DNA of 64,000 nt. Origin: Gammaproteobacteria bacterium. GTDB lineage: Bacteria; Pseudomonadota; Gammaproteobacteria; Steroidobacterales; Steroidobacteraceae. The stretch spans positions 1 through 64,000 of the forward strand of contig JAHEAZ010000008.1 of the NCBI GenBank assembly GCA_024642505.1, in the 5' to 3' direction. The notes under the pieces are model-generated. The model worked only from the letters and a program-made list of their open reading frames with translations. It did not search any database and was not told where the DNA came from. A program made the position numbers and the translations under genes. Shown piece after piece: positions 1-64,000 of the stretch. The number at the start of each line of letters is the position of its first letter. Position 1 is the stretch's first letter.

Positions 1-123
1 GACAACATCAAGATGGTGGTGGACCTGATTGCACCGATCGCGATGGAGGAAGGCCTGCGCTTCGCCATCCGCGAGGGTGGTCGCACCGTGGGCGCCGGCG
101 TGGTCTCAAAGATCCTGAAGTAA
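1..123 (+). CDS. tuf: Elongation factor Tu, C-terminal end (partial)
   Basis: The window opens inside a reading frame whose last 40 residues ([12 protein letters not shown]... ending [10 protein letters not shown]) match the C-terminal beta-barrel domain 3 of EF-Tu, the GTPase that delivers aminoacyl-tRNA to the ribosome. The 5' part lies outside the window. The stop is 10 nt before rpsJ, so rpsJ is probably read as the last gene of the str operon (rpsL-rpsG-fusA-tuf-rpsJ). That upstream order is inferred from related genomes, not seen here. Confidence 0.97.
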
Positions 124-133
124 GGCCGAAAAC

Positions 134-448
134 ATGGCAACCAGTCAGAACATCCGGATCCGCCTGAAGGCTTTTGACCACAGGCTGATCGACAATTCGG
201 CTCGCGAGATCGTGGAGACCGCCAAGCGGACGGGCGCGACCGTCCGCGGGCCGGTGCCGCTGCCGACCAAGATTGAGAAGTTCACCGTTCTGGTCTCGCC
301 CCACGGCGACAAGGACGCGCGCGACCAGTACGAGATTCGTACCCACAAGCGGCTCATGGACATCGTCAACCCGACCGACAAGACGGTCGACGCCTTGATG
401 AAGCTCGAGCTGCCGGCCGGCGTGGACGTGCAGATCAAGCTGAACTGA
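134..448 (+). CDS. rpsJ: 30S ribosomal protein S10
   Basis: This 104-residue protein has the normal S10 length and the family pattern [14 protein letters not shown] near the N-terminus and the GPVPLPTK loop in the middle. S10 sits in the head of the 30S subunit and also partners NusB in antitermination. It starts 10 nt after tuf but is separated from rplC by 236 nt that hold a hairpin, a promoter and an attenuator-like element. This suggests it belongs transcriptionally to the upstream tuf operon rather than leading the S10 operon as in E. coli. Confidence 0.98.
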
Positions 449-469
449 GCCAGTCGAATCGGGAGTTTC

Positions 470-487
470 GGGCGGCTTGCGCCGCCC
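470..487 (+). terminator. Stem-loop after rpsJ
   Basis: GGGCGGC and GCCGCCC form a perfect 7-bp stem with loop TTGC, 22 nt after the rpsJ stop. No T-tract follows, so it may be an mRNA 3' end stabiliser or a weak terminator of the tuf-rpsJ transcript. Its loop overlaps the -35 box of the next promoter. Confidence 0.4.
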
Positions 488-504
488 ATTCAAGCCGCTA
501 TACT
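477..504 (+). promoter_or_regulatory. Candidate sigma70 promoter for the rplC operon
   Basis: TTGCGC (477-482) and TATACT (499-504) are separated by 16 nt. The predicted start near 511 gives a leader of about 174 nt before rplC. TATACT is also the -10 box proposed upstream of rpsM. Assignment is by motif only. Confidence 0.55.
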
Positions 505-518
505 AGGCGGCTCGCTTT

Positions 519-566
519 GGCCCCGCAGTGGGCGCCCGGCCTGGGGCCGCGGCGCCGCGGTTTTTT
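519..566 (+). promoter_or_regulatory. Attenuator-like leader element upstream of rplC
   Basis: CCGCG(547-551)-GCGC-CGCGG(556-560) forms a very GC-rich short hairpin followed directly by six T (561-566), the form of an intrinsic terminator. A competing stem, GGCCCC (519-524) with GGGGCC (543-548), overlaps the terminator's left arm, so the two are mutually exclusive. In E. coli L4 (RplD) represses the S10 operon through leader attenuation. Here L4 is the second gene after this leader, so the same logic is plausible but not shown. Confidence 0.4.
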
Positions 567-684
567 CGGGGCCCGGGTTCCAGCGGGTGGCGGGTAGGCT
601 TGATGCCGCCCGTGCCTGGGGAAGATGGACATAGAGACAGTGCCGGCCAATCGCAGCCGGTGCGGTGCAACGAGGACAAAGGTC

Positions 685-1365
685 ATGACCATTGGTCTGG
701 TCGGCCGCAAGTGCGGCATGACTCGAGTTTTCACCGACGCGGGAGTATCCGTGCCGGTGACCGTCATCGAGGCGCTCCCCAACCGCGTCGTACAGGTTCG
801 GGACAGCCAAATCGATGGCTACCGCGCGATTCAGGTTACGGTCGGTTCCCGACGCGCATCCCGCGTTTCCAAGCCCGTCGCCGGCCACTTTGCCAAGCAT
901 GGCGTCGAGCCGGGCGCGACGACCCTGGAATTCCGCCTTGCTGACGGCGAGGGCGGAGAGTTCAAGCCGGGTGCCGAGCTGAAGGTAGACCTGTTCGCAG
1001 CCGGCCAGATGGTCGACGTGAGTGGCACGACCATAGGCAAGGGATTCGCCGGTACCGTCAAGCGCCACGGCTTCGCCGGCGGGCCGGCCAGCCACGGCGC
1101 CTCGGTCGTGCACCGCGCGCCTGGCTCGATCGGCCAGCGCCAGACGCCGGGCAGGGTCTTCAAAGGCAAGCGCATGTCAGGTCACATGGGCAGCGTCCGC
1201 CGGACCCAGGAAAACCTGCAGGTGGTCGAGGTCGATGTTGAGCGCAACCTGCTGCTGGTGAGCGGGTCAGTGCCGGGTGCTGAGGGTGGCTCCGTCGTCG
1301 TCCGCCCCTCGGTCAAGGTAGCCGCCCAGGCGCGACGCAAATACGTCGCCCCTGCCAAGAAGTGA
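685..1365 (+). CDS. rplC: 50S ribosomal protein L3
   Basis: L3 binds 23S rRNA near the peptidyl transferase centre and is an early assembly protein. The 226-residue frame begins [16 protein letters not shown], the standard L3 N-terminus, and carries the loop [19 protein letters not shown] and the [10 protein letters not shown] motif. The frame stays open upstream to 625, but the family N-terminus and the purine-rich GAGGACAAAGG just ahead support the start at 685. It leads the run rplC-rplD-rplW-rplB. Confidence 0.97.
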
Positions 1366-1380
1366 TCTGAGGCTCCCGCG

Positions 1381-1995
1381 ATGAAGCTGAAGCTTGTTAA
1401 CGCCGGGGCCAATGGCTCCGAAATCGAAGTAAGCGATGCGACGTTCGGCCGTGAGTTCAACGAGCCGCTCGTCCACCAGGTCCTGACCGCCTACATGGCA
1501 GCCGGCCGTGCCGGTACCAAGGCGCAGAAGACCAAGGCCGAGGTCCGTGGCGGCGGCAGGAAGCCGCACGCTCAAAAGGGCACGGGAAGTGCCCGGGCCG
1601 GTTCCACGCGCAGCCCGATCTGGGTCGGTGGGGGCCGGGCCTTCGCCGCCGCTCCGCGCAGCTACGAGCAGAAGGTCAACCGCAAGATGTACCGCGGCGC
1701 CATCCGTTCGATGCTCTCGGAGCTTGCCCGCCAGGACAGGTTGGTCGTGACCGACGGGATCGACCTGGAAGCGCCGAAGACCCGCATGCTGGTCGGCAAG
1801 CTCAAGCAGCTCGGCCTGGACAGCGTGCTGATCCTGGTCGAGGCCTATGACGAGAAGCTGTGGCTGGCTTCGCGCAATCTGCCGGCGGTCCACGTGCTGC
1901 CGGTGGCGAGCCTGGACCCGGTAAGCCTCGCGCGTTACGAGAAGGTCCTGGCGACCGTCGGCGCGCTCAAGATGCTCGAGGAGCGCCTGGCATGA
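1381..1995 (+). CDS. rplD: 50S ribosomal protein L4
   Basis: L4 lines the polypeptide exit tunnel and in enteric bacteria also represses its own operon. The 204-residue product has the family loop [28 protein letters not shown] split over its middle (extended tunnel loop, about residues 52-80) and the [15 protein letters not shown] helix. It begins 15 nt after rplC, and its last bases overlap the rplW start as ATGA, implying coupled translation. Confidence 0.97.
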
Positions 1996-2315
1996 GCACG
2001 AGCAGGGAAAGGGTTTCGAAGGAGCGCCTGATCAACATCCTGGTCGCGCCGCACGTCTCCGAGAAGAGCGCGCGGGTGGCCGAACAGGGTGGCCAGTACG
2101 TGTTCCGGGTGCGCACCGACGCGACCAAGCCGGAGATAAAGGCTGCAGTAGAGTTCATGTTCGACGTCAAGGTACGGTCGGTGCAGGTCGCCAACCAGAT
2201 AGGCAAGCGCAAGCGCTTCGGTCGCTTCGAGGGCCGCCGCTCGGACTGGAAGAAGGCTTATGTGCGGTTGCAGGCAGGCCAGGCTATCGAGCTTGGCGGA
2301 GTGGATGCCCCTTAA
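1992..2315 (+). CDS. rplW: 50S ribosomal protein L23
   Basis: L23 is at the exit of the ribosomal tunnel and is the docking site for trigger factor and SRP. The start at 1992 overlaps the rplD stop by 4 nt (ATGA) and gives 107 residues, containing the typical [11 protein letters not shown] and VKSVQVAN-like ([15 protein letters not shown]) segments. The frame is open upstream to 1860, but that stretch only shadows rplD. Confidence 0.96.
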
Positions 2316-2345
2316 GGGGGCACCGCTGGAAGGGAAGGCAGAACG

Positions 2346-3170
2346 ATGGCATTGAAAAAACTCAAGCCGACGTCGCCTGGAACGCGTTTCCAGGTGCGCC
2401 CGGATCGCTCAGGCCTGCACAAGGGCAAGCCTGTGCGCTCGCTCGTCGCGTCTCAGAAGTCTACCGGCGGACGCAACACGTCGGGCAGGCTGACCACTCG
2501 CCACAAGGGCGGTGGCCACAAGCAGAAGTATCGCGTGGTAGATTTCCGCCGCGACAAGGATGGCGTGCCCGGCCGCGTCGAACGGCTCGAGTACGATCCG
2601 AACCGCTCGGCCTACCTGGCGCTGATCCTGTACCGTGACGGCGAGCGCCGTTACATCCTGGCGCCCAAGGGGCTGAGCGCCGGTGACGAGATCCAGTCGG
2701 GCGCGGAGTCGCCGATCAAGCCGGGCAACTCCATGGCGCTGAGAAACGTTCCGGTCGGCTCGGTGGTCCACAACATTGAACTGAAGCCCGGCAAGGGCGG
2801 CCAGATCGCCCGCGCCGCCGGCAATTCCGCGCAGTACACCGGCCGCGAGGCCGGCTACGCGATCCTGCGCCTCAAGTCCGGCGAGATGCGCCGCGTCAAC
2901 GCCGAATGCCGCGCCACCCTCGGCGAGGTCGGTAACGACGAGCACAACCTGCGCAGCTTCGGCAAGGCGGGCGCCAAACGCTGGCGCGGCATCCGCCCGA
3001 CGGTTCGCGGTGTGGTGATGAATCCCGTCGATCACCCGCACGGCGGCGGCGAAGGCCGCTCCGGTCAGGGCAATCCGCATCCCGTGTCGCCCTGGGGCTG
3101 GCACACCAAGGGTAAGAAGACGCGCAAGAACAAGCGCACCGACGCATTCATCGTGCGTCGCCGCAAGTAA
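2346..3170 (+). CDS. rplB: 50S ribosomal protein L2
   Basis: L2 is needed for subunit association and peptidyl transfer. The 274-residue length is standard. The N-terminal [13 protein letters not shown], the OB-fold region [13 protein letters not shown], and the C-terminal loop [10 protein letters not shown] (containing the functionally important conserved histidine) are all present. It follows rplW by 30 nt and precedes rpsS by 15 nt. Confidence 0.98.
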
Positions 3171-3185
3171 GGAGCCTGGGACAAC

Positions 3186-3464
3186 ATGTCACGCTCGCTG
3201 AAAAAGGGCCCGTTTGTCGACCTGCACCTTGCCAGGAAGGTCGAACTGGCCCGTGAAAAGAATGACCGGCGCCCGATCAAGACCTGGTCGCGCCGCTCCA
3301 TGGTCCTGCCCGACATGGTCGGACTGACAATCGCGGTCCACAACGGGCGGCAGCACGTTCCGGTCCTCGTGACCGAGAACATGGTCGGCCACAAGCTCGG
3401 CGAGTTCGCACCGACGCGCACCTTCAGGGGGCACTCGGGTGACAGAAAGGCCGGGTCGGAGTAA
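3186..3464 (+). CDS. rpsS: 30S ribosomal protein S19
   Basis: S19 forms a complex with S13 in the 30S head near the A-site tRNA. The 92-residue protein opens [11 protein letters not shown] and contains [19 protein letters not shown] and [12 protein letters not shown], all family signatures. The gene is 15 nt after rplB and 4 nt before rplV. Confidence 0.98.
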
Positions 3465-3468
3465 CGTC

Positions 3469-3810
3469 ATGCAGGTATCTGCCAAGTTGCGCCATGCGCG
3501 CATTTCGCCGCAGAAGTGCCGCCTCGTCGCGGACATGGTGCGTGGCCAGCCCGTAGGGCAGGCCTTGCAGGTGCTGGCCTACACGCCGAAGAAGGGTGCC
3601 AAGCTGGTGCGCAAGGTGCTCGAGTCGGCAATCGCCAATGCCGAGCACAACCTCGGCGCCGACATCGACGAACTGAAAATTGCGCGGATCGAGATCGACA
3701 CCGCGCCAGTCCTCAAGCGCTTCCAGGCGCGCGCAAAGGGCCGCGGCAACCGCATTGTCAAGCGCCTGAGCCACATCACCGTGACCGTCGCTGACGGTTC
3801 CGCCGGCTAA
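3469..3810 (+). CDS. rplV: 50S ribosomal protein L22
   Basis: L22 contacts all 23S domains, and its beta-hairpin reaches the exit tunnel constriction, a macrolide resistance site. The start at 3469 ([26 protein letters not shown]) gives 113 residues. An in-frame upstream start at 3439 would overlap rpsS and lacks family support. The tunnel loop ending [18 protein letters not shown] is intact. Confidence 0.97.
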
Positions 3811-3841
3811 GCGCCGCGAAGATCAAGGAACGGAGCAGGGC

Positions 3842-4546
3842 ATGGGTCAGAAAGTCAATCCGATCGGTATTCGCCTGGGCATAACCCGCGACTGGACTTC
3901 GCGCTGGTATGCCGATACCAAGAATTTCTCGGCGCACCTCCACTCGGACTGGATGGTGCGGGAGTTCCTCAGGAAGAAGCTCGCCGAGGCTTCGGTCAGC
4001 CGCATTCACATCGAGCGCGCTGCGCGCAAGGCGAATATCACGATTCACACGGCGCGCCCGGGCATGGTGATCGGCAAGAAGGGCGAGGACATCGAGAAGC
4101 TGCGCGTCGAGGCTGCCAAGCTGATGAACATGGCGGTTGGCGACGTGCGCCTCAACATCGCCGAGATCCGCAAGCCCGAGCTGGATGCGACGCTGGTGGC
4201 CGAGGGTATCGCGCAGCAGATCGAGAAACGCGTGATGTTTCGCCGCGCGATGAAGCGTGCCGTGATGAACACCATGCGCAGTGGCGCCCTGGGCGTGAAG
4301 GTGCGTGTTGCGGGCCGCCTCAACGGGGCCGAAATCTCGCGTTCCGAGTGGACCCGAGAGGGACGCATTCCGCTGCACACCTTCCGCGCCGACATCGATT
4401 ACGGCACGGCCGAGGCCCGCACTACCTACGGTGTAATAGGCATCAAGGTATGGGTCTTCAAGGGCGAGGTCTTCGAGGCCGAGCAGGTCGAGGCTGCTGC
4501 AGTCGAGGAACCGCAGAAGCCGGCGGCCGAGCCGGTAGCCGGCTGA
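3842..4546 (+). CDS. rpsC: 30S ribosomal protein S3
   Basis: S3 lies at the mRNA entry tunnel and has helicase-linked activity with S4 and S5. The 234-residue product begins [13 protein letters not shown], carries the KH-domain signature [18 protein letters not shown] (about residues 73-90), and the C-terminal [11 protein letters not shown] segment. It ends with an acidic/Ala tail ([17 protein letters not shown]), as commonly seen in this family. Confidence 0.98.
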
Positions 4547-4566
4547 GCCCGCGGAGTACCTGAACC

Positions 4567-4980
4567 ATGATGCAGCCAAAGCGAACCAAGTACCGCAAGA
4601 TGCACAAGGGCAACCTTGCCGGGGTTGCCATCCGTGGCAGCACGGTTGCCTTCGGCGACTTCGGGCTGAAGGCCACCGGCAGGGCACGGATGACGGCCCG
4701 CGAGATCGAGGCCGCGCGCCGTGCCATGACGCGCTACGTCAAGCGTGGTGGCCAGATCTGGATCCGCGTCTTCCCGGACGTGCCGATCACCCAGAAGCCC
4801 CTTGAGGTGCGCATGGGTAGCGGCAAGGGCAACGTCGAATACTGGGTGGCCAAGGTCACGCCAGGCAGGATGCTTTTCGAGATCGAGGGCGTGCCCGAGA
4901 CGACTGCGCGCGAGGCCTTCCGGCTGGCGGCGGCGAAGCTTTCGGTGTCCACTATTTTCGTCAAGCGACAGGTGCGCTGA
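4567..4980 (+). CDS. rplP: 50S ribosomal protein L16
   Basis: L16 stabilises tRNA at the A site. The 137-residue protein shows [14 protein letters not shown], the [14 protein letters not shown] helix, and [14 protein letters not shown]. There are two adjacent ATG codons (4567 and 4570), and family N-termini fit the second equally well. The stop codon overlaps the rpmC start by one base. Confidence 0.97.
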
Positions 4981-5192
4981 TGAACCCGAACGATATGCGG
5001 AAGAAGACGCCGGCGGAACTCAAGGAGGAGCTGATCAAGCTCCGACGCGAGCAGTTCAACCTGCGCATGGCGGCCGCAGCCGGCCAGCCGGCGCGGCCGG
5101 ACCAGTACGGCAAGGTTCGCAAGAACGTGGCCCGCGTCAAGACGGTGCTCAACGAGCTCGAGCGCGCGAAGAGCGCCGGGAGTGAAGGCTAA
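4980..5192 (+). CDS. rpmC: 50S ribosomal protein L29
   Basis: L29 is a small two-helix protein near the tunnel exit. The 70-residue product has the family core [18 protein letters not shown] and [16 protein letters not shown]. It overlaps rplP by 1 nt upstream and rpsQ by 1 nt downstream, so the three are probably translationally coupled. Confidence 0.96.
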
Positions 5193-5479
5193 TGGCCGAG
5201 ATTCAGGAAGTCGCGCAGGAGTCCGCCAAGACCGCGCGCACGCTGACGGGCAAGGTTGTCAGCAGCAAGATGGACAAGTCGATCACCGTGGTGGTCGAGC
5301 GCGTGGTGAAGCACCCGACTTACGGCAAGTACGTCAGGCGCACCACCAAGCTGCTCGCTCACGATGAAAACAACGAGTGCAATGAAGGTGACACCGTGGC
5401 GATAGCCCAGTGCCGTCCGCTGTCGCGCCGCAAGTCATGGACTCTGGTGCGCGTCGTTACGCGCGCGACGGCCGCTTGA
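5192..5479 (+). CDS. rpsQ: 30S ribosomal protein S17
   Basis: S17 is an OB-fold primary 16S binder. The 95-residue product contains [35 protein letters not shown] and [13 protein letters not shown], all S17 signatures. The first 15 or so residues are a slightly longer N-terminal arm than E. coli S17 (84 residues). The start is set by the 1-nt overlap with rpmC. Confidence 0.97.
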
Positions 5480-5498
5480 GCGCCGGGAGGTTGAGCCG

Positions 5499-5867
5499 AT
5501 GATCCAAATGCAAACGAGGCTCCAGGCCGCCGATAACTCCGGCGCTCGTGAACTCATGTGCATCAAGGTGCTTGGAGGCACCCGGCGCCGCTATGCGGGC
5601 GTCGGCGATGTCATCAAGGTCAGCGTCAAGGATGCGATCCCGCGCGGCAAGGTCAAGAAGGGCGAGGTCTACGACGCCGTCGTAGTCCGCACCCGCAAGG
5701 GAGTGCGACGCGCCGATGGGTCGCTGATTCGCTTCGACGGCAATGCCGCCGTGCTGCTGACCAGCAAGCTGGAGCCGATCGGCACCCGTATCTTCGGGCC
5801 CGTGACGCGCGAGCTGCGCACCGCGCAGTTCATGAAGATCATTTCGCTCGCGCCGGAAGTGCTTTGA
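5499..5867 (+). CDS. rplN: 50S ribosomal protein L14
   Basis: L14 forms part of the intersubunit bridges and is the docking site of the silencing factor RsfS, which is also encoded in this window (43846-44280). The 122-residue frame begins [21 protein letters not shown]-type sequence and holds [15 protein letters not shown] and GPVTRELR. It leads the classical spc segment rplN-rplX-rplE-rpsN. Confidence 0.98.
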
Positions 5868-5883
5868 CGGCGAGGGGAAGGCG

Positions 5884-6201
5884 ATGAACAGAATTCGCAA
5901 GGGCGACACCGTCGTCATCATCACCGGCCGTGACAAGGGCCGGACCGGAACCGTGATTCGTGTGCTCGAGGGAGACCGCGTGCTCGTCGAGAACGTGAAC
6001 ATGGTCAAGAAGCACCAGAAGCCGAATCCGTCACGGGGCGTGACCGGGGCAATCATCCAGAAGGAAGCCCCGATACAGGCGTCCAACGTGGCGCTGTGGA
6101 ATCCAGCGACCAAGAAGGCCGATCGCATCGGCTTCAGGAAGCTGGAGGACGGCCGCAAGGTCCGTTACTTCAAGTCCAACGACGAAGTCGTTGACCTGTG
6201 A
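5884..6201 (+). CDS. rplX: 50S ribosomal protein L24
   Basis: L24 initiates assembly of the large subunit. The 105-residue product has the KOW motif ([19 protein letters not shown], residues 3-21, then [12 protein letters not shown]). It is 16 nt downstream of rplN, and its stop lies 17 nt before the preferred rplE start. Confidence 0.97.
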
Positions 6202-6218
6202 GCGTGGAGACTCGAGAC

Positions 6219-6767
6219 ATGGCTTACCAGGCCAGACTGCACAAGCATTACCACGAAGTCGTGAAGCAGAAGCTCATGAAGGATCTCGAGCTTGGCAACG
6301 ACATGGAAGTGCCCCGGATCGCCAAGATCACGCTGAACATGGGCGTGGGCGAGGCTGTGGCCGACAAGAAGGTCATGGACGCCGCGACCGAGGACCTGGC
6401 GAAGATCACCGGGCAGAAGCCGTCGGTACGCTCGTCGCGCAAGTCCGTGGCTACCTTCAAGCTACGTGAAGGCCTGCCGGTCGGCTGTAAAGTGACCCTG
6501 CGCGGCGCCCGCATGTACGATTTCCTCGACCGCCTGATCAACATCGCGATGCCACGCATCCGCGACTTCCGCGGGGTCAACCCGCGCTCTTTCGATGGCC
6601 GCGGCAACTACAGCTTCGGTGTCAAGGAGCAGATCATTTTTCCAGAGATTGCCTACGACCAGATCGATCAGCTGCGCGGAATGGACATCACCATTTCCAC
6701 GACGGCGGGCGACGACGCGGCGGGCCGCGCGCTGCTCGAGGCATTCAACTTTCCGTTCAGGAAGTGA
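6219..6767 (+). CDS. rplE: 50S ribosomal protein L5
   Basis: L5 binds 5S rRNA and contacts P-site tRNA. Starting at 6219 gives 182 residues beginning [15 protein letters not shown], as in other L5 proteins, with the GGAG of GTGGAGAC about 10 nt upstream. A GTG at 6198 would add 7 residues and overlap rplX, which is less likely. The motifs [17 protein letters not shown] and [15 protein letters not shown] are intact. Confidence 0.96.
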
Positions 6768-6770
6768 CCC

Positions 6771-7076
6771 ATGGCCAAGACCAGCATGATTCAGCGCGAA
6801 AAACATCGCGAAAAGACGGTAAAGAAGTACGCGGTGAAGCGCGCCAAGCTCAAGCAGCAGATACACGACCCGAAGCTGTCGGCTGAGGAGCGTGCAGTGG
6901 CCGTGGAGTCGCTGCAGAAGCTGCCGCGCGACGCGAGCCCGTCGCGGTTGCGTGAGCGTTGCGCGATCACCGGCCGCCCACGCGGCACGTACCACAAGTT
7001 TGGACTCGCCCGCACCAAGCTGCGCGAGGCGACGATGCGCGGCGACATTCCCGGCCTTCGCAAGTCGAGCTGGTAA
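6771..7076 (+). CDS. rpsN: 30S ribosomal protein S14 (long, zinc-free form)
   Basis: S14 helps assemble the 30S head. At 101 residues this is the long C-minus form. The C-terminal signature [19 protein letters not shown] has one cysteine rather than the four of the zinc ribbon form. It starts 3 nt after rplE. Confidence 0.97.
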
Positions 7077-7088
7077 GGATTTACGGAT

Positions 7089-7484
7089 ATGAGCATGACT
7101 GATCCGATCGCGGACTTCCTGACCCGAATTCGCAACGGCCAGGCGGCCGGCAAGGCCGAGGTCACCGTGGGTTCTTCCAGGGTCAAGGTTGCCATTGCGC
7201 GCGTCCTGAAGGACGAGGGCTATATCGCTGATTACGCGATCCGCCAGGACGGGAACAAGGCGACCCTTGTGGTTGCGCTGAAGTACTACCAGGGCCGGCC
7301 GGTGATTGAGCGTCTCGATCGTGCGTCGCGGCCCGGGCTCAGGCAGTACCGCGGCAAGACGGCGCTGCCGAAGGTGCTCGGTGGTCTCGGCGTCGTGATC
7401 GTGTCCACGCCCCAAGGCGTGATGACGGACCGCGATGCCCGCCGCATCGGCCAGGGTGGCGAAGTGCTTTGCGTGGTGGCCTGA
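7089..7484 (+). CDS. rpsH: 30S ribosomal protein S8
   Basis: S8 binds the central domain of 16S rRNA and in E. coli represses the spc operon. The 131-residue product has the N-terminal [15 protein letters not shown] and the C-terminal [23 protein letters not shown] signature (split here across the final 25 residues). It lies between rpsN and rplF in normal spc order. Confidence 0.97.
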
Positions 7485-7521
7485 GGCCATCTGGGCAACG
7501 GTAACAGGGGTCTTTCCGATC

Positions 7522-8061
7522 ATGTCTCGTGTAGCCAAGAAACCCGTCGATCTTCCGAAGGGCGTCACCGCCACGGTGAGCCCGCAGTCGGTCACGGTGA
7601 AGGGAACCAGGGGTTCTTTGAATCTGCAGTTGTCGCGCGGAATTTCCGTCGCGCAGGATGGGCAGCAACTGGTCGTGAAGATCGCCGACGGCCCGGAGTC
7701 GAAGGCGCTGGTGCCGACTGCTGGCGCCACGCGCGCGCACCTGGCCAACATGGTCACCGGCGTTTCCGAGGGTTTCCAGCGCAAGTTGGAGCTACTCGGG
7801 GTCGGTTACCGCGCGCAGCTACAGGGCAAGGCGCTGAACCTGACCCTGGGCTTTTCGCACCCAGTTAGCTACCAGGTCCCGGAGGGCGTTTCGATCGAGA
7901 CGCCCACCCAGACCGAGGTACTCATCAAGGGCAACGATCGTCAGCAAGTCGGTCAGGTCGCGGCGGAAATCCGTGGCTTCCGCCCGCCCGAGCCCTACAA
8001 GGGCAAGGGCGTGCGTTACGCCGGCGAGAAGATCGTGCTCAAGGAAGGCAAGAAGAAGTAA
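7522..8061 (+). CDS. rplF: 50S ribosomal protein L6
   Basis: L6 sits near the sarcin-ricin loop. The start at 7522 ([15 protein letters not shown]) gives 179 residues. The frame is open upstream to 7435, but that part overlaps rpsH. The two tandem L6 folds are present, ending with the signature [24 protein letters not shown] across the C-terminus. Confidence 0.97.
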
Positions 8062-8066
8062 TCGCC

Positions 8067-8429
8067 ATGGCACAGCTCACCAAGAAGGACAAGCGCCTGC
8101 GTCGCGCCACGCGCGGCCGGGCAAAGATCCGCGAGATCGGTACGGCGCGTCTGACGGTGCACCGTACTCCGCGGCACATCTACGCGCAGGTCACGAGCGC
8201 CGATGGCGCGCGCGTGATCGTGACTGCGTCGACGCTGCAGAAGGATGTTTCGCAGGGTCTCGAGGGCACGGGCAACGCGGCGGCCGCTGCTGCGGTCGGC
8301 CGGGTCATCGCCGAGCGCGCGAAGGCGGCCGGCGTCACGCAGGTGGCGTTCGATCGCTCCGGCTTCATGTATCACGGTCGCGTCAAGGCGCTGGCCGAGG
8401 CAGCCCGCGAGGCTGGCCTCGAGTTCTGA
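8067..8429 (+). CDS. rplR: 50S ribosomal protein L18
   Basis: L18 binds 5S rRNA together with L5. The 120-residue protein has the [15 protein letters not shown] strand and the [17 protein letters not shown] and [24 protein letters not shown] signatures. It begins 5 nt after rplF. Confidence 0.97.
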
Positions 8430-8447
8430 TTCAGGGGTAAATCTACA

Positions 8448-8954
8448 ATGGCACGAGAGCAAAGGGGCCCCGCGACCGATGACCTGCTGGAAAAGCTGGT
8501 CACCGTCAATCGCACCGCCAAGGTCGTCAAGGGTGGCCGCCAGTTCGGTTTCACCGCCTTGACCGTGGTCGGTGACGGCGCCGGTCGTGTTGGCTTCGGT
8601 TACGGCAAGGCGCGCGAGGTGCCGACGGCAATCGCCAAGGCGATGCAGCAGGCACGCCGCAACATGATCAACGTCCCGCTGAGGAACGACACGCTGCACT
8701 ACGCAGTCAAGGGTCGGCACGGCACGACGCGCGTCATCATGCAGCCTGCCTCCGACGGTACCGGCGTGATCGCTGGCGGTGGTATGCGGGCGGTGTTCGA
8801 GTGCGCCGGTGTGCGTAATGTGCTGGCGAAGAGCTACGGTTCGCGCAACCCGATCAACGTGGTCCGGGCGGCGTTCGACGCCTTCGCGCGGGTGAGCTCG
8901 CCGGAGGACATCGCGGCCAAGCGCGGCAAGACAGTTGAAGAGATCCTGGGCTGA
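8448..8954 (+). CDS. rpsE: 30S ribosomal protein S5
   Basis: S5 acts in mRNA unwinding and decoding fidelity. The 168-residue product contains [20 protein letters not shown] (dsRBD-like domain), [17 protein letters not shown], and the C-terminal [16 protein letters not shown] region. It is 3 nt ahead of rpmD. Confidence 0.98.
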
Positions 8955-8957
8955 GCC

Positions 8958-9143
8958 ATGGCTAATGCGAAATTGAAAATCACACTGACCGGCAGCATAG
9001 CTGGGCAGTTGAAGAACATCCGCTCGTCGGTGCGCGGCCTGGGACTGAAGCGCATCCGTGACACGCGGATCGTTGATGACTCCCCCGAGAACCGCGGGAT
9101 GATCCGCGCCGCGCAGCACCTGCTGCGGGTAGAGCAGGCCTGA
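8958..9143 (+). CDS. rpmD: 50S ribosomal protein L30
   Basis: This short (61-residue) ribosomal protein has the L30 pattern KITLTGSIAG, RGLGLKRI and DTRIVDDSPENRGMI. Length is normal for bacterial L30. It lies between rpsE and rplO, as expected for the spc operon. Confidence 0.95.
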   Translation: MANAKLKITLTGSIAGQLKNIRSSVRGLGLKRIRDTRIVDDSPENRGMIRAAQHLLRVEQA

Positions 9144-9154
9144 GGAGCAGGACC

Positions 9155-9607
9155 ATGCGATTGAATGACCTGAAGCCCGGTGCGGGCAGCAAGAAGCCGC
9201 GACTGCGCGTCGGCCGTGGCGCGTCGGCGGGCCAGGGGAAGACCTGCGGCCGCGGCGGCAAGGGGCAGAAGGCGCGCAAGGGCGGCTACCACAAGGTCGG
9301 CTTTGAGGGCGGCCAGGTGCCGCTGCAGCGGCGCCTACCGAAGGTCGGCTTCCGCTCGGCCATGAAACGCACACGTGCCGAGGTGACGCTGACCGACCTG
9401 ATCAAGATCAAGGGCGACGTCGTCGACCTCGCTGGCCTGAAGGCCGCGAGCATCGTGCCGGCCGGTACGGAGAAGGCCCGCATCATCCTGTCGGGGAAGA
9501 TCGAGCGCGCCATCACCGTCAAGGGCCCCGAGGTCGTGGCTACCAAGGGCGCGCGCGCTGCAATAGAGCAGGCGGGCGGGCGGATCGAGGAGGGCGCGGC
9601 GGCCTGA
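9155..9607 (+). CDS. rplO: 50S ribosomal protein L15
   Basis: L15 is a late large-subunit assembly protein. The 150-residue sequence begins [22 protein letters not shown] and has the Gly/Lys-rich segment [17 protein letters not shown], then [10 protein letters not shown]. It is followed after 31 nt by secY. Confidence 0.97.
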
Positions 9608-9638
9608 GCCGCCAGCGTCAGCACGGCAGGAGTACGAC

Positions 9639-10994
9639 TTGGCGACACAGGCATCGAACCCGGCGCTCGCATTGGGTGAAGCGACTCGCTTCACCGAGAT
9701 GCGCTATCGCCTGCTGTTCCTGCTAGGCGCGCTGGTCGTCTACCGGATCGGCACGTTCGTGCCCGTGCCCGGGCTCGACATGGCGGCCATGGCCCGCCTG
9801 TTCGATCAGCAGGAAGGCACCATCCTCGGGCTGTTCAACATGTTCTCGGGTGGAGCGCTGTCGCGCCTGTCCATTTTTGCGATGGGCGTGATGCCCTACA
9901 TCTCGGCTTCGATCATCATCCAGATGATGGCGGTGGTGGTGCCGACGATGACGGCCGTGAAGAAGGAAGGGGAAGCCGGGCGGCGCAAGCTGACCCAGTG
10001 GACCCGTTACTTCACGCTGGTGCTCGCGATCTTCCAGGGCTTCGGGGCGGCGACCGCATTCCAGAACCAGGGCGTGGCGCTCAATCCCGGCTGGCAGTTC
10101 GTCGTGATCGCGGCCATCACGCTGGCGGCTGGCACCATATTCCTCATGTGGCTCGGCGAGCAGATCACCGAGCGCGGCATCGGCAACGGCATCTCGATGA
10201 TCATCCTGTCCGGCATCGTCGCCGGCCTGCCGGCGGCCATCGGCGGCACGCTCGAGCAGGTGCGTTCGGGCGAGATGAACCCGGCCTTCGCCATCCTGCT
10301 GCTGCTGCTGATCGCGGCGGTGACCGCCTTCTGCGTGTTCGTCGAGCGCGCCCAGCGCCGCATCCCGGTCAATTACGCCAAGCGGCAGGTTGGGCGCAAG
10401 ATGTACGCCGGCCAGACCAGCCACCTGCCGTTCAAGATGAACATGTCGGGCGTTATTCCGCCGATCTTCGCCTCGTCGCTGCTGCTGTTCCCGGCTACCC
10501 TGGCCAGCTTCTTTGCCGCTGGCGCGACGGGCGAGGGCACCTGGCAGGTGGCGCTGCAGAATATCGCCGCGTCGCTCGGCTATGGACAGCCGTTGCACAT
10601 CCTGATTTATGCTGCCTTGATCATATTCTTCTGCTTCTTCTACACCGCGCTGGTGTTCAATTCGCGCGAAACGGCGGAGAACCTGAAGAAGGGCGGGGCG
10701 TTCATCCCGGGTATCCGGCCTGGGCAGCAAACGGCCGAGTACATCGACAAGGTACTGACGCGCCTTACGGTCTGGGGCGCGTTGTACGTGACCGGCGTCT
10801 GCCTGTTGCCCGAATTGTTGACCGCCTACGGGCGGGTCCCGTTCTACTTTGGCGGCACGTCGCTGCTGATCCTCGTGGTGGTCGCGATGGACTTCATGGC
10901 GCAGTTACAGGCGCACCTGATGTCCCACCAGTACGAGGGGTTGATGAAGAAGGCGAACCTGCGCGGCTACGGCCGTTCCGGCTCGCCTCGGTGA
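9639..10994 (+). CDS. secY: Preprotein translocase subunit SecY
   Basis: SecY is the channel of the Sec translocon in the inner membrane. The 451-residue product has ten predicted membrane segments, beginning with the TM1 sequence [20 protein letters not shown], and the cytoplasmic loop [13 protein letters not shown]. The start appears to be TTG at 9639, supported by GGCAGGAG 7-8 nt upstream. An internal ATG at 9699 would remove residues preceding TM1. It is translated between rplO and rpmJ as in the standard spc operon. Confidence 0.96.
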
Positions 10995-11024
10995 CGGGCG
11001 ACTTGTCGCCCGGGGAGTGGAGAG

Positions 11025-11141
11025 ATGAAGGTACGTCCATCAGTCAAGAAGATCTGCAAGAACTGCAAGATCGTGCGCCGCCGTGGCGTGGTGCGGGTCA
11101 TCTGTTCGTCGGATGCCCGGCACAAGCAGCGGCAGGGCTGA
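11025..11141 (+). CDS. rpmJ: 50S ribosomal protein L36 (zinc-binding form)
   Basis: This 38-residue frame ([20 protein letters not shown]... ending HKQRQG) is L36. It has the zinc ligands C11, C14, C27 and H33, the C-plus form. GGAG of GGGGAGTGGAG sits just upstream. It follows secY by 30 nt and precedes the promoter of the alpha operon. Confidence 0.95.
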
Positions 11142-11143
11142 CG

Positions 11144-11172
11144 TTGAGGGAATCGTCGTTTTCACGTATACT
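11144..11172 (+). promoter_or_regulatory. Candidate sigma70 promoter of the rpsM-rplQ operon
   Basis: TTGAGG (11144-11149) and TATACT (11167-11172) are separated by exactly 17 nt in the 64-nt gap between rpmJ and rpsM. The predicted start (about 11179) leaves a leader of only about 26 nt before the rpsM ATG. Confidence 0.65.
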
Positions 11173-11205
11173 GCTGCGTTTTCCGCGGCTTAGGGGCAGG
11201 TAGTC

Positions 11206-11586
11206 ATGGCGCGTATCGCCGGCATCAATATCCCGGTGAACAAGCACATCGTCATCGGGCTTACGCATATTTACGGCATCGGCCGTCCAGCGTCCGAGGC
11301 GATCTGCCAGGCAGCCGGCGTTGCGCCGTCGACCAAGGTCCGTGACCTCACGGAAGCCGAGGTCGCCTCGTTGCGTACGGCAGTGGCCAGGCTCACGGTA
11401 GAGGGCGACCTCCGCCGCGAGAACGCCATGGCCATCAAGCGGCTGATGGACCTCGGCGCCTACCGTGGAATCCGTCACCGCAAGGGGCTGCCGGCCCGCG
11501 GCCAGCGGACGCGGACCAACTCGCGCACTCGCAAGGGCCCGCGCCGCGCGGCGATCAAGTCGAAGGCTCAGCCGGGCAAGCGCTGA
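11206..11586 (+). CDS. rpsM: 30S ribosomal protein S13
   Basis: S13 lies at the top of the 30S head and touches P-site tRNA. The 126-residue protein starts [20 protein letters not shown] and has the C-terminal signature [22 protein letters not shown]-like basic tail. It is the first gene of the alpha operon rpsM-rpsK-rpsD-rpoA-rplQ. Confidence 0.97.
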
Positions 11587-11634
11587 TAGCGCCTGACCGC
11601 ATCAATTCCGAACTAATTCCGGGTATCCAGGAAG

Positions 11635-12039
11635 ATGGCTGAAAAGCAGTCAGGGTCGGGCGCCAGCAAGGCCCGCAAGAAATCCAAGCGACAGGTGTCG
11701 GATGGCATTGCGCACATCCACGCCTCGTTCAACAACACGATCGTGACGATCACCGATCGCCAGGGCAATACGTTGTCGTGGGCGACTTCCGGCGGCTCGG
11801 GCTTCCGCGGTTCGCGCAAGAGCACGCCGTTTGCCGCGCAGGTCGCCGCCGAGAAGGCCGGCACCGCCGCGCAGGACTACGGGCTGCGGACGGTCGAGGT
11901 TCGGGTGCGGGGCCCGGGCCCAGGTCGCGAGTCGGCGGTGCGGGCGCTCAACGGCTGCGGTCTCAAGGTGACCAGCATCGAGGACGTCACGCCAATTCCC
12001 CACAACGGTTGCCGCCCGCCCAAGAAGCGGCGCGTCTGA
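11635..12039 (+). CDS. rpsK: 30S ribosomal protein S11
   Basis: S11 is part of the 30S platform near the Shine-Dalgarno duplex. The 134-residue product has [18 protein letters not shown], the [14 protein letters not shown] segment, and the C-terminal [18 protein letters not shown] signature. It is 48 nt after rpsM. Confidence 0.97.
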
Positions 12040-12052
12040 GGGCTAGAAAGTC

Positions 12053-12676
12053 ATGGCGAGGTATCTCGGTCCCAAGTGCAAGCTCTCGCGCCGCGAGGGT
12101 ACTGATCTGTTCCTGAAGAGCGCGGTCAAGCCTCTCGAGAGCAAGTGCAAACTGGAAGTGCCGCCGGGCGGCATAAAGGGCGAGCGCCGCACGCGGCTCT
12201 CCGACTATGGCCTGCAGCTGCGGGAAAAGCAGAAGCTGCGCCGTATGTACGGAGTGCTCGAACGGCAATTCCACAACTACTACGCGCGCGCCGCGGGGCG
12301 GCCGGGTTCGACCGGCGAGAACCTGCTGCGCTACCTCGAGGCGCGCCTCGACAACGTTGTCTACCGCATGGGTTTTGCCTCGACCCGTGCCGAGGCCCGC
12401 CAGCTGGTGTCCCACAAGGGCATCACGGTCAACGGCGAGCTGGTCAACGTGCCTTCGTATCAGTGCAAGGCAGGCGATGTCATCTCTGTGCGCGACAAGG
12501 CGCAGAAGCAGATGCGCATCACCGCGGCACTTGCCATCGCAACCCAGGTCGGGCTACCCGACTGGGTCGAAGTCGACGAGAAAAAACTTTCCGGCACCTT
12601 CAAGTCGCTCCCGGACCGCGACCAGATACTGCCGGACATCAATGAAAATCTCGTCGTCGAGCTCTACTCAAAGTAA
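12053..12676 (+). CDS. rpsD: 30S ribosomal protein S4
   Basis: S4 nucleates 30S assembly and in enterics represses the alpha operon. The 207-residue protein starts [16 protein letters not shown], with the S4 RNA-binding domain around residues 97-160 ([20 protein letters not shown] and [14 protein letters not shown]). Only two N-terminal cysteines are seen, so it is the zinc-free form. Confidence 0.97.
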
Positions 12677-12688
12677 AGGGTGACGGTC

Positions 12689-13693
12689 ATGCAGGGATCC
12701 GCCACGGAATTCTTGAAGCCCAAGTCGGTCAAGGTGACCGCCACGGCGCCGCGTCATGCGCGCATCGTGATCGAGCCATTCGAGCGGGGCTTCGGCCACA
12801 CGCTGGGCAATGCGCTGCGCCGCGTGCTTCTCTCCTCCATGCCCGGCTGTGCCGTGACCGAGGTCGAGATCGACGGCGTGCTGCACGAGTACACCAGCAT
12901 CGAGGGGGTGCAGGAGGATGTCGTTGACATTCTGCTCAACCTCAAGGGTATTGCGTTCCGCATGCATGCGCGCAATGAAACCGAACTGCGCCTGCACAAG
13001 AAGGGCCCGGGACCGGTGACTGCCGGCGACATCCAGTCCGACCACGATGTCGAAATCGTGAATCCCGACCTGGTCATCGCCACGCTCACCAAGCCCATCG
13101 ACCTGAACATGACGCTCAAGATCGAGCGTGGACGCGGCTACCGCCCGGCAGCGCAGCGCGTCGAGTTCGAGGAACAGACCCGCCCGATCGGCCGGCTGCA
13201 GCTGGATGCGTCGTTCTCACCGGTGAGTCGCGTTACCTACGGCGTGGAGTCCGCCCGCGTCGAGCAGCGCACCGACCTGGACAAGCTGATCATCGATATC
13301 GAGACCAACGGCACGATCGATCCCGAGGAAGCGATCCGGCGAGCCGGCGGGATCCTCAAGGAGCAGCTGACGGTATTCGTCGAGCTCGAGGGCCAGGGCG
13401 AGATCAGCTCGCAGCCTTCCGGTCCGCTGCCCGACCCGATCCTGCTGCGTCCGGTCGACGAGCTCGAGCTCACGGTCCGCAGCGCCAATTGCCTCAAGGC
13501 CGAGAACATCCATTACATCGGCGACCTCGTGCAGCGTACCGAAGTGGAGTTGCTGCGAACGCCGAACCTGGGCAAGAAGTCGCTCACCGAAATCAAGGAA
13601 GTGCTGGAAAGCCACGGCCTGACGCTCGGCATGCGCATCGAGGGCTGGCCGCCGGCCAGCCTGCGACGCGAGGACGAGCTCAAGTCGGCGTGA
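12689..13693 (+). CDS. rpoA: RNA polymerase alpha subunit
   Basis: Alpha dimerises to nucleate RNA polymerase assembly, and its C-terminal domain contacts UP elements and activators. The start at 12689 ([16 protein letters not shown]) matches the family, with AAGGGTGA upstream. A GTG 9 nt earlier is less likely. The product is 334 residues with the NTD signature [19 protein letters not shown] and the alpha-CTD helix-hairpin region [19 protein letters not shown]. Confidence 0.97.
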
Positions 13694-13719
13694 GCTGACG
13701 ATTCGAGGAACGAAGGACC

Positions 13720-14202
13720 ATGCGTCACCACCTGTCAGGCCGCCAGCTGTCGCGCAATGCCTCGCATCGCAAGGCATTGATGCGCAACATGGCCGCCGCG
13801 CTGCTGCGACACGAGACCATCCGTACCACCCTGCCCAAGGCCAAGGAGCTGAGGCGCGTCGTGGAGCCGCTGATCACCCTCGGCAAGAGCGACAACCTTG
13901 CCGGCAGGCGCCGTGCGTTCTCCCAGCTGCGCGACGACGAAGTGGTCCGCAAGCTGTTCGAGGACATCGGTCCGCGCTTCAAGGCCCGGGCTGGTGGTTA
14001 TACCCGCATCCTGAAGATGGAAACGCGGCCCGGCGACGCGGCCCCGATGGCGCTGATGCAACTCGTCGACAAGGCGGGCGCAACGACCGCGTCCGCTGAG
14101 GAGTCCAAGAAGCCTGCAAAGCGCGCGCGCAAGAAGACCGCGCCGGCGGCCGAGGCCGCGGCCCAGGCAAAGCCGCGCCGCAAGAAGGCTGCTGCGGGCT
14201 GA
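13720..14202 (+). CDS. rplQ: 50S ribosomal protein L17 with Lys/Ala-rich tail
   Basis: L17 is a large-subunit protein near the tunnel exit. The first ~120 residues are typical ([61 protein letters not shown]). The protein is 160 residues against about 127 in E. coli. The extra C-terminal part (from about residue 127) is made of Lys/Arg and Ala/Pro ([20 protein letters not shown] and onward) and is probably a disordered rRNA-contacting extension. It ends the alpha operon, with a terminator 54 nt downstream. Confidence 0.96.
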
Positions 14203-14255
14203 ACGATTTCCACTCCATGCGGGCTGCACGACAGCCTTCTTGGTCGCCAGTGGAG

Positions 14256-14284
14256 AGGCCGGGGCTTGCCCCGGCCTTCTTTAT
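14256..14284 (+). terminator. Intrinsic terminator after rplQ
   Basis: AGGCCGGGGC and GCCCCGGCCT form a 10-bp perfect GC-rich stem around a very short TT-centred loop (14256-14277), followed by TCTTTAT. It closes the ribosomal-protein run. Confidence 0.75.
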
Positions 14285-14387
14285 GTGGCGGGTCGGCATG
14301 CACGCCCGGCGGGGGCTTCCTTCCGGACAGGTCATGCCCTATGGTTGTGCCGATCCGGCCACCTTGTACCGACATGGGGACGCAACA

Positions 14388-14780
14388 ATGAGTCTGGCTT
14401 CCGAGTTCAAGGAATTTGCGATGCGCGGCAACGTCATCGACCTCGCGGTCGGTGTCGTAATCGGCGGTGCATTCGGCAAGATCGTCTCGTCGCTCGTCGA
14501 CTCGATCATCATGCCGTTGGTTGGCGCGGCGACTGGCGGCGTCGACTTTTCCGAAATGGCCGCGAATATCGGCACCGAAGAAATGCCGGTGCTGATCAAG
14601 TACGGGGCCTTCATCCAGTCTGCGGTCGACTTCCTGATCATCGCGCTGGTGATCTTCATGGCGCTCAAGGGAATCAACAAGCTCAAGAAGCCCCCGGAGC
14701 CGGTAGCCCCTGAAGCCACCCCGCCGCCACCCCGCGAGCAGGTGCTCCTGGAGGAGATTCGGGACCTGCTCAGGAAGTGA
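14388..14780 (+). CDS. mscL: Large-conductance mechanosensitive channel
   Basis: MscL opens under membrane tension to release solutes in hypo-osmotic shock. The start at 14388 ([26 protein letters not shown] across two stretches) gives 130 residues, the normal length. It has TM1 with the conserved FGKIVSSLV pore helix, a periplasmic loop, TM2 ([18 protein letters not shown]), and the C-terminal cytoplasmic helix LLEEIRDLL preceded by a Pro-rich linker. The frame is open upstream to 14217, but the family N-terminus fixes the start. It is monocistronic and converges with pepQ. Confidence 0.96.
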
Positions 14781-14846
14781 CCGGATGGCGACGGGACTGG
14801 CCTCTGCCGCCCTGTAGATCCCCGGGATCCGCCACGATCCGCACTG

Positions 14847-16160
14847 TCAGCTCCTGCCGAAGGCTTCGCGGGTAAGGTTGCGCGGCCCCTCGGACTGGGC
14901 GACGACGTTGTCCTCGATCCTGACGCCGCCGTAGCCGCGCAGGGAGTCAACGCAGTCCCAGTCGATCAAAGACCGGCGGTGGTCGGCACGAGCCTCCTCC
15001 AGCAGCAGGTCGATGAAATAGATGCCGGGTTCGATCGTGACGACGAAGCCCGGCCCGAGTTCGCGGGTCAAACGGAGGAATGGATGACCCTCCGGTCGGG
15101 ACCGCTCGGTTCCTGATGCATCACCCATCAGGCCACCGACGTCATGCACCTGCAGCCCTAGCAGGTGGCCAATTCCGTGCGGGAAGAACACGCGCGTGAC
15201 GCCCGATTCCACCGCATCGCCCACCCCACCCTTGATCAGCCCGCAGTCCGCCAGCACCCCGGCGAGCAGGCGGTGTGCCTCCAGGTGGATGTCGCGATAA
15301 TCGCGGCCCGGAACGACCATGGCCGCCAGGCGCAGCTGCGCCGCGTCCACTCCCGCGACCAGGTCTGCGAACCTTCCCGTCGTCGCGGCATAGCTTCGCG
15401 TGATGTCGCTGCCATAGCCGGCATACGGTGCGCCCGCATCAATCAGGAATGACCGGTGCTCTGCCGGCGGCATGGGATCCAGGTGCTGGTAATGCAGTAC
15501 GGATCCGTGATCATTGCAGGCGACGATGCTGTTGTACGGGAGTTCCTGCTCGCGTGCCCGCGCAGCACGGCAGTACTCGAGGTGAATGTCAAACTCCGAT
15601 GCACCACCCCGCCAGGCGCGTTCAGCGGCCCGGTGTGCCTTTGCGCCGAGTTCGCTAGCCTTGGCAAGGCACTCAACCTCATAGGGCGTTTTGGCGGCCC
15701 TCTGGTAGTCCAGACGGGCGACCAGATCTGGGGGATTCGGTTCTGCACGGCCTTGCCAGGCCGGCTCAGGCGTTCCCAGGAACGCCCAGCGGCGGCCTCT
15801 GGGTACCGCGTCGCAGGCTTCGGCCGCGTTGCGGGCGATTCGCAGGTCGAAACCGCTGGTCCAGGCACCGTCTGGCTCGCGCGGGGGCATGTGCCAGTAG
15901 TCGACTTCCTGACGGAAAAGCAGCAGAGGCTGGCATCCCGGCTCGAACACCAGCAGGCATCCGGGCGTCGCCTCCGGCACCCACAGCTTGTACCCGGGGC
16001 TCGACTTGAACGGGTAGGGCTGGTCGTCGGCGAATTGCAGGGGGGCTTCGCCCGAGGCGATTACAAGGCCGTCGAAGCCGGTTGCCTCCAGGGCCCGCGC
16101 CGTACGATCCATGATCGCGGCGAGGTGCGCGGGAAAAAGCGCCTGTACGGTCGTATCCAT
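14847..16160 (-). CDS. pepQ: Xaa-Pro dipeptidase (PepQ family)
   Basis: This M24 metallopeptidase hydrolyses Xaa-Pro dipeptides in the cytoplasm. The 437-residue product, with start at 16160 preceded by CTGGAGACAACG, has the dimetal ligands in order: DAGAPYAGYGSD (two Asp), HGIGHLLGLQVHD (His), EPGIYF (Glu) and RIEDNV (Glu). An N-terminal domain begins FDGLVIASG. The frame continues 40 codons further upstream without family support. Length is close to E. coli PepQ (443). Confidence 0.92.
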   Translation of the reverse strand: MDTTVQALFPAHLAAIMDRTARALEATGFDGLVIASGEAPLQFADDQPYPFKSSPGYKLWVPEATPGCLLVFEPGCQPLLLFRQEVDYWHMPPREPDGAWTSGFDLRIARNAAEACDAVPRGRRWAFLGTPEPAWQGRAEPNPPDLVARLDYQRAAKTPYEVECLAKASELGAKAHRAAERAWRGGASEFDIHLEYCRAARAREQELPYNSIVACNDHGSVLHYQHLDPMPPAEHRSFLIDAGAPYAGYGSDITRSYAATTGRFADLVAGVDAAQLRLAAMVVPGRDYRDIHLEAHRLLAGVLADCGLIKGGVGDAVESGVTRVFFPHGIGHLLGLQVHDVGGLMGDASGTERSRPEGHPFLRLTRELGPGFVVTIEPGIYFIDLLLEEARADHRRSLIDWDCVDSLRGYGGVRIEDNVVAQSEGPRNLTREAFGRS

Positions 16161-16279
16161 CGTTGTCTCCAGTAATGCGACGCGGGCCGGTGGAGGAGTC
16201 GTCGCGCTCGGGGCCGCTTCAGCCGCGCAGGCAGGCCGTGCCTGCACCGGGTGAAACGGGTGCCAAGCGCTAGCTTCCA

Positions 16280-16307
16280 TTGAAAAATACCGAAAAACCT
16301 CTAGAAT
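16280..16307 (+). promoter_or_regulatory. Candidate sigma70 promoter of the Ala-rich lipoprotein
   Basis: TTGAAA (16280-16285) and TAGAAT (16302-16307) are separated by 16 nt in an AT-rich patch unlike its surroundings. The start would be near 16314, leaving a roughly 100-nt leader. Confidence 0.6.
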
Positions 16308-16319
16308 TGCGCGACCCGG

Positions 16320-16341
16320 TGAGCGTCAAGCTCATTTTTTT
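16320..16341 (+). promoter_or_regulatory. Short stem plus T-run in the lipoprotein leader
   Basis: TGAGC (16320-16324) and GCTCA (16330-16334) form a 5-bp stem around GTCAA, followed by seven T. It has the form of a weak attenuator or an Hfq-type 3' end a few bases into the predicted transcript. Confidence 0.3.
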
Positions 16342-16414
16342 GTGCTTTCGACGGTCGCCGCGGAGTTCACCTTCCCACTCTCACCTTTCTGAAATCTATT
16401 TTGGGGTATTGACA

Positions 16415-16729
16415 ATGAATGCGAAGATTCTGTGTGCCGTTGCCTTGGCGCTGGCGCTGGGCGCGTGCGGCGGCAAGAAGGAAGAAGCCAAGGAAGCAGC
16501 CGCCGAGGCTGCCGCCAAGGTCGAGCAGGCTGTCACCGTTGCCGCCGAGGCCACGACCGAAGCGGCTGGTGACGCCGCCGCAGCGGTCGGCGAGGCTGCT
16601 TCCGACGCTGCTGCCGCGACCGAGGAGGCCGCCGCCGGGGCTGCCGATGCGACCAAGGAAGCCGCTGTAGAGGCGGCCGAGGCAGTCGAGAAGACTGCAG
16701 GCGACGCCGCCGAGGCCATGAAGAAGTAA
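16415..16729 (+). CDS. Small Ala/Glu-rich lipoprotein
   Basis: The 104-residue product has a short lipoprotein signal (hydrophobic residues 5-15, lipobox LGAC with Cys18), then a GGKKEE linker. The rest is almost entirely Ala, Glu, Lys, Asp, Val and Thr, with EAAAEAAAKVEQ-like heptad/undecad spacing predicting one long amphipathic helix. It probably sits in the envelope as a helical, Lpp- or LEA-like lipoprotein. No defined family is recognised and the low complexity makes homology calls unsafe. It has its own promoter and a strong terminator, suggesting high expression. The upstream in-frame extension to 16280 is ignored because the promoter and lipobox fix the start. Confidence 0.8.
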   Translation: MNAKILCAVALALALGACGGKKEEAKEAAAEAAAKVEQAVTVAAEATTEAAGDAAAAVGEAASDAAAATEEAAAGAADATKEAAVEAAEAVEKTAGDAAEAMKK

Positions 16730-16754
16730 GACTGCCTTCGAGTCAGGCTGTCTG

Positions 16755-16807
16755 GGCCGGGCGGATGACGCGGAACATCACCGCGACGCCGCCCGGCCTT
16801 TTTTTTT
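16755..16807 (+). terminator. Intrinsic terminator after the Ala-rich lipoprotein
   Basis: GGCCGGGCGG (16755-16764) pairs perfectly with CCGCCCGGCC (16789-16798), followed by nine T. The 24-nt loop can itself fold (GACGCGG/CCGCGAC-like). Confidence 0.85.
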
Positions 16808-16819
16808 CGAGGGTGTGAC

Positions 16820-17341
16820 ATGGCTGTCAGCATCCGTAACGCAAGAGCATCGCGCGACGACCGCAACTGGATTGAGCAGGTCTATCGTGAATACCTGGAT
16901 GATCTCGTAGCCGGCGGGACGGGTGTCTTCCCGGCTCTGGCGGTAACCGGACAGGAGTCGCAGGACTTGCTCGGCCCCTGGTTTCGCGATCAGCGCTCGA
17001 ACCCTTTCGTCATACTTAACGACGGTATTCCCGTGGGCTTCGCCCTGGTCCAGCGAAGCTCTTTCGCCGCAAGCGGGCCTGAAGCCGCGTTCCGGCTTAC
17101 TGAATTCTTCGTTCGCCGATCAATGCGCCGTCTCGGCCTCGGCCGGGCAGCCGCCAGGTTGCTGTTCGACAGGTTTGACGGAACATGGCTGGTCACGGAG
17201 TCGACCCGGCATCGCCATGCGGTTGCTTTCTGGCGCAGTGTGATCGGCGGTTATACTCGTGGTCGTTACCGCGAGCGACTCGCCGGTGGCGAAGTGCAGC
17301 ACACGTTCAGGAGCGCGGGCCGGACGGCCCGGGACGACTAG
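16820..17341 (+). CDS. GNAT-family N-acetyltransferase
   Basis: The 173-residue protein has the GNAT fold layout: an N-terminal ASRDDRNWIEQVYREYL helix, a central strand PVGFALVQRSS, and the acetyl-CoA motif RRLGLGRAAARLLFDRFDG (R/Q-x-x-G-x-G/A form), ending with AVAFWRSVIGGYTRGRYRE. It should transfer an acetyl group from acetyl-CoA to an amine, but the substrate cannot be inferred. It starts 13 nt after a terminator T-run and is followed after 58 nt by the gamma-glutamyltransferase-like gene, so the two may be co-transcribed. Confidence 0.85.
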   Translation: MAVSIRNARASRDDRNWIEQVYREYLDDLVAGGTGVFPALAVTGQESQDLLGPWFRDQRSNPFVILNDGIPVGFALVQRSSFAASGPEAAFRLTEFFVRRSMRRLGLGRAAARLLFDRFDGTWLVTESTRHRHAVAFWRSVIGGYTRGRYRERLAGGEVQHTFRSAGRTARDD

Positions 17342-17399
17342 AGAGGACCTGTCGCGACAAAGCCGGTATCGGGGCAGCAATCGTGAGGACGCGCACGGA

Positions 17400-19055
17400 A
17401 TGAGCTCGGCATCCAGACGGTCACGACGCATCGGCGGGCCGTTCACGACGCGTTCGGAAGTGCTTGCGCCAAGGGCAATGGCCGCGACCAGCCAGCCGCT
17501 GGCGACCCAGGCGGCGCTGGAGATCATGCGGTGCGGCGGGTCGGCGGTAGACGGTGCAATCGCGGCGAATGCCGTGCTGGGCCTCACCGAGCCGACCGGC
17601 GCCGGCATCGGCGGAGACTTGTTTGCCATCGTGTGGGACCCGAAGGAGTTCAGGCCATTCGGCCTGAATGCCAGTGGCCGCTCGCCGCGGTCGCTGACGC
17701 TCGACTACTTCAGGTCGCACGGCATCACCCACATTCCACCGCTCGGGCCGTTGCCCGTGACGGTGCCGGGGGCCGTGGACGGCTGGTTCCAGTTGCATGC
17801 CCGCTTCGGGCGGCTGCCCATGACCGAAGTACTGGCCCCGGCAATCGGTTACGCGGACAAGGGCTTTCCGGTCACCGAGGTCATCGCAGACGGTTGGCAC
17901 CACAACGCCGCGGTGCTCGAGCGGTTCCCGGGCTTTCGCGAGACTTTCATGCCCGGTGGCCGGGCGCCCGCCAAGGCGGAGATGTTCGCCAATCCGCGGC
18001 TGGCCCGGACCTACCGGGCGATTGCGGAAGGCGGCAGCGACGTGTTCTACAAGGGTGACATGGCACGCGCGATCGATGCATACATGCGGGCCAACGGCGG
18101 TTTCCTTTCCTACGATGACCTGGCGGCGCACCGTTCCGATTGGGTTGATCCCGTCGCCACGAATTATCGCGGCTACGACGTCTGGGAACTGCCGCCCAAC
18201 GGACAGGGTATCGCCGCGCTGCAGATGCTGAACATCCTTGAGGGCTTCGACCTGGCAAAGATGGGCTTCGGCAGCGCCGACTACCTGCACTTGCTGGCCG
18301 AGGCAAAGAAGCTGGTGTTCGAGGACCGGGCCCGCTTCTACGCGGACCCTGGGTTCGTCTCGATACCGCTCGAGCGGCTGCTGTCAAAGACTTATGCAAC
18401 CGAGCGGCGAGAGCTGATCGACGAGACCCGCGCAGGCGTGGCCTACCCGCCGGGACAGATGCCCGGTGCCCGTTCGGACACCGTCTACCTGGCCGTGGCC
18501 GACGCGGACGGCATGATGGTATCGCTGATACAGAGCAACTTCCGTGGCATGGGCTCCGGCATGACGCCGGGTAATCTAGGCTTCGTGCTGCAGGATCGTG
18601 GCGAGCTGTTTTCGCTCTCTGCTGGGCATCCCAACGCGTTCGCGCCCGGCAAACGGCCATTCCATACCATCATCCCGGCCTTCGTCACGCGGGGTGACCG
18701 GCCGTTGATCAGCTTCGGCGTAATGGGTGGGGACATGCAGCCGCAGGGGCACGTGCAGGTGCTGGTCAACCTGATCGATTTCGGCATGAACCTGCAGGAA
18801 GCTGGCGACGCGCCACGCCTGCGACACGACGGTTCCAGCGAGCCAACCGGCGAGATGATGAGCGACGGCGGCGAGCTGGTGCTGGAACCTGGGTTCGAGG
18901 CTACGGTTGTATCCGAACTGCAGCGTCGCGGCCACCGCATCGGAAATGTCGGCGGCGACTTTGGCGGTTACCAGGCGATTCGACGCGACCCCGACACCGG
19001 CGCATACGCCGGCGCCTCGGAATCACGCAAGGACGGTCACGCGGCGGGATTCTAA
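17400..19055 (+). CDS. Gamma-glutamyltransferase family protein
   Basis: The 551-residue product belongs to the Ntn-hydrolase gamma-glutamyltransferase family, which is autocleaved at a Thr that becomes the nucleophile. It has the large-subunit pattern ATSQPLATQAALEIMRCGGSAVDGAIAAN and GAGIGGDLFAIVWD, and the cleavage region ARSDTVYLAVADADG (the Thr of SDT, residue near 361), then NFRGMGSGM and the KRPFHTIIPAF segment. No N-terminal signal peptide is seen, unlike periplasmic Ggt, so it resembles the YwrD-like cytoplasmic branch. Substrate (glutathione or another gamma-glutamyl compound) is not settled. The start at 17400 is chosen by family alignment; the frame is open to 17259 over the GNAT gene. 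Confidence 0.88.
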   Translation: MSSASRRSRRIGGPFTTRSEVLAPRAMAATSQPLATQAALEIMRCGGSAVDGAIAANAVLGLTEPTGAGIGGDLFAIVWDPKEFRPFGLNASGRSPRSLTLDYFRSHGITHIPPLGPLPVTVPGAVDGWFQLHARFGRLPMTEVLAPAIGYADKGFPVTEVIADGWHHNAAVLERFPGFRETFMPGGRAPAKAEMFANPRLARTYRAIAEGGSDVFYKGDMARAIDAYMRANGGFLSYDDLAAHRSDWVDPVATNYRGYDVWELPPNGQGIAALQMLNILEGFDLAKMGFGSADYLHLLAEAKKLVFEDRARFYADPGFVSIPLERLLSKTYATERRELIDETRAGVAYPPGQMPGARSDTVYLAVADADGMMVSLIQSNFRGMGSGMTPGNLGFVLQDRGELFSLSAGHPNAFAPGKRPFHTIIPAFVTRGDRPLISFGVMGGDMQPQGHVQVLVNLIDFGMNLQEAGDAPRLRHDGSSEPTGEMMSDGGELVLEPGFEATVVSELQRRGHRIGNVGGDFGGYQAIRRDPDTGAYAGASESRKDGHAAGF

Positions 19056-19093
19056 CCCGTCCCGCGGGGCCCCAACCCCGCGATGAAAGATAG

Positions 19094-19131
19094 GGGCAGT
19101 CCCTTTTTCCGGAAAATGCGGGCAGTCCCTT
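19094..19131. repeat. Two copies of a GGGCAGTCCCTT element
   Basis: GGGCAGTCCCTT occurs at 19094-19105 and again at 19120-19131, 26 bp apart, with TTTCCGGAAAA between them. It lies in the 95-bp gap between the convergent gamma-glutamyltransferase and copper-chaperone genes. The GGG(A/C)AGTCCC core resembles dispersed REP-like elements in some GC-rich gammaproteobacteria, but whether it is repeated in this genome cannot be seen from one window. Confidence 0.45.
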
Positions 19132-19150
19132 CCTCTGATCCGGTAAATGA

Positions 19151-19615
19151 TCATTCGTGATGATGCGCCGCGTGCGGGTCTGGGGCGGTTGGTGCCATCA
19201 CCCGCGCCGTCACGCGCATCTCGCCCGCTAGTTCAAATTTCATGACCACCGTCAGGATCTCTCCTTCGACGAGCGGCGACTCCAGTCCCATCAGCATCAA
19301 GTGCGTCCCACCTGGCTCGAGCGTTACGCGTTCGCCCGCGCCGACGTGCAGCGGGTCGACCCGACGCATCTTCACGACATCTCCGTCCCGTACGGTCGCG
19401 TGCACTTCGGCCCGATCTGCGCGGTCGCTCGACACCGCAAGCAGCCTGTCGGCCTTGCCACCCGAATTGTCTATGCTGAGGTAGACGGCCGCGACTGGCG
19501 TGCCGGGCGGCGTTGCCCGGGCCCAGGCCCCCGTTACCACCGGGATGCGCGGAGCTTCTGCCACCGCCGCGAACGCGGCAACGGCTGCAACAAGGGCGAT
19601 GGTGAAGGATCTCAT
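19151..19615 (-). CDS. Periplasmic copper chaperone PCu(A)C
   Basis: PCu(A)C proteins bind Cu(I) in the periplasm and deliver it to cytochrome c oxidase. The 154-residue product has a Sec-type signal (about residues 1-20) and the exact motif H-x10-M-x21-H-x-M formed by H72, M83, H105 and M107. A His-rich tail (HAAHHHE) may add metal affinity. No Sco or oxidase gene is adjacent; it lies 38 nt upstream-to-downstream from uvrA on the same strand. Function of this class is well described; the partner here is unknown. Confidence 0.92.
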   Translation of the reverse strand: MRSFTIALVAAVAAFAAVAEAPRIPVVTGAWARATPPGTPVAAVYLSIDNSGGKADRLLAVSSDRADRAEVHATVRDGDVVKMRRVDPLHVGAGERVTLEPGGTHLMLMGLESPLVEGEILTVVMKFELAGEMRVTARVMAPTAPDPHAAHHHE

Positions 19616-19653
19616 GGCAAACTCCTGCCGGCCCGGTTCGCGGGACCGAAGGT

Positions 19654-22512
19654 TCAGGCCCTGCGGCGGGCCGTTGAAGTGGTTCTCGCCAGCATCTGCG
19701 CCAGATAGTGGCCGGTGTAGCTGTCCTTGGCCCGTGCGACCTGTTCGGGCTTGCCTTCCGCAATCACGCGACCACCGCCGTCGCCACCTTCCGGGCCAAG
19801 ATCTATGATCCAGTCTGCGGTCTTGATCACGTCCAGGTTGTGCTCGATGACCACCACCGTATTGCCCTCATCACGCAACCGGTGCAGCACACCGAGCAAC
19901 TGTTCGACGTCATGGAAGTGCAGCCCGGTTGTAGGTTCGTCCAGGATGTATAGCGTCCGGCCGGTCGAGCGCTTCGACAACTCCTTGGCGAGCTTGACGC
20001 GCTGCGCCTCGCCTCCCGAGAGGGTGGTGGCATTCTGTCCCAGCCGGAGGTACGACAAGCCGACATCCATCAGCGTACGCAGTTTGCCGGCCACGACCGG
20101 TACCGCCTGGAAGAAGGCCAGTGCATCCTCGACGGTCATGTCGAGCACTTCGTGGATGCTGCGGCCCTTGTAGTGAACCTCGAGTGTCTCGCGGTTGTAC
20201 CGCTTGCCCTTGCAGACGTCGCAAGGCACGTAGACGTCCGGGAGGAAGTGCATCTCGACCTTGAGTACGCCGTCGCCCTGGCAGGCTTCACAGCGCCCGC
20301 CCTTGACGTTGAAGCTGAAACGGCCTGGCTTGTAGCCACGCGAGCGGGCCTCCGGGGTTGCGGAAAAGAGCTCGCGGATCGGTGTGAAAAGCCCGGTATA
20401 GGTCGCCGGGTTCGACCGCGGCGTGCGGCCGATGGGGCTCTGGTCGATGTCGATCACCCGGTCGACCTGCTCGAGGCCGTCGACCCCCTCGCACGGGGCT
20501 GAATCGTACGATGAGTCGTTCAGGTGCTCGGCGACGCGCCGGTACAGCGTGTCGTTGACAAGCGTGGACTTGCCGGAGCCGGAAACGCCGGTCACGCAGG
20601 TCATGAGCCCCAGCGGGAAGTCGACGGTTACCTGCTGCAGGTTGTTGCCGCTGGCGGCCACCACTCGCAGGAACCGCTTGCGGTCGCGCGGGGTCCGGTG
20701 GAGCGGCACCTCGACCCGGCGCCGGCCGGACAGGTACTGGCCGGTGACCGAATCCGGATGCGCCTCGACCTGCGCCGGCGTACCCTGCGCTACGACCTGT
20801 CCGCCGTGGACGCCCGCGCCGGGACCGAGGTCGACGACATGGTCAGCCTGGCGAATCGCGTCTTCGTCGTGTTCGACGACGATAACCGTGTTGCCGAGAT
20901 CCCGCAGGCGGTGCAGTGTGTCCAGCAGGCGCTGGTTGTCGCGCTGGTGCAGGCCAATCGATGGTTCATCGAGGATGTACATGACGCCGATCAGGCCGGA
21001 TCCGATCTGGCTGGCCAGCCGGATGCGCTGCGCTTCGCCGCCGGACAGAGTCTCGGCGCTACGGTCGAGCGTCAGGTAGTCGAGTCCCACGTCGACCAGA
21101 AAGCCCAGCCGGTCGCCGATTTCCTTGACGACCTTGGCGGCGATCTCGCCGCGCCAGCCATCGAGGCTGAGCTGGCTGAAAAAGGACTGCGCGCGGCCCA
21201 CTGACAGCGCGGATATCTCCGGCAGGCTGCGCCGGCCGACGTACACGTGGCGCGCTGCCCGGGTCAGGCGCGTTCCCTCGCACTCGGGACAGGTACGGGT
21301 GCCGAGGTAGCGGGACAGTTCCTCACGTACCGACAGGGACTCGGTCTCGCGGTAGCGGCGTTCGAGATTGTTGATGACCCCTTCGAAGCGGTGCCTGCGC
21401 TTGACGACGCGGCCGCGCGAGTCGAAGTAGCGGAATTCGACCTCCTCGTCTCCGCTGCCGTACATGAGCACTTCGCGCGACTTGTGAGGCAGGTCCTGCC
21501 AAGCCGCCTCGGGATCAAAGCCGTAGTGCTGCGCCAGCGCCAGGACCATCTGGTAGTAATAGGCGTTACGGCGATCCCAGCCACGCACCGCTCCGCCCGC
21601 AAGCGATAGCGCTGGCTGCGACACGACCCGGGCGGGGTCAAAGAACTGCTTGACGCCCAGGCCGTCGCAGGCAGGGCAGGCACCTGCCGGGTTATTGAAC
21701 GAAAACAACCTGGGCTCGAGTTCCGACAGTGAGTATCCGCAGATGGTGCAGGCGAACTTGTCGGAGAACACCATTTCCTCGCGATCGGGCTCGTCGAGAA
21801 AAGCGACGCGCGCCACGCCCTCGCCGAGCCTGAGCGCCGTCTCGAAGGATTCTGCCAGCCGTTGCCCTAGGTCAGGTCGCGCCTTGAACCGGTCCACGAC
21901 AGCCTCGATGGTGTGCTTGCGGCGCAGGTCCAGCTTTGGCTGGTCGTCTAGCTCGGTGAGCCTGCCGTCGACCCTGGCGCGGATGAAGCCGCGACCGCGA
22001 AGCTCCTCGAAGACCTGCAGGTGTTCGCCCTTGCGGTCCTTTATCACCGGCGCGAGCAGCGCGAGTGGCGTGCCCTCGGGCAAGCGCAGCACCTGGTCGA
22101 CCATCTGGCTGACCGTCTGCGCCGACAGGTCCATCCCGTGGTCGGGGCAGCGCGGGATGCCAGCGCGCGCATAGAGCAGGCGCAGGTAGTCGTAAATCTC
22201 GGTGACCGTTCCCACCGTGGAGCGGGGGTTGTGCGAGGTGGACTTCTGCTCGATCGAGATCGCGGGAGACAACCCCTCGATCGAGTCGATATCCGGCTTC
22301 TCCATCATCGACAGGAACTGCCGGGCGTAGGCGGACAGCGATTCGACGTAGCGCCGCTGTCCTTCGGCGTAAATGGTATCGAAGGCGAGCGAGGACTTAC
22401 CGGAACCCGACAGGCCGGTGAACACGATCAGGCGGTCGCGAGGGAGGTCCAGGTCAATCCCCTGCAGGTTGTGCGTGCGCGCACCGCGGATGCGAATGGT
22501 CTGGATGCTCAT
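19654..22512 (-). CDS. uvrA: Excinuclease ABC subunit A
   Basis: UvrA is the damage-sensing ATPase of nucleotide excision repair. The 952-residue product starts [16 protein letters not shown], has Walker A motifs GLSGSGKS (33-40) and GVSGSGKS in the second half, and the zinc ligands C255, C258, C279 and C282 plus the second cluster CEAC...CDVC. ABC signature LSGGEAQR appears in both halves. The next ATG upstream in frame (22533) lacks family support. It is divergent from ssb across 253 nt, a common arrangement. No LexA box was found in that gap. Confidence 0.98.
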
Positions 22513-22553
22513 GGCTGTCCGGGACGAACCCAACCTGTCGGAGTGAGCCCAAT

Positions 22554-22583
22554 AGAATACCTGCCGCGTCCCACCTGCGGCAA
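22554..22583 (-). promoter_or_regulatory. Candidate promoter for uvrA
   Basis: On the minus strand, TTGCCG and TATTCT are separated by 18 nt, placing the start roughly 35 nt before the uvrA ATG. Motif match only. The remaining ~180 nt of the uvrA-ssb gap, toward ssb, shows no promoter I can support. Confidence 0.4.
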
Positions 22584-22765
22584 AACCGTTTCACATCGAC
22601 GGCGGGCTGCCGGTGATTCGGGTGCCTGTCCCGGATTCCTGGCATTTCGGGCCAATTTGTCCCGAGTGTCGCCAGGCCTGCTGGCGGACTAGAATAGGGC
22701 CACAACAGAGCGGGGACCGAACGGCGGACCCAGCCTTCAACGGAATCAAGATCGAGGTGAAATCC

Positions 22766-23233
22766 ATGTCACGAGGCATCAACAAAGTCATCCTGGTGGG
22801 CAACCTGGGACAGGATCCGCAGACCCGCGCCATGCCCAGCGGCAAGACCGTGGTCAACCTGCGGATTGCCACGACCGACCAGTGGCGCGACAAGCAGACC
22901 GGCGAAAGCAAGGAAAACACCGAGTGGCACACCGTCGTGATGTTCGACCGACTGGCCGAGATCGCTGCCGAATACCTGCGCAAGGGCTCCCAGGTCTATG
23001 TCGAAGGCAGGCTGCGTACGCGCAAGTGGCAGGACAAGGAAGGCCAGGATCGCTATTCGACCGAGGTCGTGGCGAACGAGATGCAGATGCTGGGAGGGCG
23101 CGGCGGCGGTGGGGGAGGCAGCTTCGAGCGTGAATCAGCGCCCCGTAGTGGCGGTAGCTCGACTGGTGGTTCCACCAGCGGCGGCGCTGCCGGGGGCAGC
23201 CGCGACGATTTTGACGACGACATCCCGTTCTGA
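22766..23233 (+). CDS. ssb: Single-stranded DNA-binding protein
   Basis: SSB coats ssDNA in replication and repair and recruits partners through its acidic C-terminus. The start at 22766 ([21 protein letters not shown] split) gives 155 residues with GAGGTGAAATCC just upstream. The OB-fold covers about residues 1-110, a Gly/Ser linker follows, and the C-terminal tip DDDIPF is intact. The frame open upstream to 22613 is rejected. Confidence 0.97.
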
Positions 23234-23393
23234 AGTGCAGCCTTGCTGCCTCAAGAGGCCTGTAGCGGGCTGACTATGTGATCTTGTCCACAGCCTGGGA
23301 ACCCGAAGTCGCACGTCGCCCCGGTTGAGGTTAACTTTTCGCTATCCATTGATTGGGCACCCGGCCTGACGCGGGTGCGCAGGGTATCGAAAA

Positions 23394-26237
23394 GTGCCGG
23401 ATTTCGAGGAATCGACAAGCGCAGGCCTGAGGCGAAGCTTCCGCCCCTGGCTCAGTGACTGGGGCGGAATCGTCGCCCTGGGCAGCTGCGTTGTCGCTGG
23501 CCTGGCCGCGTTCGGCGGTGGGACCGCTACTGCAAGTTTGCTCGCGCCCGGTACAGCAAGCGACCTGGCGCTCGCTGGCGTCTTGTTGGCGGCGATACTC
23601 ACGGCGTGGCATGCGGGCGGCAGCCTGGACCTGGCCCGTCCACGTCGATTGGCCTGGCGGCTGGCCGCCATGGGGCTTGCTGCCGTGCTGATTGCGAACG
23701 TCGTCGCGACAGCGCTCGACCTCACCGGTCTAGCGGCACTCGCCCACCAGGCACGTACCGCCAGGATCGGGTTCTACCCGCTGGTCGCAATCACCTGCAT
23801 CCTGCTCATCCGGTCGAACCGCAACGGCACCCCGTTGGCCCGTTTCTGGCTCGATGCGCTGGCGGTGTCGCTTTCGTTCGGCGCCATGCTGTGGTTCTTC
23901 CTGCTCGCACCACTGGTAGACCAGGCCGGGCCGGCGGCCGCAGCCGGAATCGGTCCTACGCTGTTTGTGATGCTGGATGCGACCACCTTCCTGCTGGCCG
24001 CCCTGGTCCTGCTCGGGCGCCCGGGCCGCCTGCGTTCGCCGGCGCCTGCCTGGCTGGCTGCCTCACTGGCGACCCTGCTGGCGGCCGACGCTTCACCTGT
24101 CGCTGTGCTTGGGGCTCCGGGCGATCTGTTGGCGCTGTCGACCGGCACCCTGTCGATGGCCGCCTATGCACTGTTCGCGGTTGCCGCCCACGCGGACCGT
24201 GTCCACGCCGAACTGGGCGCGGCTGCAAGGCCTGCCAGTCCGCGCTCCGGGGACGATGTCAGTTTCATGCCCTACTCGGTGCTGCTGCTGGCTATGGCGG
24301 CGCTCATCTATCACCAGACACTGGAGTGGCGGGATGCGCCAGGCACGCTGGCGGTCGTGGTGTGCGTCGTCGGTATCCTGGTCTTGCTGCGCCAGACGCT
24401 GGCCACCCGCGAGGTAGCGGGAATCGAGGCCAACGTCGCCAAGCGCGCTGCAGAAGAGCGATTCACGTCGCTGGTCCGGAACTCCTCGGACGTCATCACC
24501 ATCGCCGGCGATGACGGTGGGTTCCTGTACGTGACGCCGTCCGCCGAGCGGGTGTTCGGGCTACGTTCAGAAGACCTCGTGGGTCGGAAAGTCGGGGAAC
24601 TGGTTGCGATCGAGGACCGCGGCTGCTTGCAGGCCTTCTTCGCGCAGCTTCAGGCAGCCCGTTCTGCCACCGCGACAATCGAGCTGCGAATACCACGTGG
24701 CAAGGACCGCGTCCGCGTAATCGAGGTGGTGGGTACCAATCTGCTGCATGAGCCCCACGTTTCCGGCCACGTCCTGAACATCCGCGACATTACCGACCGC
24801 AAGGCGCTGGAGGACCAGCTCAAGCGACTGGCCTTTCATGACCCGTTGACGCTGCTTGCCAATCGCGCGCTATTCCGCAACCGGGTCGAGCATGCACTCG
24901 TCGTGGCCAAGCGTCGCGGCAGCCGCGTAGCCGCAATCTTCGTGGATCTCGACAACTTCAAGAAAATCAACGACAGCCTCGGACATGGCGAGGGAGACCG
25001 CGTACTGCGTGCCACGGCGCAGCGGCTATCCAAATGCATGCGCGCTGCGGACACGGTGGCCCGGCTCGGCGGCGACGAATTCGCGGTGCTGATCGAGGAC
25101 GCGGCGTCCGAGGAGCAGGTCGTCGAGGTCGCCGGTCGCATCGTCGAGGCCCTCAAGGAGCCGTTTGCCTTCGCCGGATCCAGCCTGCGCGTCGCCGCCA
25201 GCGTGGGCGTGGCTTTCGCCGATTCGGGCGATGGCGTCGAGGAGGTACTGCGCAACGCCGACGTGGCCATGTACAGCGCCAAGGCGCAGGGCAAGAGCCG
25301 CTACTGCCTGTTCCAGCCACAGATGCAGGAGGCGGTGCGTGATCGACTCAGGATCGAGGCGGACCTGACCCGTGCGATCCACAAGAACGAGCTGCGCCTG
25401 CTGTTCCAGCCGATCGTCGACCTGCAGTCAGGCTACCTGCTCGGGGTCGAGGCACTGGTGCGCTGGCAGCACCCGGAACGCGGCCTGATCCCGCCGGCCG
25501 AGTTCATCGGGGTTGCTGAGGAGACCGGACAGGTGGTCGGCCTGGGCCGCTGGGTGTTGTACGAGGCCTGCAGCCAGGTTCGTGCGTGGCAGGACCGCAT
25601 GCCGATGGGCAAGCAGCTGCGTGTGGCCATCAATGTGTCGAGCCAGCAGCTGCAGGGCGCCGACCTGGTGGCGGAGGTGACCGGGGCGCTGCAGCAGACC
25701 GGACTCGACCCAGGCTGTCTCGTGGTCGAGATGACAGAAAGCGTAGTGATGCAGGATACCGAGGCGACCTTTGCGAAGTTGAGCAGGCTCAAGCGGCTGG
25801 GGGTTCGCATCGCCATTGACGATTTCGGCACGGGTTATTCGTCTCTGTCCTATCTGCACCGGTTCCCCATCGACATCCTGAAGATTGACCGGTCCTTCGT
25901 GCAGCGGCTCGGCGAGGAACGAGACGGGACCGAACTGGCGCGCGCAATCATCTCCCTGGGCGACACCCTGGGGCTCGAGGTTGTCGCGGAAGGCATCGAG
26001 TTCGAGCACCAGCTGCGCCAGCTGATCGACCTCGGCTGTGTGGCCGGCCAGGGTTACTACTACTCAAAGCCGGCTCTGCTGCGCGAGATCGAGTACTCGC
26101 ACCAGGCCAAGTTGCGAGAAGCCTATGTCCTGGATTTGCCACCGAAAGCCGATGTAAGTGCGACCGGCCGGTTCAAGCTGCCGGTCTTTGAGGACCTGCC
26201 GGTCGATCTCGCGGCTACCGGCAGTTTCGGTCGTTGA
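23394..26237 (+). CDS. Membrane PAS-GGDEF-EAL cyclic-di-GMP protein
   Basis: The 947-residue protein combines about nine N-terminal membrane segments (residues 22-335), a PAS domain (about 354-470), a GGDEF domain with intact GGDEF (559-563) and I-site RAAD (550-553), and an EAL domain with EAL (686-688) and DDFGTGYSS (809-817). Both catalytic motifs look functional, so it could make and break c-di-GMP, with PAS and the membrane part sensing an unidentified signal. Start is GTG at 23394, where AGGG lies about 10 nt upstream. The C-terminal 45 residues after the EAL domain are unassigned. No linked regulator or effector is seen next to it. Confidence 0.93.
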   Translation: MPDFEESTSAGLRRSFRPWLSDWGGIVALGSCVVAGLAAFGGGTATASLLAPGTASDLALAGVLLAAILTAWHAGGSLDLARPRRLAWRLAAMGLAAVLIANVVATALDLTGLAALAHQARTARIGFYPLVAITCILLIRSNRNGTPLARFWLDALAVSLSFGAMLWFFLLAPLVDQAGPAAAAGIGPTLFVMLDATTFLLAALVLLGRPGRLRSPAPAWLAASLATLLAADASPVAVLGAPGDLLALSTGTLSMAAYALFAVAAHADRVHAELGAAARPASPRSGDDVSFMPYSVLLLAMAALIYHQTLEWRDAPGTLAVVVCVVGILVLLRQTLATREVAGIEANVAKRAAEERFTSLVRNSSDVITIAGDDGGFLYVTPSAERVFGLRSEDLVGRKVGELVAIEDRGCLQAFFAQLQAARSATATIELRIPRGKDRVRVIEVVGTNLLHEPHVSGHVLNIRDITDRKALEDQLKRLAFHDPLTLLANRALFRNRVEHALVVAKRRGSRVAAIFVDLDNFKKINDSLGHGEGDRVLRATAQRLSKCMRAADTVARLGGDEFAVLIEDAASEEQVVEVAGRIVEALKEPFAFAGSSLRVAASVGVAFADSGDGVEEVLRNADVAMYSAKAQGKSRYCLFQPQMQEAVRDRLRIEADLTRAIHKNELRLLFQPIVDLQSGYLLGVEALVRWQHPERGLIPPAEFIGVAEETGQVVGLGRWVLYEACSQVRAWQDRMPMGKQLRVAINVSSQQLQGADLVAEVTGALQQTGLDPGCLVVEMTESVVMQDTEATFAKLSRLKRLGVRIAIDDFGTGYSSLSYLHRFPIDILKIDRSFVQRLGEERDGTELARAIISLGDTLGLEVVAEGIEFEHQLRQLIDLGCVAGQGYYYSKPALLREIEYSHQAKLREAYVLDLPPKADVSATGRFKLPVFEDLPVDLAATGSFGR

Positions 26238-26303
26238 CGGGACATCTCCTTTCCAATCAGTGACCTGGGCATATGGCGACCAGCCGACCCGCGCCGGCTG
26301 CCC

Positions 26304-26332
26304 TTCATTCGTGTCCGCAAAACCGCTACCCT
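26304..26332 (+). promoter_or_regulatory. Candidate promoter for the miaB operon
   Basis: TTCATT (26304-26309) and TACCCT (26327-26332) are separated by 17 nt, about 33 nt before the miaB ATG. Hexamers match the consensus only moderately. Confidence 0.35.
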
Positions 26333-26364
26333 AGCTGCCCCCTTTACCGGACCCGCGACCCCTC

Positions 26365-27723
26365 ATGGCCGGTCGGCTTTACATCACGACCTTTGGCTGC
26401 CAGATGAACGAGTACGACTCCGCCCGCATGGTGGACGTGCTGCGTGAATCGCGTGGCCTCGAATTGACCGACGACCCGGCGGCGGCAGATGTGGTGCTGC
26501 TGAACACCTGCTCGGTCCGTGAAAAAGCGCAGGAGAAGGTGTTCTCTCACCTCGGCCAATGGCGACTGCTGAAGCAGCAGAAGCCCGGGTTGGTCATCGG
26601 CGTGGGTGGCTGCGTCGCCAGCCAGGAGGGTGAGGGCCTGCTCGAGCGCGCGCCGTTCGTGGACCTGGTCTTCGGGCCCCAGACCATCCACCGGCTACCG
26701 GAGATGATTGCAGGCCTCGAGGCCAGCGGCCGGGCGCAGGTAGACGTCTCGTTTCCGGAAATCGAGAAGTTTGACCGTCTGCCCGAGCCACGCGCGGACG
26801 GCGCGACGGCATTCGTCTCCATCATGGAGGGTTGCAGCAAGTACTGCAGCTTCTGCGTCGTTCCCTACACACGCGGCGAGGAGATGAGCCGGCCGTTCGC
26901 CCAGGTCATGGCCGAGGTGGTGTCGCTTGCCTCACAGGGTGTCCGTGAGGTGATGTTGCTCGGGCAGAATGTCAATGCCTACCTCGGTGCAATGGACGAC
27001 CGGACCGACTGCGACCTTGCAACGCTGATCCGCTTCGTGGCCCGCGTCGAAGGCATCGAGCGTATCCGCTTCACGACTTCACACCCGGTCGAGTTCACCG
27101 ATGCTTTGATCGAGGCGTATGCCGAGGTCCCGAAGCTGGCAAGTTACCTGCACCTGCCGGTGCAGAGCGGTTCGGATCGCGTCCTGTCGATGATGAAGCG
27201 TGGTTACACTGCCCTGGAGTACAGGCAGAAGATCCGCAGGCTGAAAGCGGCCAGGCCGGGAATCAGCCTGTCCTCGGATTTCATCGTCGGCTTCCCTGGC
27301 GAAACAGAGCGCGACTTCGAGCAGACCATGAACCTGATAGCCGAGGTCGGCTTCGACCAGTCCTACAGCTTCATCTACAGTCGGCGGCCCGGTACGCCGG
27401 CGGCGTCATTACCGGACGACGTGCCGCGCGAAGTCAAGCAGCAGCGGCTATCGATCCTGCAGCGCAGGATCGATCAGCAGGCGCAGGAGATCAGCCGCGC
27501 GATGATCGGCACGACACAGCGCGTGCTGGTCGAAAGACCGTCAAAGAAGGATCCTGCCGCGCTCGCCGGGCGTACCGAGAACATGCGCTGGATCAATTTC
27601 GACGGGCCGGCCACGTTGCTCAACGATTTTGCCGATGTGCTGGTAACGGAAGCGCTGCCGAATTCGCTGCGTGGCCGGCTGGTCGCCGCTGCCGACGACC
27701 TTCTCGCGGCCCGCTCCGCATGA
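26365..27723 (+). CDS. miaB: tRNA-2-methylthio-N6-isopentenyladenosine synthase MiaB
   Basis: MiaB adds the 2-methylthio group to i6A37 of tRNAs using two Fe-S clusters and SAM. The 452-residue product has auxiliary-cluster ligands C12, C49 and C83, the radical-SAM motif at C157, C161 and C164 (GCSKYCSFC), and a C-terminal TRAM domain. It is the first gene of miaB-phoH-ybeY-corC-lnt, and phoH starts 7 nt downstream. Confidence 0.97.
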
Positions 27724-27730
27724 GTCAAGC

Positions 27731-28687
27731 TTGAGAACACCCAAAACGCAAGATGTGTCCTTCGAAGGCGCTGGTAACGAGCGGCTCGCCGCCGTGTGCG
27801 GACCCCTCGACGAGCACCTGCGCCAGATCGAGGAGCGCATGGGTGTAGAGGTCCGCCGCCGGGGAGGGCGGTTTACGGTCGAAGGAGAGCGGTCCGAGGT
27901 GGGCGCCACGGTCCTGAACGCGCTCTACGCGCGCTCGGCCGAAGGTCCGGTCACGCCAGAGGACGTGCACCTGGCGATACAGGAAGCGGGCATGGATGCG
28001 GGCGCCCCAACGGACATGTTGTCGGTCCATACCCACCGTGGCCTGATCCGCGGACGTGGGCCCAACCAGATCCAGTACCTGAAGAACATCCGGGAGCACG
28101 ACCTCACCTTCGGTATCGGCCCCGCCGGCACCGGCAAGACCTACCTGGCAGTGGCCTGTGCCGTCGAGGCCATGCAGCGCGATGCGGTGCGGCGCATCGT
28201 GCTGGTGCGGCCTGCGGTAGAGGCGGGCGAGCGGCTGGGATTTCTGCCGGGAGACATGTCGCAGAAGGTAGATCCCTACCTGCGACCCATGTACGACGCG
28301 CTCTACGAGATGATCGGTTTCGAACGCGTCGCGCGGATGATCGAACGAAACATCATCGAGGTGGCGCCGCTGGCCTTCATGCGCGGTCGGACCTTGAACG
28401 AATCCTTCGTCATTCTGGACGAGGCGCAGAACACGACCATCGAGCAGATGAAAATGTTCCTGACGCGCATCGGCTTCGGATCGCGTGCCGTGGTTACCGG
28501 CGACGTGACCCAGACCGACCTGCCCTCGCACCGGCAATCCGGTCTGCGGCAGGCCATGGACGTGCTCGGTAACGTGCCCGGCATCGCATTCAGCCTGTTC
28601 ACCGCCCGCGACGTAGTCCGGCACGCACTGGTGGCCAGGATCGTCGAGGCCTATGAGCAGGCCTCTTCCGCGGAGCGGGCACCATGA
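27731..28687 (+). CDS. phoH: PhoH family ATPase
   Basis: PhoH-like proteins are ATPases with a predicted RNA-related role, nearly always next to ybeY. The P-loop GPAGTGKT (about residues 130-137) and Walker B-like FVILDEAQN are clear, and SRAVVTGDVTQTDLP closes the core. The start is uncertain: TTG at 27731 (318 residues) or GTG at 27755. The frame is open upstream over miaB, which is rejected. The stop overlaps ybeY by 4 nt. Confidence 0.93.
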   Translation: MRTPKTQDVSFEGAGNERLAAVCGPLDEHLRQIEERMGVEVRRRGGRFTVEGERSEVGATVLNALYARSAEGPVTPEDVHLAIQEAGMDAGAPTDMLSVHTHRGLIRGRGPNQIQYLKNIREHDLTFGIGPAGTGKTYLAVACAVEAMQRDAVRRIVLVRPAVEAGERLGFLPGDMSQKVDPYLRPMYDALYEMIGFERVARMIERNIIEVAPLAFMRGRTLNESFVILDEAQNTTIEQMKMFLTRIGFGSRAVVTGDVTQTDLPSHRQSGLRQAMDVLGNVPGIAFSLFTARDVVRHALVARIVEAYEQASSAERAP

Positions 28688-29145
28688 CCGGTCCCGTGGC
28701 GGTGCAGTATGGGACGCGCAGACCCTGGGCTCCGGCGGCACCGACGCTGCGCCGTTGGGCGGCCGCAGCGATGGCGGGTGCGCCGCGCCGTGCGAGCCTG
28801 GTCGTCCGCGTGGCAGGCACTGCCGAGAGCCGCCGCCTCAACAGGACCTACCGCGGGAATGACGGGCCAACGAACGTCCTGGCGTTTGCCGCTGCTGCCG
28901 GGTTGCCTGCCGGCGGGCACTTTCTCGGCGACCTGGTGATCTGTTCACCGGTGGTCGCCCGAGAGGCGCGTGAGCAGGGCAAGTCGCCGCGGGCCCATTG
29001 GGCGCACATGGTCGTGCATGGCACCTTGCACCTGCTCGGTTTCGACCACGGGCGTCCGGCCGAAGCGCGCAAGATGGAGGCGCGGGAGATCGAGATCCTG
29101 GCGGATCTTGGCTATGGCAATCCCTATGAGGTCACCGTGCGATGA
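28684..29145 (+). CDS. ybeY: Endoribonuclease YbeY
   Basis: YbeY is a single-strand-specific metallo-RNase for 16S rRNA 3' maturation and ribosome quality control. The 153-residue product has the zinc motif HGTLHLLGFDH with H112, H116 and H122. It overlaps phoH and the CorC-like gene by 4 nt each (ATGA), so the three are probably coupled. Confidence 0.96.
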   Translation: MTGPVAVQYGTRRPWAPAAPTLRRWAAAAMAGAPRRASLVVRVAGTAESRRLNRTYRGNDGPTNVLAFAAAAGLPAGGHFLGDLVICSPVVAREAREQGKSPRAHWAHMVVHGTLHLLGFDHGRPAEARKMEAREIEILADLGYGNPYEVTVR

Positions 29146-29990
29146 CAGATGACGGGATCAAGACGAGCTGGTTCAGGCGGCTGGTCGGCGGCGGCGAACC
29201 CCGGGATCGCGCGGAGCTCGTCGAGGAGCTCCGCGAGGCTGGCCGGCGTGGCCTGATCGAGGCGGATGCGCTGTCGATGATCGAGGGCGTGCTCGAGGTG
29301 GCCGACCTGCAGGTTCGGGACATCATGGTGCCGCGTTCACAGATGGTCGTTCTCGATCGCGAGGATCCACCGGAAAAGCTGCTGCCGGTAATCGTCGGGT
29401 CAGGACACTCCCGCTTCCCGGTCATCGGCGAGGACCGCGACCAGGTCGTGGGAATCCTGCTGGCCAAGGATCTGCTGCGCTACTTTGGCGAGGGTGGCAG
29501 CGCCGAATTCGACATGCGCGAGGTGCTGAGGCCGGCTGTTTTCGTGCCGGAGAGCAAGCGGCTCAACGTGCTGCTGAAGGAATTTCGCGTCAGCCGCAAC
29601 CACATGGCGGTAGTAGTGGACGAGTATGGCGGCGTATCTGGGCTCGTGACCATCGAGGACGTGATCGAGGAAATCGTCGGCGACATCGCTGACGAGTACG
29701 ATATCGAGGAAGACCAGACCATACGCCGGGACGGCGAACGGCAATACACGGTGCACGCACTCGCGCGCATCGAGGACTTCAACGAATATTTCGACACCCG
29801 GTTCAGCGACGAGGAATTTGACACCATCGGCGGGCTGATCATGCACCAGTTCGGGCGCCTGCCCAAGCGCGGTGAAGCGGTGACGATCGACGGCTTCGAT
29901 TTCAAGGTGTTGCGTTCCGACCGGCGCCGCATCGACCTGCTGCGTGTCACCAGTCCGAGCGACGTGCTGCCCGTCGAATCCGGAGACTGA
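29142..29990 (+). CDS. corC: CorC/YbeX family CBS-domain protein
   Basis: The 282-residue protein has two CBS domains (about residues 60-180; MVPRSQMVVLDRE and DEYGGVSGLVTIEDVIEEIVGDI) and a C-terminal CorC/HlyC transporter-associated domain (about 200-278). It is linked to Mg/Co efflux and, in the ybeY context, to ribosome maturation. It has no membrane segment, so it acts in the cytoplasm or at the membrane surface. Confidence 0.92.
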   Translation: MTDDGIKTSWFRRLVGGGEPRDRAELVEELREAGRRGLIEADALSMIEGVLEVADLQVRDIMVPRSQMVVLDREDPPEKLLPVIVGSGHSRFPVIGEDRDQVVGILLAKDLLRYFGEGGSAEFDMREVLRPAVFVPESKRLNVLLKEFRVSRNHMAVVVDEYGGVSGLVTIEDVIEEIVGDIADEYDIEEDQTIRRDGERQYTVHALARIEDFNEYFDTRFSDEEFDTIGGLIMHQFGRLPKRGEAVTIDGFDFKVLRSDRRRIDLLRVTSPSDVLPVESGD

Positions 29991-29995
29991 GGGTC

Positions 29996-31528
29996 ATGCC
30001 GGCGACGGCGACTGCGCTGGAGGCGCTGACAGGGCGTTATGGTGCCTGGGTCGCCTTCGCCGCCGGTGTTGCGTGCTCTCTGGCATTCGCACCGGCTTCG
30101 CTGTACCCGCTGTCGGTGGCGTGCCCGGCGATCCTGTTCCTGCTATGGGAGGGAGCCAGTCCGCGCCGCTCGGCCTGGCTCGGATTGTGCTACGGCGCGG
30201 GCCTGTTCCTGTCCGGCACCTACTGGCTCTATACCGCGGTTCACGACTTCGGCAAGGCCCCCGTGTTGCTGGCGCTGTTGCTGATGGCGGGGCTCGTCGC
30301 CATCATGGCCGCCTACTACGCCATCGTAGGTTGGGGCATGAGGCGGCTGGCGCCGCGCGCGACACCGCGACGCTGGCTGCTGGCGCTGCCGGCGGCGTGG
30401 GTGATCATGGAATGGTTGCGCGGCTGGCTCTTCAGCGGATTTCCGTGGCTCGAAATCGGTTACGCGCACAGCGATTCCCCGCTTGCGGGCTACGCTCCGC
30501 TGGGCGGCATCCACCTGGTGACGTTCGCGTGCGCACTCACCGCCGGGGCGGTCGTCGCGGCGCTGCGTGGCTCGGCGCGTGACCGTGCGATCGCCGCCGT
30601 CGCAGCGGTGCTGGTGTGGACCGCGGGTGCGACGCTGAAGGAACGCGCGTGGACAACGCCGGACGGCGAGGAATTTACTGTCGCGATCGTGCAGGGCGCC
30701 ATCCCGCAGGACCTGAAGTGGCAGGATGACCATCGAGACGAGACGCTGAGGTTGTATCGCGACATGACGGAGGGCGCGCTGGGTGCGCGCCTGATTGTCT
30801 GGCCGGAGGCAGCCCTGCCGGCGCTGGCACACGAGGTCGGACCGTACCTGGCCAGCCTATGGGAGGATGCGCAGCAGAGCGGTTCGGACCTGATGCTGGG
30901 ACTGCTGCGCTACGATGCCGAGACCGGACGGTACTACAACGGTTTGCTGGCATTGTCGGGTGAAGAGGCCAGCTGGTATTTCAAGCGCCGGCTCGTACCG
31001 TTCGGCGAGTTCTTCCCGGTGCCCGGGTTCGTGCGCAGCTGGATGCGGCTCATGAGCCTTCCATATGTCGACATGACGGCAGGGTCCGGTGACCAGCCCG
31101 CGCTGGACGCCGCCGGTCAGAAGGTCGGCGTCACCATCTGCTACGAGGACGCCTACGGTTCGGAACAGCTGGCGGTGCTCGACGAAGCCACGCTGCTGGT
31201 GAACGTTACCAACAACGCCTGGTTCGGCGACTCGACCGCACCTCACCAGCAACTACAGATGGCGCGTTTCCGTGCCCTCGAAGCGGGACGCTACCTGGTG
31301 CGGGCAACCTCCAACGGCATCAGCGGCATCATTGCTCCCGACGGCGAGGTCCTGCTGACGGCGACGCAGTTCGTTCCGGAAGTACTTCACGGCACGGCAC
31401 GGCCTTTCACCGGGCTGACGCCCTACGCGCGGACGGGTAACTGGCCGGTCCTGTTTCTGTCCGGGCTGCTGCTGGCGGCAGGCGCCGGATTCCGGCGTCA
31501 GGCGAGGGTCGCGAGCCGCACGCAGTAA
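29996..31528 (+). CDS. lnt: Apolipoprotein N-acyltransferase
   Basis: Lnt adds the third acyl chain to lipoproteins in the inner membrane. The 510-residue product has about six N-terminal membrane segments (residues 15-215) and a periplasmic nitrilase-fold domain with the triad E271, K330 and C382 (ICYEDAYG). A last membrane segment sits near residue 485. It is 5 nt after corC. Its 3' end overlaps the convergent MFS gene by 31 nt. Confidence 0.95.
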   Translation: MPATATALEALTGRYGAWVAFAAGVACSLAFAPASLYPLSVACPAILFLLWEGASPRRSAWLGLCYGAGLFLSGTYWLYTAVHDFGKAPVLLALLLMAGLVAIMAAYYAIVGWGMRRLAPRATPRRWLLALPAAWVIMEWLRGWLFSGFPWLEIGYAHSDSPLAGYAPLGGIHLVTFACALTAGAVVAALRGSARDRAIAAVAAVLVWTAGATLKERAWTTPDGEEFTVAIVQGAIPQDLKWQDDHRDETLRLYRDMTEGALGARLIVWPEAALPALAHEVGPYLASLWEDAQQSGSDLMLGLLRYDAETGRYYNGLLALSGEEASWYFKRRLVPFGEFFPVPGFVRSWMRLMSLPYVDMTAGSGDQPALDAAGQKVGVTICYEDAYGSEQLAVLDEATLLVNVTNNAWFGDSTAPHQQLQMARFRALEAGRYLVRATSNGISGIIAPDGEVLLTATQFVPEVLHGTARPFTGLTPYARTGNWPVLFLSGLLLAAGAGFRRQARVASRTQ

Positions 31529-32805
31529 GGTCGCCGCGCGGCCCACAGAAACGTTGCCGCGAGCGGCGCGGCGATTCCCACGATCCACGACATCGAATCG
31601 CCCACGCGCAGTTCATCGGCGTAGACATAGTCATTCACGAAGCCGGTCAGGAACGACCCGAGACCGATGCCAGCGAGATTCACGAAAAAGAGGTAGACGG
31701 CCGAGACCTGGCCGCGCATCCGGTTCGGAGCCGCGGCCTGCAGGGCGGCTGCTGCCGCCGCAAATGCAAAGCTCGAAAAGAACATGAAGCCGGCGAAGAG
31801 GGCGAGCGAGTTGCTGCCGCTGGCCGCCTGGCAGGTTGCTATTCCCAGAGGCCAGACCAGCAGCGCGCTGACGATTCCCGGCCACAGCTCGGCATCGACG
31901 GTGCCGCGCTTGCGCAGCCAGTCGGCGAACACTCCTCCCGACACGATTCCTGCGGCGCCTCCGATTGCGAGGATCAGCCCCAGCGGGACTCCGAAGTTTC
32001 CCGGTGTCAGGCCGTGTACGCGCTGCAGGTAGGGGGGCATCCAGAACGCGACTGCATTGAAGGCCAGTGTCAGCATCGAGAAACCGGCGAAGTGCATGCC
32101 GAACAGGCGCAGGTTTTGCCGGATGAATGCCAGCACCTCGGCCAGGGGCGCGACGGCATCCTGGGCCGGCTCGATTCCCTGGCGGACCGGTTCCCGTAGC
32201 GTGCGCACCCACAACGCCAGCAGCAGGCCGGGCAGGCCGACGATCAGGAATGCGACGTGCCATGATTCGAGCTCGCCGATCAGCGGTACTGGGAATGGCG
32301 GTTGCCCGGCGAGCCGGCCCACCACCGCTCCGCCAATCATGGCGGCCAGGCCGATGCCCAGATATACGCCCATGGAGTACACGCCAAGCGCGCGACCCCG
32401 CCGCTCCGGCGGGAACTGGTCGGCGATCAGCGAATATGCCGCCGGGCCGAGCGCCGCTTCCCCGACACCGACGGCCACGCGGGCCGCGAACAGCTGGGTG
32501 AAACTCCGGGCCAGGCCGGAGGCCGCGGTCGCAAGGCTCCAGACAAATACGCCCCAGGCGATGATACGACGCCGGTCGCCACGGTCGGCGAGCCGCCCCA
32601 TGGGGATGCCGATCAGCGTATAGAAGACGGCAAAGGCCAGTCCCTGCAGCAGCCCGATTTGCGTATCCGATACGCCCAGGTCTGCCTTGATCGGGCCGAC
32701 CAGCATCGACAGGATCTGCCGGTCAACGTAGGACAGCGTGTAGGCGAACATGAGGACGAGCGTCGCGTACCAGGCATAGGCGGGTCGGGGCCAGCTCGTT
32801 TGCAT
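31498..32805 (-). CDS. MFS transporter
   Basis: The 435-residue protein has about 12 membrane segments and the MFS loop motif MGRLADRGDRRR between TM2 and TM3. It resembles the Spinster/hexuronate-like branch of major facilitator transporters, which move organic acids or sugar acids, but the substrate cannot be called. The start at 32805 (MQTSWPRPAYAWYA) is chosen because the upstream open frame to 33075 is Pro/Arg-rich with no membrane helices. It is the last gene of the leftward TonB receptor-cupin-MFS series, 71 nt after the cupin. Confidence 0.9.
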   Translation of the reverse strand: MQTSWPRPAYAWYATLVLMFAYTLSYVDRQILSMLVGPIKADLGVSDTQIGLLQGLAFAVFYTLIGIPMGRLADRGDRRRIIAWGVFVWSLATAASGLARSFTQLFAARVAVGVGEAALGPAAYSLIADQFPPERRGRALGVYSMGVYLGIGLAAMIGGAVVGRLAGQPPFPVPLIGELESWHVAFLIVGLPGLLLALWVRTLREPVRQGIEPAQDAVAPLAEVLAFIRQNLRLFGMHFAGFSMLTLAFNAVAFWMPPYLQRVHGLTPGNFGVPLGLILAIGGAAGIVSGGVFADWLRKRGTVDAELWPGIVSALLVWPLGIATCQAASGSNSLALFAGFMFFSSFAFAAAAAALQAAAPNRMRGQVSAVYLFFVNLAGIGLGSFLTGFVNDYVYADELRVGDSMSWIVGIAAPLAATFLWAARRPYCVRLATLA

Positions 32806-32876
32806 GGGTTCTTCAGGACTCCGAGGCTGCCGTGCACATGCGCGTCCCCATGCGGGATCGCTATGGGCTTGGCGCT

Positions 32877-33719
32877 TCAATAATTCGGCGTTGCGGGCAA
32901 CGGCTGCCCGTAGGGTTTCAGCTCGTCGGGCAGCGCCGGGCGGTGAGCCGGGTTCCACGTAAAAGGCTTCTTTTCCTTTGCGAAGTGATTCACCAGGGGG
33001 CCGCCCACGGTACGGACGAAGAGGTTGTAGCCGGTATCCGTCCCGGAGGGGCCATGGTAGACATCCTCGCGCCACCAGGCGTAGCCGCCGCGTTTCATGC
33101 GGCCGAGGTCACCCCAGACGTACTCACCATCGAGCACGTAGAGTTCCTCGACCATGGGGTGTGTCCATTGGGGTTTCGCCATCCCGGGCGGCACGCGGTG
33201 CGGCGGGGAACAGTAAAGGAACGACACCTCCTGCGTGTAGGGATCGGTCCTGAGCGGCTTGATCGCCACGCCCCTGGACAACTGCGGGTCGACCAGTCCC
33301 GGATCCCACTCCATCTCCAGCGGGTTGACGTACTCGACCAACAGTTTTTCGTCGAAGGAGGTCGGCCCGGTAGCGGCCCGCGGCTCGCTGTAGAACATTG
33401 TCAGCAGGACCGCGCCGCCGGTTGATTCGGCGCGTTCACGCGGAAAACCAGCGGGCAGGAAACCGTAGCTGTGGGTGTCGTAGCGGCGGCCGTTGATCTC
33501 GATCGCGCCGTCGAGCACCAGGAACTCCTCGTGGGCGAGCAGGTGCTCAGGCGTGGAGCGAGACCAGCCACGTGGATAGCGGACCACGAGGGTGGCGCTG
33601 CCGTCGGCATCGTCCCGTGAAAGGATCTTCGATTGCACGTCGGCTCGCGCACCGCCGTAGACACCCGGTTGCCAGGGCAGCATCTGAGCCTGGACGAAGC
33701 AGATGTGGGGCCTGGCCAT
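32877..33719 (-). CDS. Two-domain cupin protein (DUF4437-like)
   Basis: The 280-residue product contains two cupin barrels. The first has LLAHEEFLVLDGAIEINGRRY (around residues 60-80), the second THPMVEELYVLDG (186-198) and a YHGPSG loop (221-226). Metal ligands of the HxxxEE/E-H type are visible in both. It resembles the uncharacterised DUF4437-type bicupins, so a dioxygenase, isomerase or binding role is possible but unproven. It is between a TonB receptor and an MFS transporter, which suggests it processes the imported compound. No signal peptide is seen. Confidence 0.8.
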   Translation of the reverse strand: MARPHICFVQAQMLPWQPGVYGGARADVQSKILSRDDADGSATLVVRYPRGWSRSTPEHLLAHEEFLVLDGAIEINGRRYDTHSYGFLPAGFPRERAESTGGAVLLTMFYSEPRAATGPTSFDEKLLVEYVNPLEMEWDPGLVDPQLSRGVAIKPLRTDPYTQEVSFLYCSPPHRVPPGMAKPQWTHPMVEELYVLDGEYVWGDLGRMKRGGYAWWREDVYHGPSGTDTGYNLFVRTVGGPLVNHFAKEKKPFTWNPAHRPALPDELKPYGQPLPATPNY

Positions 33720-33761
33720 GGAAGGTCTCCTTTCAGTCCCGAGGGGCGGGTATCACGGCCA

Positions 33762-33816
33762 GGCGGCGGCACCGCCGCCTCGCGGCGGCGGGCGGCGCTG
33801 GGGTGGCCGCCCGCCG
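33762..33816. repeat. GC-rich hairpins downstream of the TonB receptor gene
   Basis: In the 114-nt gap between the TonB receptor stop and the cupin start, CGGCGGGCGGC (33786-33796) pairs perfectly with GCCGCCCGCCG (33806-33816) around a 9-nt loop. A second stem, GGCGGC/GCCGCC (33762-33779), lies beside it. Neither is followed by a T-run on the minus strand, so they may stabilise the receptor mRNA end and reduce, rather than stop, transcription into cupin and MFS. Confidence 0.6.
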
Positions 33817-33833
33817 ATCATCCAGGCGTGTTG

Positions 33834-36062
33834 TCAGAACCTGTAGGTTGCCTGGACGCCCCAATTCCGTCCCGGCGCCGGGTAGCCGAGCGAATTGCCG
33901 ATCTGGAAGACGTCCTTGGCCGGATCCGAGGTGGAGGTGAAGCGCACGCCGTTGTTGAAGTAATCCTCGTCCGTCAGGTTTTTGCCATAGGCGGCGACTT
34001 CCCAGCTACCGTTGTCGCTGAGCCAGGCGGCGCGCGCATCGAATAGCGTGATCGCTTCCTGACCGACTGCGGATTCGTTGATCTGGGTGAAATACAGGTC
34101 GTCCTGGAAACTGAGCTGCCCGAACAGCACCACCGAGCCGGCGCCGCCGAGCGGTACCGTGTACTGGGCCGTGGCGTTGGCCTTCCACTCCGGCGCGTTG
34201 ATCAGCTGATTACCGCTGGCATCGAAGGGAATCAGCGGCCGCGAGCAAGTGGTCGCGGGCGGAACCGGCGTGCAGGGCATGCTGCCGAAGGCCGTGAGGA
34301 ACTTGTCGTACTCGGTATCGAGGTAGGAAACCGCCAGGCCCAGTTCCAGCCGCTCAGTGGGGCGCGCCAACAGCTCGAGCTCGACGCCCATGACCGTTGC
34401 CGCTGCTGCATTGGTGATGAAAGTCAGGTTGTTCAGGAAAGTCGAGACCTGCAGGTCGGTGTAGTCATAGTAGAAGATCGCCCCATTCAGCCGGATGCGG
34501 TCATCGGCGATTTGCGACTTGACGCCCGCCTCGTAGGCCCAGATGTACTCGGGGTCATATGCGGGGTTGGATGGCTGCAGGCTGTTGTAGCCGCCGGACT
34601 TGAAGCCGCGCGTGGCCGAGCCGTAGATCAGCACATCCTCGCTCCAGCGGTAGTCGATACCGAGCTTCGGTGTCCACGCGTCCCAGCTGTCCGAGGTGAT
34701 GCGCGGCGTGCCGATCGGGGTGACCGGTCCGGGCGTCTCGAGTCCGAGCACGTCGAATGACAGCCCGAAGGCGGAGAAGTCCTCCTTCTCCTCGTCGCTG
34801 TAGCGGACGCCGGCGATCAGACTCAGCCTGTCGCTCAGGTTGAAGGTGGCCTCGGCGAAGACCGCCCAGGCGTCGGTGTTGTTCTCCGACGGAATGATGA
34901 AGGAGCGCTGGGGAGCGAGCGAAGCCCTCACCAGGCCCAGCCCGCCCTTCTTGTCTTCGCCAAAGTAATAGGCGCCGAGGAGCAGCTGCCAGCGGTCGCT
35001 GGTGGAGATGTCCAGCCGCAGCTCCTGTGACCATTGGTCGGTGTCGTACTTGAAGTTCGAGCGGGTGATATCGATCTCGGTACCATCGGTATTGAACAGG
35101 AAATCCGAGTTGTAGTTCTTCCAGCCGGTGATCGAGGTCAGGCTGACGCCGCCGCCGAGGTCCCACCCGATGTTGAGCGTGACGCCACTGGAATCCCAGT
35201 CGAAGAACGTGGGCAGGTCATTGCGTTCCTTGTGGATCGAGCCGGTCGGGACGGCACCAAGGGTCTCGGCCAGGCCGAGATCGTCGCGCGGGATCACGCT
35301 GGTATTGTCATTCGAGAACTCGGTGTACTCGCCGATCAGCGTCGCGGTGACCGCATCGTTCGGCGTGAATTGCAGGATGCCCCGGAAGGACTTGATGTCG
35401 TTGTCGTCGAGTTTGTTGCTGCCGCGTGGGTCGAGGTCCTCGGTATAGCCGTCGTCCTTCAGATAGCGGCCTGCGATCCGGAAGGCCCATTGTTCGTCGA
35501 GCGGTCCACCAACGGCCGCCTGGAATTCAGTGCGGTCGAATTCGCCGAAGCCCGCGGTGATGTAGCCCTCGAGTTCCCGGGTCGGCATGCGCGAGACCAG
35601 GTTGATGGCACCGCCAGTTGCATTTCGCCCGTACAGGGTGCCTTGCGGCCCGCGCAGGATCTCGACGCGGTCGATGTCCAGGAACTGGGTGAGGCCCATG
35701 TTGGTGCGGCCCAGGTACACGCCGTCGAGGTTGACCGCGACGCTGGGGTCGGCGCCGATGCCGAAGATGTTCGTGCCGACGCCGCGAATGTAGATCTGTG
35801 CCTCGCCGCCGGCCTTGCTGAAGGCAAACGAAGGGGTCTGCACAGCCAGGCCTTCGATATCTGCGATCGCCAGGCTACGAATCAGCTCGCCTGAGTAGGC
35901 GGTGACCGCGACCGGTACGTCCTGCAAGGACTCGCTGCGCTTGGTCGCCGTGACCACGATTTCCTGCAGGCTGGCCGTCCCTGCCTGTTGCGCCTGCGCC
36001 TGGCTCGCCAGTGTGACGGCTACTGCAGACGCGACAAGATACGAAATGCGAGACCTGCTCAT
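33834..36062 (-). CDS. TonB-dependent outer-membrane receptor
   Basis: The 742-residue product has a signal peptide (cleavage near AQA, residue 24), a TonB box EIVVTA (34-39), a plug domain (SLQDVPVAVTAYSG and VETPSFAF-like region), and a beta-barrel ending in a C-terminal Phe (VQATYRF). It should import a bulky ligand across the outer membrane with TonB-ExbBD energy. The start at 36062 is preceded by AGGAGGAAGG. The class (plain TonB receptor without an N-terminal sigma-regulator extension) is common for siderophores, sugars, lipids and aromatics, so the ligand cannot be given. It is divergent from the Lrp-like regulator. Confidence 0.93.
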   Translation of the reverse strand: MSRSRISYLVASAVAVTLASQAQAQQAGTASLQEIVVTATKRSESLQDVPVAVTAYSGELIRSLAIADIEGLAVQTPSFAFSKAGGEAQIYIRGVGTNIFGIGADPSVAVNLDGVYLGRTNMGLTQFLDIDRVEILRGPQGTLYGRNATGGAINLVSRMPTRELEGYITAGFGEFDRTEFQAAVGGPLDEQWAFRIAGRYLKDDGYTEDLDPRGSNKLDDNDIKSFRGILQFTPNDAVTATLIGEYTEFSNDNTSVIPRDDLGLAETLGAVPTGSIHKERNDLPTFFDWDSSGVTLNIGWDLGGGVSLTSITGWKNYNSDFLFNTDGTEIDITRSNFKYDTDQWSQELRLDISTSDRWQLLLGAYYFGEDKKGGLGLVRASLAPQRSFIIPSENNTDAWAVFAEATFNLSDRLSLIAGVRYSDEEKEDFSAFGLSFDVLGLETPGPVTPIGTPRITSDSWDAWTPKLGIDYRWSEDVLIYGSATRGFKSGGYNSLQPSNPAYDPEYIWAYEAGVKSQIADDRIRLNGAIFYYDYTDLQVSTFLNNLTFITNAAAATVMGVELELLARPTERLELGLAVSYLDTEYDKFLTAFGSMPCTPVPPATTCSRPLIPFDASGNQLINAPEWKANATAQYTVPLGGAGSVVLFGQLSFQDDLYFTQINESAVGQEAITLFDARAAWLSDNGSWEVAAYGKNLTDEDYFNNGVRFTSTSDPAKDVFQIGNSLGYPAPGRNWGVQATYRF

Positions 36063-36119
36063 GGACCCTTCCTCCTGTGCCTCAGCGTTGCCGATTCCAT
36101 CCCCGGAGGTGAAATCGAA

Positions 36120-36134
36120 CGCATGATTGATGCG
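36120..36134. promoter_or_regulatory. Candidate operator, palindrome CGCAT-N5-ATGCG
   Basis: CGCAT (36120-36124) and ATGCG (36130-36134) form a 15-bp palindrome, the usual size of Lrp/AsnC sites. It lies 58 nt upstream of the TonB receptor start, in the divergent gap with the Lrp-like gene. Binding is inference. Confidence 0.35.
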
Positions 36135-36224
36135 ACCCCAAGGCGGATCATGCAAAATCTTTATCGGGTGTACAAGGCCTTGGGGGCCCCGTGCACGCCG
36201 GCGATACCGGTCGGTTATCTGCAT

Positions 36225-36333
36225 ATTCATGTCGGTTACCTGCAGCGCCGCAGAATTCATGCGGCACTACTTGTGCTGGGCATGCAGTTGCATGAAGATT
36301 GCGCCAAGAATCCACATCCTGGTATTTTTCATG
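36225..36333. promoter_or_regulatory. Series of TTCATG-like half-sites upstream of the Lrp-like gene
   Basis: ATTCATG occurs at 36225-36231 and 36255-36261 (30 bp apart, about three helical turns). An inverted TTGCATGAA is at 36288-36296, and TTTTTCATG runs into the start codon. Helically phased sites would suit an octameric Lrp-type protein. Confidence 0.35.
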
Positions 36334-36820
36334 CGAGATACTCTTGATGCAGTGGATAGGCGCATCCTGGGCCTGCTCCAGGTCGATGCGTCCCTGAACG
36401 CCGCGGACATCGCCGCGCAGGTGGGGCTGTCGCAGTCACCGTGCTGGCGGCGGGTGGCGCGTCTGGAAAAGTTGGGACTGATCCGGCGCCGGGTGGCCCT
36501 GCTGGATCGTGAGCGGCTCGGCCTCGGCGTCATGGTGTTTGCACAGATCCGGTACGCTCGTGGCGCGCGGCAGTCGCTGGCCGAGTTCGAGGAGACCATT
36601 CGCGCGTTTCCGGAGGTCCAGGAGTGCTACATGCTGATGGGCGCAGTCGACTTCCTGCTCAAGATCGTGACCCGCGACGTGGCCTCATACGAGCGCTTCC
36701 TGCGCGAAAAGCTGTCGCGGATTCCCGCCGTGCAGGAAGTTCGCTCGAGCATCGCCCTGACGTCGGTCAAGGAGACAACGGAGTTGCCACTCGATCTGGT
36801 CCCGATCGCGGGGCAGGGGA

Positions 36821-36828
<8 letters not shown>
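36331..36828 (+). CDS. Lrp/AsnC family transcriptional regulator
   Basis: The 165-residue protein has the N-terminal helix-turn-helix (LDAVDRRILGLLQVDASLNAADIAAQVGLS across residues 5-34, then PCWRRVARLEKLGLIRRR) and the C-terminal RAM ligand-binding domain with the VQECYMLMGAVDFLLKIV signature. Such proteins bind amino acids or related effectors. The start at 36331 (MRDTLDAVDRRIL) excludes an unrelated open upstream frame. It is divergent from the TonB receptor and overlaps the following glyoxalase-like gene by 8 nt, so it is the obvious local regulator of the block. Confidence 0.92.
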
Positions 36829-40320
<3,492 letters not shown>

Positions 40321-40321
40321 G

Positions 40322-40807
40322 ATGCGCGCAATCATGGTTGGCGCGGGCCTGGTCGTTGCGAGCCTCACCGTTGGCTGCGGCTTCGAGCTGCGTGGCGACG
40401 TGGAGCTCGCGACGCGCATGCGTTCGCCACACCTCGAGGCAGCGGACCGCTATACACCGTTCTTCGGGCAGCTCAGCGGTGCGCTGGAGGGGGCCGGCGC
40501 GTCTCTGGCGTCATCCAGCGAGTCCGCCTCCGCGGTGGTGCACATCCACCGTGATGAGACGGGTCACAACGTGCTGACGATTTCGGCCCGCAACACCCCG
40601 CAGGAATACGAGGTCTTCTACACCATCGAGTACTCGGTGACCGCTGCGGGAGCCGAGATCCTCCCCCGGCAGCAGCTGACGCTGACCCGGGACTACGCCT
40701 ACGACGAGTCTGCCGTACTGGCGAAGCAGCATGAGGAACGAGACCTACGGGAATCCCTCGCTCGCGACCTGGCCGCGCTGGTGACACGCCGACTCGTGGC
40801 CCTCTGA
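40322..40807 (+). CDS. lptE: LPS-assembly lipoprotein LptE
   Basis: LptE plugs LptD in the outer membrane for LPS insertion. The 161-residue product has a lipoprotein signal with lipobox VGC (Cys at about residue 19) followed by GFELRG, the LptE N-terminal signature, and the RYTPFFGQLSGALEGAG region. It begins one base after leuS. It is shorter than E. coli LptE (193). Confidence 0.9.
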   Translation: MRAIMVGAGLVVASLTVGCGFELRGDVELATRMRSPHLEAADRYTPFFGQLSGALEGAGASLASSSESASAVVHIHRDETGHNVLTISARNTPQEYEVFYTIEYSVTAAGAEILPRQQLTLTRDYAYDESAVLAKQHEERDLRESLARDLAALVTRRLVAL

Positions 40808-40838
40808 GTCGCAAGGAAGCACAAGGCTGCGACGTTTT
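40808..40838 (+). terminator. Weak terminator-like hairpin after lptE
   Basis: GTCGCA (40808-40813) pairs with TGCGAC (40828-40833), followed by G and TTTT. The stem is short and the loop is 14 nt, so any termination would be partial. Confidence 0.35.
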
Positions 40839-40853
40839 CTGGGTACATGAAAG

Positions 40854-40877
40854 CCGCAGGCCGTGCACGGCCTGCGG
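40854..40877. repeat. Perfect 24-bp palindrome between lptE and pip
   Basis: The left half CCGCAGGCCGTG (40854-40865) is followed directly by its reverse complement to 40877, with no separating bases. No T-run follows. It lies in the 173-nt gap where the opposite-strand pip interrupts the lptE-holA order. Confidence 0.6.
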
Positions 40878-40980
40878 GAGCGCCGTGAACCCGTCCCTGG
40901 AGGCTCAGGCCCGCCATCCCCTGGCTCGCACGATCCGTCCAGCAGTTGCCCGTCCCGCGGCGTGCGACCGCGGCCGGAAA

Positions 40981-41970
40981 TCAGCGCCGCGCGAAACGGT
41001 CGGTCGCTTTGATCAACTCATGGGTGATGCCAGGCTCGAGCGCAGAATGTCCGGCATCCGGCACGACCTTGAAGTCCGCCTCGGGCCAGGCGCAGTGCAG
41101 GTCCCAGGCGCTCATCATCGGGCACACGATGTCGTAGCGCCCCTGGACGATCATTGCGGGAATACGGCGGATGCGGTCCACGCCCTTGAGCAGCTGCTTT
41201 TCGTTGCGCATGAACCCGCGGTTGACGAAGTAGTGACACTCGATGCGCGCCACCGCCAGCGCGAATCTGTCCTCGCCCCATTTCGCGGCGTTCTCTTCAT
41301 CCGGGTAGAGGAAACTGGTGGAACCCTCCCAGATGGCCCAGGCGCGTGCGGCGGCAACCGCCGCCCGGCGATCGGGACCGGTTAGCCTGCGGTAGAAGGC
41401 CTTCATGAGGTTTCCGCGCTCCTCCGGAGGGATTGCTGCAACGTATCTCTCCCAGCGATCGGGATAAATGGCGCTGGCGCCTTGCTGGTAGAACCATTCC
41501 AGCTCCTTGCGCCGGAGCATGAATATGCCGCGCAATACCAGTTCCGAGACGCGTTCCGGATGCGACTGCGCGTAGGCCAGCGACAGGGTCGATCCCCACG
41601 AACCGCCGAACACGAGCCATCGCTCGAGACCGAGATGTTCGCGCAGGCGTTCCATGTCGGCGACCAGGTCCCAGGTCGTGTTGTTCTTGAGGCTCGCATG
41701 GGGCCGGCTGCGCCCGCACCCACGCTGATCGAAGACGACGATACGGTAGCGCGTGGGGTCGAAGAACCGGCGCGAGCCGGAATCGGCTCCAGCTCCGGGG
41801 CCGCCATGGACGAAAATCGCGGGTTTACCTCGCGGGTTGCCACATTCCTCCCAGTAAATCCGGTGTCCATCCGGCACAGCCAGGTGGCCCATGCGGTAGG
41901 GTTCGATCGGTGGATAAAGCTTCTTGCGCCTGCTGCTGGTTCCTGCGCGTGCCATGCCGTGGCCCCTCAT
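40981..41970 (-). CDS. pip: Proline iminopeptidase
   Basis: This alpha/beta hydrolase (S33) releases N-terminal proline from peptides. The 329-residue product has the oxyanion motif HGGPG (55-59), nucleophile S124 in GGSWGS, and later Asp and His in GRYDIVCP and DAGHSA. The N-terminal MRGHGMARAGTSSRRKK offers alternate starts (Met6), and the choice of 41970 is uncertain. It sits on the opposite strand between lptE and holA, breaking the usual order. Confidence 0.94.
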   Translation of the reverse strand: MRGHGMARAGTSSRRKKLYPPIEPYRMGHLAVPDGHRIYWEECGNPRGKPAIFVHGGPGAGADSGSRRFFDPTRYRIVVFDQRGCGRSRPHASLKNNTTWDLVADMERLREHLGLERWLVFGGSWGSTLSLAYAQSHPERVSELVLRGIFMLRRKELEWFYQQGASAIYPDRWERYVAAIPPEERGNLMKAFYRRLTGPDRRAAVAAARAWAIWEGSTSFLYPDEENAAKWGEDRFALAVARIECHYFVNRGFMRNEKQLLKGVDRIRRIPAMIVQGRYDIVCPMMSAWDLHCAWPEADFKVVPDAGHSALEPGITHELIKATDRFARR

Positions 41971-42174
41971 CGATTTAAATACAGATTATCGCCGGAGCGG
42001 CGCGCTGCGCGACGCCCCGGCCGTGCCCGCGGTGGCCGCACAGTGCGGCGGCGGGCCTCAGACCTTGTACTCCTCGGCGCCCGGGCCCGCCAGCGTGCAA
42101 GCCGCGGCACGATGATGGTGGCGCCGCCGTTCCTGTGTGCCGATAATCGAGATCGTTTGCATAGCGGGCAGGAC

Positions 42175-43188
42175 ATGCGGATAAGGTCGGACCAATTGTC
42201 GCGCAAGCTGGCGGAGTCCTCGCTGACCCCGCTCTGGCTGGTCTCCGGCGACGAACCTCTTTTGGTCGGAGAGGCCGCCGACTCGATCCGCGCGCGAGCG
42301 CGCGAGCTGGGTTTCACCGAACGCGAGACTTTCTTCGTGGAACCGCGCTTCGACTGGGGTCCGGTCATGGGATCGAGTCAGGCGCTGTCCCTGTTCGCTA
42401 CACAGCGCCTGCTCGAGATCCGGCTGCCGTCGCCGCGTCCGGGCACTGAGGGCGGCAGGGTGCTGGCCGAAATGGCCGCCAGTCCGCCGCCCGACACCGT
42501 GATTCTCGTCGTCACGGGCCGGCTCGAGCGCGAGAGCTTCTCGAGTGCGTGGTTCAAGTCCTTCGAGAAGCACGGCGTAGTCGTCCAGGCGTGGCCGGTC
42601 GAGATAGACCAGTTGCCACGCTGGGTCGCCGCCAGGGCGCGACGCCATGGCATCGTGCTCGACGCGGGCGGGGCGCGGCTGCTTGCGGAGCGAGTCGAGG
42701 GCAATCTGTTGGCTGCGCACCAGGAAATCGAGAAGTTGGCATTGACTCATGGCGCCGGCCGGATGGGAGAGGACGAAGTGGCCGAAGCGGTGGCCAATAG
42801 CGCACGCTACGACGTCTTTCAGCTGGGAGAGGCGGCCCTCGCTGGTGACCCGGTCCGCGCCTTACGGATCCTCGAGGGACTGCGGGGCGAGGGCGCCGAG
42901 CCGACGCTGGTGCTGTGGGTGCTGGCTCGTGAGATCCGCGCGCTCGCCGATGCCCGGCGCAATCAGGGCGCGTCGCCAGGCTACGGCAGGCAGGGGGAGC
43001 GGCGCGCCGCCCTCCTGAATGCCGCCGCGAGGCGCACAGCGGGTACCCGTCTCGGGCCGCTGGTTGGCCATGCCGCGCGCGCCGACCGCACCATCAAGGG
43101 GCTCGGCGCCGGAGATGCCTGGGTTGAACTGGCAGGGCTGGCGGCGCGGCTCGCGGGCGTTCCGCCGCTGCAGACCGGCAGCAACTGA
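42175..43188 (+). CDS. holA: DNA polymerase III subunit delta
   Basis: HolA is the delta subunit of the clamp loader and opens the beta clamp. The 337-residue protein starts MRIRSDQLSRKLAES and has PLWLVSGDEPLLVGEAADSIR, DTVILVVTGRL, and a C-terminal domain ending WVELAGLAARLAGV. The start at 42175 is taken from family length, as the frame remains open upstream. nadD begins 7 nt downstream. Confidence 0.93.
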   Translation: MRIRSDQLSRKLAESSLTPLWLVSGDEPLLVGEAADSIRARARELGFTERETFFVEPRFDWGPVMGSSQALSLFATQRLLEIRLPSPRPGTEGGRVLAEMAASPPPDTVILVVTGRLERESFSSAWFKSFEKHGVVVQAWPVEIDQLPRWVAARARRHGIVLDAGGARLLAERVEGNLLAAHQEIEKLALTHGAGRMGEDEVAEAVANSARYDVFQLGEAALAGDPVRALRILEGLRGEGAEPTLVLWVLAREIRALADARRNQGASPGYGRQGERRAALLNAAARRTAGTRLGPLVGHAARADRTIKGLGAGDAWVELAGLAARLAGVPPLQTGSN

Positions 43189-43195
43189 GCGACCC

Positions 43196-43849
43196 GTGCG
43201 GCCCATCGGCATCCTCGGCGGTACCTTCGATCCCATCCATTTTGGGCACCTCCGCGCCGCATTCGAGCTGAACGAACTGCTCGACCTTGAACGTGTCCTG
43301 TTTGTCCCTGCAGCCGATCCACCGCACCGCGGCAAGCCGCTGGCAGATGCGCGGACGCGGCTGGCTATGGTGCGTGCTGCGGTCGAGGATGAACCGGGTT
43401 TCCTTGCCGACGACCGCGAGTTACGCCGCGCCGGCCCTTCGTACACGGTGCTGACGCTCGAGGAGTTGCGCCGCGAACATGGACAGCGGCCGCTGGTCCT
43501 GATGCTCGGCATGGACGCCTATCTGGGACTGCCCACCTGGCACCGTTGGACCGAGCTTCTGGATCTGGCTCACCTTGCGATCGCTCACCGCCCGCGTGCC
43601 TGGCCACCGGGGATGGGCGAGATGGGAGACCTGCTCGCAGCAAGGCGGGCCGTTGCGCCGGCGGAGCTTGCCGGCGCGCCGGCCGGGAGAATCTTCGTGC
43701 ATCCCGGGACCCAGCTGGACATCTCATCGACGGATCTGCGCGATGCCCTGCGCGCGGGCAAAGACCCACGCTACTTGATGCCTGAGCCAGTGCGTAGGAT
43801 GATCATTGCTACGGGCATCTATGCCCGACAAGGTGAAACAGAGGGATGA
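43196..43849 (+). CDS. nadD: Nicotinate-nucleotide adenylyltransferase
   Basis: NadD makes NaAD from NaMN and ATP in NAD synthesis. The 217-residue product starts at GTG 43196 (MRPIGILGGTFDPIHFGH) with the nucleotidyltransferase HxGH motif and the ISSTDLRDAL C-terminal motif. Its stop overlaps rsfS by 4 nt. This is the standard neighbour of rsfS. Confidence 0.96.
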   Translation: MRPIGILGGTFDPIHFGHLRAAFELNELLDLERVLFVPAADPPHRGKPLADARTRLAMVRAAVEDEPGFLADDRELRRAGPSYTVLTLEELRREHGQRPLVLMLGMDAYLGLPTWHRWTELLDLAHLAIAHRPRAWPPGMGEMGDLLAARRAVAPAELAGAPAGRIFVHPGTQLDISSTDLRDALRAGKDPRYLMPEPVRRMIIATGIYARQGETEG

Positions 43850-44280
43850 GCGAAAGCCAGGCCAGGACGAAGCGAAAGACACCCAGCAAAACCGCCGCGA
43901 AGCGCGCCAAACCACGACCGCGCGTCCGCAAGAAGGCTCCGGGCCTGCTCGAGGTCGCGATGGCGGCGCTCGAGGACATGAAGGCCGTCAACGTCAAGGT
44001 GCTCGATGTAAGAGACCTGACGGACATCACCGACACGATGATTGTCGCCACCGGCACGTCGGACAGGCATGTGCGGTCGATTGCCGGTCGCGTGGTGGAG
44101 AAGTGCAAGGCCGCCGGCTTCCAGCCTATGGGCGTCGAGGGTGATCGCGATGGCGAATGGGTGCTCGTGGACCTCCAGGACGCGCTGGTCCACGTAATGC
44201 TGCCGCGGATACGCGAATTTTACGGCCTCGAAAAGCTCTGGGATGCACGGCCGTCGCGGCGCGAGCCGGCGCTCGCCTAG
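43846..44280 (+). CDS. rsfS: Ribosomal silencing factor RsfS
   Basis: RsfS binds L14 and prevents subunit joining in starvation. The 144-residue product has the family core (about residues 33-135: MKAVNVKVLDVRDLTDITDTM and DRHVRSIAGRVVEKCKAAG, GEWVLVDLQDALVHVMLP). It carries about 32 extra N-terminal residues rich in Lys/Arg (SQARTKRKTPSKTAAKRA), which E. coli RsfS (105 residues) lacks. The start is fixed by the ATGA overlap with nadD, but a shorter form from an internal start is possible. Confidence 0.93.
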   Translation: MSESQARTKRKTPSKTAAKRAKPRPRVRKKAPGLLEVAMAALEDMKAVNVKVLDVRDLTDITDTMIVATGTSDRHVRSIAGRVVEKCKAAGFQPMGVEGDRDGEWVLVDLQDALVHVMLPRIREFYGLEKLWDARPSRREPALA

Positions 44281-44295
44281 GTTTACAGGCCGCGG

Positions 44296-44766
44296 GTGCT
44301 CATTCGTCTGCTCGCGGCCGGAACACGGCTCCCTTCCTGGGTAGCCTCGGGATACGATGAGTACGCGGGGCGCATCGGACCGGAAATGCGCCTCGAGCTG
44401 GTGGAGATAGCCATCGCCCGCCGCGGCCGCAACGCCGACATCGCGCGGTTGCGGGCAGACGAGGGCCGTCGCATGCTCTCGGCAATCCCGCCTCGAATGC
44501 ATGTCACTGCGCTCGATCTGCGCGGTCGTGCCATGAGCACCGAACAGCTGGCACGCTGGCTCAGCGACAGGCTCGGCGACCGACGCGACGTTGCCCTGTT
44601 CATCGGAGGTCCCGATGGCCTCGACCCGGCCTGCCTGGACAGGGCCAATTCGACCTGGTCGCTGTCGCCGCTGACCTTTCCGCACGCCCTGGTGCGGATC
44701 GTCGTTGCCGAGCAGCTCTATCGTGCCCAGAGCCTGCTCAAGGGCCATCCCTACCATCGCGCCTGA
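44296..44766 (+). CDS. rlmH: 23S rRNA pseudouridine-1915 N3-methyltransferase RlmH
   Basis: RlmH (SPOUT family) methylates pseudouridine 1915 in H69 of 23S rRNA. The 156-residue product has the SAM knot motif FIGGPDGLD and the C-terminal VVAEQLYRAQSLLKGHPYHR. The start is GTG at 44296. It is 15 nt after rsfS, in the usual order. Confidence 0.95.
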   Translation: MLIRLLAAGTRLPSWVASGYDEYAGRIGPEMRLELVEIAIARRGRNADIARLRADEGRRMLSAIPPRMHVTALDLRGRAMSTEQLARWLSDRLGDRRDVALFIGGPDGLDPACLDRANSTWSLSPLTFPHALVRIVVAEQLYRAQSLLKGHPYHRA

Positions 44767-44780
44767 GCGCCCAGACCCGG

Positions 44781-44809
44781 TTCCGCGGGCCCGCTCGAAA
44801 GGCTATCCT
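44781..44809 (+). promoter_or_regulatory. Candidate promoter for maf-rng
   Basis: TTCCGC (44781-44786) and TATCCT (44804-44809) are separated by 17 nt in the 93-nt gap before maf. Motif match only. Confidence 0.35.
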
Positions 44810-44859
44810 TGTGAATTGTCGGCTGCCGCCGGCCATCTCGCCAGAGCCTAGGATTCTCA

Positions 44860-45462
44860 ATGACTTACGCCCCGATCGTGCTTGCGTCCCGGTCGCCGCG
44901 CCGCAGCCAGCTGCTGCGCCAGATTGGCGTGCCGCACGAGGTACTGGCAGCCGATTTCGACGAAGAGCGCCTGGAGGGAGAACCGCCCCGTGCCTACGTT
45001 CAGCGTCTCGCGGGCGACAAGGCCCTGCACGCCTTGAGCGTGGCCGGCACGGCGGCAGGCCGACCGTTGCTTACCGCTGACACGATCGTGGTGCTGGGCG
45101 GGGAGATATTCACCAAGCCGGGCGACGAGGCCGAATGCCAGAGAATGCTTGCCGCACTGTCCGGGCGAACCCACGAAGTGATGACGGCCGTCGCGCTACA
45201 CAGCGGCGGTTCGCTGCACCGGGATTTGAGCGTCAGCCAGGTCACTTTCCGACCCATAAGCACCCGTGAAGGACGCGCCTATTGGCGTAGCGGGGAACCG
45301 GCCGACAAGGCTGGCGGTTACGCGGTCCAGGGGCTCGGTGCGATCTTCATCGAGCGCATCGAAGGTAGCTATTCGGGCGTGATGGGACTGCCTCTCTATG
45401 AAACGGCACGCCTGCTCGAGTCGGCAGGCGTTGCAGTGTGGCAGCAACGGATTCAGGCATGA
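44860..45462 (+). CDS. maf: Maf-family nucleoside triphosphate pyrophosphatase
   Basis: Maf proteins hydrolyse non-canonical or modified NTPs. The 200-residue product has the Maf signature LASRSPRRSQLLRQIG, and DEERLEGEP-type and TADTIVVLGGEIFTKPGD stretches. The position directly upstream of rng fits the dTTP/UTP-type YhdE subgroup. Its stop overlaps rng by 4 nt. Confidence 0.94.
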   Translation: MTYAPIVLASRSPRRSQLLRQIGVPHEVLAADFDEERLEGEPPRAYVQRLAGDKALHALSVAGTAAGRPLLTADTIVVLGGEIFTKPGDEAECQRMLAALSGRTHEVMTAVALHSGGSLHRDLSVSQVTFRPISTREGRAYWRSGEPADKAGGYAVQGLGAIFIERIEGSYSGVMGLPLYETARLLESAGVAVWQQRIQA

Positions 45463-46928
45463 GCACCGAGCTGCTGGTCAACGTCACGCTCCGCGAGAGC
45501 CGTGCGGCGCTGGTTGAAAACGGTGTGCTGCAGGAAGTCTTCCTGGAACGGGCGGACCGCCGCGGCATCATCAGCAACATCTACAAGGGCAAGGTGTCAC
45601 GGGTGCTGCCAGGAATGCAGGCCGCATTCATTGACATCGGACTCGACCGGACCGCCTTCCTGCACGCGACCGACATCATCGCGCCCGGGCTGGTCGACGC
45701 CGAGGTCGAGGCACCACGGCCGGAGAGTGTGCGCCAGCTGGTCACCGAGGGTGACGAAATACTGGTGCAGGTGCTGAAGGACCCATTGGGTACCAAGGGT
45801 GCCCGGCTGACCACTTACGTTACCTTGCCGTCCCGTTTTCTCGTTTATATGCCAAACGGCCGCGGAATCGGCGTGTCGTCCAGGATTGAAAGCGAGACCG
45901 AGCGGCAGCGTCTCCGCGAGGTGGTCCAGCTATTCACGTTGCCGGGCCAGGCGGGCGGCTGGATCGTGCGTACCGCGGCAGAGGACTGCGCAATCGAAGC
46001 GCTGCGCGCCGACATGCTGTTCCTGCAACGACTGTGGGAGGTCATCCGGGCGCGGGGCGCCGCGGCCCTGGCTGGGCGGCTGGTGCACGAGGACCTGCCG
46101 CTCGAGCTCAGGATCCTGCGTGATCAGCTCGGACAGCACGTCGAGCGCGTGCTGGTCGACTCGCCGGCGGCACACGCGCGGATGGTGGAGTTCACCCGTA
46201 CATTCATGCCAGACAGCGCCAGCCGCGTCGAGCTGAATGGCGCCGCCAGGCCGATATTTGACATCTACGGCATCGACGACGAAATCAGCCGTGCGCTGGA
46301 CCGGAAGGTGCCGTTGAAGTCGGGTGGCTATCTGATGATCGACCAGACTGAGGCCATGACCACGATCGACGTCAACACGGGCGCGTTCGTCGGGCATCGC
46401 AACCTCGAGGACACCATCTTCAGGACTAACCTCGAGGCCTCGGTGGCTATCGCGCGGCAGCTGCGCCTGCGCAACCTGGGTGGGATCATCATCGTCGACT
46501 TCATCGACATGCAGGACGAGGAACACCGGCGCCAGGTGCTGCAGGCACTGGAAAAGGCGCTGGCCGGCGACCATGCCAAGACGCACGTGTCGGCCGTGTC
46601 CCAGCTCGGCCTGGTCGAAATGACACGCAAGCGGACCCGCGACAGCCTGGAACATCTGATGTGCCGCCCTTGTCCTACCTGCGAAGGCCGCGGGTTCCTC
46701 AAGACTGCGGAAACCGTTGCCTATGAGATATTTCGCGAAGTGCTGCGGCAGGCACGGCAGTTCGAGTTCCAGGAACTCGTGGTCCTGGCCCATCCGGACG
46801 TGATCGAACTACTGCTCGACGAGGAGTCGGCTGCACTGGGTGAGCTGGAACTGGTGACCGGCAAGCCGATCAGGTTGCAGACGGACGCGCTTTACGCCCA
46901 AGACCAGTACGACGTCGTGCTGATCTGA
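45459..46928 (+). CDS. rng: Ribonuclease G
   Basis: RNase G processes 5' ends of 16S rRNA and some mRNAs. The 489-residue product starts MSTELLVNVTLRESRAALVE, has the S1-like domain (NIYKGKVSRVLPGMQAAFIDIG, about residues 35-56), catalytic Asp-rich regions (MTTIDVNTGAFVG, IIIVDFIDM), and the zinc-link CRPCPTCEGRG. The start is fixed by the ATGA overlap with maf. Confidence 0.95.
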   Translation: MSTELLVNVTLRESRAALVENGVLQEVFLERADRRGIISNIYKGKVSRVLPGMQAAFIDIGLDRTAFLHATDIIAPGLVDAEVEAPRPESVRQLVTEGDEILVQVLKDPLGTKGARLTTYVTLPSRFLVYMPNGRGIGVSSRIESETERQRLREVVQLFTLPGQAGGWIVRTAAEDCAIEALRADMLFLQRLWEVIRARGAAALAGRLVHEDLPLELRILRDQLGQHVERVLVDSPAAHARMVEFTRTFMPDSASRVELNGAARPIFDIYGIDDEISRALDRKVPLKSGGYLMIDQTEAMTTIDVNTGAFVGHRNLEDTIFRTNLEASVAIARQLRLRNLGGIIIVDFIDMQDEEHRRQVLQALEKALAGDHAKTHVSAVSQLGLVEMTRKRTRDSLEHLMCRPCPTCEGRGFLKTAETVAYEIFREVLRQARQFEFQELVVLAHPDVIELLLDEESAALGELELVTGKPIRLQTDALYAQDQYDVVLI

Positions 46929-46979
46929 GTTCCAGGGCGGGCGAGATCTGGTGGCTTCCCCCAGGGAGATATTTGCGAA

Positions 46980-49900
46980 GTGACTTCCCGCGGGACAAGA
47001 GCATGGCGCTGGCTGGCGGGGACCGTCGCCGTGGTCGCGATCTTTTCGGCATTGGGTGTAGGCGCCTTCCGCCTGGCGCTCGAGTTGTTGCCGGAGTACG
47101 AGGCAAGGGTGGCAGAAATGGTCCGGTCTGCCACTGGACTGCGCCTGTCCTTCGATTCGCTCGATGCGCGAATCGGCCTCCATGGCCCGGAAATCTACTT
47201 CGCGGGAGCCCGCATTGTCGATCCGCAGGGGGACGTGTTGGTCACTGCCAGGGAGGGTCGCGCCAGCCTCTCGGTGCTGCGCTCGGCCTGGTTCCGTCGC
47301 CTTGAGATCAGCCGGGTGATCCTCGAGGCGCCGCGGCTGCACCTGGTGATCTTCCCGGACCGGCATGTCGAGCTGGTCGGCCAGGCCGGGTTTGCCCAGC
47401 CTGGCGCGCCGAGGCACGAAAGCCGCGGGCTCGATCGCGTGCCTCGGGGAATCATTGCGGTCCGTGATGCGACCCTGGTATTCCTGGACTTGCGCGCCGG
47501 TCACGCAACCTGGGAACTGACCCAGGCGGATATCGAGCTGAGGAGGCAGGGCGATTCGATCGCAATGGAGGGGAAGGTCAGCTTGCCTGAACACCTCGGC
47601 CAGTCGGTCGAGTTCGGCGCTGATGTCACCGGTGATCTCGCAGATCTCGACTCGCTGGACTGGCGGGTCCGGATCGCGGCGCGTGACGTGGACTTTGCGG
47701 GCTGGGAAGACGTGCTGCCGGAGAGCTTCTCGGTTCCTGCGGCCGGCAGTGGATCGTTGCGCGTCTCGGCGCGAGGCGCAGGCAAACGCTTCGACCGTGG
47801 ACGTGTGGACATGCAACTGACGGGCGTCGAGCTGCCGCACAGGGATGGCCGCACGCCGGCAATCTACAGTCGTCTCGGTGGTGACGTAATCGTCGAGCGC
47901 CTCGGCGACGACTGGCACGTTGCCGGACGCGAGCTGGAGTTTTCGCTTCCCGGTGCAAGATGGACGCCCGCTGATCTCGAAGCCAAGGTGACCCTGCAGC
48001 AGCAGCGGATCAAGGCGCTGGCAGTTCGCACCAGTTATTTCAGACCCAGGAACCTCATGCCTTTGTTGGCTCTGGCTCCGCCGTCGCCGGTCCGCGATCG
48101 CATCGAGCAGCTCGCGCCACGAGGTACCCTGCGCAATGTTGATCTGACGGTCGTACCGGTGGGTCCGCGACTGATGCCTGATATCACCGGCAAGGCCGCA
48201 TTCGATGACCTGGGCTTCGCTCCCTTTGGCCGATTCCCGGGCCTGTCGGGTCTGGATGGAAGCTTCACCGGCAGCGGCGCAACTGCCGTCATCAATCTCG
48301 CAGCGATTGGCGTGGAAATGGATTGGCCGGCAAAATGGCGCTCGATCGTCGCGTTCTCCAGCGTGCGTGCCAGCGTGGAAATCGCCCGTGCTGCGGGTGG
48401 TGTGCGAATCTCCTCCGACGACGCTGTCGTCGAAGCTGCCCATGGCAGGGCCGCAGGCCGGGTACGGGTGCTGGCGCGGCCGGGGGAGACTCCGCTGATG
48501 GACATCGAGGCGCACGCCAGCGTTTCAGATCTGTCCGCAATTCCGGCCTACCTGCCGAAGGACCGGCTCAGCCCGAAGTCGCTCGATTGGCTGGATGCGG
48601 CCTTCCCAGCCGGCCGCATTGATTCGGCGGATGTGGTGATTACGGGCCCGGTGCAGGGTTTCCCCTATCGCGAGGGGCAGGGGCGTTTTCACGTGGTTGC
48701 CGAGGCCGAGGGTGTGACCGTCAACTATGCACCGGGCTGGCTGCCCGTGACCGGCCTGGCCGCCACGGCCGAGTTCGACGGGCCATCGATGAAGGTCACC
48801 GCGCGGTCGGCGTCGATCGGCGACATCGCCATTGACGGCGCAATGGCCGAGGTAACCGATTGGCTCGATTCGTATCTGCTGGTTCGGGCCGACGCTGCGG
48901 CAGATGTTGGCAAGGTACACGGTTTCTTTGCCGCATCGCCGCTTGCGGACAGTCTTGGTGGCACCTTCGCGCGTCTGTCGGGATCCGGTCCGGTCCATGG
49001 CGAATTCGTCATGTACCTGCCGATCAAGCAGTTTGCGCAGCGTGTCTTCACGGTTCGCGGCCAGGCGGATGGCGTGGAACTCGCGCTCGCCGGCTTTGGC
49101 GAAACCCTCAGGGAAATTCGTGGTGAGTTCTGGGTGAGGAATCGCGAGTTCTACGCGCCATCGCTGATTCTCGATTTTTTCGGCGGTCCTGCCGAGGCGC
49201 GGATTTCCAGCCGTCTCGCGGAGAATGGCGATATCGCGACTTCGCTGGAGGCGCACGGAACAGTGGAGGGCGGCAGGCTGCCGGACGTGGTACGCCTGCC
49301 GCTGACTGCGGGTCTGGCCGGGGCAACCGGATGGCGGGGAAGGTGGGATTTGCAAAGACCCGCTGATCCCGCCGTACCGTGGAGCAGCCACATCCGCCTC
49401 GATAGCGATCTGTCGGGCCTCGCGTCGACCTTGCCCGCGCCGTTTGCCAAGCATCCGGAGGAGCGGCGGCCATTCAGGCTCGAGCTCGAGTTCGGCGGCG
49501 ATGCTGCTGTATTGGCGAGTGCGAGCCTCGGGCCTGATGCTGCCGCGCTGATCGAATTACGCAGGCGCGAGCGCGGCCTGGAGTTATCCCGTGGGATCGT
49601 GCGATTCGGCGGCGGCGAGGTGAAATCGCTGCCCGTCGGTCCGGGCCTGCGCATCGATGGGCGACTTCCGTATCTGAGCATCACCGACCTGACCAGCCTG
49701 CGCTGGCGGCAGCCCGCGGCGCGTCCGCTCGAGGACTTCTTGTCGGCAGTCCAGCTCGACGTCGGGCGGCTCGAGGTCCTGGGTTACGAATTCGAAGACG
49801 TCAGCGGCAAGATGAGGACTGGCAACCGTTCATGGGACGTCGATGTCGCCGCCGATTCGGTCCGTGGCCACCTGCAGATACCCTTTCGCTTCCCGGGCGA

Positions 49901-50855
49901 GGCTCCTCTCGTTGCCGATCTCGATCTGCTCCATGTGTCGCCCGCCGTAAAGAAGGGGGATGACGAGGCCGATCCGCGGCGGCTGCCGGGCATGCGCATC
50001 GATATCCGTGACCTGATCTTCCTTGATTGGCGCCTGGGGCACTTGTCTGCGCGGCTGGAACACCAATCCGCCGGAATCGAGGTCGAGAGTTTCTCCATCC
50101 AGCAGCCGGCATTCGACGCCAGCGGTACTGGCGCATGGCGGGTTACACCAGCCGGACAGCTGAGCTCCTTGCGGCTCGAAGTGGCCAGCCGCGACGTCAA
50201 GAGCATGCTCGAATCGCTCGCCCTGGCCCCCGTAATCGAGGCCAGCAAGGGTACGATTGAGGCGGACGTCAGCTGGCCACGTGGACCCGATGCCAAGGTC
50301 CTCGAAAGAATTTCCGGCAAGGCGCAGATCGTGTTGTCCCAGGGTCGCATGCTTTCGCTCGAGCCTGGCGCAGGACGCATCCTCGGTTTGATGAGCCTGT
50401 CCCACATCGGCAAGCGCCTGTCGCTCGATTTCGAGGATCTGACCGGTCAGGGAATGGCGTTTGACTCGGTCAAGGGTGACTTTGCGCTGGCATCGGGGGA
50501 AGCCTTTACGGACAATCTCACCCTGCGCGGGTCTGCGGCGGAAGTCGGCATTGCCGGCCGCACCAGCCTGAAGGACCGCACCTACGACCAGACCGCAGTC
50601 GTGACCGGCGATCTCGGCGCCTCACTGGGCGTCGCGGGGGTCCTGGCCGGTGGGCCGGCAGTAGGGGCCGCACTGCTGCTGTTCTCGCAGATATTCAAGG
50701 AGCCACTGAAGGGCGTAGCGCGAGGGTACTACCGGATCACCGGACCCTGGGAGGACCCGATCGTGAAGAAGATCGATGCAGACGAGCTCGAGAAAGCGGC
50801 GGCTCAGGTCATGACAGCTCCGGCTGGCGACCCGCAGGTTCGGGAAGATCGCTGA
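46980..50855 (+). CDS. yhdP: YhdP family AsmA-like phospholipid transport protein
   Basis: YhdP is a large AsmA-like protein linked to lipid transport between inner and outer membranes. The 1291-residue product has one N-terminal membrane anchor (LAGTVAVVAIFSALGVGAF, about residues 12-30) and a long beta-rich periplasmic region with the AsmA-type C-terminal repeats. Start is GTG at 46980 with GGGAG about 10 nt upstream. Its stop overlaps the next gene by one base. It follows rng, as is common in gammaproteobacteria. Confidence 0.93.
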   Translation: MTSRGTRAWRWLAGTVAVVAIFSALGVGAFRLALELLPEYEARVAEMVRSATGLRLSFDSLDARIGLHGPEIYFAGARIVDPQGDVLVTAREGRASLSVLRSAWFRRLEISRVILEAPRLHLVIFPDRHVELVGQAGFAQPGAPRHESRGLDRVPRGIIAVRDATLVFLDLRAGHATWELTQADIELRRQGDSIAMEGKVSLPEHLGQSVEFGADVTGDLADLDSLDWRVRIAARDVDFAGWEDVLPESFSVPAAGSGSLRVSARGAGKRFDRGRVDMQLTGVELPHRDGRTPAIYSRLGGDVIVERLGDDWHVAGRELEFSLPGARWTPADLEAKVTLQQQRIKALAVRTSYFRPRNLMPLLALAPPSPVRDRIEQLAPRGTLRNVDLTVVPVGPRLMPDITGKAAFDDLGFAPFGRFPGLSGLDGSFTGSGATAVINLAAIGVEMDWPAKWRSIVAFSSVRASVEIARAAGGVRISSDDAVVEAAHGRAAGRVRVLARPGETPLMDIEAHASVSDLSAIPAYLPKDRLSPKSLDWLDAAFPAGRIDSADVVITGPVQGFPYREGQGRFHVVAEAEGVTVNYAPGWLPVTGLAATAEFDGPSMKVTARSASIGDIAIDGAMAEVTDWLDSYLLVRADAAADVGKVHGFFAASPLADSLGGTFARLSGSGPVHGEFVMYLPIKQFAQRVFTVRGQADGVELALAGFGETLREIRGEFWVRNREFYAPSLILDFFGGPAEARISSRLAENGDIATSLEAHGTVEGGRLPDVVRLPLTAGLAGATGWRGRWDLQRPADPAVPWSSHIRLDSDLSGLASTLPAPFAKHPEERRPFRLELEFGGDAAVLASASLGPDAAALIELRRRERGLELSRGIVRFGGGEVKSLPVGPGLRIDGRLPYLSITDLTSLRWRQPAARPLEDFLSAVQLDVGRLEVLGYEFEDVSGKMRTGNRSWDVDVAADSVRGHLQIPFRFPGEAPLVADLDLLHVSPAVKKGDDEADPRRLPGMRIDIRDLIFLDWRLGHLSARLEHQSAGIEVESFSIQQPAFDASGTGAWRVTPAGQLSSLRLEVASRDVKSMLESLALAPVIEASKGTIEADVSWPRGPDAKVLERISGKAQIVLSQGRMLSLEPGAGRILGLMSLSHIGKRLSLDFEDLTGQGMAFDSVKGDFALASGEAFTDNLTLRGSAAEVGIAGRTSLKDRTYDQTAVVTGDLGASLGVAGVLAGGPAVGAALLLFSQIFKEPLKGVARGYYRITGPWEDPIVKKIDADELEKAAAQVMTAPAGDPQVREDR

Positions 50856-51673
50856 TGTCCAACCCAGTCGTCGCCGCCGCGCAAATGACTTCCGGTCTCG
50901 ACGTCGAGGCCAATCTCGAGGCTGCGCGACGCCTGATCGCCGAGGCTGGCGGGCGCGGCGCCTGCCTCGTCGTCCTGCCGGAGAACTTCGCCTTCATGGG
51001 GCGCAGCGAGGCTGAAAGGCGTAACGTCGTCGAGGCGCTCGACGATGGCCCGATCCAGCAATCGGTCGCCGCGGCCGCGAAGTCAGCTGGCACCTGGGTC
51101 ATAGCGGGTACTACGCCGATTGCGGTCGGCGGCGATCCACGACCCGCCAACGCCTGCCTTGTATACGACCATCATGGCCGCAGGGTAGCTCGCTACGACA
51201 AGATCCACCTGTTCGACGTCGACATACCGGGCCGCGACGAAGGCTATCGCGAATCTGTTAACGCGGCGCCTGGCGGTGAGGCGGTCATTGTCGATACTCC
51301 CGCCGGAAAGGTCGGTCTGACCGTGTGCTACGATCTTCGCTTTCCTGAGCTGTACCGTCAGCTGGCGTCGCTGGGGGCGGAAATCTTCACGGTGCCGGCT
51401 GCATTCACCGTCCCGACCGGGCGCGCCCACTGGGAGGTCTTGCTCCGGGCCCGCGCCATCGAGGATCTCTGTTTCGTGGTGGCCGCGGCCCAGTCCGGGT
51501 TCCATCCGAATGGACGTGAGACTTATGGCGACAGCCAGGTGACGGACTACTGGGGGCGGGTACTGCGGCGCAGGCCGCGAGGAACGGGACTGGTCACGGC
51601 CACCCTTGACCGTGCCGGGCAGATCGAAGCGCGTGAACGATTTCCCGTGCTTCGCCACCGCGTGCTGGAGTAG
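50855..51673 (+). CDS. Nitrilase-family amidohydrolase (deaminated glutathione amidase-like)
   Basis: The 272-residue nitrilase-superfamily protein has the triad E43, K116 and C158 ([10 protein letters not shown]). Family members of the Nit1 branch remove the amide from deaminated glutathione, a metabolite repair reaction, and the location between yhdP and tldD is typical. Substrate is by family only. It overlaps the yhdP stop by one base. Confidence 0.9.
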
Positions 51674-51675
51674 AG

Positions 51676-53139
51676 ATGGACCAGGTTCGGGACCTGTCAA
51701 TCGTGGATCCGCTCAGTGCCGCGCGCGAGGCGATCCTGCGCCCTGCGGGACTGGACGATGCCGGCGTGGAAAAGGCGCTTGCCGCGCTGCTCGGTGCGTC
51801 GATCGACAGCGGTGACCTGTACTTCCAGGTGTCCCGCGAAGAGCACTGGGCACTCGAGGACAGTATCGTCAAGTCGGGCACCTACAGCATCGAGAGCGGT
51901 GTTGGCGTACGCGCGCTGGCCGGTGAGCGGACAGGTTTCGCATACTCGGACGAGATCGTTCCAGAGGCATTGCTCGAAGCTGCACGCGCGGCCCGGGCAA
52001 TCGCGCGAACCGGCATTGCCGCGCGGACACAGGCCTGGAAGCAGGTCAGCCCGCACCGCCTCTACCTGCCGATCGACCCGATCGAGTCGATGACCGACAC
52101 GGACAAGGTGGCGCTGCTCGAGCGAATCGACCGTGCGACTCGCCGGATGGACCCCCGCGTCGAGCAGGTCATGGCAAGCCTCGCCGCCGTGCACGAAGTG
52201 ATCCTGGTCGCCTCCACCGATGGCACGCTGGCAGCCGATGTCCGCCCGCTGGTCAGGATCAACGTCTCGGTGATCGTGCAGCAGGATGGTCGTCGGGAAC
52301 AGGGCTACGCGGGCGCGGGCGGCCGGCATGGGCTTGCGGATCTGCTCATTGATGACAGGCCGCTCGAGTTGGCGCGCGAGGCGGTGCGGCAGGCGCTGGT
52401 CAATCTGGACGCGGCGCCAGCCCCGGCCGGGACCATGACGGTAGTGCTCGGTTCTGGTTGGCCGGGAGTACTGCTGCACGAGGCGGTCGGCCACGGTCTC
52501 GAGGGCGACTTCAACCGCAAGGGCACGTCGGCATTCTCCGGTCGCGTCGGGCAGAAGGTTGCCTCGCCACTCTGCACCGTGGTGGACGATGGAACCCTTG
52601 CAGGCCGTCGTGGTTCCCTGAACATCGATGACGAGGGTACGCCCACCCAGTGCACGACGCTGATCGAGAATGGCGTGTTGCGCGGCTACCTGCAGGACAA
52701 GCTGAACGCCAGGCTGAGTGGCAACCGGCCAACCGGGAACGGGCGCCGGGAATCGTTTGCCCACACGACGCTGCCGCGCATGACGAATACCTACATGCTG
52801 GCGGGTCCACACGATCCCGAAGAGATCATCCGCTCCGTACCGCGCGGACTGTACGCGGTAAATTTCGGCGGCGGACAGGTCGATATCACCTCGGGAAAGT
52901 TTGTATTTTCGGCCAGCGAGGCGTACCTGATCGAGAATGGAAGGGTCACCTCGCCGGTCAGGGGCGCAACGTTGATCGGCAATGGACCAGACGTGCTGAC
53001 GCGCGTCAGCATGGTCGGCAACGACCTGCGCCTCGATCTGGGGGTCGGAAGCTGCGGCAAGGAAGGCCAGACGGTGCCGGTTGGTGTGGGGCAGCCGACG
53101 CTGAGGATCGACGGGCTCACGGTCGGTGGCACCGCCTAG
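51676..53139 (+). CDS. tldD: Metalloprotease TldD
   Basis: TldD with TldE/PmbA forms a heterodimeric protease that unfolds and cleaves peptides such as microcin precursors. The 487-residue product has the metal motif HEAVGH (268-273). Its partner PmbA is in this window at 56987-58333 but not adjacent. It begins 2 nt after the nitrilase gene. Confidence 0.95.
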
Positions 53140-53173
53140 GTGCCGGCGCAGATCTGCCGGGGAGGGCCGCTAC

Positions 53174-53398
53174 TTGAGACTGTCCAAGCCTGTCTATGAG
53201 TCCCTGCCCTACGCCTACATGGGCCTTGGCGCCGGCGCCCTGGCGTTCTCGTATTACTGGCAGGTGCCGTTCTGGTCAGACCTGATCGTGGGTTTCGGGC
53301 TCGCGGCAGTCGTCTGCGGCCTGGTGCTGGTGCTGAAGCGGCGCGACTATCGCATCCAGAAACGCCGCTACGGCGCCGCACTCGACGAAGACGACTGA
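53174..53398 (+). CDS. Small two-helix membrane protein
   Basis: The 74-residue frame begins at TTG 53174, preceded by GGGGAGGGCC, a strong ribosome binding site. Two hydrophobic stretches (YMGLGAGALAFSYYWQV and LIVGFGLAAVVCGLVLVL) flank a short loop, and the basic KRRDYRIQKRRYG predicts the N- and C-termini on the cytoplasmic side. A start at 53126 overlapping tldD is less likely. No family is recognised. It lies 34 nt after tldD and may be its last co-transcribed gene. Confidence 0.65.
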   Translation: MRLSKPVYESLPYAYMGLGAGALAFSYYWQVPFWSDLIVGFGLAAVVCGLVLVLKRRDYRIQKRRYGAALDEDD

Positions 53399-53430
53399 CC
53401 TCGGCAATTGACCGACCACATTGCAGCCGA

Positions 53431-54663
53431 TCAGGAATCGTCCCGCTCAGGTTCGGGCGAGTCCGCTTCTTGCGGCGCCGCGCGATGCTTCCCTGCCCTT
53501 TCGTCCAGGTACATGATCTCGTGCTTGCCCAGCACGAACACGTCCCCGTCGTTCAAGTGATGGCGGCGGACCCGTCTCGACTTGACGTAGATGCCGTTGG
53601 TGCTGTTCAGGTCCTCAAGGGTGCTGCCATGTGGCGTGGTCACGATCTGGCAGTGGTGGCGGCTGACGAACTTGCTGTCAACCTGCAGGTCATTTTCGGG
53701 GGTCCGTCCAATGACCAGACGGCCCGGCGAGAGCTCTCGCTCCTCGACGTTCGTGCCCTGGAACGTCACCACGATGCGTGCCAGTGCCTCACGAGGACTG
53801 CCCACCGTCTGGGCCGGGGTCATCAGATGCCGCAGGCGATTCGTCCGCGAGGAAAAGTCGACCCAGCCAAGTTCCTCGATCGCCGCATTGATTTCGGTCA
53901 GCCCGATCTCCTGCTGCTCCAGCGCAAAGGCCCCCATCAGCGCGGTGTCGCATAGCGTGTTGATCAGTCGGGGCACGCCGCCGGTATAGCCGTAGATGAC
54001 CGGGAAAGTCTCTTCGGCGAACAATTGCCGACCATGCGAACCCGCTACATCCAGCCGGTGCAGTATGTAAGCCCGCATGTCTTCGTCCGACAGGGCGGTC
54101 AGGTGAAACCGCAACCTGACTCGCTGGACCAGCTGTAGTAGCTCCGGCGAATCGAGTTTCTCGTTCATCTCCGGCTGGCCCGCCAGGATGATGCGTAGCA
54201 CCTTCTCCTTGGTGGTCTCCACGCCCGAGAGCATGCGTATCTCCTCGAGCACCCTGTTGGAGAGGTTCTGCGCCTCGTCGACGATCAGTAGCACCTTGCG
54301 ACCTGCGGCGTATTGCTCGATGAGGAACTCGTTCAAGGTCGCAAGCAGCTGGGCCTTCTTCATCTTGAAGGGCGAGAAGCCGAACTGGACCAGCACCGAT
54401 TGCAGGAACTCGATGGGGGAGACCTGCGTCTGGTTCACCTGGGCTACGACGACATCCTTCTCGAGCTCGCTGAGAAACGTCTCGATCAGCGTCGTCTTGC
54501 CGGAGCCGACCTCTCCGGTAATCACCACGAACCCATCGGTAAACCAGATGGTCGACTCCATGTAGGCCTTTGCCCGGGCATGGTGCTTCGACAGGTACAG
54601 GAAGGTTGGGTCCGGGCTGAGCCGGAAAGGCAATTCCTTGAGCCCGAAATGTTCGAGATACAT
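53431..54663 (-). CDS. AAA ATPase (ExeA-like) fused to an FHA domain
   Basis: The 410-residue protein has an ExeA-type AAA domain: Walker A GEVGSGKT (50-57), Walker B LLIVDEAQN (125-133), Arg-containing sensor region LAGQPEMNEKL, and YGYTGGVPRLINTLCD. This is followed by an FHA domain (about 296-387) with the phosphopeptide motif GR (319-320), SRHH (334-337) and NSTNG (353-357). FHA domains bind phosphothreonine. ExeA-type ATPases help assemble type II secretion, pilus or exosortase-linked export. No such partner gene is nearby. The function is unknown; both domains look intact. Confidence 0.85.
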   Translation of the reverse strand: MYLEHFGLKELPFRLSPDPTFLYLSKHHARAKAYMESTIWFTDGFVVITGEVGSGKTTLIETFLSELEKDVVVAQVNQTQVSPIEFLQSVLVQFGFSPFKMKKAQLLATLNEFLIEQYAAGRKVLLIVDEAQNLSNRVLEEIRMLSGVETTKEKVLRIILAGQPEMNEKLDSPELLQLVQRVRLRFHLTALSDEDMRAYILHRLDVAGSHGRQLFAEETFPVIYGYTGGVPRLINTLCDTALMGAFALEQQEIGLTEINAAIEELGWVDFSSRTNRLRHLMTPAQTVGSPREALARIVVTFQGTNVEERELSPGRLVIGRTPENDLQVDSKFVSRHHCQIVTTPHGSTLEDLNSTNGIYVKSRRVRRHHLNDGDVFVLGKHEIMYLDERAGKHRAAPQEADSPEPERDDS

Positions 54664-54708
54664 GGCTTACTCTTGGCCCGTCATTGGCTGAATCCTGCGC
54701 ATTTTCCC

Positions 54709-54738
54709 ACTATCCCGGCGATCATGGGCAAGTTCCAA
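54709..54738 (-). promoter_or_regulatory. Candidate promoter for the AAA-FHA gene
   Basis: On the minus strand TTGGAA and GATAGT are separated by 18 nt, about 46-52 nt before the ATG. Weak by hexamer match. Confidence 0.35.
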
Positions 54739-54766
54739 AACTAACATACCTGCCAGGATAGGATAG

Positions 54767-55852
54767 TCACCGGCCCGCCAGTTTCAGCAAGCTGCGCGCC
54801 ACTCTGTCCCGCTCACGGGGGGTCCGGGCCACGTAGGTAAGGTGTCCCAGTTTGCGCCCCGGTCGCGCTTCCTTTCCATAATCGTGAAGGTGGACTCCAT
54901 TCAGGGCCAGCACGTCCCGGCGTCGCGGCATGGAGCCGATGAGATTGACCATAACTGCATGCCCGCGTGCATTAGCGCTGCCGAGGGGAAGTCCAGCAAT
55001 CGCGCGCAGGTGGTTCTCGAACTGGCTGGTGTCGGCGCCTTCGATGGTCCAGTGCCCGGAATTGTGCACCCTCGGCGCGATCTCGTTTGCAACCAGCTTG
55101 CCATCGACCACGAAGAGCTCCATGCAGAGGACCCCCACGTAGCTCAGGTGACGAAGCAGGTTCGCCATGTGTGCTTCCGCCTGTCGTTGCAGCGAACGAT
55201 CCTCGAAGGGTGCGCGGGTAATGGCCAGCAACCCGTCGAGGTGGGTGTTCTGGGCCAGCGGATACATTGCCGTGTCGCCGTTCCGGGAGCGGGCAGCCAC
55301 CAGGGATACCTCGCGGGTGAAGCGCAGCAGACGCTCGTAGATCAACGGCTGGTCGCCCAGCGTGCGCCACGCGTCTGCCAGGCCAGCGCGATTGCGGATG
55401 ACGCACTGTCCCTTGCCGTCATAACCAAGTCGGCGGGTCTTCAGGATGCCCGGCATACCGACGGCAATCGCGGCCTGCTCAAGATCGTCGAAGTCCGCCA
55501 CCGGCGCATACGGCGCGACAGGTATTCCCAGCCGGGCGAACATCTTCTTCTCGGACAGGCGATCCTGGGCGGCCGCGAGGGCCCGCGGCGAGGGGTGCAT
55601 CCTGGTCAGGCCGGCGACAGTCCTGGCGGCCGATACCGGCACGTTTTCCCAATCCACCGTGACCACATCCGTGTCATGCGCAAACGCGCCGACTGCCACG
55701 AGATCGTCGAAGGCGCCAACCTGCAGCGGCGCCACCTGGCCGCCCGGGGCCAGCGCCGTCGGGTCATAAAGCTTGAAGCGAAACCCGAGTGGGGTACCGG
55801 CGAGGACCAACATGCGGCCGAGCTGGCCGGCACCGAGAATGCCTATCTTCAT
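54767..55852 (-). CDS. purK: N5-carboxyaminoimidazole ribonucleotide synthase
   Basis: PurK is the ATP-grasp enzyme that carboxylates AIR to N5-CAIR in purine synthesis. The 361-residue product has GAGQLGRM at the N-terminus, the ATP-grasp middle ([18 protein letters not shown]) and the [24 protein letters not shown] motif split. It begins 2 nt after purE, so the two are one unit. Confidence 0.95.
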
Positions 55853-55854
55853 CT

Positions 55855-56346
55855 TCAGCCGCGCCGGGGGTCGGGGCTGGCAAGCACATCGTTGGTCTGG
55901 CGCGCACGGAAGGCGTCAAGCGCAGCGCCGATCGGGGCGTGGCGGCCGGCCAGAATAGCCGCTGCCAGCAGCGCCGCGTTCTTGGCGCCCGCCACGCCGA
56001 TGGCGACCGTAGCGACCGGAATGCCGGCGGGCATCTGCACGATGGACAGCAGCGAGTCCAGACCATTCAGCGCCCTGGACTGGATTGGAACGCCGATGAC
56101 CGGCAGCGGCGTCTTGGCGGCAGCCATGCCCGGCAGGTGAGCCGCGCCGCCAGCGCCGGCGATGATGACCTCGAGGCCGCGGTCCCGCGCGCCTGCCGCG
56201 TAGTCGTGAAGCAGATCCGGGGTGCGGTGCGCTGAAACCACGCGCGTCTCGTGCGGCACGCCTAGCTCCTCCAGCAAGGTGACGCAATGCTGCATCGTCT
56301 CCCAGTCAGACGAGGAACCCATGATGACGCCGACCAGCGGTTTCAT
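55855..56346 (-). CDS. purE: N5-carboxyaminoimidazole ribonucleotide mutase
   Basis: PurE converts N5-CAIR to CAIR, acting with PurK. The 163-residue product has the PurE signature [27 protein letters not shown] and [16 protein letters not shown]. It is divergent from nothing directly; darP lies 55 nt upstream on the same strand but ends before purE begins. Confidence 0.96.
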
Positions 56347-56401
56347 CGCGTCATTCTATCATGTGGGGGCGGTAGCGCCGCTGCTGCGCCTTTCCTGGGG
56401 G

Positions 56402-56911
56402 TCAATCAGGATTCAGGGAAATGCTCAACGCGCGAAACAACTCTCGGGCCGACTGCCGGGACTGGCCGCGGGCCCGCTCGCGCTGCGCTTCGGAGGCGAG
56501 TCCGCGGAACTGCGGGGTGTCCAGTTGCGGGCAGTCGGCGACCAATGCCTCGACGGCATCGTCCCCCTCAGCCAGGATACGGTCGCGCCAGCGCTCGGCT
56601 CGATGGAATCGGCGCGCTTCGTTGCGGCGTGCCGATTCCATCGAGCCGAGCGCCTCGCGGATTGGCTCGACGTCGATCTTGCGCATCAGCTTGCCGATGA
56701 ACTGCTTCTGCCGCAACAGCGCCCCGCGACTGGTGATCCTGCGGGCGAGCTGGATGGCGTCGTAGATCGTTTCCGGCAGTTGGAGTGCGTCCAGCACGGC
56801 ATCCGGTGCGTCGACCAGCTGCTCGGCGAGTTCCTGCACCGAGTGCGCCTGGCGCTTGAGTTCGCCCTTGGTGGGCGGCTCCGGCTCCCCGGGGATATGT
56901 CTGCGTCGCAT
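56402..56911 (-). CDS. darP: DarP/YjgA ribosome-associated protein
   Basis: DarP (YjgA, DUF615) is a factor for 50S subunit assembly found in gammaproteobacteria. The 169-residue product has the family pattern KRQAHSVQELAEQLV, the LARRITSRGALLRQKQFIGKLMR block, and FHRAERWRDRILAEGD. It is divergent from pmbA, the typical arrangement. A perfect 23-bp inverted repeat lies within residues 87-107, described separately. Confidence 0.9.
   Translation of the reverse strand: MRRRHIPGEPEPPTKGELKRQAHSVQELAEQLVDAPDAVLDALQLPETIYDAIQLARRITSRGALLRQKQFIGKLMRKIDVEPIREALGSMESARRNEARRFHRAERWRDRILAEGDDAVEALVADCPQLDTPQFRGLASEAQRERARGQSRQSARELFRALSISLNPD
56591..56653. repeat. Perfect 23-bp inverted repeat inside darP
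   Basis: Positions 56591-56613 and 56631-56653 are exact reverse complements (23 of 23), separated by 17 bp. Arms begin GCGCTCGGCTCG and end CGAGCCGAGCGC. On the coding strand they encode the A87-A94 region and part of R100-W107. The length and lack of any mismatch are unusual for coding sequence. Confidence 0.9.
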
Positions 56912-56951
56912 GCCACGATCCTAGCATGGGCTTCCGGACGCCTGATCCCGC

Positions 56952-56957
56952 TACAAT
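56952..56957 (+). promoter_or_regulatory. Candidate -10 box for pmbA
   Basis: TACAAT at 56952-56957 lies about 30 nt before the pmbA ATG in the 75-nt gap with darP. No matching -35 box at standard spacing is clear. Confidence 0.35.
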
Positions 56958-56986
56958 CCCTTTCTTTTCCAATGCCAGGTGTACAG

Positions 56987-58333
56987 ATGACAGACTCATC
57001 CTTGGCCAGGGCCGCCAGTCCCGACGAACTGTCGGACATCGTCGAGCGCGCCCTCGGCGAGGCGCGTCGAGGCGGCGCGTCGCAGGCGGAGGCCGGGGTC
57101 AGTACCGATACTGGATTGTCAGTGACCGTCCGCTTCGGCGAGGTCGAGACGCTCGAATACCAGCGCGATCGGGGCATGGGCATAACGGTCTATGTCGGGG
57201 GACGAAAGGGTTCGGCCAGCACGGCGGACCTTTCCTGGCAGGCCGTGGCCGAGACCGTCGAGAAGGCCCTGTCCATAGCGCGATTCACCGCCGAGGATCC
57301 GTTCGCCGGCCTGGCCGACGCTGGCCTGATGGCCCGCGACCTGCCGGATCTCGATCTTTGTCATCCGTGGCCGCTGGACGCCGAAGCAGCGATCGAGATC
57401 GCGCGCAGGATCGAGGCCGAGGCGCTCGCCTTCGATTCGCGGATCCGCAATTCCGAAGGGGGCTCCGTAAGCACCCATTCCGGGCTGCGTGTCTACGGCA
57501 ATACCCACGGCTTCCTTGGAGGCTATCCGTCCACCGCGCATAGCATCAGTTGCGTGGTCATGGGCCAGGACGATGAGGAAATGCAGCGCGACTACTGGTA
57601 TTCGACTGCCCGTTCCGTAGCCGACCTCGAACCGGCCGAGAATGTCGGCCGGCGCGCAGCGAGTCGTGCGATCGCCCGACTCGGCTCGCGCAAGCTATCC
57701 ACGCGTCGCGCGCCGGTGCTGTTCCTCGCCGACCAGGCGCGCGGTCTAGTGGGGCATTTCGTCTCGGCCGTTCGTGGTGGGGCACAGTACCGAAAGAGCT
57801 CATTCCTGTGCGGCGCGCTTGGCCAGCCGGTGTTTCCGTCGTGGCTGTCGATGGTGGAGAGACCACACCTCAGGCGTGAGCTAGGTTCGGCGCCTTTTGA
57901 TAACGAAGGCGTCGCTACCCGTGACCGCGACCTGGTTGCCGGGGGCAAATTGCTGGGCTACGTCCTGGATTCCTACTCGGCACGCAAGCTGGGAATGGTG
58001 ACGACCGGGAACGCGGGTGGCGTGCACAACCTCGAGGTAGGGGGTGGTACAGAAGACTTCAATGGGCTACTCGGTCGTCTGGGTACCGGTCTGCTCGTCA
58101 CGGACTTGATGGGGCAGGGGGTCAACACCGTTACCGGGGACTACTCACGCGGTGCTGCGGGATTCTGGGTCGAAGAAGGCGCAATCAGCTATCCAGTACA
58201 CGAAGTCACCATCGCAGGCAACCTCCGCGAGATGTATTCCGGGCTGGTAGCGGTTGGCACTGATGTCGATCGCCGCGGCGGCATCCGCACCGGATCGATT
58301 CTGCTGGAGGAAATGACCATCGCCGGCGACTGA
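56987..58333 (+). CDS. pmbA: Metalloprotease PmbA/TldE
   Basis: PmbA/TldE pairs with TldD (51676-53139) as a heteromeric protease. The 448-residue product starts MTDSSLARAASPDEL with AGGTG upstream, and has TldE regions such as VVTTGNAGGVHNL-like (GMVTTGNAGGVHN), GGGTEDFNGLLGR and GDYSRGAAGFWVE. PmbA lacks the HExxxH metal motif of TldD, and none is seen here. The frame is open upstream to 56222 across darP, which is rejected. Confidence 0.93.
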   Translation: MTDSSLARAASPDELSDIVERALGEARRGGASQAEAGVSTDTGLSVTVRFGEVETLEYQRDRGMGITVYVGGRKGSASTADLSWQAVAETVEKALSIARFTAEDPFAGLADAGLMARDLPDLDLCHPWPLDAEAAIEIARRIEAEALAFDSRIRNSEGGSVSTHSGLRVYGNTHGFLGGYPSTAHSISCVVMGQDDEEMQRDYWYSTARSVADLEPAENVGRRAASRAIARLGSRKLSTRRAPVLFLADQARGLVGHFVSAVRGGAQYRKSSFLCGALGQPVFPSWLSMVERPHLRRELGSAPFDNEGVATRDRDLVAGGKLLGYVLDSYSARKLGMVTTGNAGGVHNLEVGGGTEDFNGLLGRLGTGLLVTDLMGQGVNTVTGDYSRGAAGFWVEEGAISYPVHEVTIAGNLREMYSGLVAVGTDVDRRGGIRTGSILLEEMTIAGD

Positions 58334-58372
58334 GCGCGGTGGCGCAAGCTGGTGCGCGGGTATCGCGCTGCG

Positions 58373-59695
58373 CTAGATTCCGCGCGTTACCAGGTCCCGC
58401 AGCGTCTCGCCCGCGGTGCGCTCCCGGATCGATGCTTCGACTGCGTCAGCGACTGCATCCGCGTCCGGTTCAGTCCGGGCCCGAGCGAGCAACCAGGATT
58501 CGTATTGCTGCTCGTCGCGCACGGCGGTCAGGATGGCATGCATGCCGATCTGGTCCAGTGCCCGGCCCGGTACCAGCTGTTCCCGCTCGGTCGCGATGAT
58601 TATCCCGGCCTTCTCTAGCGAGGCGGAGATCGACGATAGCGCCGAGCCTGGCACCTCCAGCCGTTCCGCCAACGCCTTCAGGTTCCATGCCGGTGCGCCA
58701 TCGATGAACGACTTTCCAATCAGGTACATCATCGACAATGCCAGGCGTTCACGCAGCCGGCTGGTCATCCGGATGTGTGCCTGTCCGGCCCGGAGGTAGC
58801 GCGGGTTCTGTACGTAGAAGGAAAGCTGGGCCCCGATCAGCAGGATGATCCAGCTCAGGTAGACCCAGATCAGGGTGACCAGGAATATCGCGAAGCCGGC
58901 GTATATTGCCACCATGCGGGTCGAGGCGACGACGATCTGCGTGAATAATGCGCCGCTCGCGGCCCACAACACGCCCGCCACGACCCCGCCGACGGCAGCT
59001 GCCTTGGCGTGGACGCGCGTATTGGGGATGAACATGTAAAAGAACGAAAAGACCGCGGTTACGACGATATAGGGGGCCGCGCGCCCGAGTCCGGCGAGCA
59101 TCGAACCGAAAGGTTCATGGGAGGCGAGCCATCGCGCAAAGCGCAAGTCGGCCAGTGCGCCGAACAGGCCCAGGATCACCACGAGGAAAATTGGTCCTAC
59201 GACCATCAGGCTCAGGTACTCGCTCACCCGGCGAACGATGCTGCGTGGCTGCTCGACGTGCCAGGCAAAGTTGAAGCTCTCCTCGATCTTCTGCACGGTA
59301 CTGATCACCGTGTAGAGCAGCAATCCGAGGCCGACTGATCCCAGTACGCCGCTCCGGGTGTTGTCCACGAAGGCGATCAGTTGCGCAGTCATGCCGGCGG
59401 CCTGATAACCAATCGGCTTCAGGAACTCGTAAATGACCGGCTCCAGTTCGTGATGCAGGCCAAGCCCCTTGAGGACAGCAAAACCGAAGGCCACCAGCGG
59501 CACGATCGACAGCAACGTCGTGTAAACGAGCCCCATGGCGCGCAGGTTGAGTTCGCCTTGCCACAAGTCGCGCAGCAACGCGTAGGGATAGCGCAACAGC
59601 GTAAGCAGCTTCTGCAGCAGTGGGAGTTGCGGCTGGTGCTCGGGCTCGAACAGCAACAGCTCGAGCCTGTGGATCGGATCGATCTTGACCGTCAT
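58373..59695 (-). CDS. YihY/virulence factor BrkB-family membrane protein
   Basis: The 440-residue product has an N-terminal segment that includes PYALLRDLWQGELNLRAMGLVYTTLLS (BrkB signature), about six membrane helices to residue 300, and a cytoplasmic C-terminal winged-helix-like region (ALAERLEVPGSALSSISASLEKAGII). Older databases call this RNase BN in error. The function is uncertain. It converges with pmbA and is divergent from the BtuF-like gene. Confidence 0.85.
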   Translation of the reverse strand: MTVKIDPIHRLELLLFEPEHQPQLPLLQKLLTLLRYPYALLRDLWQGELNLRAMGLVYTTLLSIVPLVAFGFAVLKGLGLHHELEPVIYEFLKPIGYQAAGMTAQLIAFVDNTRSGVLGSVGLGLLLYTVISTVQKIEESFNFAWHVEQPRSIVRRVSEYLSLMVVGPIFLVVILGLFGALADLRFARWLASHEPFGSMLAGLGRAAPYIVVTAVFSFFYMFIPNTRVHAKAAAVGGVVAGVLWAASGALFTQIVVASTRMVAIYAGFAIFLVTLIWVYLSWIILLIGAQLSFYVQNPRYLRAGQAHIRMTSRLRERLALSMMYLIGKSFIDGAPAWNLKALAERLEVPGSALSSISASLEKAGIIIATEREQLVPGRALDQIGMHAILTAVRDEQQYESWLLARARTEPDADAVADAVEASIRERTAGETLRDLVTRGI

Positions 59696-59778
59696 GTGAG
59701 CAGCGTGGCACAGGCACCGACCGGCCGCAATTCGTCCGCACCGCGCCTGGTTTTACGGCTGCTGCAGGGGCCGGTACA

Positions 59779-60624
59779 GTGGCAGCTCGCCATGAATATG
59801 GGACTGTCACCCTGAGCGGCCAATTCCCCTCACGGATCGTCTGCCTGACCGAGGAGACCACCGAGACCCTCTACCTGCTCGGCCAGGAGTGGCGCATCGT
59901 CGGCATCTCGGGTTTCACCGTCCGCCCGGCGCGCGCCCGTCGCGAGAAACCCAAGGTATCGGCCTTCACCAGCGCGAAATTCGACAGGATCCTCGCGCTG
60001 GAACCCGACTTGGTGCTGGGGTTTTCGGACCTCCAGGCCGATATTGCGACAGAGCTGATTCGCGCCGGGATCGAGGTTCATGTATTCAACCAGCGCAGCG
60101 TCGCTGGTATCTTCCGCATGATTCGCACGCTGGGTGGGATGATCGGCTGCGAGGGCGGGAGCGCAGGGCTCGTGGAGGAACTGCAGCGGGGACTGGACGA
60201 GGTGCGTCGGACCGCGGCCGGGCTCGAGCGCCGGCCACGCATCTATTTCGAGGAATGGGACCAGCCACAGATTTCCTGCATTCGCTGGGTCAGTGAACTG
60301 ATTGGCCTGGCGGGCGGCGAGGAGTGCTTCCCGGAACTCGCTGCCCAGCCGCTCGGGCGCGAGCGGATCATCGCCGATCCGGACGAGGTCGCGCGTCGCG
60401 CGCCCGACATGATCCTGGGTTCGTGGTGCGGGAAGAAATTCCGGCCGGAGAAGGTGGCTGCGCGACCGGGTTGGGATGGCATTCCTGCCGTGCGCGACGG
60501 TGAGCTGCACGAGGTCAAGTCGTCGATCATTCTGCAACCCGGGCCCGCCGCCCTGACTGATGGTGTGAAGGAGATCAGCCGGCTGATCCAGGCCTGGCGA
60601 CAGCGGCGAGGGAGAGCCGCATGA
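59779..60624 (+). CDS. BtuF-like substrate-binding domain protein without signal peptide
   Basis: The 281-residue product has the periplasmic-binding fold of the cobalamin/iron type (FPSRIVCLTEETTETLYLLG, LEPDLVLGFSDLQADIATELIR, and a C-terminal SSIILQPGPAALTDGVKEISRLI). No signal peptide is seen: the GTG start (AGGGG 9 nt upstream) is followed directly by the domain, and no upstream in-frame start is available. It may therefore act in the cytoplasm. It overlaps a ClC gene by 4 nt and no ABC permease is adjacent. Ligand unknown. Confidence 0.75.
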   Translation: MAARHEYGTVTLSGQFPSRIVCLTEETTETLYLLGQEWRIVGISGFTVRPARARREKPKVSAFTSAKFDRILALEPDLVLGFSDLQADIATELIRAGIEVHVFNQRSVAGIFRMIRTLGGMIGCEGGSAGLVEELQRGLDEVRRTAAGLERRPRIYFEEWDQPQISCIRWVSELIGLAGGEECFPELAAQPLGRERIIADPDEVARRAPDMILGSWCGKKFRPEKVAARPGWDGIPAVRDGELHEVKSSIILQPGPAALTDGVKEISRLIQAWRQRRGRAA

Positions 60625-61946
60625 ACGAGCGAGCTGGCGCGATCTTTTCTCGTGAGCAGTGGCAGGAACGTGGTGGCACCTGGATCGCCGGAGCCGCCGT
60701 CGGCGCTGCTGCAGTCGGTTATGCCTGGTTGGTGGATGCCGCCACCCAGCTCATGCACGCCGGCCTGGGCCTGTCACTATGGTTGCCGCTTGCGGTTACG
60801 CCGCTGGCGTTCGCAGCGATCGCGGCGGTGACCAGCCGGTACTTCCCGGCAGCCGCAGGCAGCGGCATACCGAATGCGATGGCGGCCTTGCGAGCGCAGT
60901 CGACCGTAACAGTTGAGCGCCTGCTGGACCTGCGGATGATTGCCGCCCGAATCGTGTTGTCTTCGGCGGCGGTACTCTGCGGCGCGTCGGTCGGCCGCGA
61001 AGGACCGACGGTTCACGTGGGCGCAGCCATCGCATATCGTTTCGGCCGGTCAATGCCGGGTCACTCGGAGCCGTCGCGCCGACGCGCGCTTATCCTTGCG
61101 GGCGGAGCCGCGGGCATCGCGGCTGCGTTCAACACGCCGCTGGCAGGCATCGTTTTCGCCATCGAGGAGCTTGCCCGCTCCTATGAAGCGCGCGCCAGCG
61201 GCACGACGCTGGTCGCGGTGCTGATTGCCGGCGTGGTATCGCTGGCGATAGTTGGCGACTACACCTACTTCGGCCATCCGGAGCTGACGACGACGCCCCG
61301 CATGCTCCTGTTCCCTGCCGCAGTGGTTGGACTTGGCGGCGGACTGCTGGGTGGGGCCTTTGCGCGCGGATTGCTGTCAATGAGCGCCGAAGCGAGCGTG
61401 CTTGCTGGCTGGCGGCGCAGCCGGCCGGTGATCTTCGCACTGGCCTGTGGGCTGGTCGTCGCCCTCGCGGGTCTGCTGTCGGGAGGATCGGCGCTGGGTA
61501 CCGGCTATGAGCCGGCGCGCGCGATCCTGGAGGGCGGCACCACCTCGCTTGCCTTCGTGCCGGCCAAGTTCCTGGCGACCCTCAGTTCGATGCTGGCCGG
61601 AATTCCCGGCGGGCTGTTCGCTCCGTCGCTGGCCATCGGCGCGGGGCTCGGCCAGCTGGCCGGCAACCTGCCCGGCCTGACGGATGTCCCGGGGTTGGCG
61701 GTGATCGGTACCTGCGCCTACCTCACCGGAGCGACCCAGGCGCCGATGACGGCATTCATCATTGTCATGGAGATGACCGGGCTGCACGAGCTGGTGCTTC
61801 CCCTCATGGTAGCTGCACTGGTCTCGGCTGGCGCGTCGCGACTGATCAGCGGGTCGCTCTACCATGGGCTAGCCCAGCGCCTGGTCGAGGATCAGAGAGC
61901 GGCAGTACCGCAGCAGCAGGGGGAACGGCCGGTATCAGGCGGTTAG
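60621..61946 (+). CDS. ClC-family chloride channel/antiporter
   Basis: The 441-residue product has the ClC selectivity motifs GSGIP (80-84), GREGP (125-129) with gating Glu127, and GLFAP (331-335). A Glu at the position of ClC-ec1 Glu203 (IEEL, 181-184) favours a H+/Cl- antiporter over a channel. It begins with ATGA overlap behind the BtuF-like gene and converges with purC with a 12-bp overlap. Confidence 0.92.
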   Translation: MNERAGAIFSREQWQERGGTWIAGAAVGAAAVGYAWLVDAATQLMHAGLGLSLWLPLAVTPLAFAAIAAVTSRYFPAAAGSGIPNAMAALRAQSTVTVERLLDLRMIAARIVLSSAAVLCGASVGREGPTVHVGAAIAYRFGRSMPGHSEPSRRRALILAGGAAGIAAAFNTPLAGIVFAIEELARSYEARASGTTLVAVLIAGVVSLAIVGDYTYFGHPELTTTPRMLLFPAAVVGLGGGLLGGAFARGLLSMSAEASVLAGWRRSRPVIFALACGLVVALAGLLSGGSALGTGYEPARAILEGGTTSLAFVPAKFLATLSSMLAGIPGGLFAPSLAIGAGLGQLAGNLPGLTDVPGLAVIGTCAYLTGATQAPMTAFIIVMEMTGLHELVLPLMVAALVSAGASRLISGSLYHGLAQRLVEDQRAAVPQQQGERPVSGG

Positions 61947-62822
61947 GCGGCGCAGCGCCTCGGCGTACTTGGCCGCGGTGCGCTCTATGACATGCGGCGG
62001 TAGCCGCGGGCCCGGCGCCTTCTTGTCCCAGTCGAGCGTTTCCAGGTAGTCGCGGACGTACTGCTTGTCGAACGAAGGGGGGCTCGACCCCGGCTTCCAG
62101 GTGTCGACCGGCCAGAATCGCGAGGAATCTGGCGTCACTGCCTCATCCATCAACACGATCTGTCCAGCCTCGTTAAGACCGAACTCAAACTTGGTGTCGG
62201 CGATGATGAGGCCGCGCCCGAGCGCGTATTCCGCCGCGAACGCATAGAGCGCCAGGGACAGTTGACGAACCTGAATGGCGATGCCTTCGCCCAGAATGGT
62301 GGCCACCTCCGCGAAGCTCACATTCTCGTCGTGCGCCCCGGCGGCGGCCTTGCTGGAGGGCGTGAACAGCGGCTGTGGCAGCTTGTCGGCCATGACCAGA
62401 CCCGACGGCAGCGCAATACCGCAGATGGCACGGCGCTGCTGGTAATCCTTCCAGCCCGAGCCAATCAGGTAGCCTCGAACGACGGCCTCGACCGGCAGCG
62501 GCTGGAGCCGCTTGACGACCACGGCACGACCCTTGAGCATCGCCAGTTCCTCCCGGTCGTGGACGAACGCGTCGAGCGTGTAGTCCGTGAGATGGTTCGG
62601 GACGATGTGCCGGGTCCTTTCGAACCAGAAATTGGAGATCTGCGTCAGTACCCGTCCCTTGCCGGGAATCGGGTCCGGGAGCACCACATCGAAGGCCGAC
62701 AACCGGTCGGTTGCGACAATCATCATGTGGGTGGCGTCGAGCGCATAGATGTCCCTGACCTTTCCCTGATGGATGCGCTGCAATCCCTTCAGTTGGGTCT
62801 CGAAAACCGTATCCGGGTTCAT
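61935..62822 (-). CDS. purC: SAICAR synthase
   Basis: PurC joins aspartate to CAIR in purine synthesis. The 295-residue product starts MNPDTVFETQLKGLQRIHQGKVRDIY, with RLSAFDVVLPDPIPGKGR, the ATP region VVVKRLQPLPVEAVVRGYLIGSG, and DTKFEFGL. The start at 62822 has AGGA about 10 nt upstream; an upstream open frame extends to 63083. Larger than E. coli PurC (237), it resembles the longer class. Confidence 0.95.
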   Translation of the reverse strand: MNPDTVFETQLKGLQRIHQGKVRDIYALDATHMMIVATDRLSAFDVVLPDPIPGKGRVLTQISNFWFERTRHIVPNHLTDYTLDAFVHDREELAMLKGRAVVVKRLQPLPVEAVVRGYLIGSGWKDYQQRRAICGIALPSGLVMADKLPQPLFTPSSKAAAGAHDENVSFAEVATILGEGIAIQVRQLSLALYAFAAEYALGRGLIIADTKFEFGLNEAGQIVLMDEAVTPDSSRFWPVDTWKPGSSPPSFDKQYVRDYLETLDWDKKAPGPRLPPHVIERTAAKYAEALRRLTA

Positions 62823-62948
62823 GGCGGGATTCCTGTCAGGCATCCGGCGGAAAGGCGAAGCCTTGATAACATACGCCCGCTGTGCAGGCTGGGGCGCCGA
62901 AGGCTGCGGATTGTTGCAGTCCGCATGAGAGTTGGTCAAGGAACAGGC

Positions 62949-63785
62949 ATGAAGTGGATCGGCAAGGCCGTGGGTGCTGTGCTGGGGCTGGCGACTGGTC
63001 TTGGCCCGGTGGGCGCGGCCATCGGACTGGTGATTGGTCACGCCTACGACGAGCGCATGGAATCGGACGACGGCGCGAGGCACGGCGCTGACCTTGCTGC
63101 TGTGCGTTCCGTGTTCTTTCGCAATTCATTCAAGGTCATGGGTTTTGTCGCCAAGGCCGACGGCCGCGTGTCTGAGCGTGAGATTGCTGCAGCACGCGAA
63201 ATCTTCCGGCAATTCCGGCTTGACGAGCTACAGCGACGTGAGGCGATCGACTGTTTTACGGCCGGCAAGGCGCCGGGATTCAGCCTCGATGACGCACTCG
63301 ACGAACTCGTGCACGTATGTGGAGGCCGGCGCGATCTGCTGCGGATGTTTCTGGAGGTTGAAATGCGTGCCGCGCTGCTCGGCAACGGCATGCAGGGTCC
63401 GACGCGGAGCCTGCTGATGCACATCTGCCGGCGGCTGGGTGTTTCCGGCCTGGAATTCGCCCACCTCGAGGCGCTGCTACGCCTGCAGGGTTACGGAGCC
63501 GCATACGCTGGCGCGGGTCCCGGTGCCGGCGGCCATTGGCAGGGCGAAGCCCGCACTTCGCCGCGCGCCGAGCCGCTCAGCGAGGCTTATGAAGTGCTCG
63601 AGGTTCCGGACAGCGCTACGGATGCCGAAGTCAAGCGCGCGTACCGCCGGCAGATGAGCCAGAATCACCCCGACAAGCTCGTATCTCGCGGGCTACCCGA
63701 GTCGATGCTGGAAATCGCCAAGCAGAAGACCCAGACAATCCAGGCAGCCTACGAAAAGATACGTGTTGCGCGCGGCATGCGCTAA
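62949..63785 (+). CDS. djlA: Co-chaperone DjlA (TerB + DnaJ)
   Basis: The 278-residue product has an N-terminal membrane segment ([23 protein letters not shown], about residues 8-30), a TerB-type helical domain (about 50-180), and a C-terminal J domain with HPD at 240-242. DjlA stimulates DnaK at the inner membrane. The start at 62949 ([10 protein letters not shown]) is set by family; the open frame upstream overlaps purC. Confidence 0.93.
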
Positions 63786-63885
63786 CGACAGGTACCACGG
63801 GTCCGGTCGGATTGTGGATGGCCCGGCTGCGGCGATTGGTCGGCTCGGTTACATTATTGGCAGCCACGCTCCGAGGAAATCTGCC

Positions 63886-64000
63886 ATGCAACCCGCGGTC
63901 ATCGCCCCGTCGATTCTTTCCGCCAACTTTGCCCGGCTTGGAGAGGAGGTCGATGCCGTGCTGATGGCCGGCGCCGACTGGGTTCATTTCGACGTCATGG
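63886..64000 (+). CDS. rpe: Ribulose-phosphate 3-epimerase, N-terminal start (partial)
   Basis: The frame runs off the window and begins [20 protein letters not shown], the Rpe N-terminus (TIM barrel; interconverts ribulose-5-P and xylulose-5-P), through the WVHFDVM segment with a metal-binding His and Asp. The ATG at 63886 follows GAGGAAAT. Confidence 0.93.

Follow-up and report, generated by a model that had tools for sequence, protein, structure and literature searches.

Proteins of the PF01497 fold are normally periplasmic, and the class III binding-protein fold binds its ligand at the loops that follow the strands. Vitamin B12 is a scarce, large and reactive cofactor for which animals use dedicated trafficking proteins, and in animals CblC (MMACHC) processes the upper ligand of cobalamin. 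To our knowledge, how B12 is kept and moved between uptake, adenosylation and enzymes within bacterial cells is poorly known. In the parts of PMC10481361 and PMC10356863 considered here, intracellular cobalamin delivery is ascribed to the MeaB/MMAA G-protein chaperone and an adenosyltransferase, a task resembling the one proposed below. However, MeaB/MMAA is a PF03308 GTPase, whereas the protein described here belongs to PF01497 and is not a GTPase. BtuF, represented by structures from Escherichia coli (1n2z/1n4a) and Vibrio cholerae (5ysc), shares the PF01497 fold with this protein over nearly the full length (Z 24.2–24.4), can also be aligned to it by sequence profile, and is likewise linked to B12 genes. 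What is known is the PF01497 fold family, some members of which are named cobalamin-binding; what appears to be new is a signal-less, B12-linked variant predicted to be cytosolic. Among titles and abstract openings in the literature, we found no account of a signal-less or cytosolic BtuF; two comparative genomics studies of B12 from 2003 may mention the gene.

The gene lies in the window, by which we mean the whole stretch of 64,000 nucleotides analyzed, with the following layout between positions 58373 and 63083.

58373..59695, minus strand: YihY/BrkB-family membrane protein gene (yihY; PF03631), the divergent upstream neighbour of the PF01497 gene
59766..59770, plus strand: possible ribosome-binding sequence AGGGG, 5' of the GTG start (a reading of the sequence only)
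59779..60624, plus strand: signal-less BtuF-fold (PF01497) gene for a predicted cytosolic corrinoid-binding protein (Pfam, AF2 model, B12 operons of homologs)
60621..60624, plus strand: ATGA, the 4-nt overlap of the PF01497-gene stop and the ClC start (ORF coordinates, sequence)
60621..61946, plus strand: ClC-type antiporter gene, a lineage-specific neighbour (Pfam PF00654, glutamate alignment)
61935..63083, minus strand: purC ORF, the convergent downstream neighbour (NF010568, 2.3e-133 over ORF residues 92–381)

The ORF at 59779–60624 encodes 281 amino acids from a GTG start and matches PF01497 (Peripla_BP_2) with an E-value of 6e-44; its score of 150.6 bits against a gathering cut-off of 27.5 places the protein in the family. 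The ORF at 60621–61946 encodes 441 amino acids and matches PF00654 (Voltage_CLC; 1.1e-82). The overlap of 4 nt between the two genes, part of the original prediction, was confirmed as ATGA, and the pair is more than a chance reading, given the long ORFs, the strong family matches and the conserved relatives. The true start of purC is probably inside its ORF, at about 62830 by estimate; the 3' ends of the ClC and purC genes share 12 nt (61935–61946) in convergent orientation. No Rfam riboswitch was matched anywhere in the 64-kb window, and an ORF and Pfam scan of the window found neither btuC nor btuD next to the PF01497 gene.

An AF2 model of the window protein, computed from an alignment of 47 sequences (46 of them chosen by hand from the gathered homologs), had a mean pLDDT of 93.3 and a pTM of 0.89. 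Compared with E. coli BtuF (1n2z), it gave a Z of 24.4 and an rmsd of 3.0 over 241 residues, in agreement with the class III fold. The protein differs from BtuF in several respects: the identity is 17–19%, the score with the BtuF equivalog model NF002894 is 30.3 bits against a cut-off of 234, the family lacks a signal, and its members coexist with a signal-bearing BtuF in 11 examined loci. We also tried to read the ligand from the fold, which failed, as heme-, iron- and B12-binding proteins fall within about 2 Z units; among the top PDB matches, Z was 26.1 for a protein deposited as 'iron-binding', 24.8 for heme-binding proteins and 24.4 for E. coli BtuF, and the best sequence match is likewise deposited as iron-binding. 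In 104 sequences (104 of the 106 loci introduced below, leaving out the partial L029 and L103 (X)), 52 residues are invariant, including C22, C217, E158, E159, W160, N104 and R106, and many of them appear, in the model, to lie in loops after strands, at the ends of strands or close to them in both lobes. The presumed lid residue W66 of E. coli BtuF, located by means of the W66F structure entry's title, corresponds to F63 of the window protein, where the aromatic character is kept (F in 102 and Y in 2 of the 104 sequences). E72 of E. coli BtuF, presumably a contact of the BtuC permease, aligns with family position 69, occupied by D in 72, E in 14, G in 14 and A in 4 of the 104. Plasmid homologs of the same subfamily in Xanthomonas sacchari (66% identity) and Methylobacterium aquaticum (56%) are named 'cobalamin-binding protein' at NCBI, and a third, from Ideonella, is labelled 'ABC transporter substrate-binding protein'; the former name looks like an automatic annotation and gives no role or location.

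Homologous loci were compared in two samples. The first comprised 106 loci with homologs more than 55% identical, from the 59 nearest genomes and the best 80 of a genome collection (the listed loci); the window was counted once and some genomes twice (e.g. L005/L034 and L014/L046). The second was an even sample of the phylum, in which the PF01497 gene was detected at an E-value of 1e-60 in 33 out of 397 genomes; these 33 phylum loci exclude the window, include both copies of G451 and extend at most about 8 kb to each side. Among named records, the family occurs in gamma-, beta- and alphaproteobacteria. Members were also seen in L060, L062 and L069, whose contigs bear the labels Gemmatimonadetes, Thermoflexales and Acidobacteria; since the tree joins L060 and L069 to proteobacterial sequences, these contigs may have been mis-binned or the gene transferred.

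The absence of an export signal, as originally predicted, held for the window protein and, as far as tested, for the family. Signals were assessed by hydropathy with a cut-off of 1.6, used in place of a dedicated signal predictor, and no signal peptide was detected in the window protein, for which hydropathy over 19 residues reached at most 0.41 in segments beginning within residues 1–22. Upstream of GTG 59779, a further 30 codons are open and contain no other ATG, GTG or TTG. We looked in the relatives for an upstream start with a signal peptide, the observation that would have spoken against the prediction. A start codon lies 3–18 codons before query position 19 (RIVCLTEE) in 105/106 listed and 31/33 phylum loci, that is, in 136/139 overall; in the exceptions the distance is 38 codons, 26 codons and, for L278, a start that could not be placed. 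An in-frame stop occurs within 30 codons upstream in 52/106 listed and 11/33 phylum loci. When all upstream starts were tried, a hydrophobic stretch above the cut-off appeared only in L048 and L068 (2/139), each of which also has a near start codon. The BtuF genes of the same clusters served as a positive control: 10 of the 11 passed the cut-off, and the eleventh (L258) narrowly missed it (1.55 vs 1.6). A missed signal peptide was rejected in view of the near starts, the upstream in-frame stops and the hydropathy of all upstream starts taken together. As far as tested, the missing signal is an old, family-wide property and not a quirk of the window copy.

We then considered the ClC neighbour, to which the original prediction had coupled the binding protein. 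In the window ClC, E127 (GREGP) aligns with E148 and E183 (IEE) with E203 of E. coli ClcA (ClC-ec1), and S81 (GSGIP) and Y414 also align with the corresponding Ser/Tyr positions, the E. coli numbers being counted from the alignment. We take E148 and E203 to be the gating and proton glutamates, and assume the known roles of the Ser and Tyr likewise. The prediction of a ClC gene with both glutamates was therefore borne out, and Cl-/H+ exchange is predicted from sequence; the score with the ClcA model (180 bits against a cut-off of 350) assigns the protein to the ClC family and leaves it short of a ClcA equivalog. The coupling itself did not survive the search for the gene pair in other genomes. 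A ClC gene lies beside the PF01497 gene in only 2/106 listed loci, the window (G000) and G005 of the same genus, whose ClC is 80% identical, carries GSGIP, GREGP and IEE at identical positions and has the same ATGA junction. The pair was found in 0/33 phylum loci, and no PF01497 relative was detected at 21 ClC loci of other genomes (2.6–4.3 kb each, three of them re-examined at 6–13 kb). Relatives of the window ClC at an E-value of 1e-60 occur in 20/296 genomes of the order, its own genome included. We accordingly rejected the coupling, since the pair is not conserved across homologous loci.

The surroundings of the gene in relatives point in the same direction. A divergent yihY directly upstream of the PF01497 gene was found in 43/106 listed loci, and purC follows the gene directly, with no ClC between, in 29/106, one of them L007 (G004, same genus); 51/106 have that yihY, or purC or djlA anywhere in the locus. 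The usual layout in the window's own clade is the single gene flanked by yihY and purC. Because many relatives show the order yihY, PF01497 gene, purC without a ClC, the latter is regarded as a lineage-specific addition, most likely inserted between purC and the PF01497 gene in some members of a single genus. In G002 and G004, whose branches are only partly resolved in the tree, the ClC may have been lost or may never have been present.

In part of its members, the family is recurrently linked to B12 genes. In the phylum sample, 12/33 loci carry an Rfam cobalamin riboswitch, and the same 12 have at least one tblastn match to a cob or btu gene. For 11 of these loci, a riboswitch precedes the gene in the same orientation, whereas that of L262 points the other way. 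In L263, btuR is the sole B12 gene; L271 has a single cobT match on the other strand and no riboswitch. Weak gene matches (25–41% identity) were obtained in the distant L265, L272, L277 and L278, each of which has a riboswitch. As a control, we scanned 60 regions of 16.8 kb, set at round coordinates in those 20 genomes of the sample that have long contigs, using a sequence profile trained on the riboswitch matches instead of cmscan; a riboswitch was found in 1/60, a single B12 gene match in 2/60 and two matches in 0/60. The enrichment of riboswitches (12/33 vs 1/60) has a one-sided Fisher P of 8.4e-6, in which the independence of the loci is overstated owing to shared ancestry.

Among the listed loci, 13/106 have a B12 context, nine by riboswitch (L072, L073, L078, L090, L092, L099, L105, L110 and L111) and four by genes (L026, L066, L083 and L091). 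In either sample, a single weak B12 gene match (L056, L062, L065 and L271) was not scored. Rfam searches with cmscan covered 45/106 listed loci and all 33 phylum loci, and in three subsets of the former detected the riboswitch in 6/13 (a subset picked after the gene layouts had been viewed), 3/14 and 0/18. The trained profile, the sole scan for the remaining loci, was positive in 21/139 and added no new locus. No B12 context was detected in 93/106 listed and 21/33 phylum loci, including the window's own clade. On a tree of 134/139 sequences (leaving out L005, L009, L020, L029 and L103), in which bootstrap support is unsettled, the B12 label changes 12 times, with at least 8 changes forced by well-supported branches, and one clade of 16 rows, mostly Burkholderiales, holds 12/25 B12-linked rows. 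Co-occurrence with riboswitches across the order was uninformative, as 55/59 genomes carry one (CobU was found in 7/59), and neither the pdxH neighbours in Lysobacteraceae nor the loci with peroxiredoxin or AMP-binding genes offered a functional lead.

The linked loci differ in arrangement. In Burkholderiales, the order is riboswitch, btuB, the gene, cobU, btuF (with a signal), btuC and btuD, with variations; some Burkholderiales have the family member within the btuC/btuD operon, but a second PF01497 gene adjoins btuC. In L072, L073, L090 and L110 the order is riboswitch, btuB, btuR, cobB, the gene, cbiB, a cobC-like aminotransferase gene, cobQ, cobU and cobT, with a bluB-like gene nearby (summarized also as cobB, gene, bluB, cbiB); these neighbours were identified by Pfam in L072 and by tblastn in the other three. 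In L066 (1–4246), a single short contig, the gene lies directly between pduO and a partial icmF in which B12-binding, MeaB and mutase domains are fused, a genomic tie to the MeaB system; in L091 and the Ideonella plasmid, too, icmF precedes the gene in the same orientation. In L277, a TonB receptor, a second PF01497 gene, FecCD and an ATPase precede the gene. L026 (G023), from the window's own family, has cobB before and cobQ after the gene, and a riboswitch in the same orientation precedes it by 2.7 kb. In six loci of betaproteobacterial type (L111, L249, L251, L252, L258 and L259), the strand opposite the cobalamin riboswitch carries a 6S RNA gene no more than 1 kb away.

A second, signal-bearing BtuF was present in the same cluster in 11/11 loci examined. 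For the 11 loci with both proteins, the mean pairwise identity of the domains was 79.5% for the signal-less copy vs 66.5% for BtuF (64.3% with untrimmed N-termini); the higher conservation of the signal-less copy fits a protein with cytosolic partners.

In the host genome, 3.1 Mb in size and 96.5% complete, a single cobalamin riboswitch was detected, on contig C65, ahead of genes for a TonB receptor and a PduO-type adenosyltransferase. A second PF01497 protein with a hydrophobic, signal-like N-terminus is encoded 3.8 kb from this riboswitch (L135, 11934–12845), and an MFS transporter gene (10692–11933) comes directly after it on the same strand. The genome also encodes MetH and one FecCD permease, the latter on a different contig from this PF01497/MFS pair, and CobU was not found in it. 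The host probably takes up and uses B12. The window gene is unlikely to be the host's periplasmic BtuF, because the host has a separate PF01497 gene near the riboswitch whose product has a signal-like N-terminus. About 10% of the organisms that take up B12, including Xanthomonas axonopodis, are reported to lack BtuFCD (PMC2667541, in the part considered here); Lysobacteraceae carry the signal-less BtuF-like protein, a possible link to that lack.

Taken together, we favour the reading that the window gene encodes a cytosolic corrinoid-binding protein of the BtuF fold that holds or hands over B12, with a probability of roughly two in three. We infer the corrinoid binding, the cytosolic location in vivo and the direction of the hand-over alike; the genes surrounding the relatives' copies speak for a cobalamin-type ligand, and the binding itself stays a prediction. 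Cobalamin would arrive via BtuB and BtuCDF, or from the late cob biosynthetic steps, and the signal-less protein would bind the corrinoid (cobalamin itself or, for example, its precursor cobinamide) in the cytosol. The bound corrinoid may be protected or stored and then passed to a BtuR/PduO adenosyltransferase and to a mutase or MetH. The protein would serve to carry or buffer the corrinoid, rather than being a subunit of a transporter, and the ClC, added in one lineage, would share at most a transcript or a translational junction with the PF01497 gene.

Other explanations were weighed against this reading. Instead of carrying the corrinoid, the protein might process it, by removing or changing the upper ligand or by reducing cobalt before adenosylation, as CblC does with the upper ligand. 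The 52 invariant residues, including C22 and C217, at or near strand ends in the model, would suit an active site of this kind, as would the positions of the gene between pduO and icmF in L066 and beside cobB and near btuR in L072. However, these residues could all serve tight binding or contact with a partner, and we know of no enzyme within PF01497; we therefore consider a processing enzyme unlikely, though worth keeping in view. In a fuller form of the idea, the protein would be a bacterial counterpart of CblC that receives imported cobalamin, processes its upper ligand with C22/C217 and delivers it to an adenosyltransferase and a mutase. Such CblC-like processing is possible, the evidence being the invariant cysteines and the gene neighbours, but the complete scheme is a doubtful one. 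A cytosolic protein for heme or an iron chelate, with a secondary location in B12 operons, would be in keeping with fold scores level with that of BtuF and with the iron-binding best sequence match, but the recurrent linkage to cobalamin riboswitches and cob/btu genes in several different arrangements speaks against it, and we give this alternative little credence.

Very improbable is a periplasmic binding protein that serves an ABC importer, its signal having escaped detection or its export following another route. The operons with btuC and btuD in Burkholderiales would fit this role, yet the starts are located right before the domain, in-frame stops close off the upstream region in about half of the listed loci, the 11 clusters examined contain a second signal-like PF01497 gene, and a FecCD permease was not matched in most loci. 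Least credible is the original idea, in which a sensor in the cytosol would gate or regulate the ClC antiporter in response to a ligand: the ATGA overlap and the key ClC motifs are indeed present in both genomes with the pair, but these are 2 out of 106, the phylum sample adds none, the 21 ClC loci examined in other genomes are devoid of PF01497 relatives, and the window-type ClC is itself sparse in the order.

These results also advise caution in annotation, as a PF01497 match in a B12 operon is not necessarily the binding protein of a transporter. If the CblC-like reading were true, a periplasmic binding protein would have been relocated to the cell interior and recruited for B12 trafficking. 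The signal-less BtuF-fold family, with its members in riboswitch operons and near adenosyltransferases and AdoCbl mutases, represents a concrete candidate for the intracellular handling of B12.
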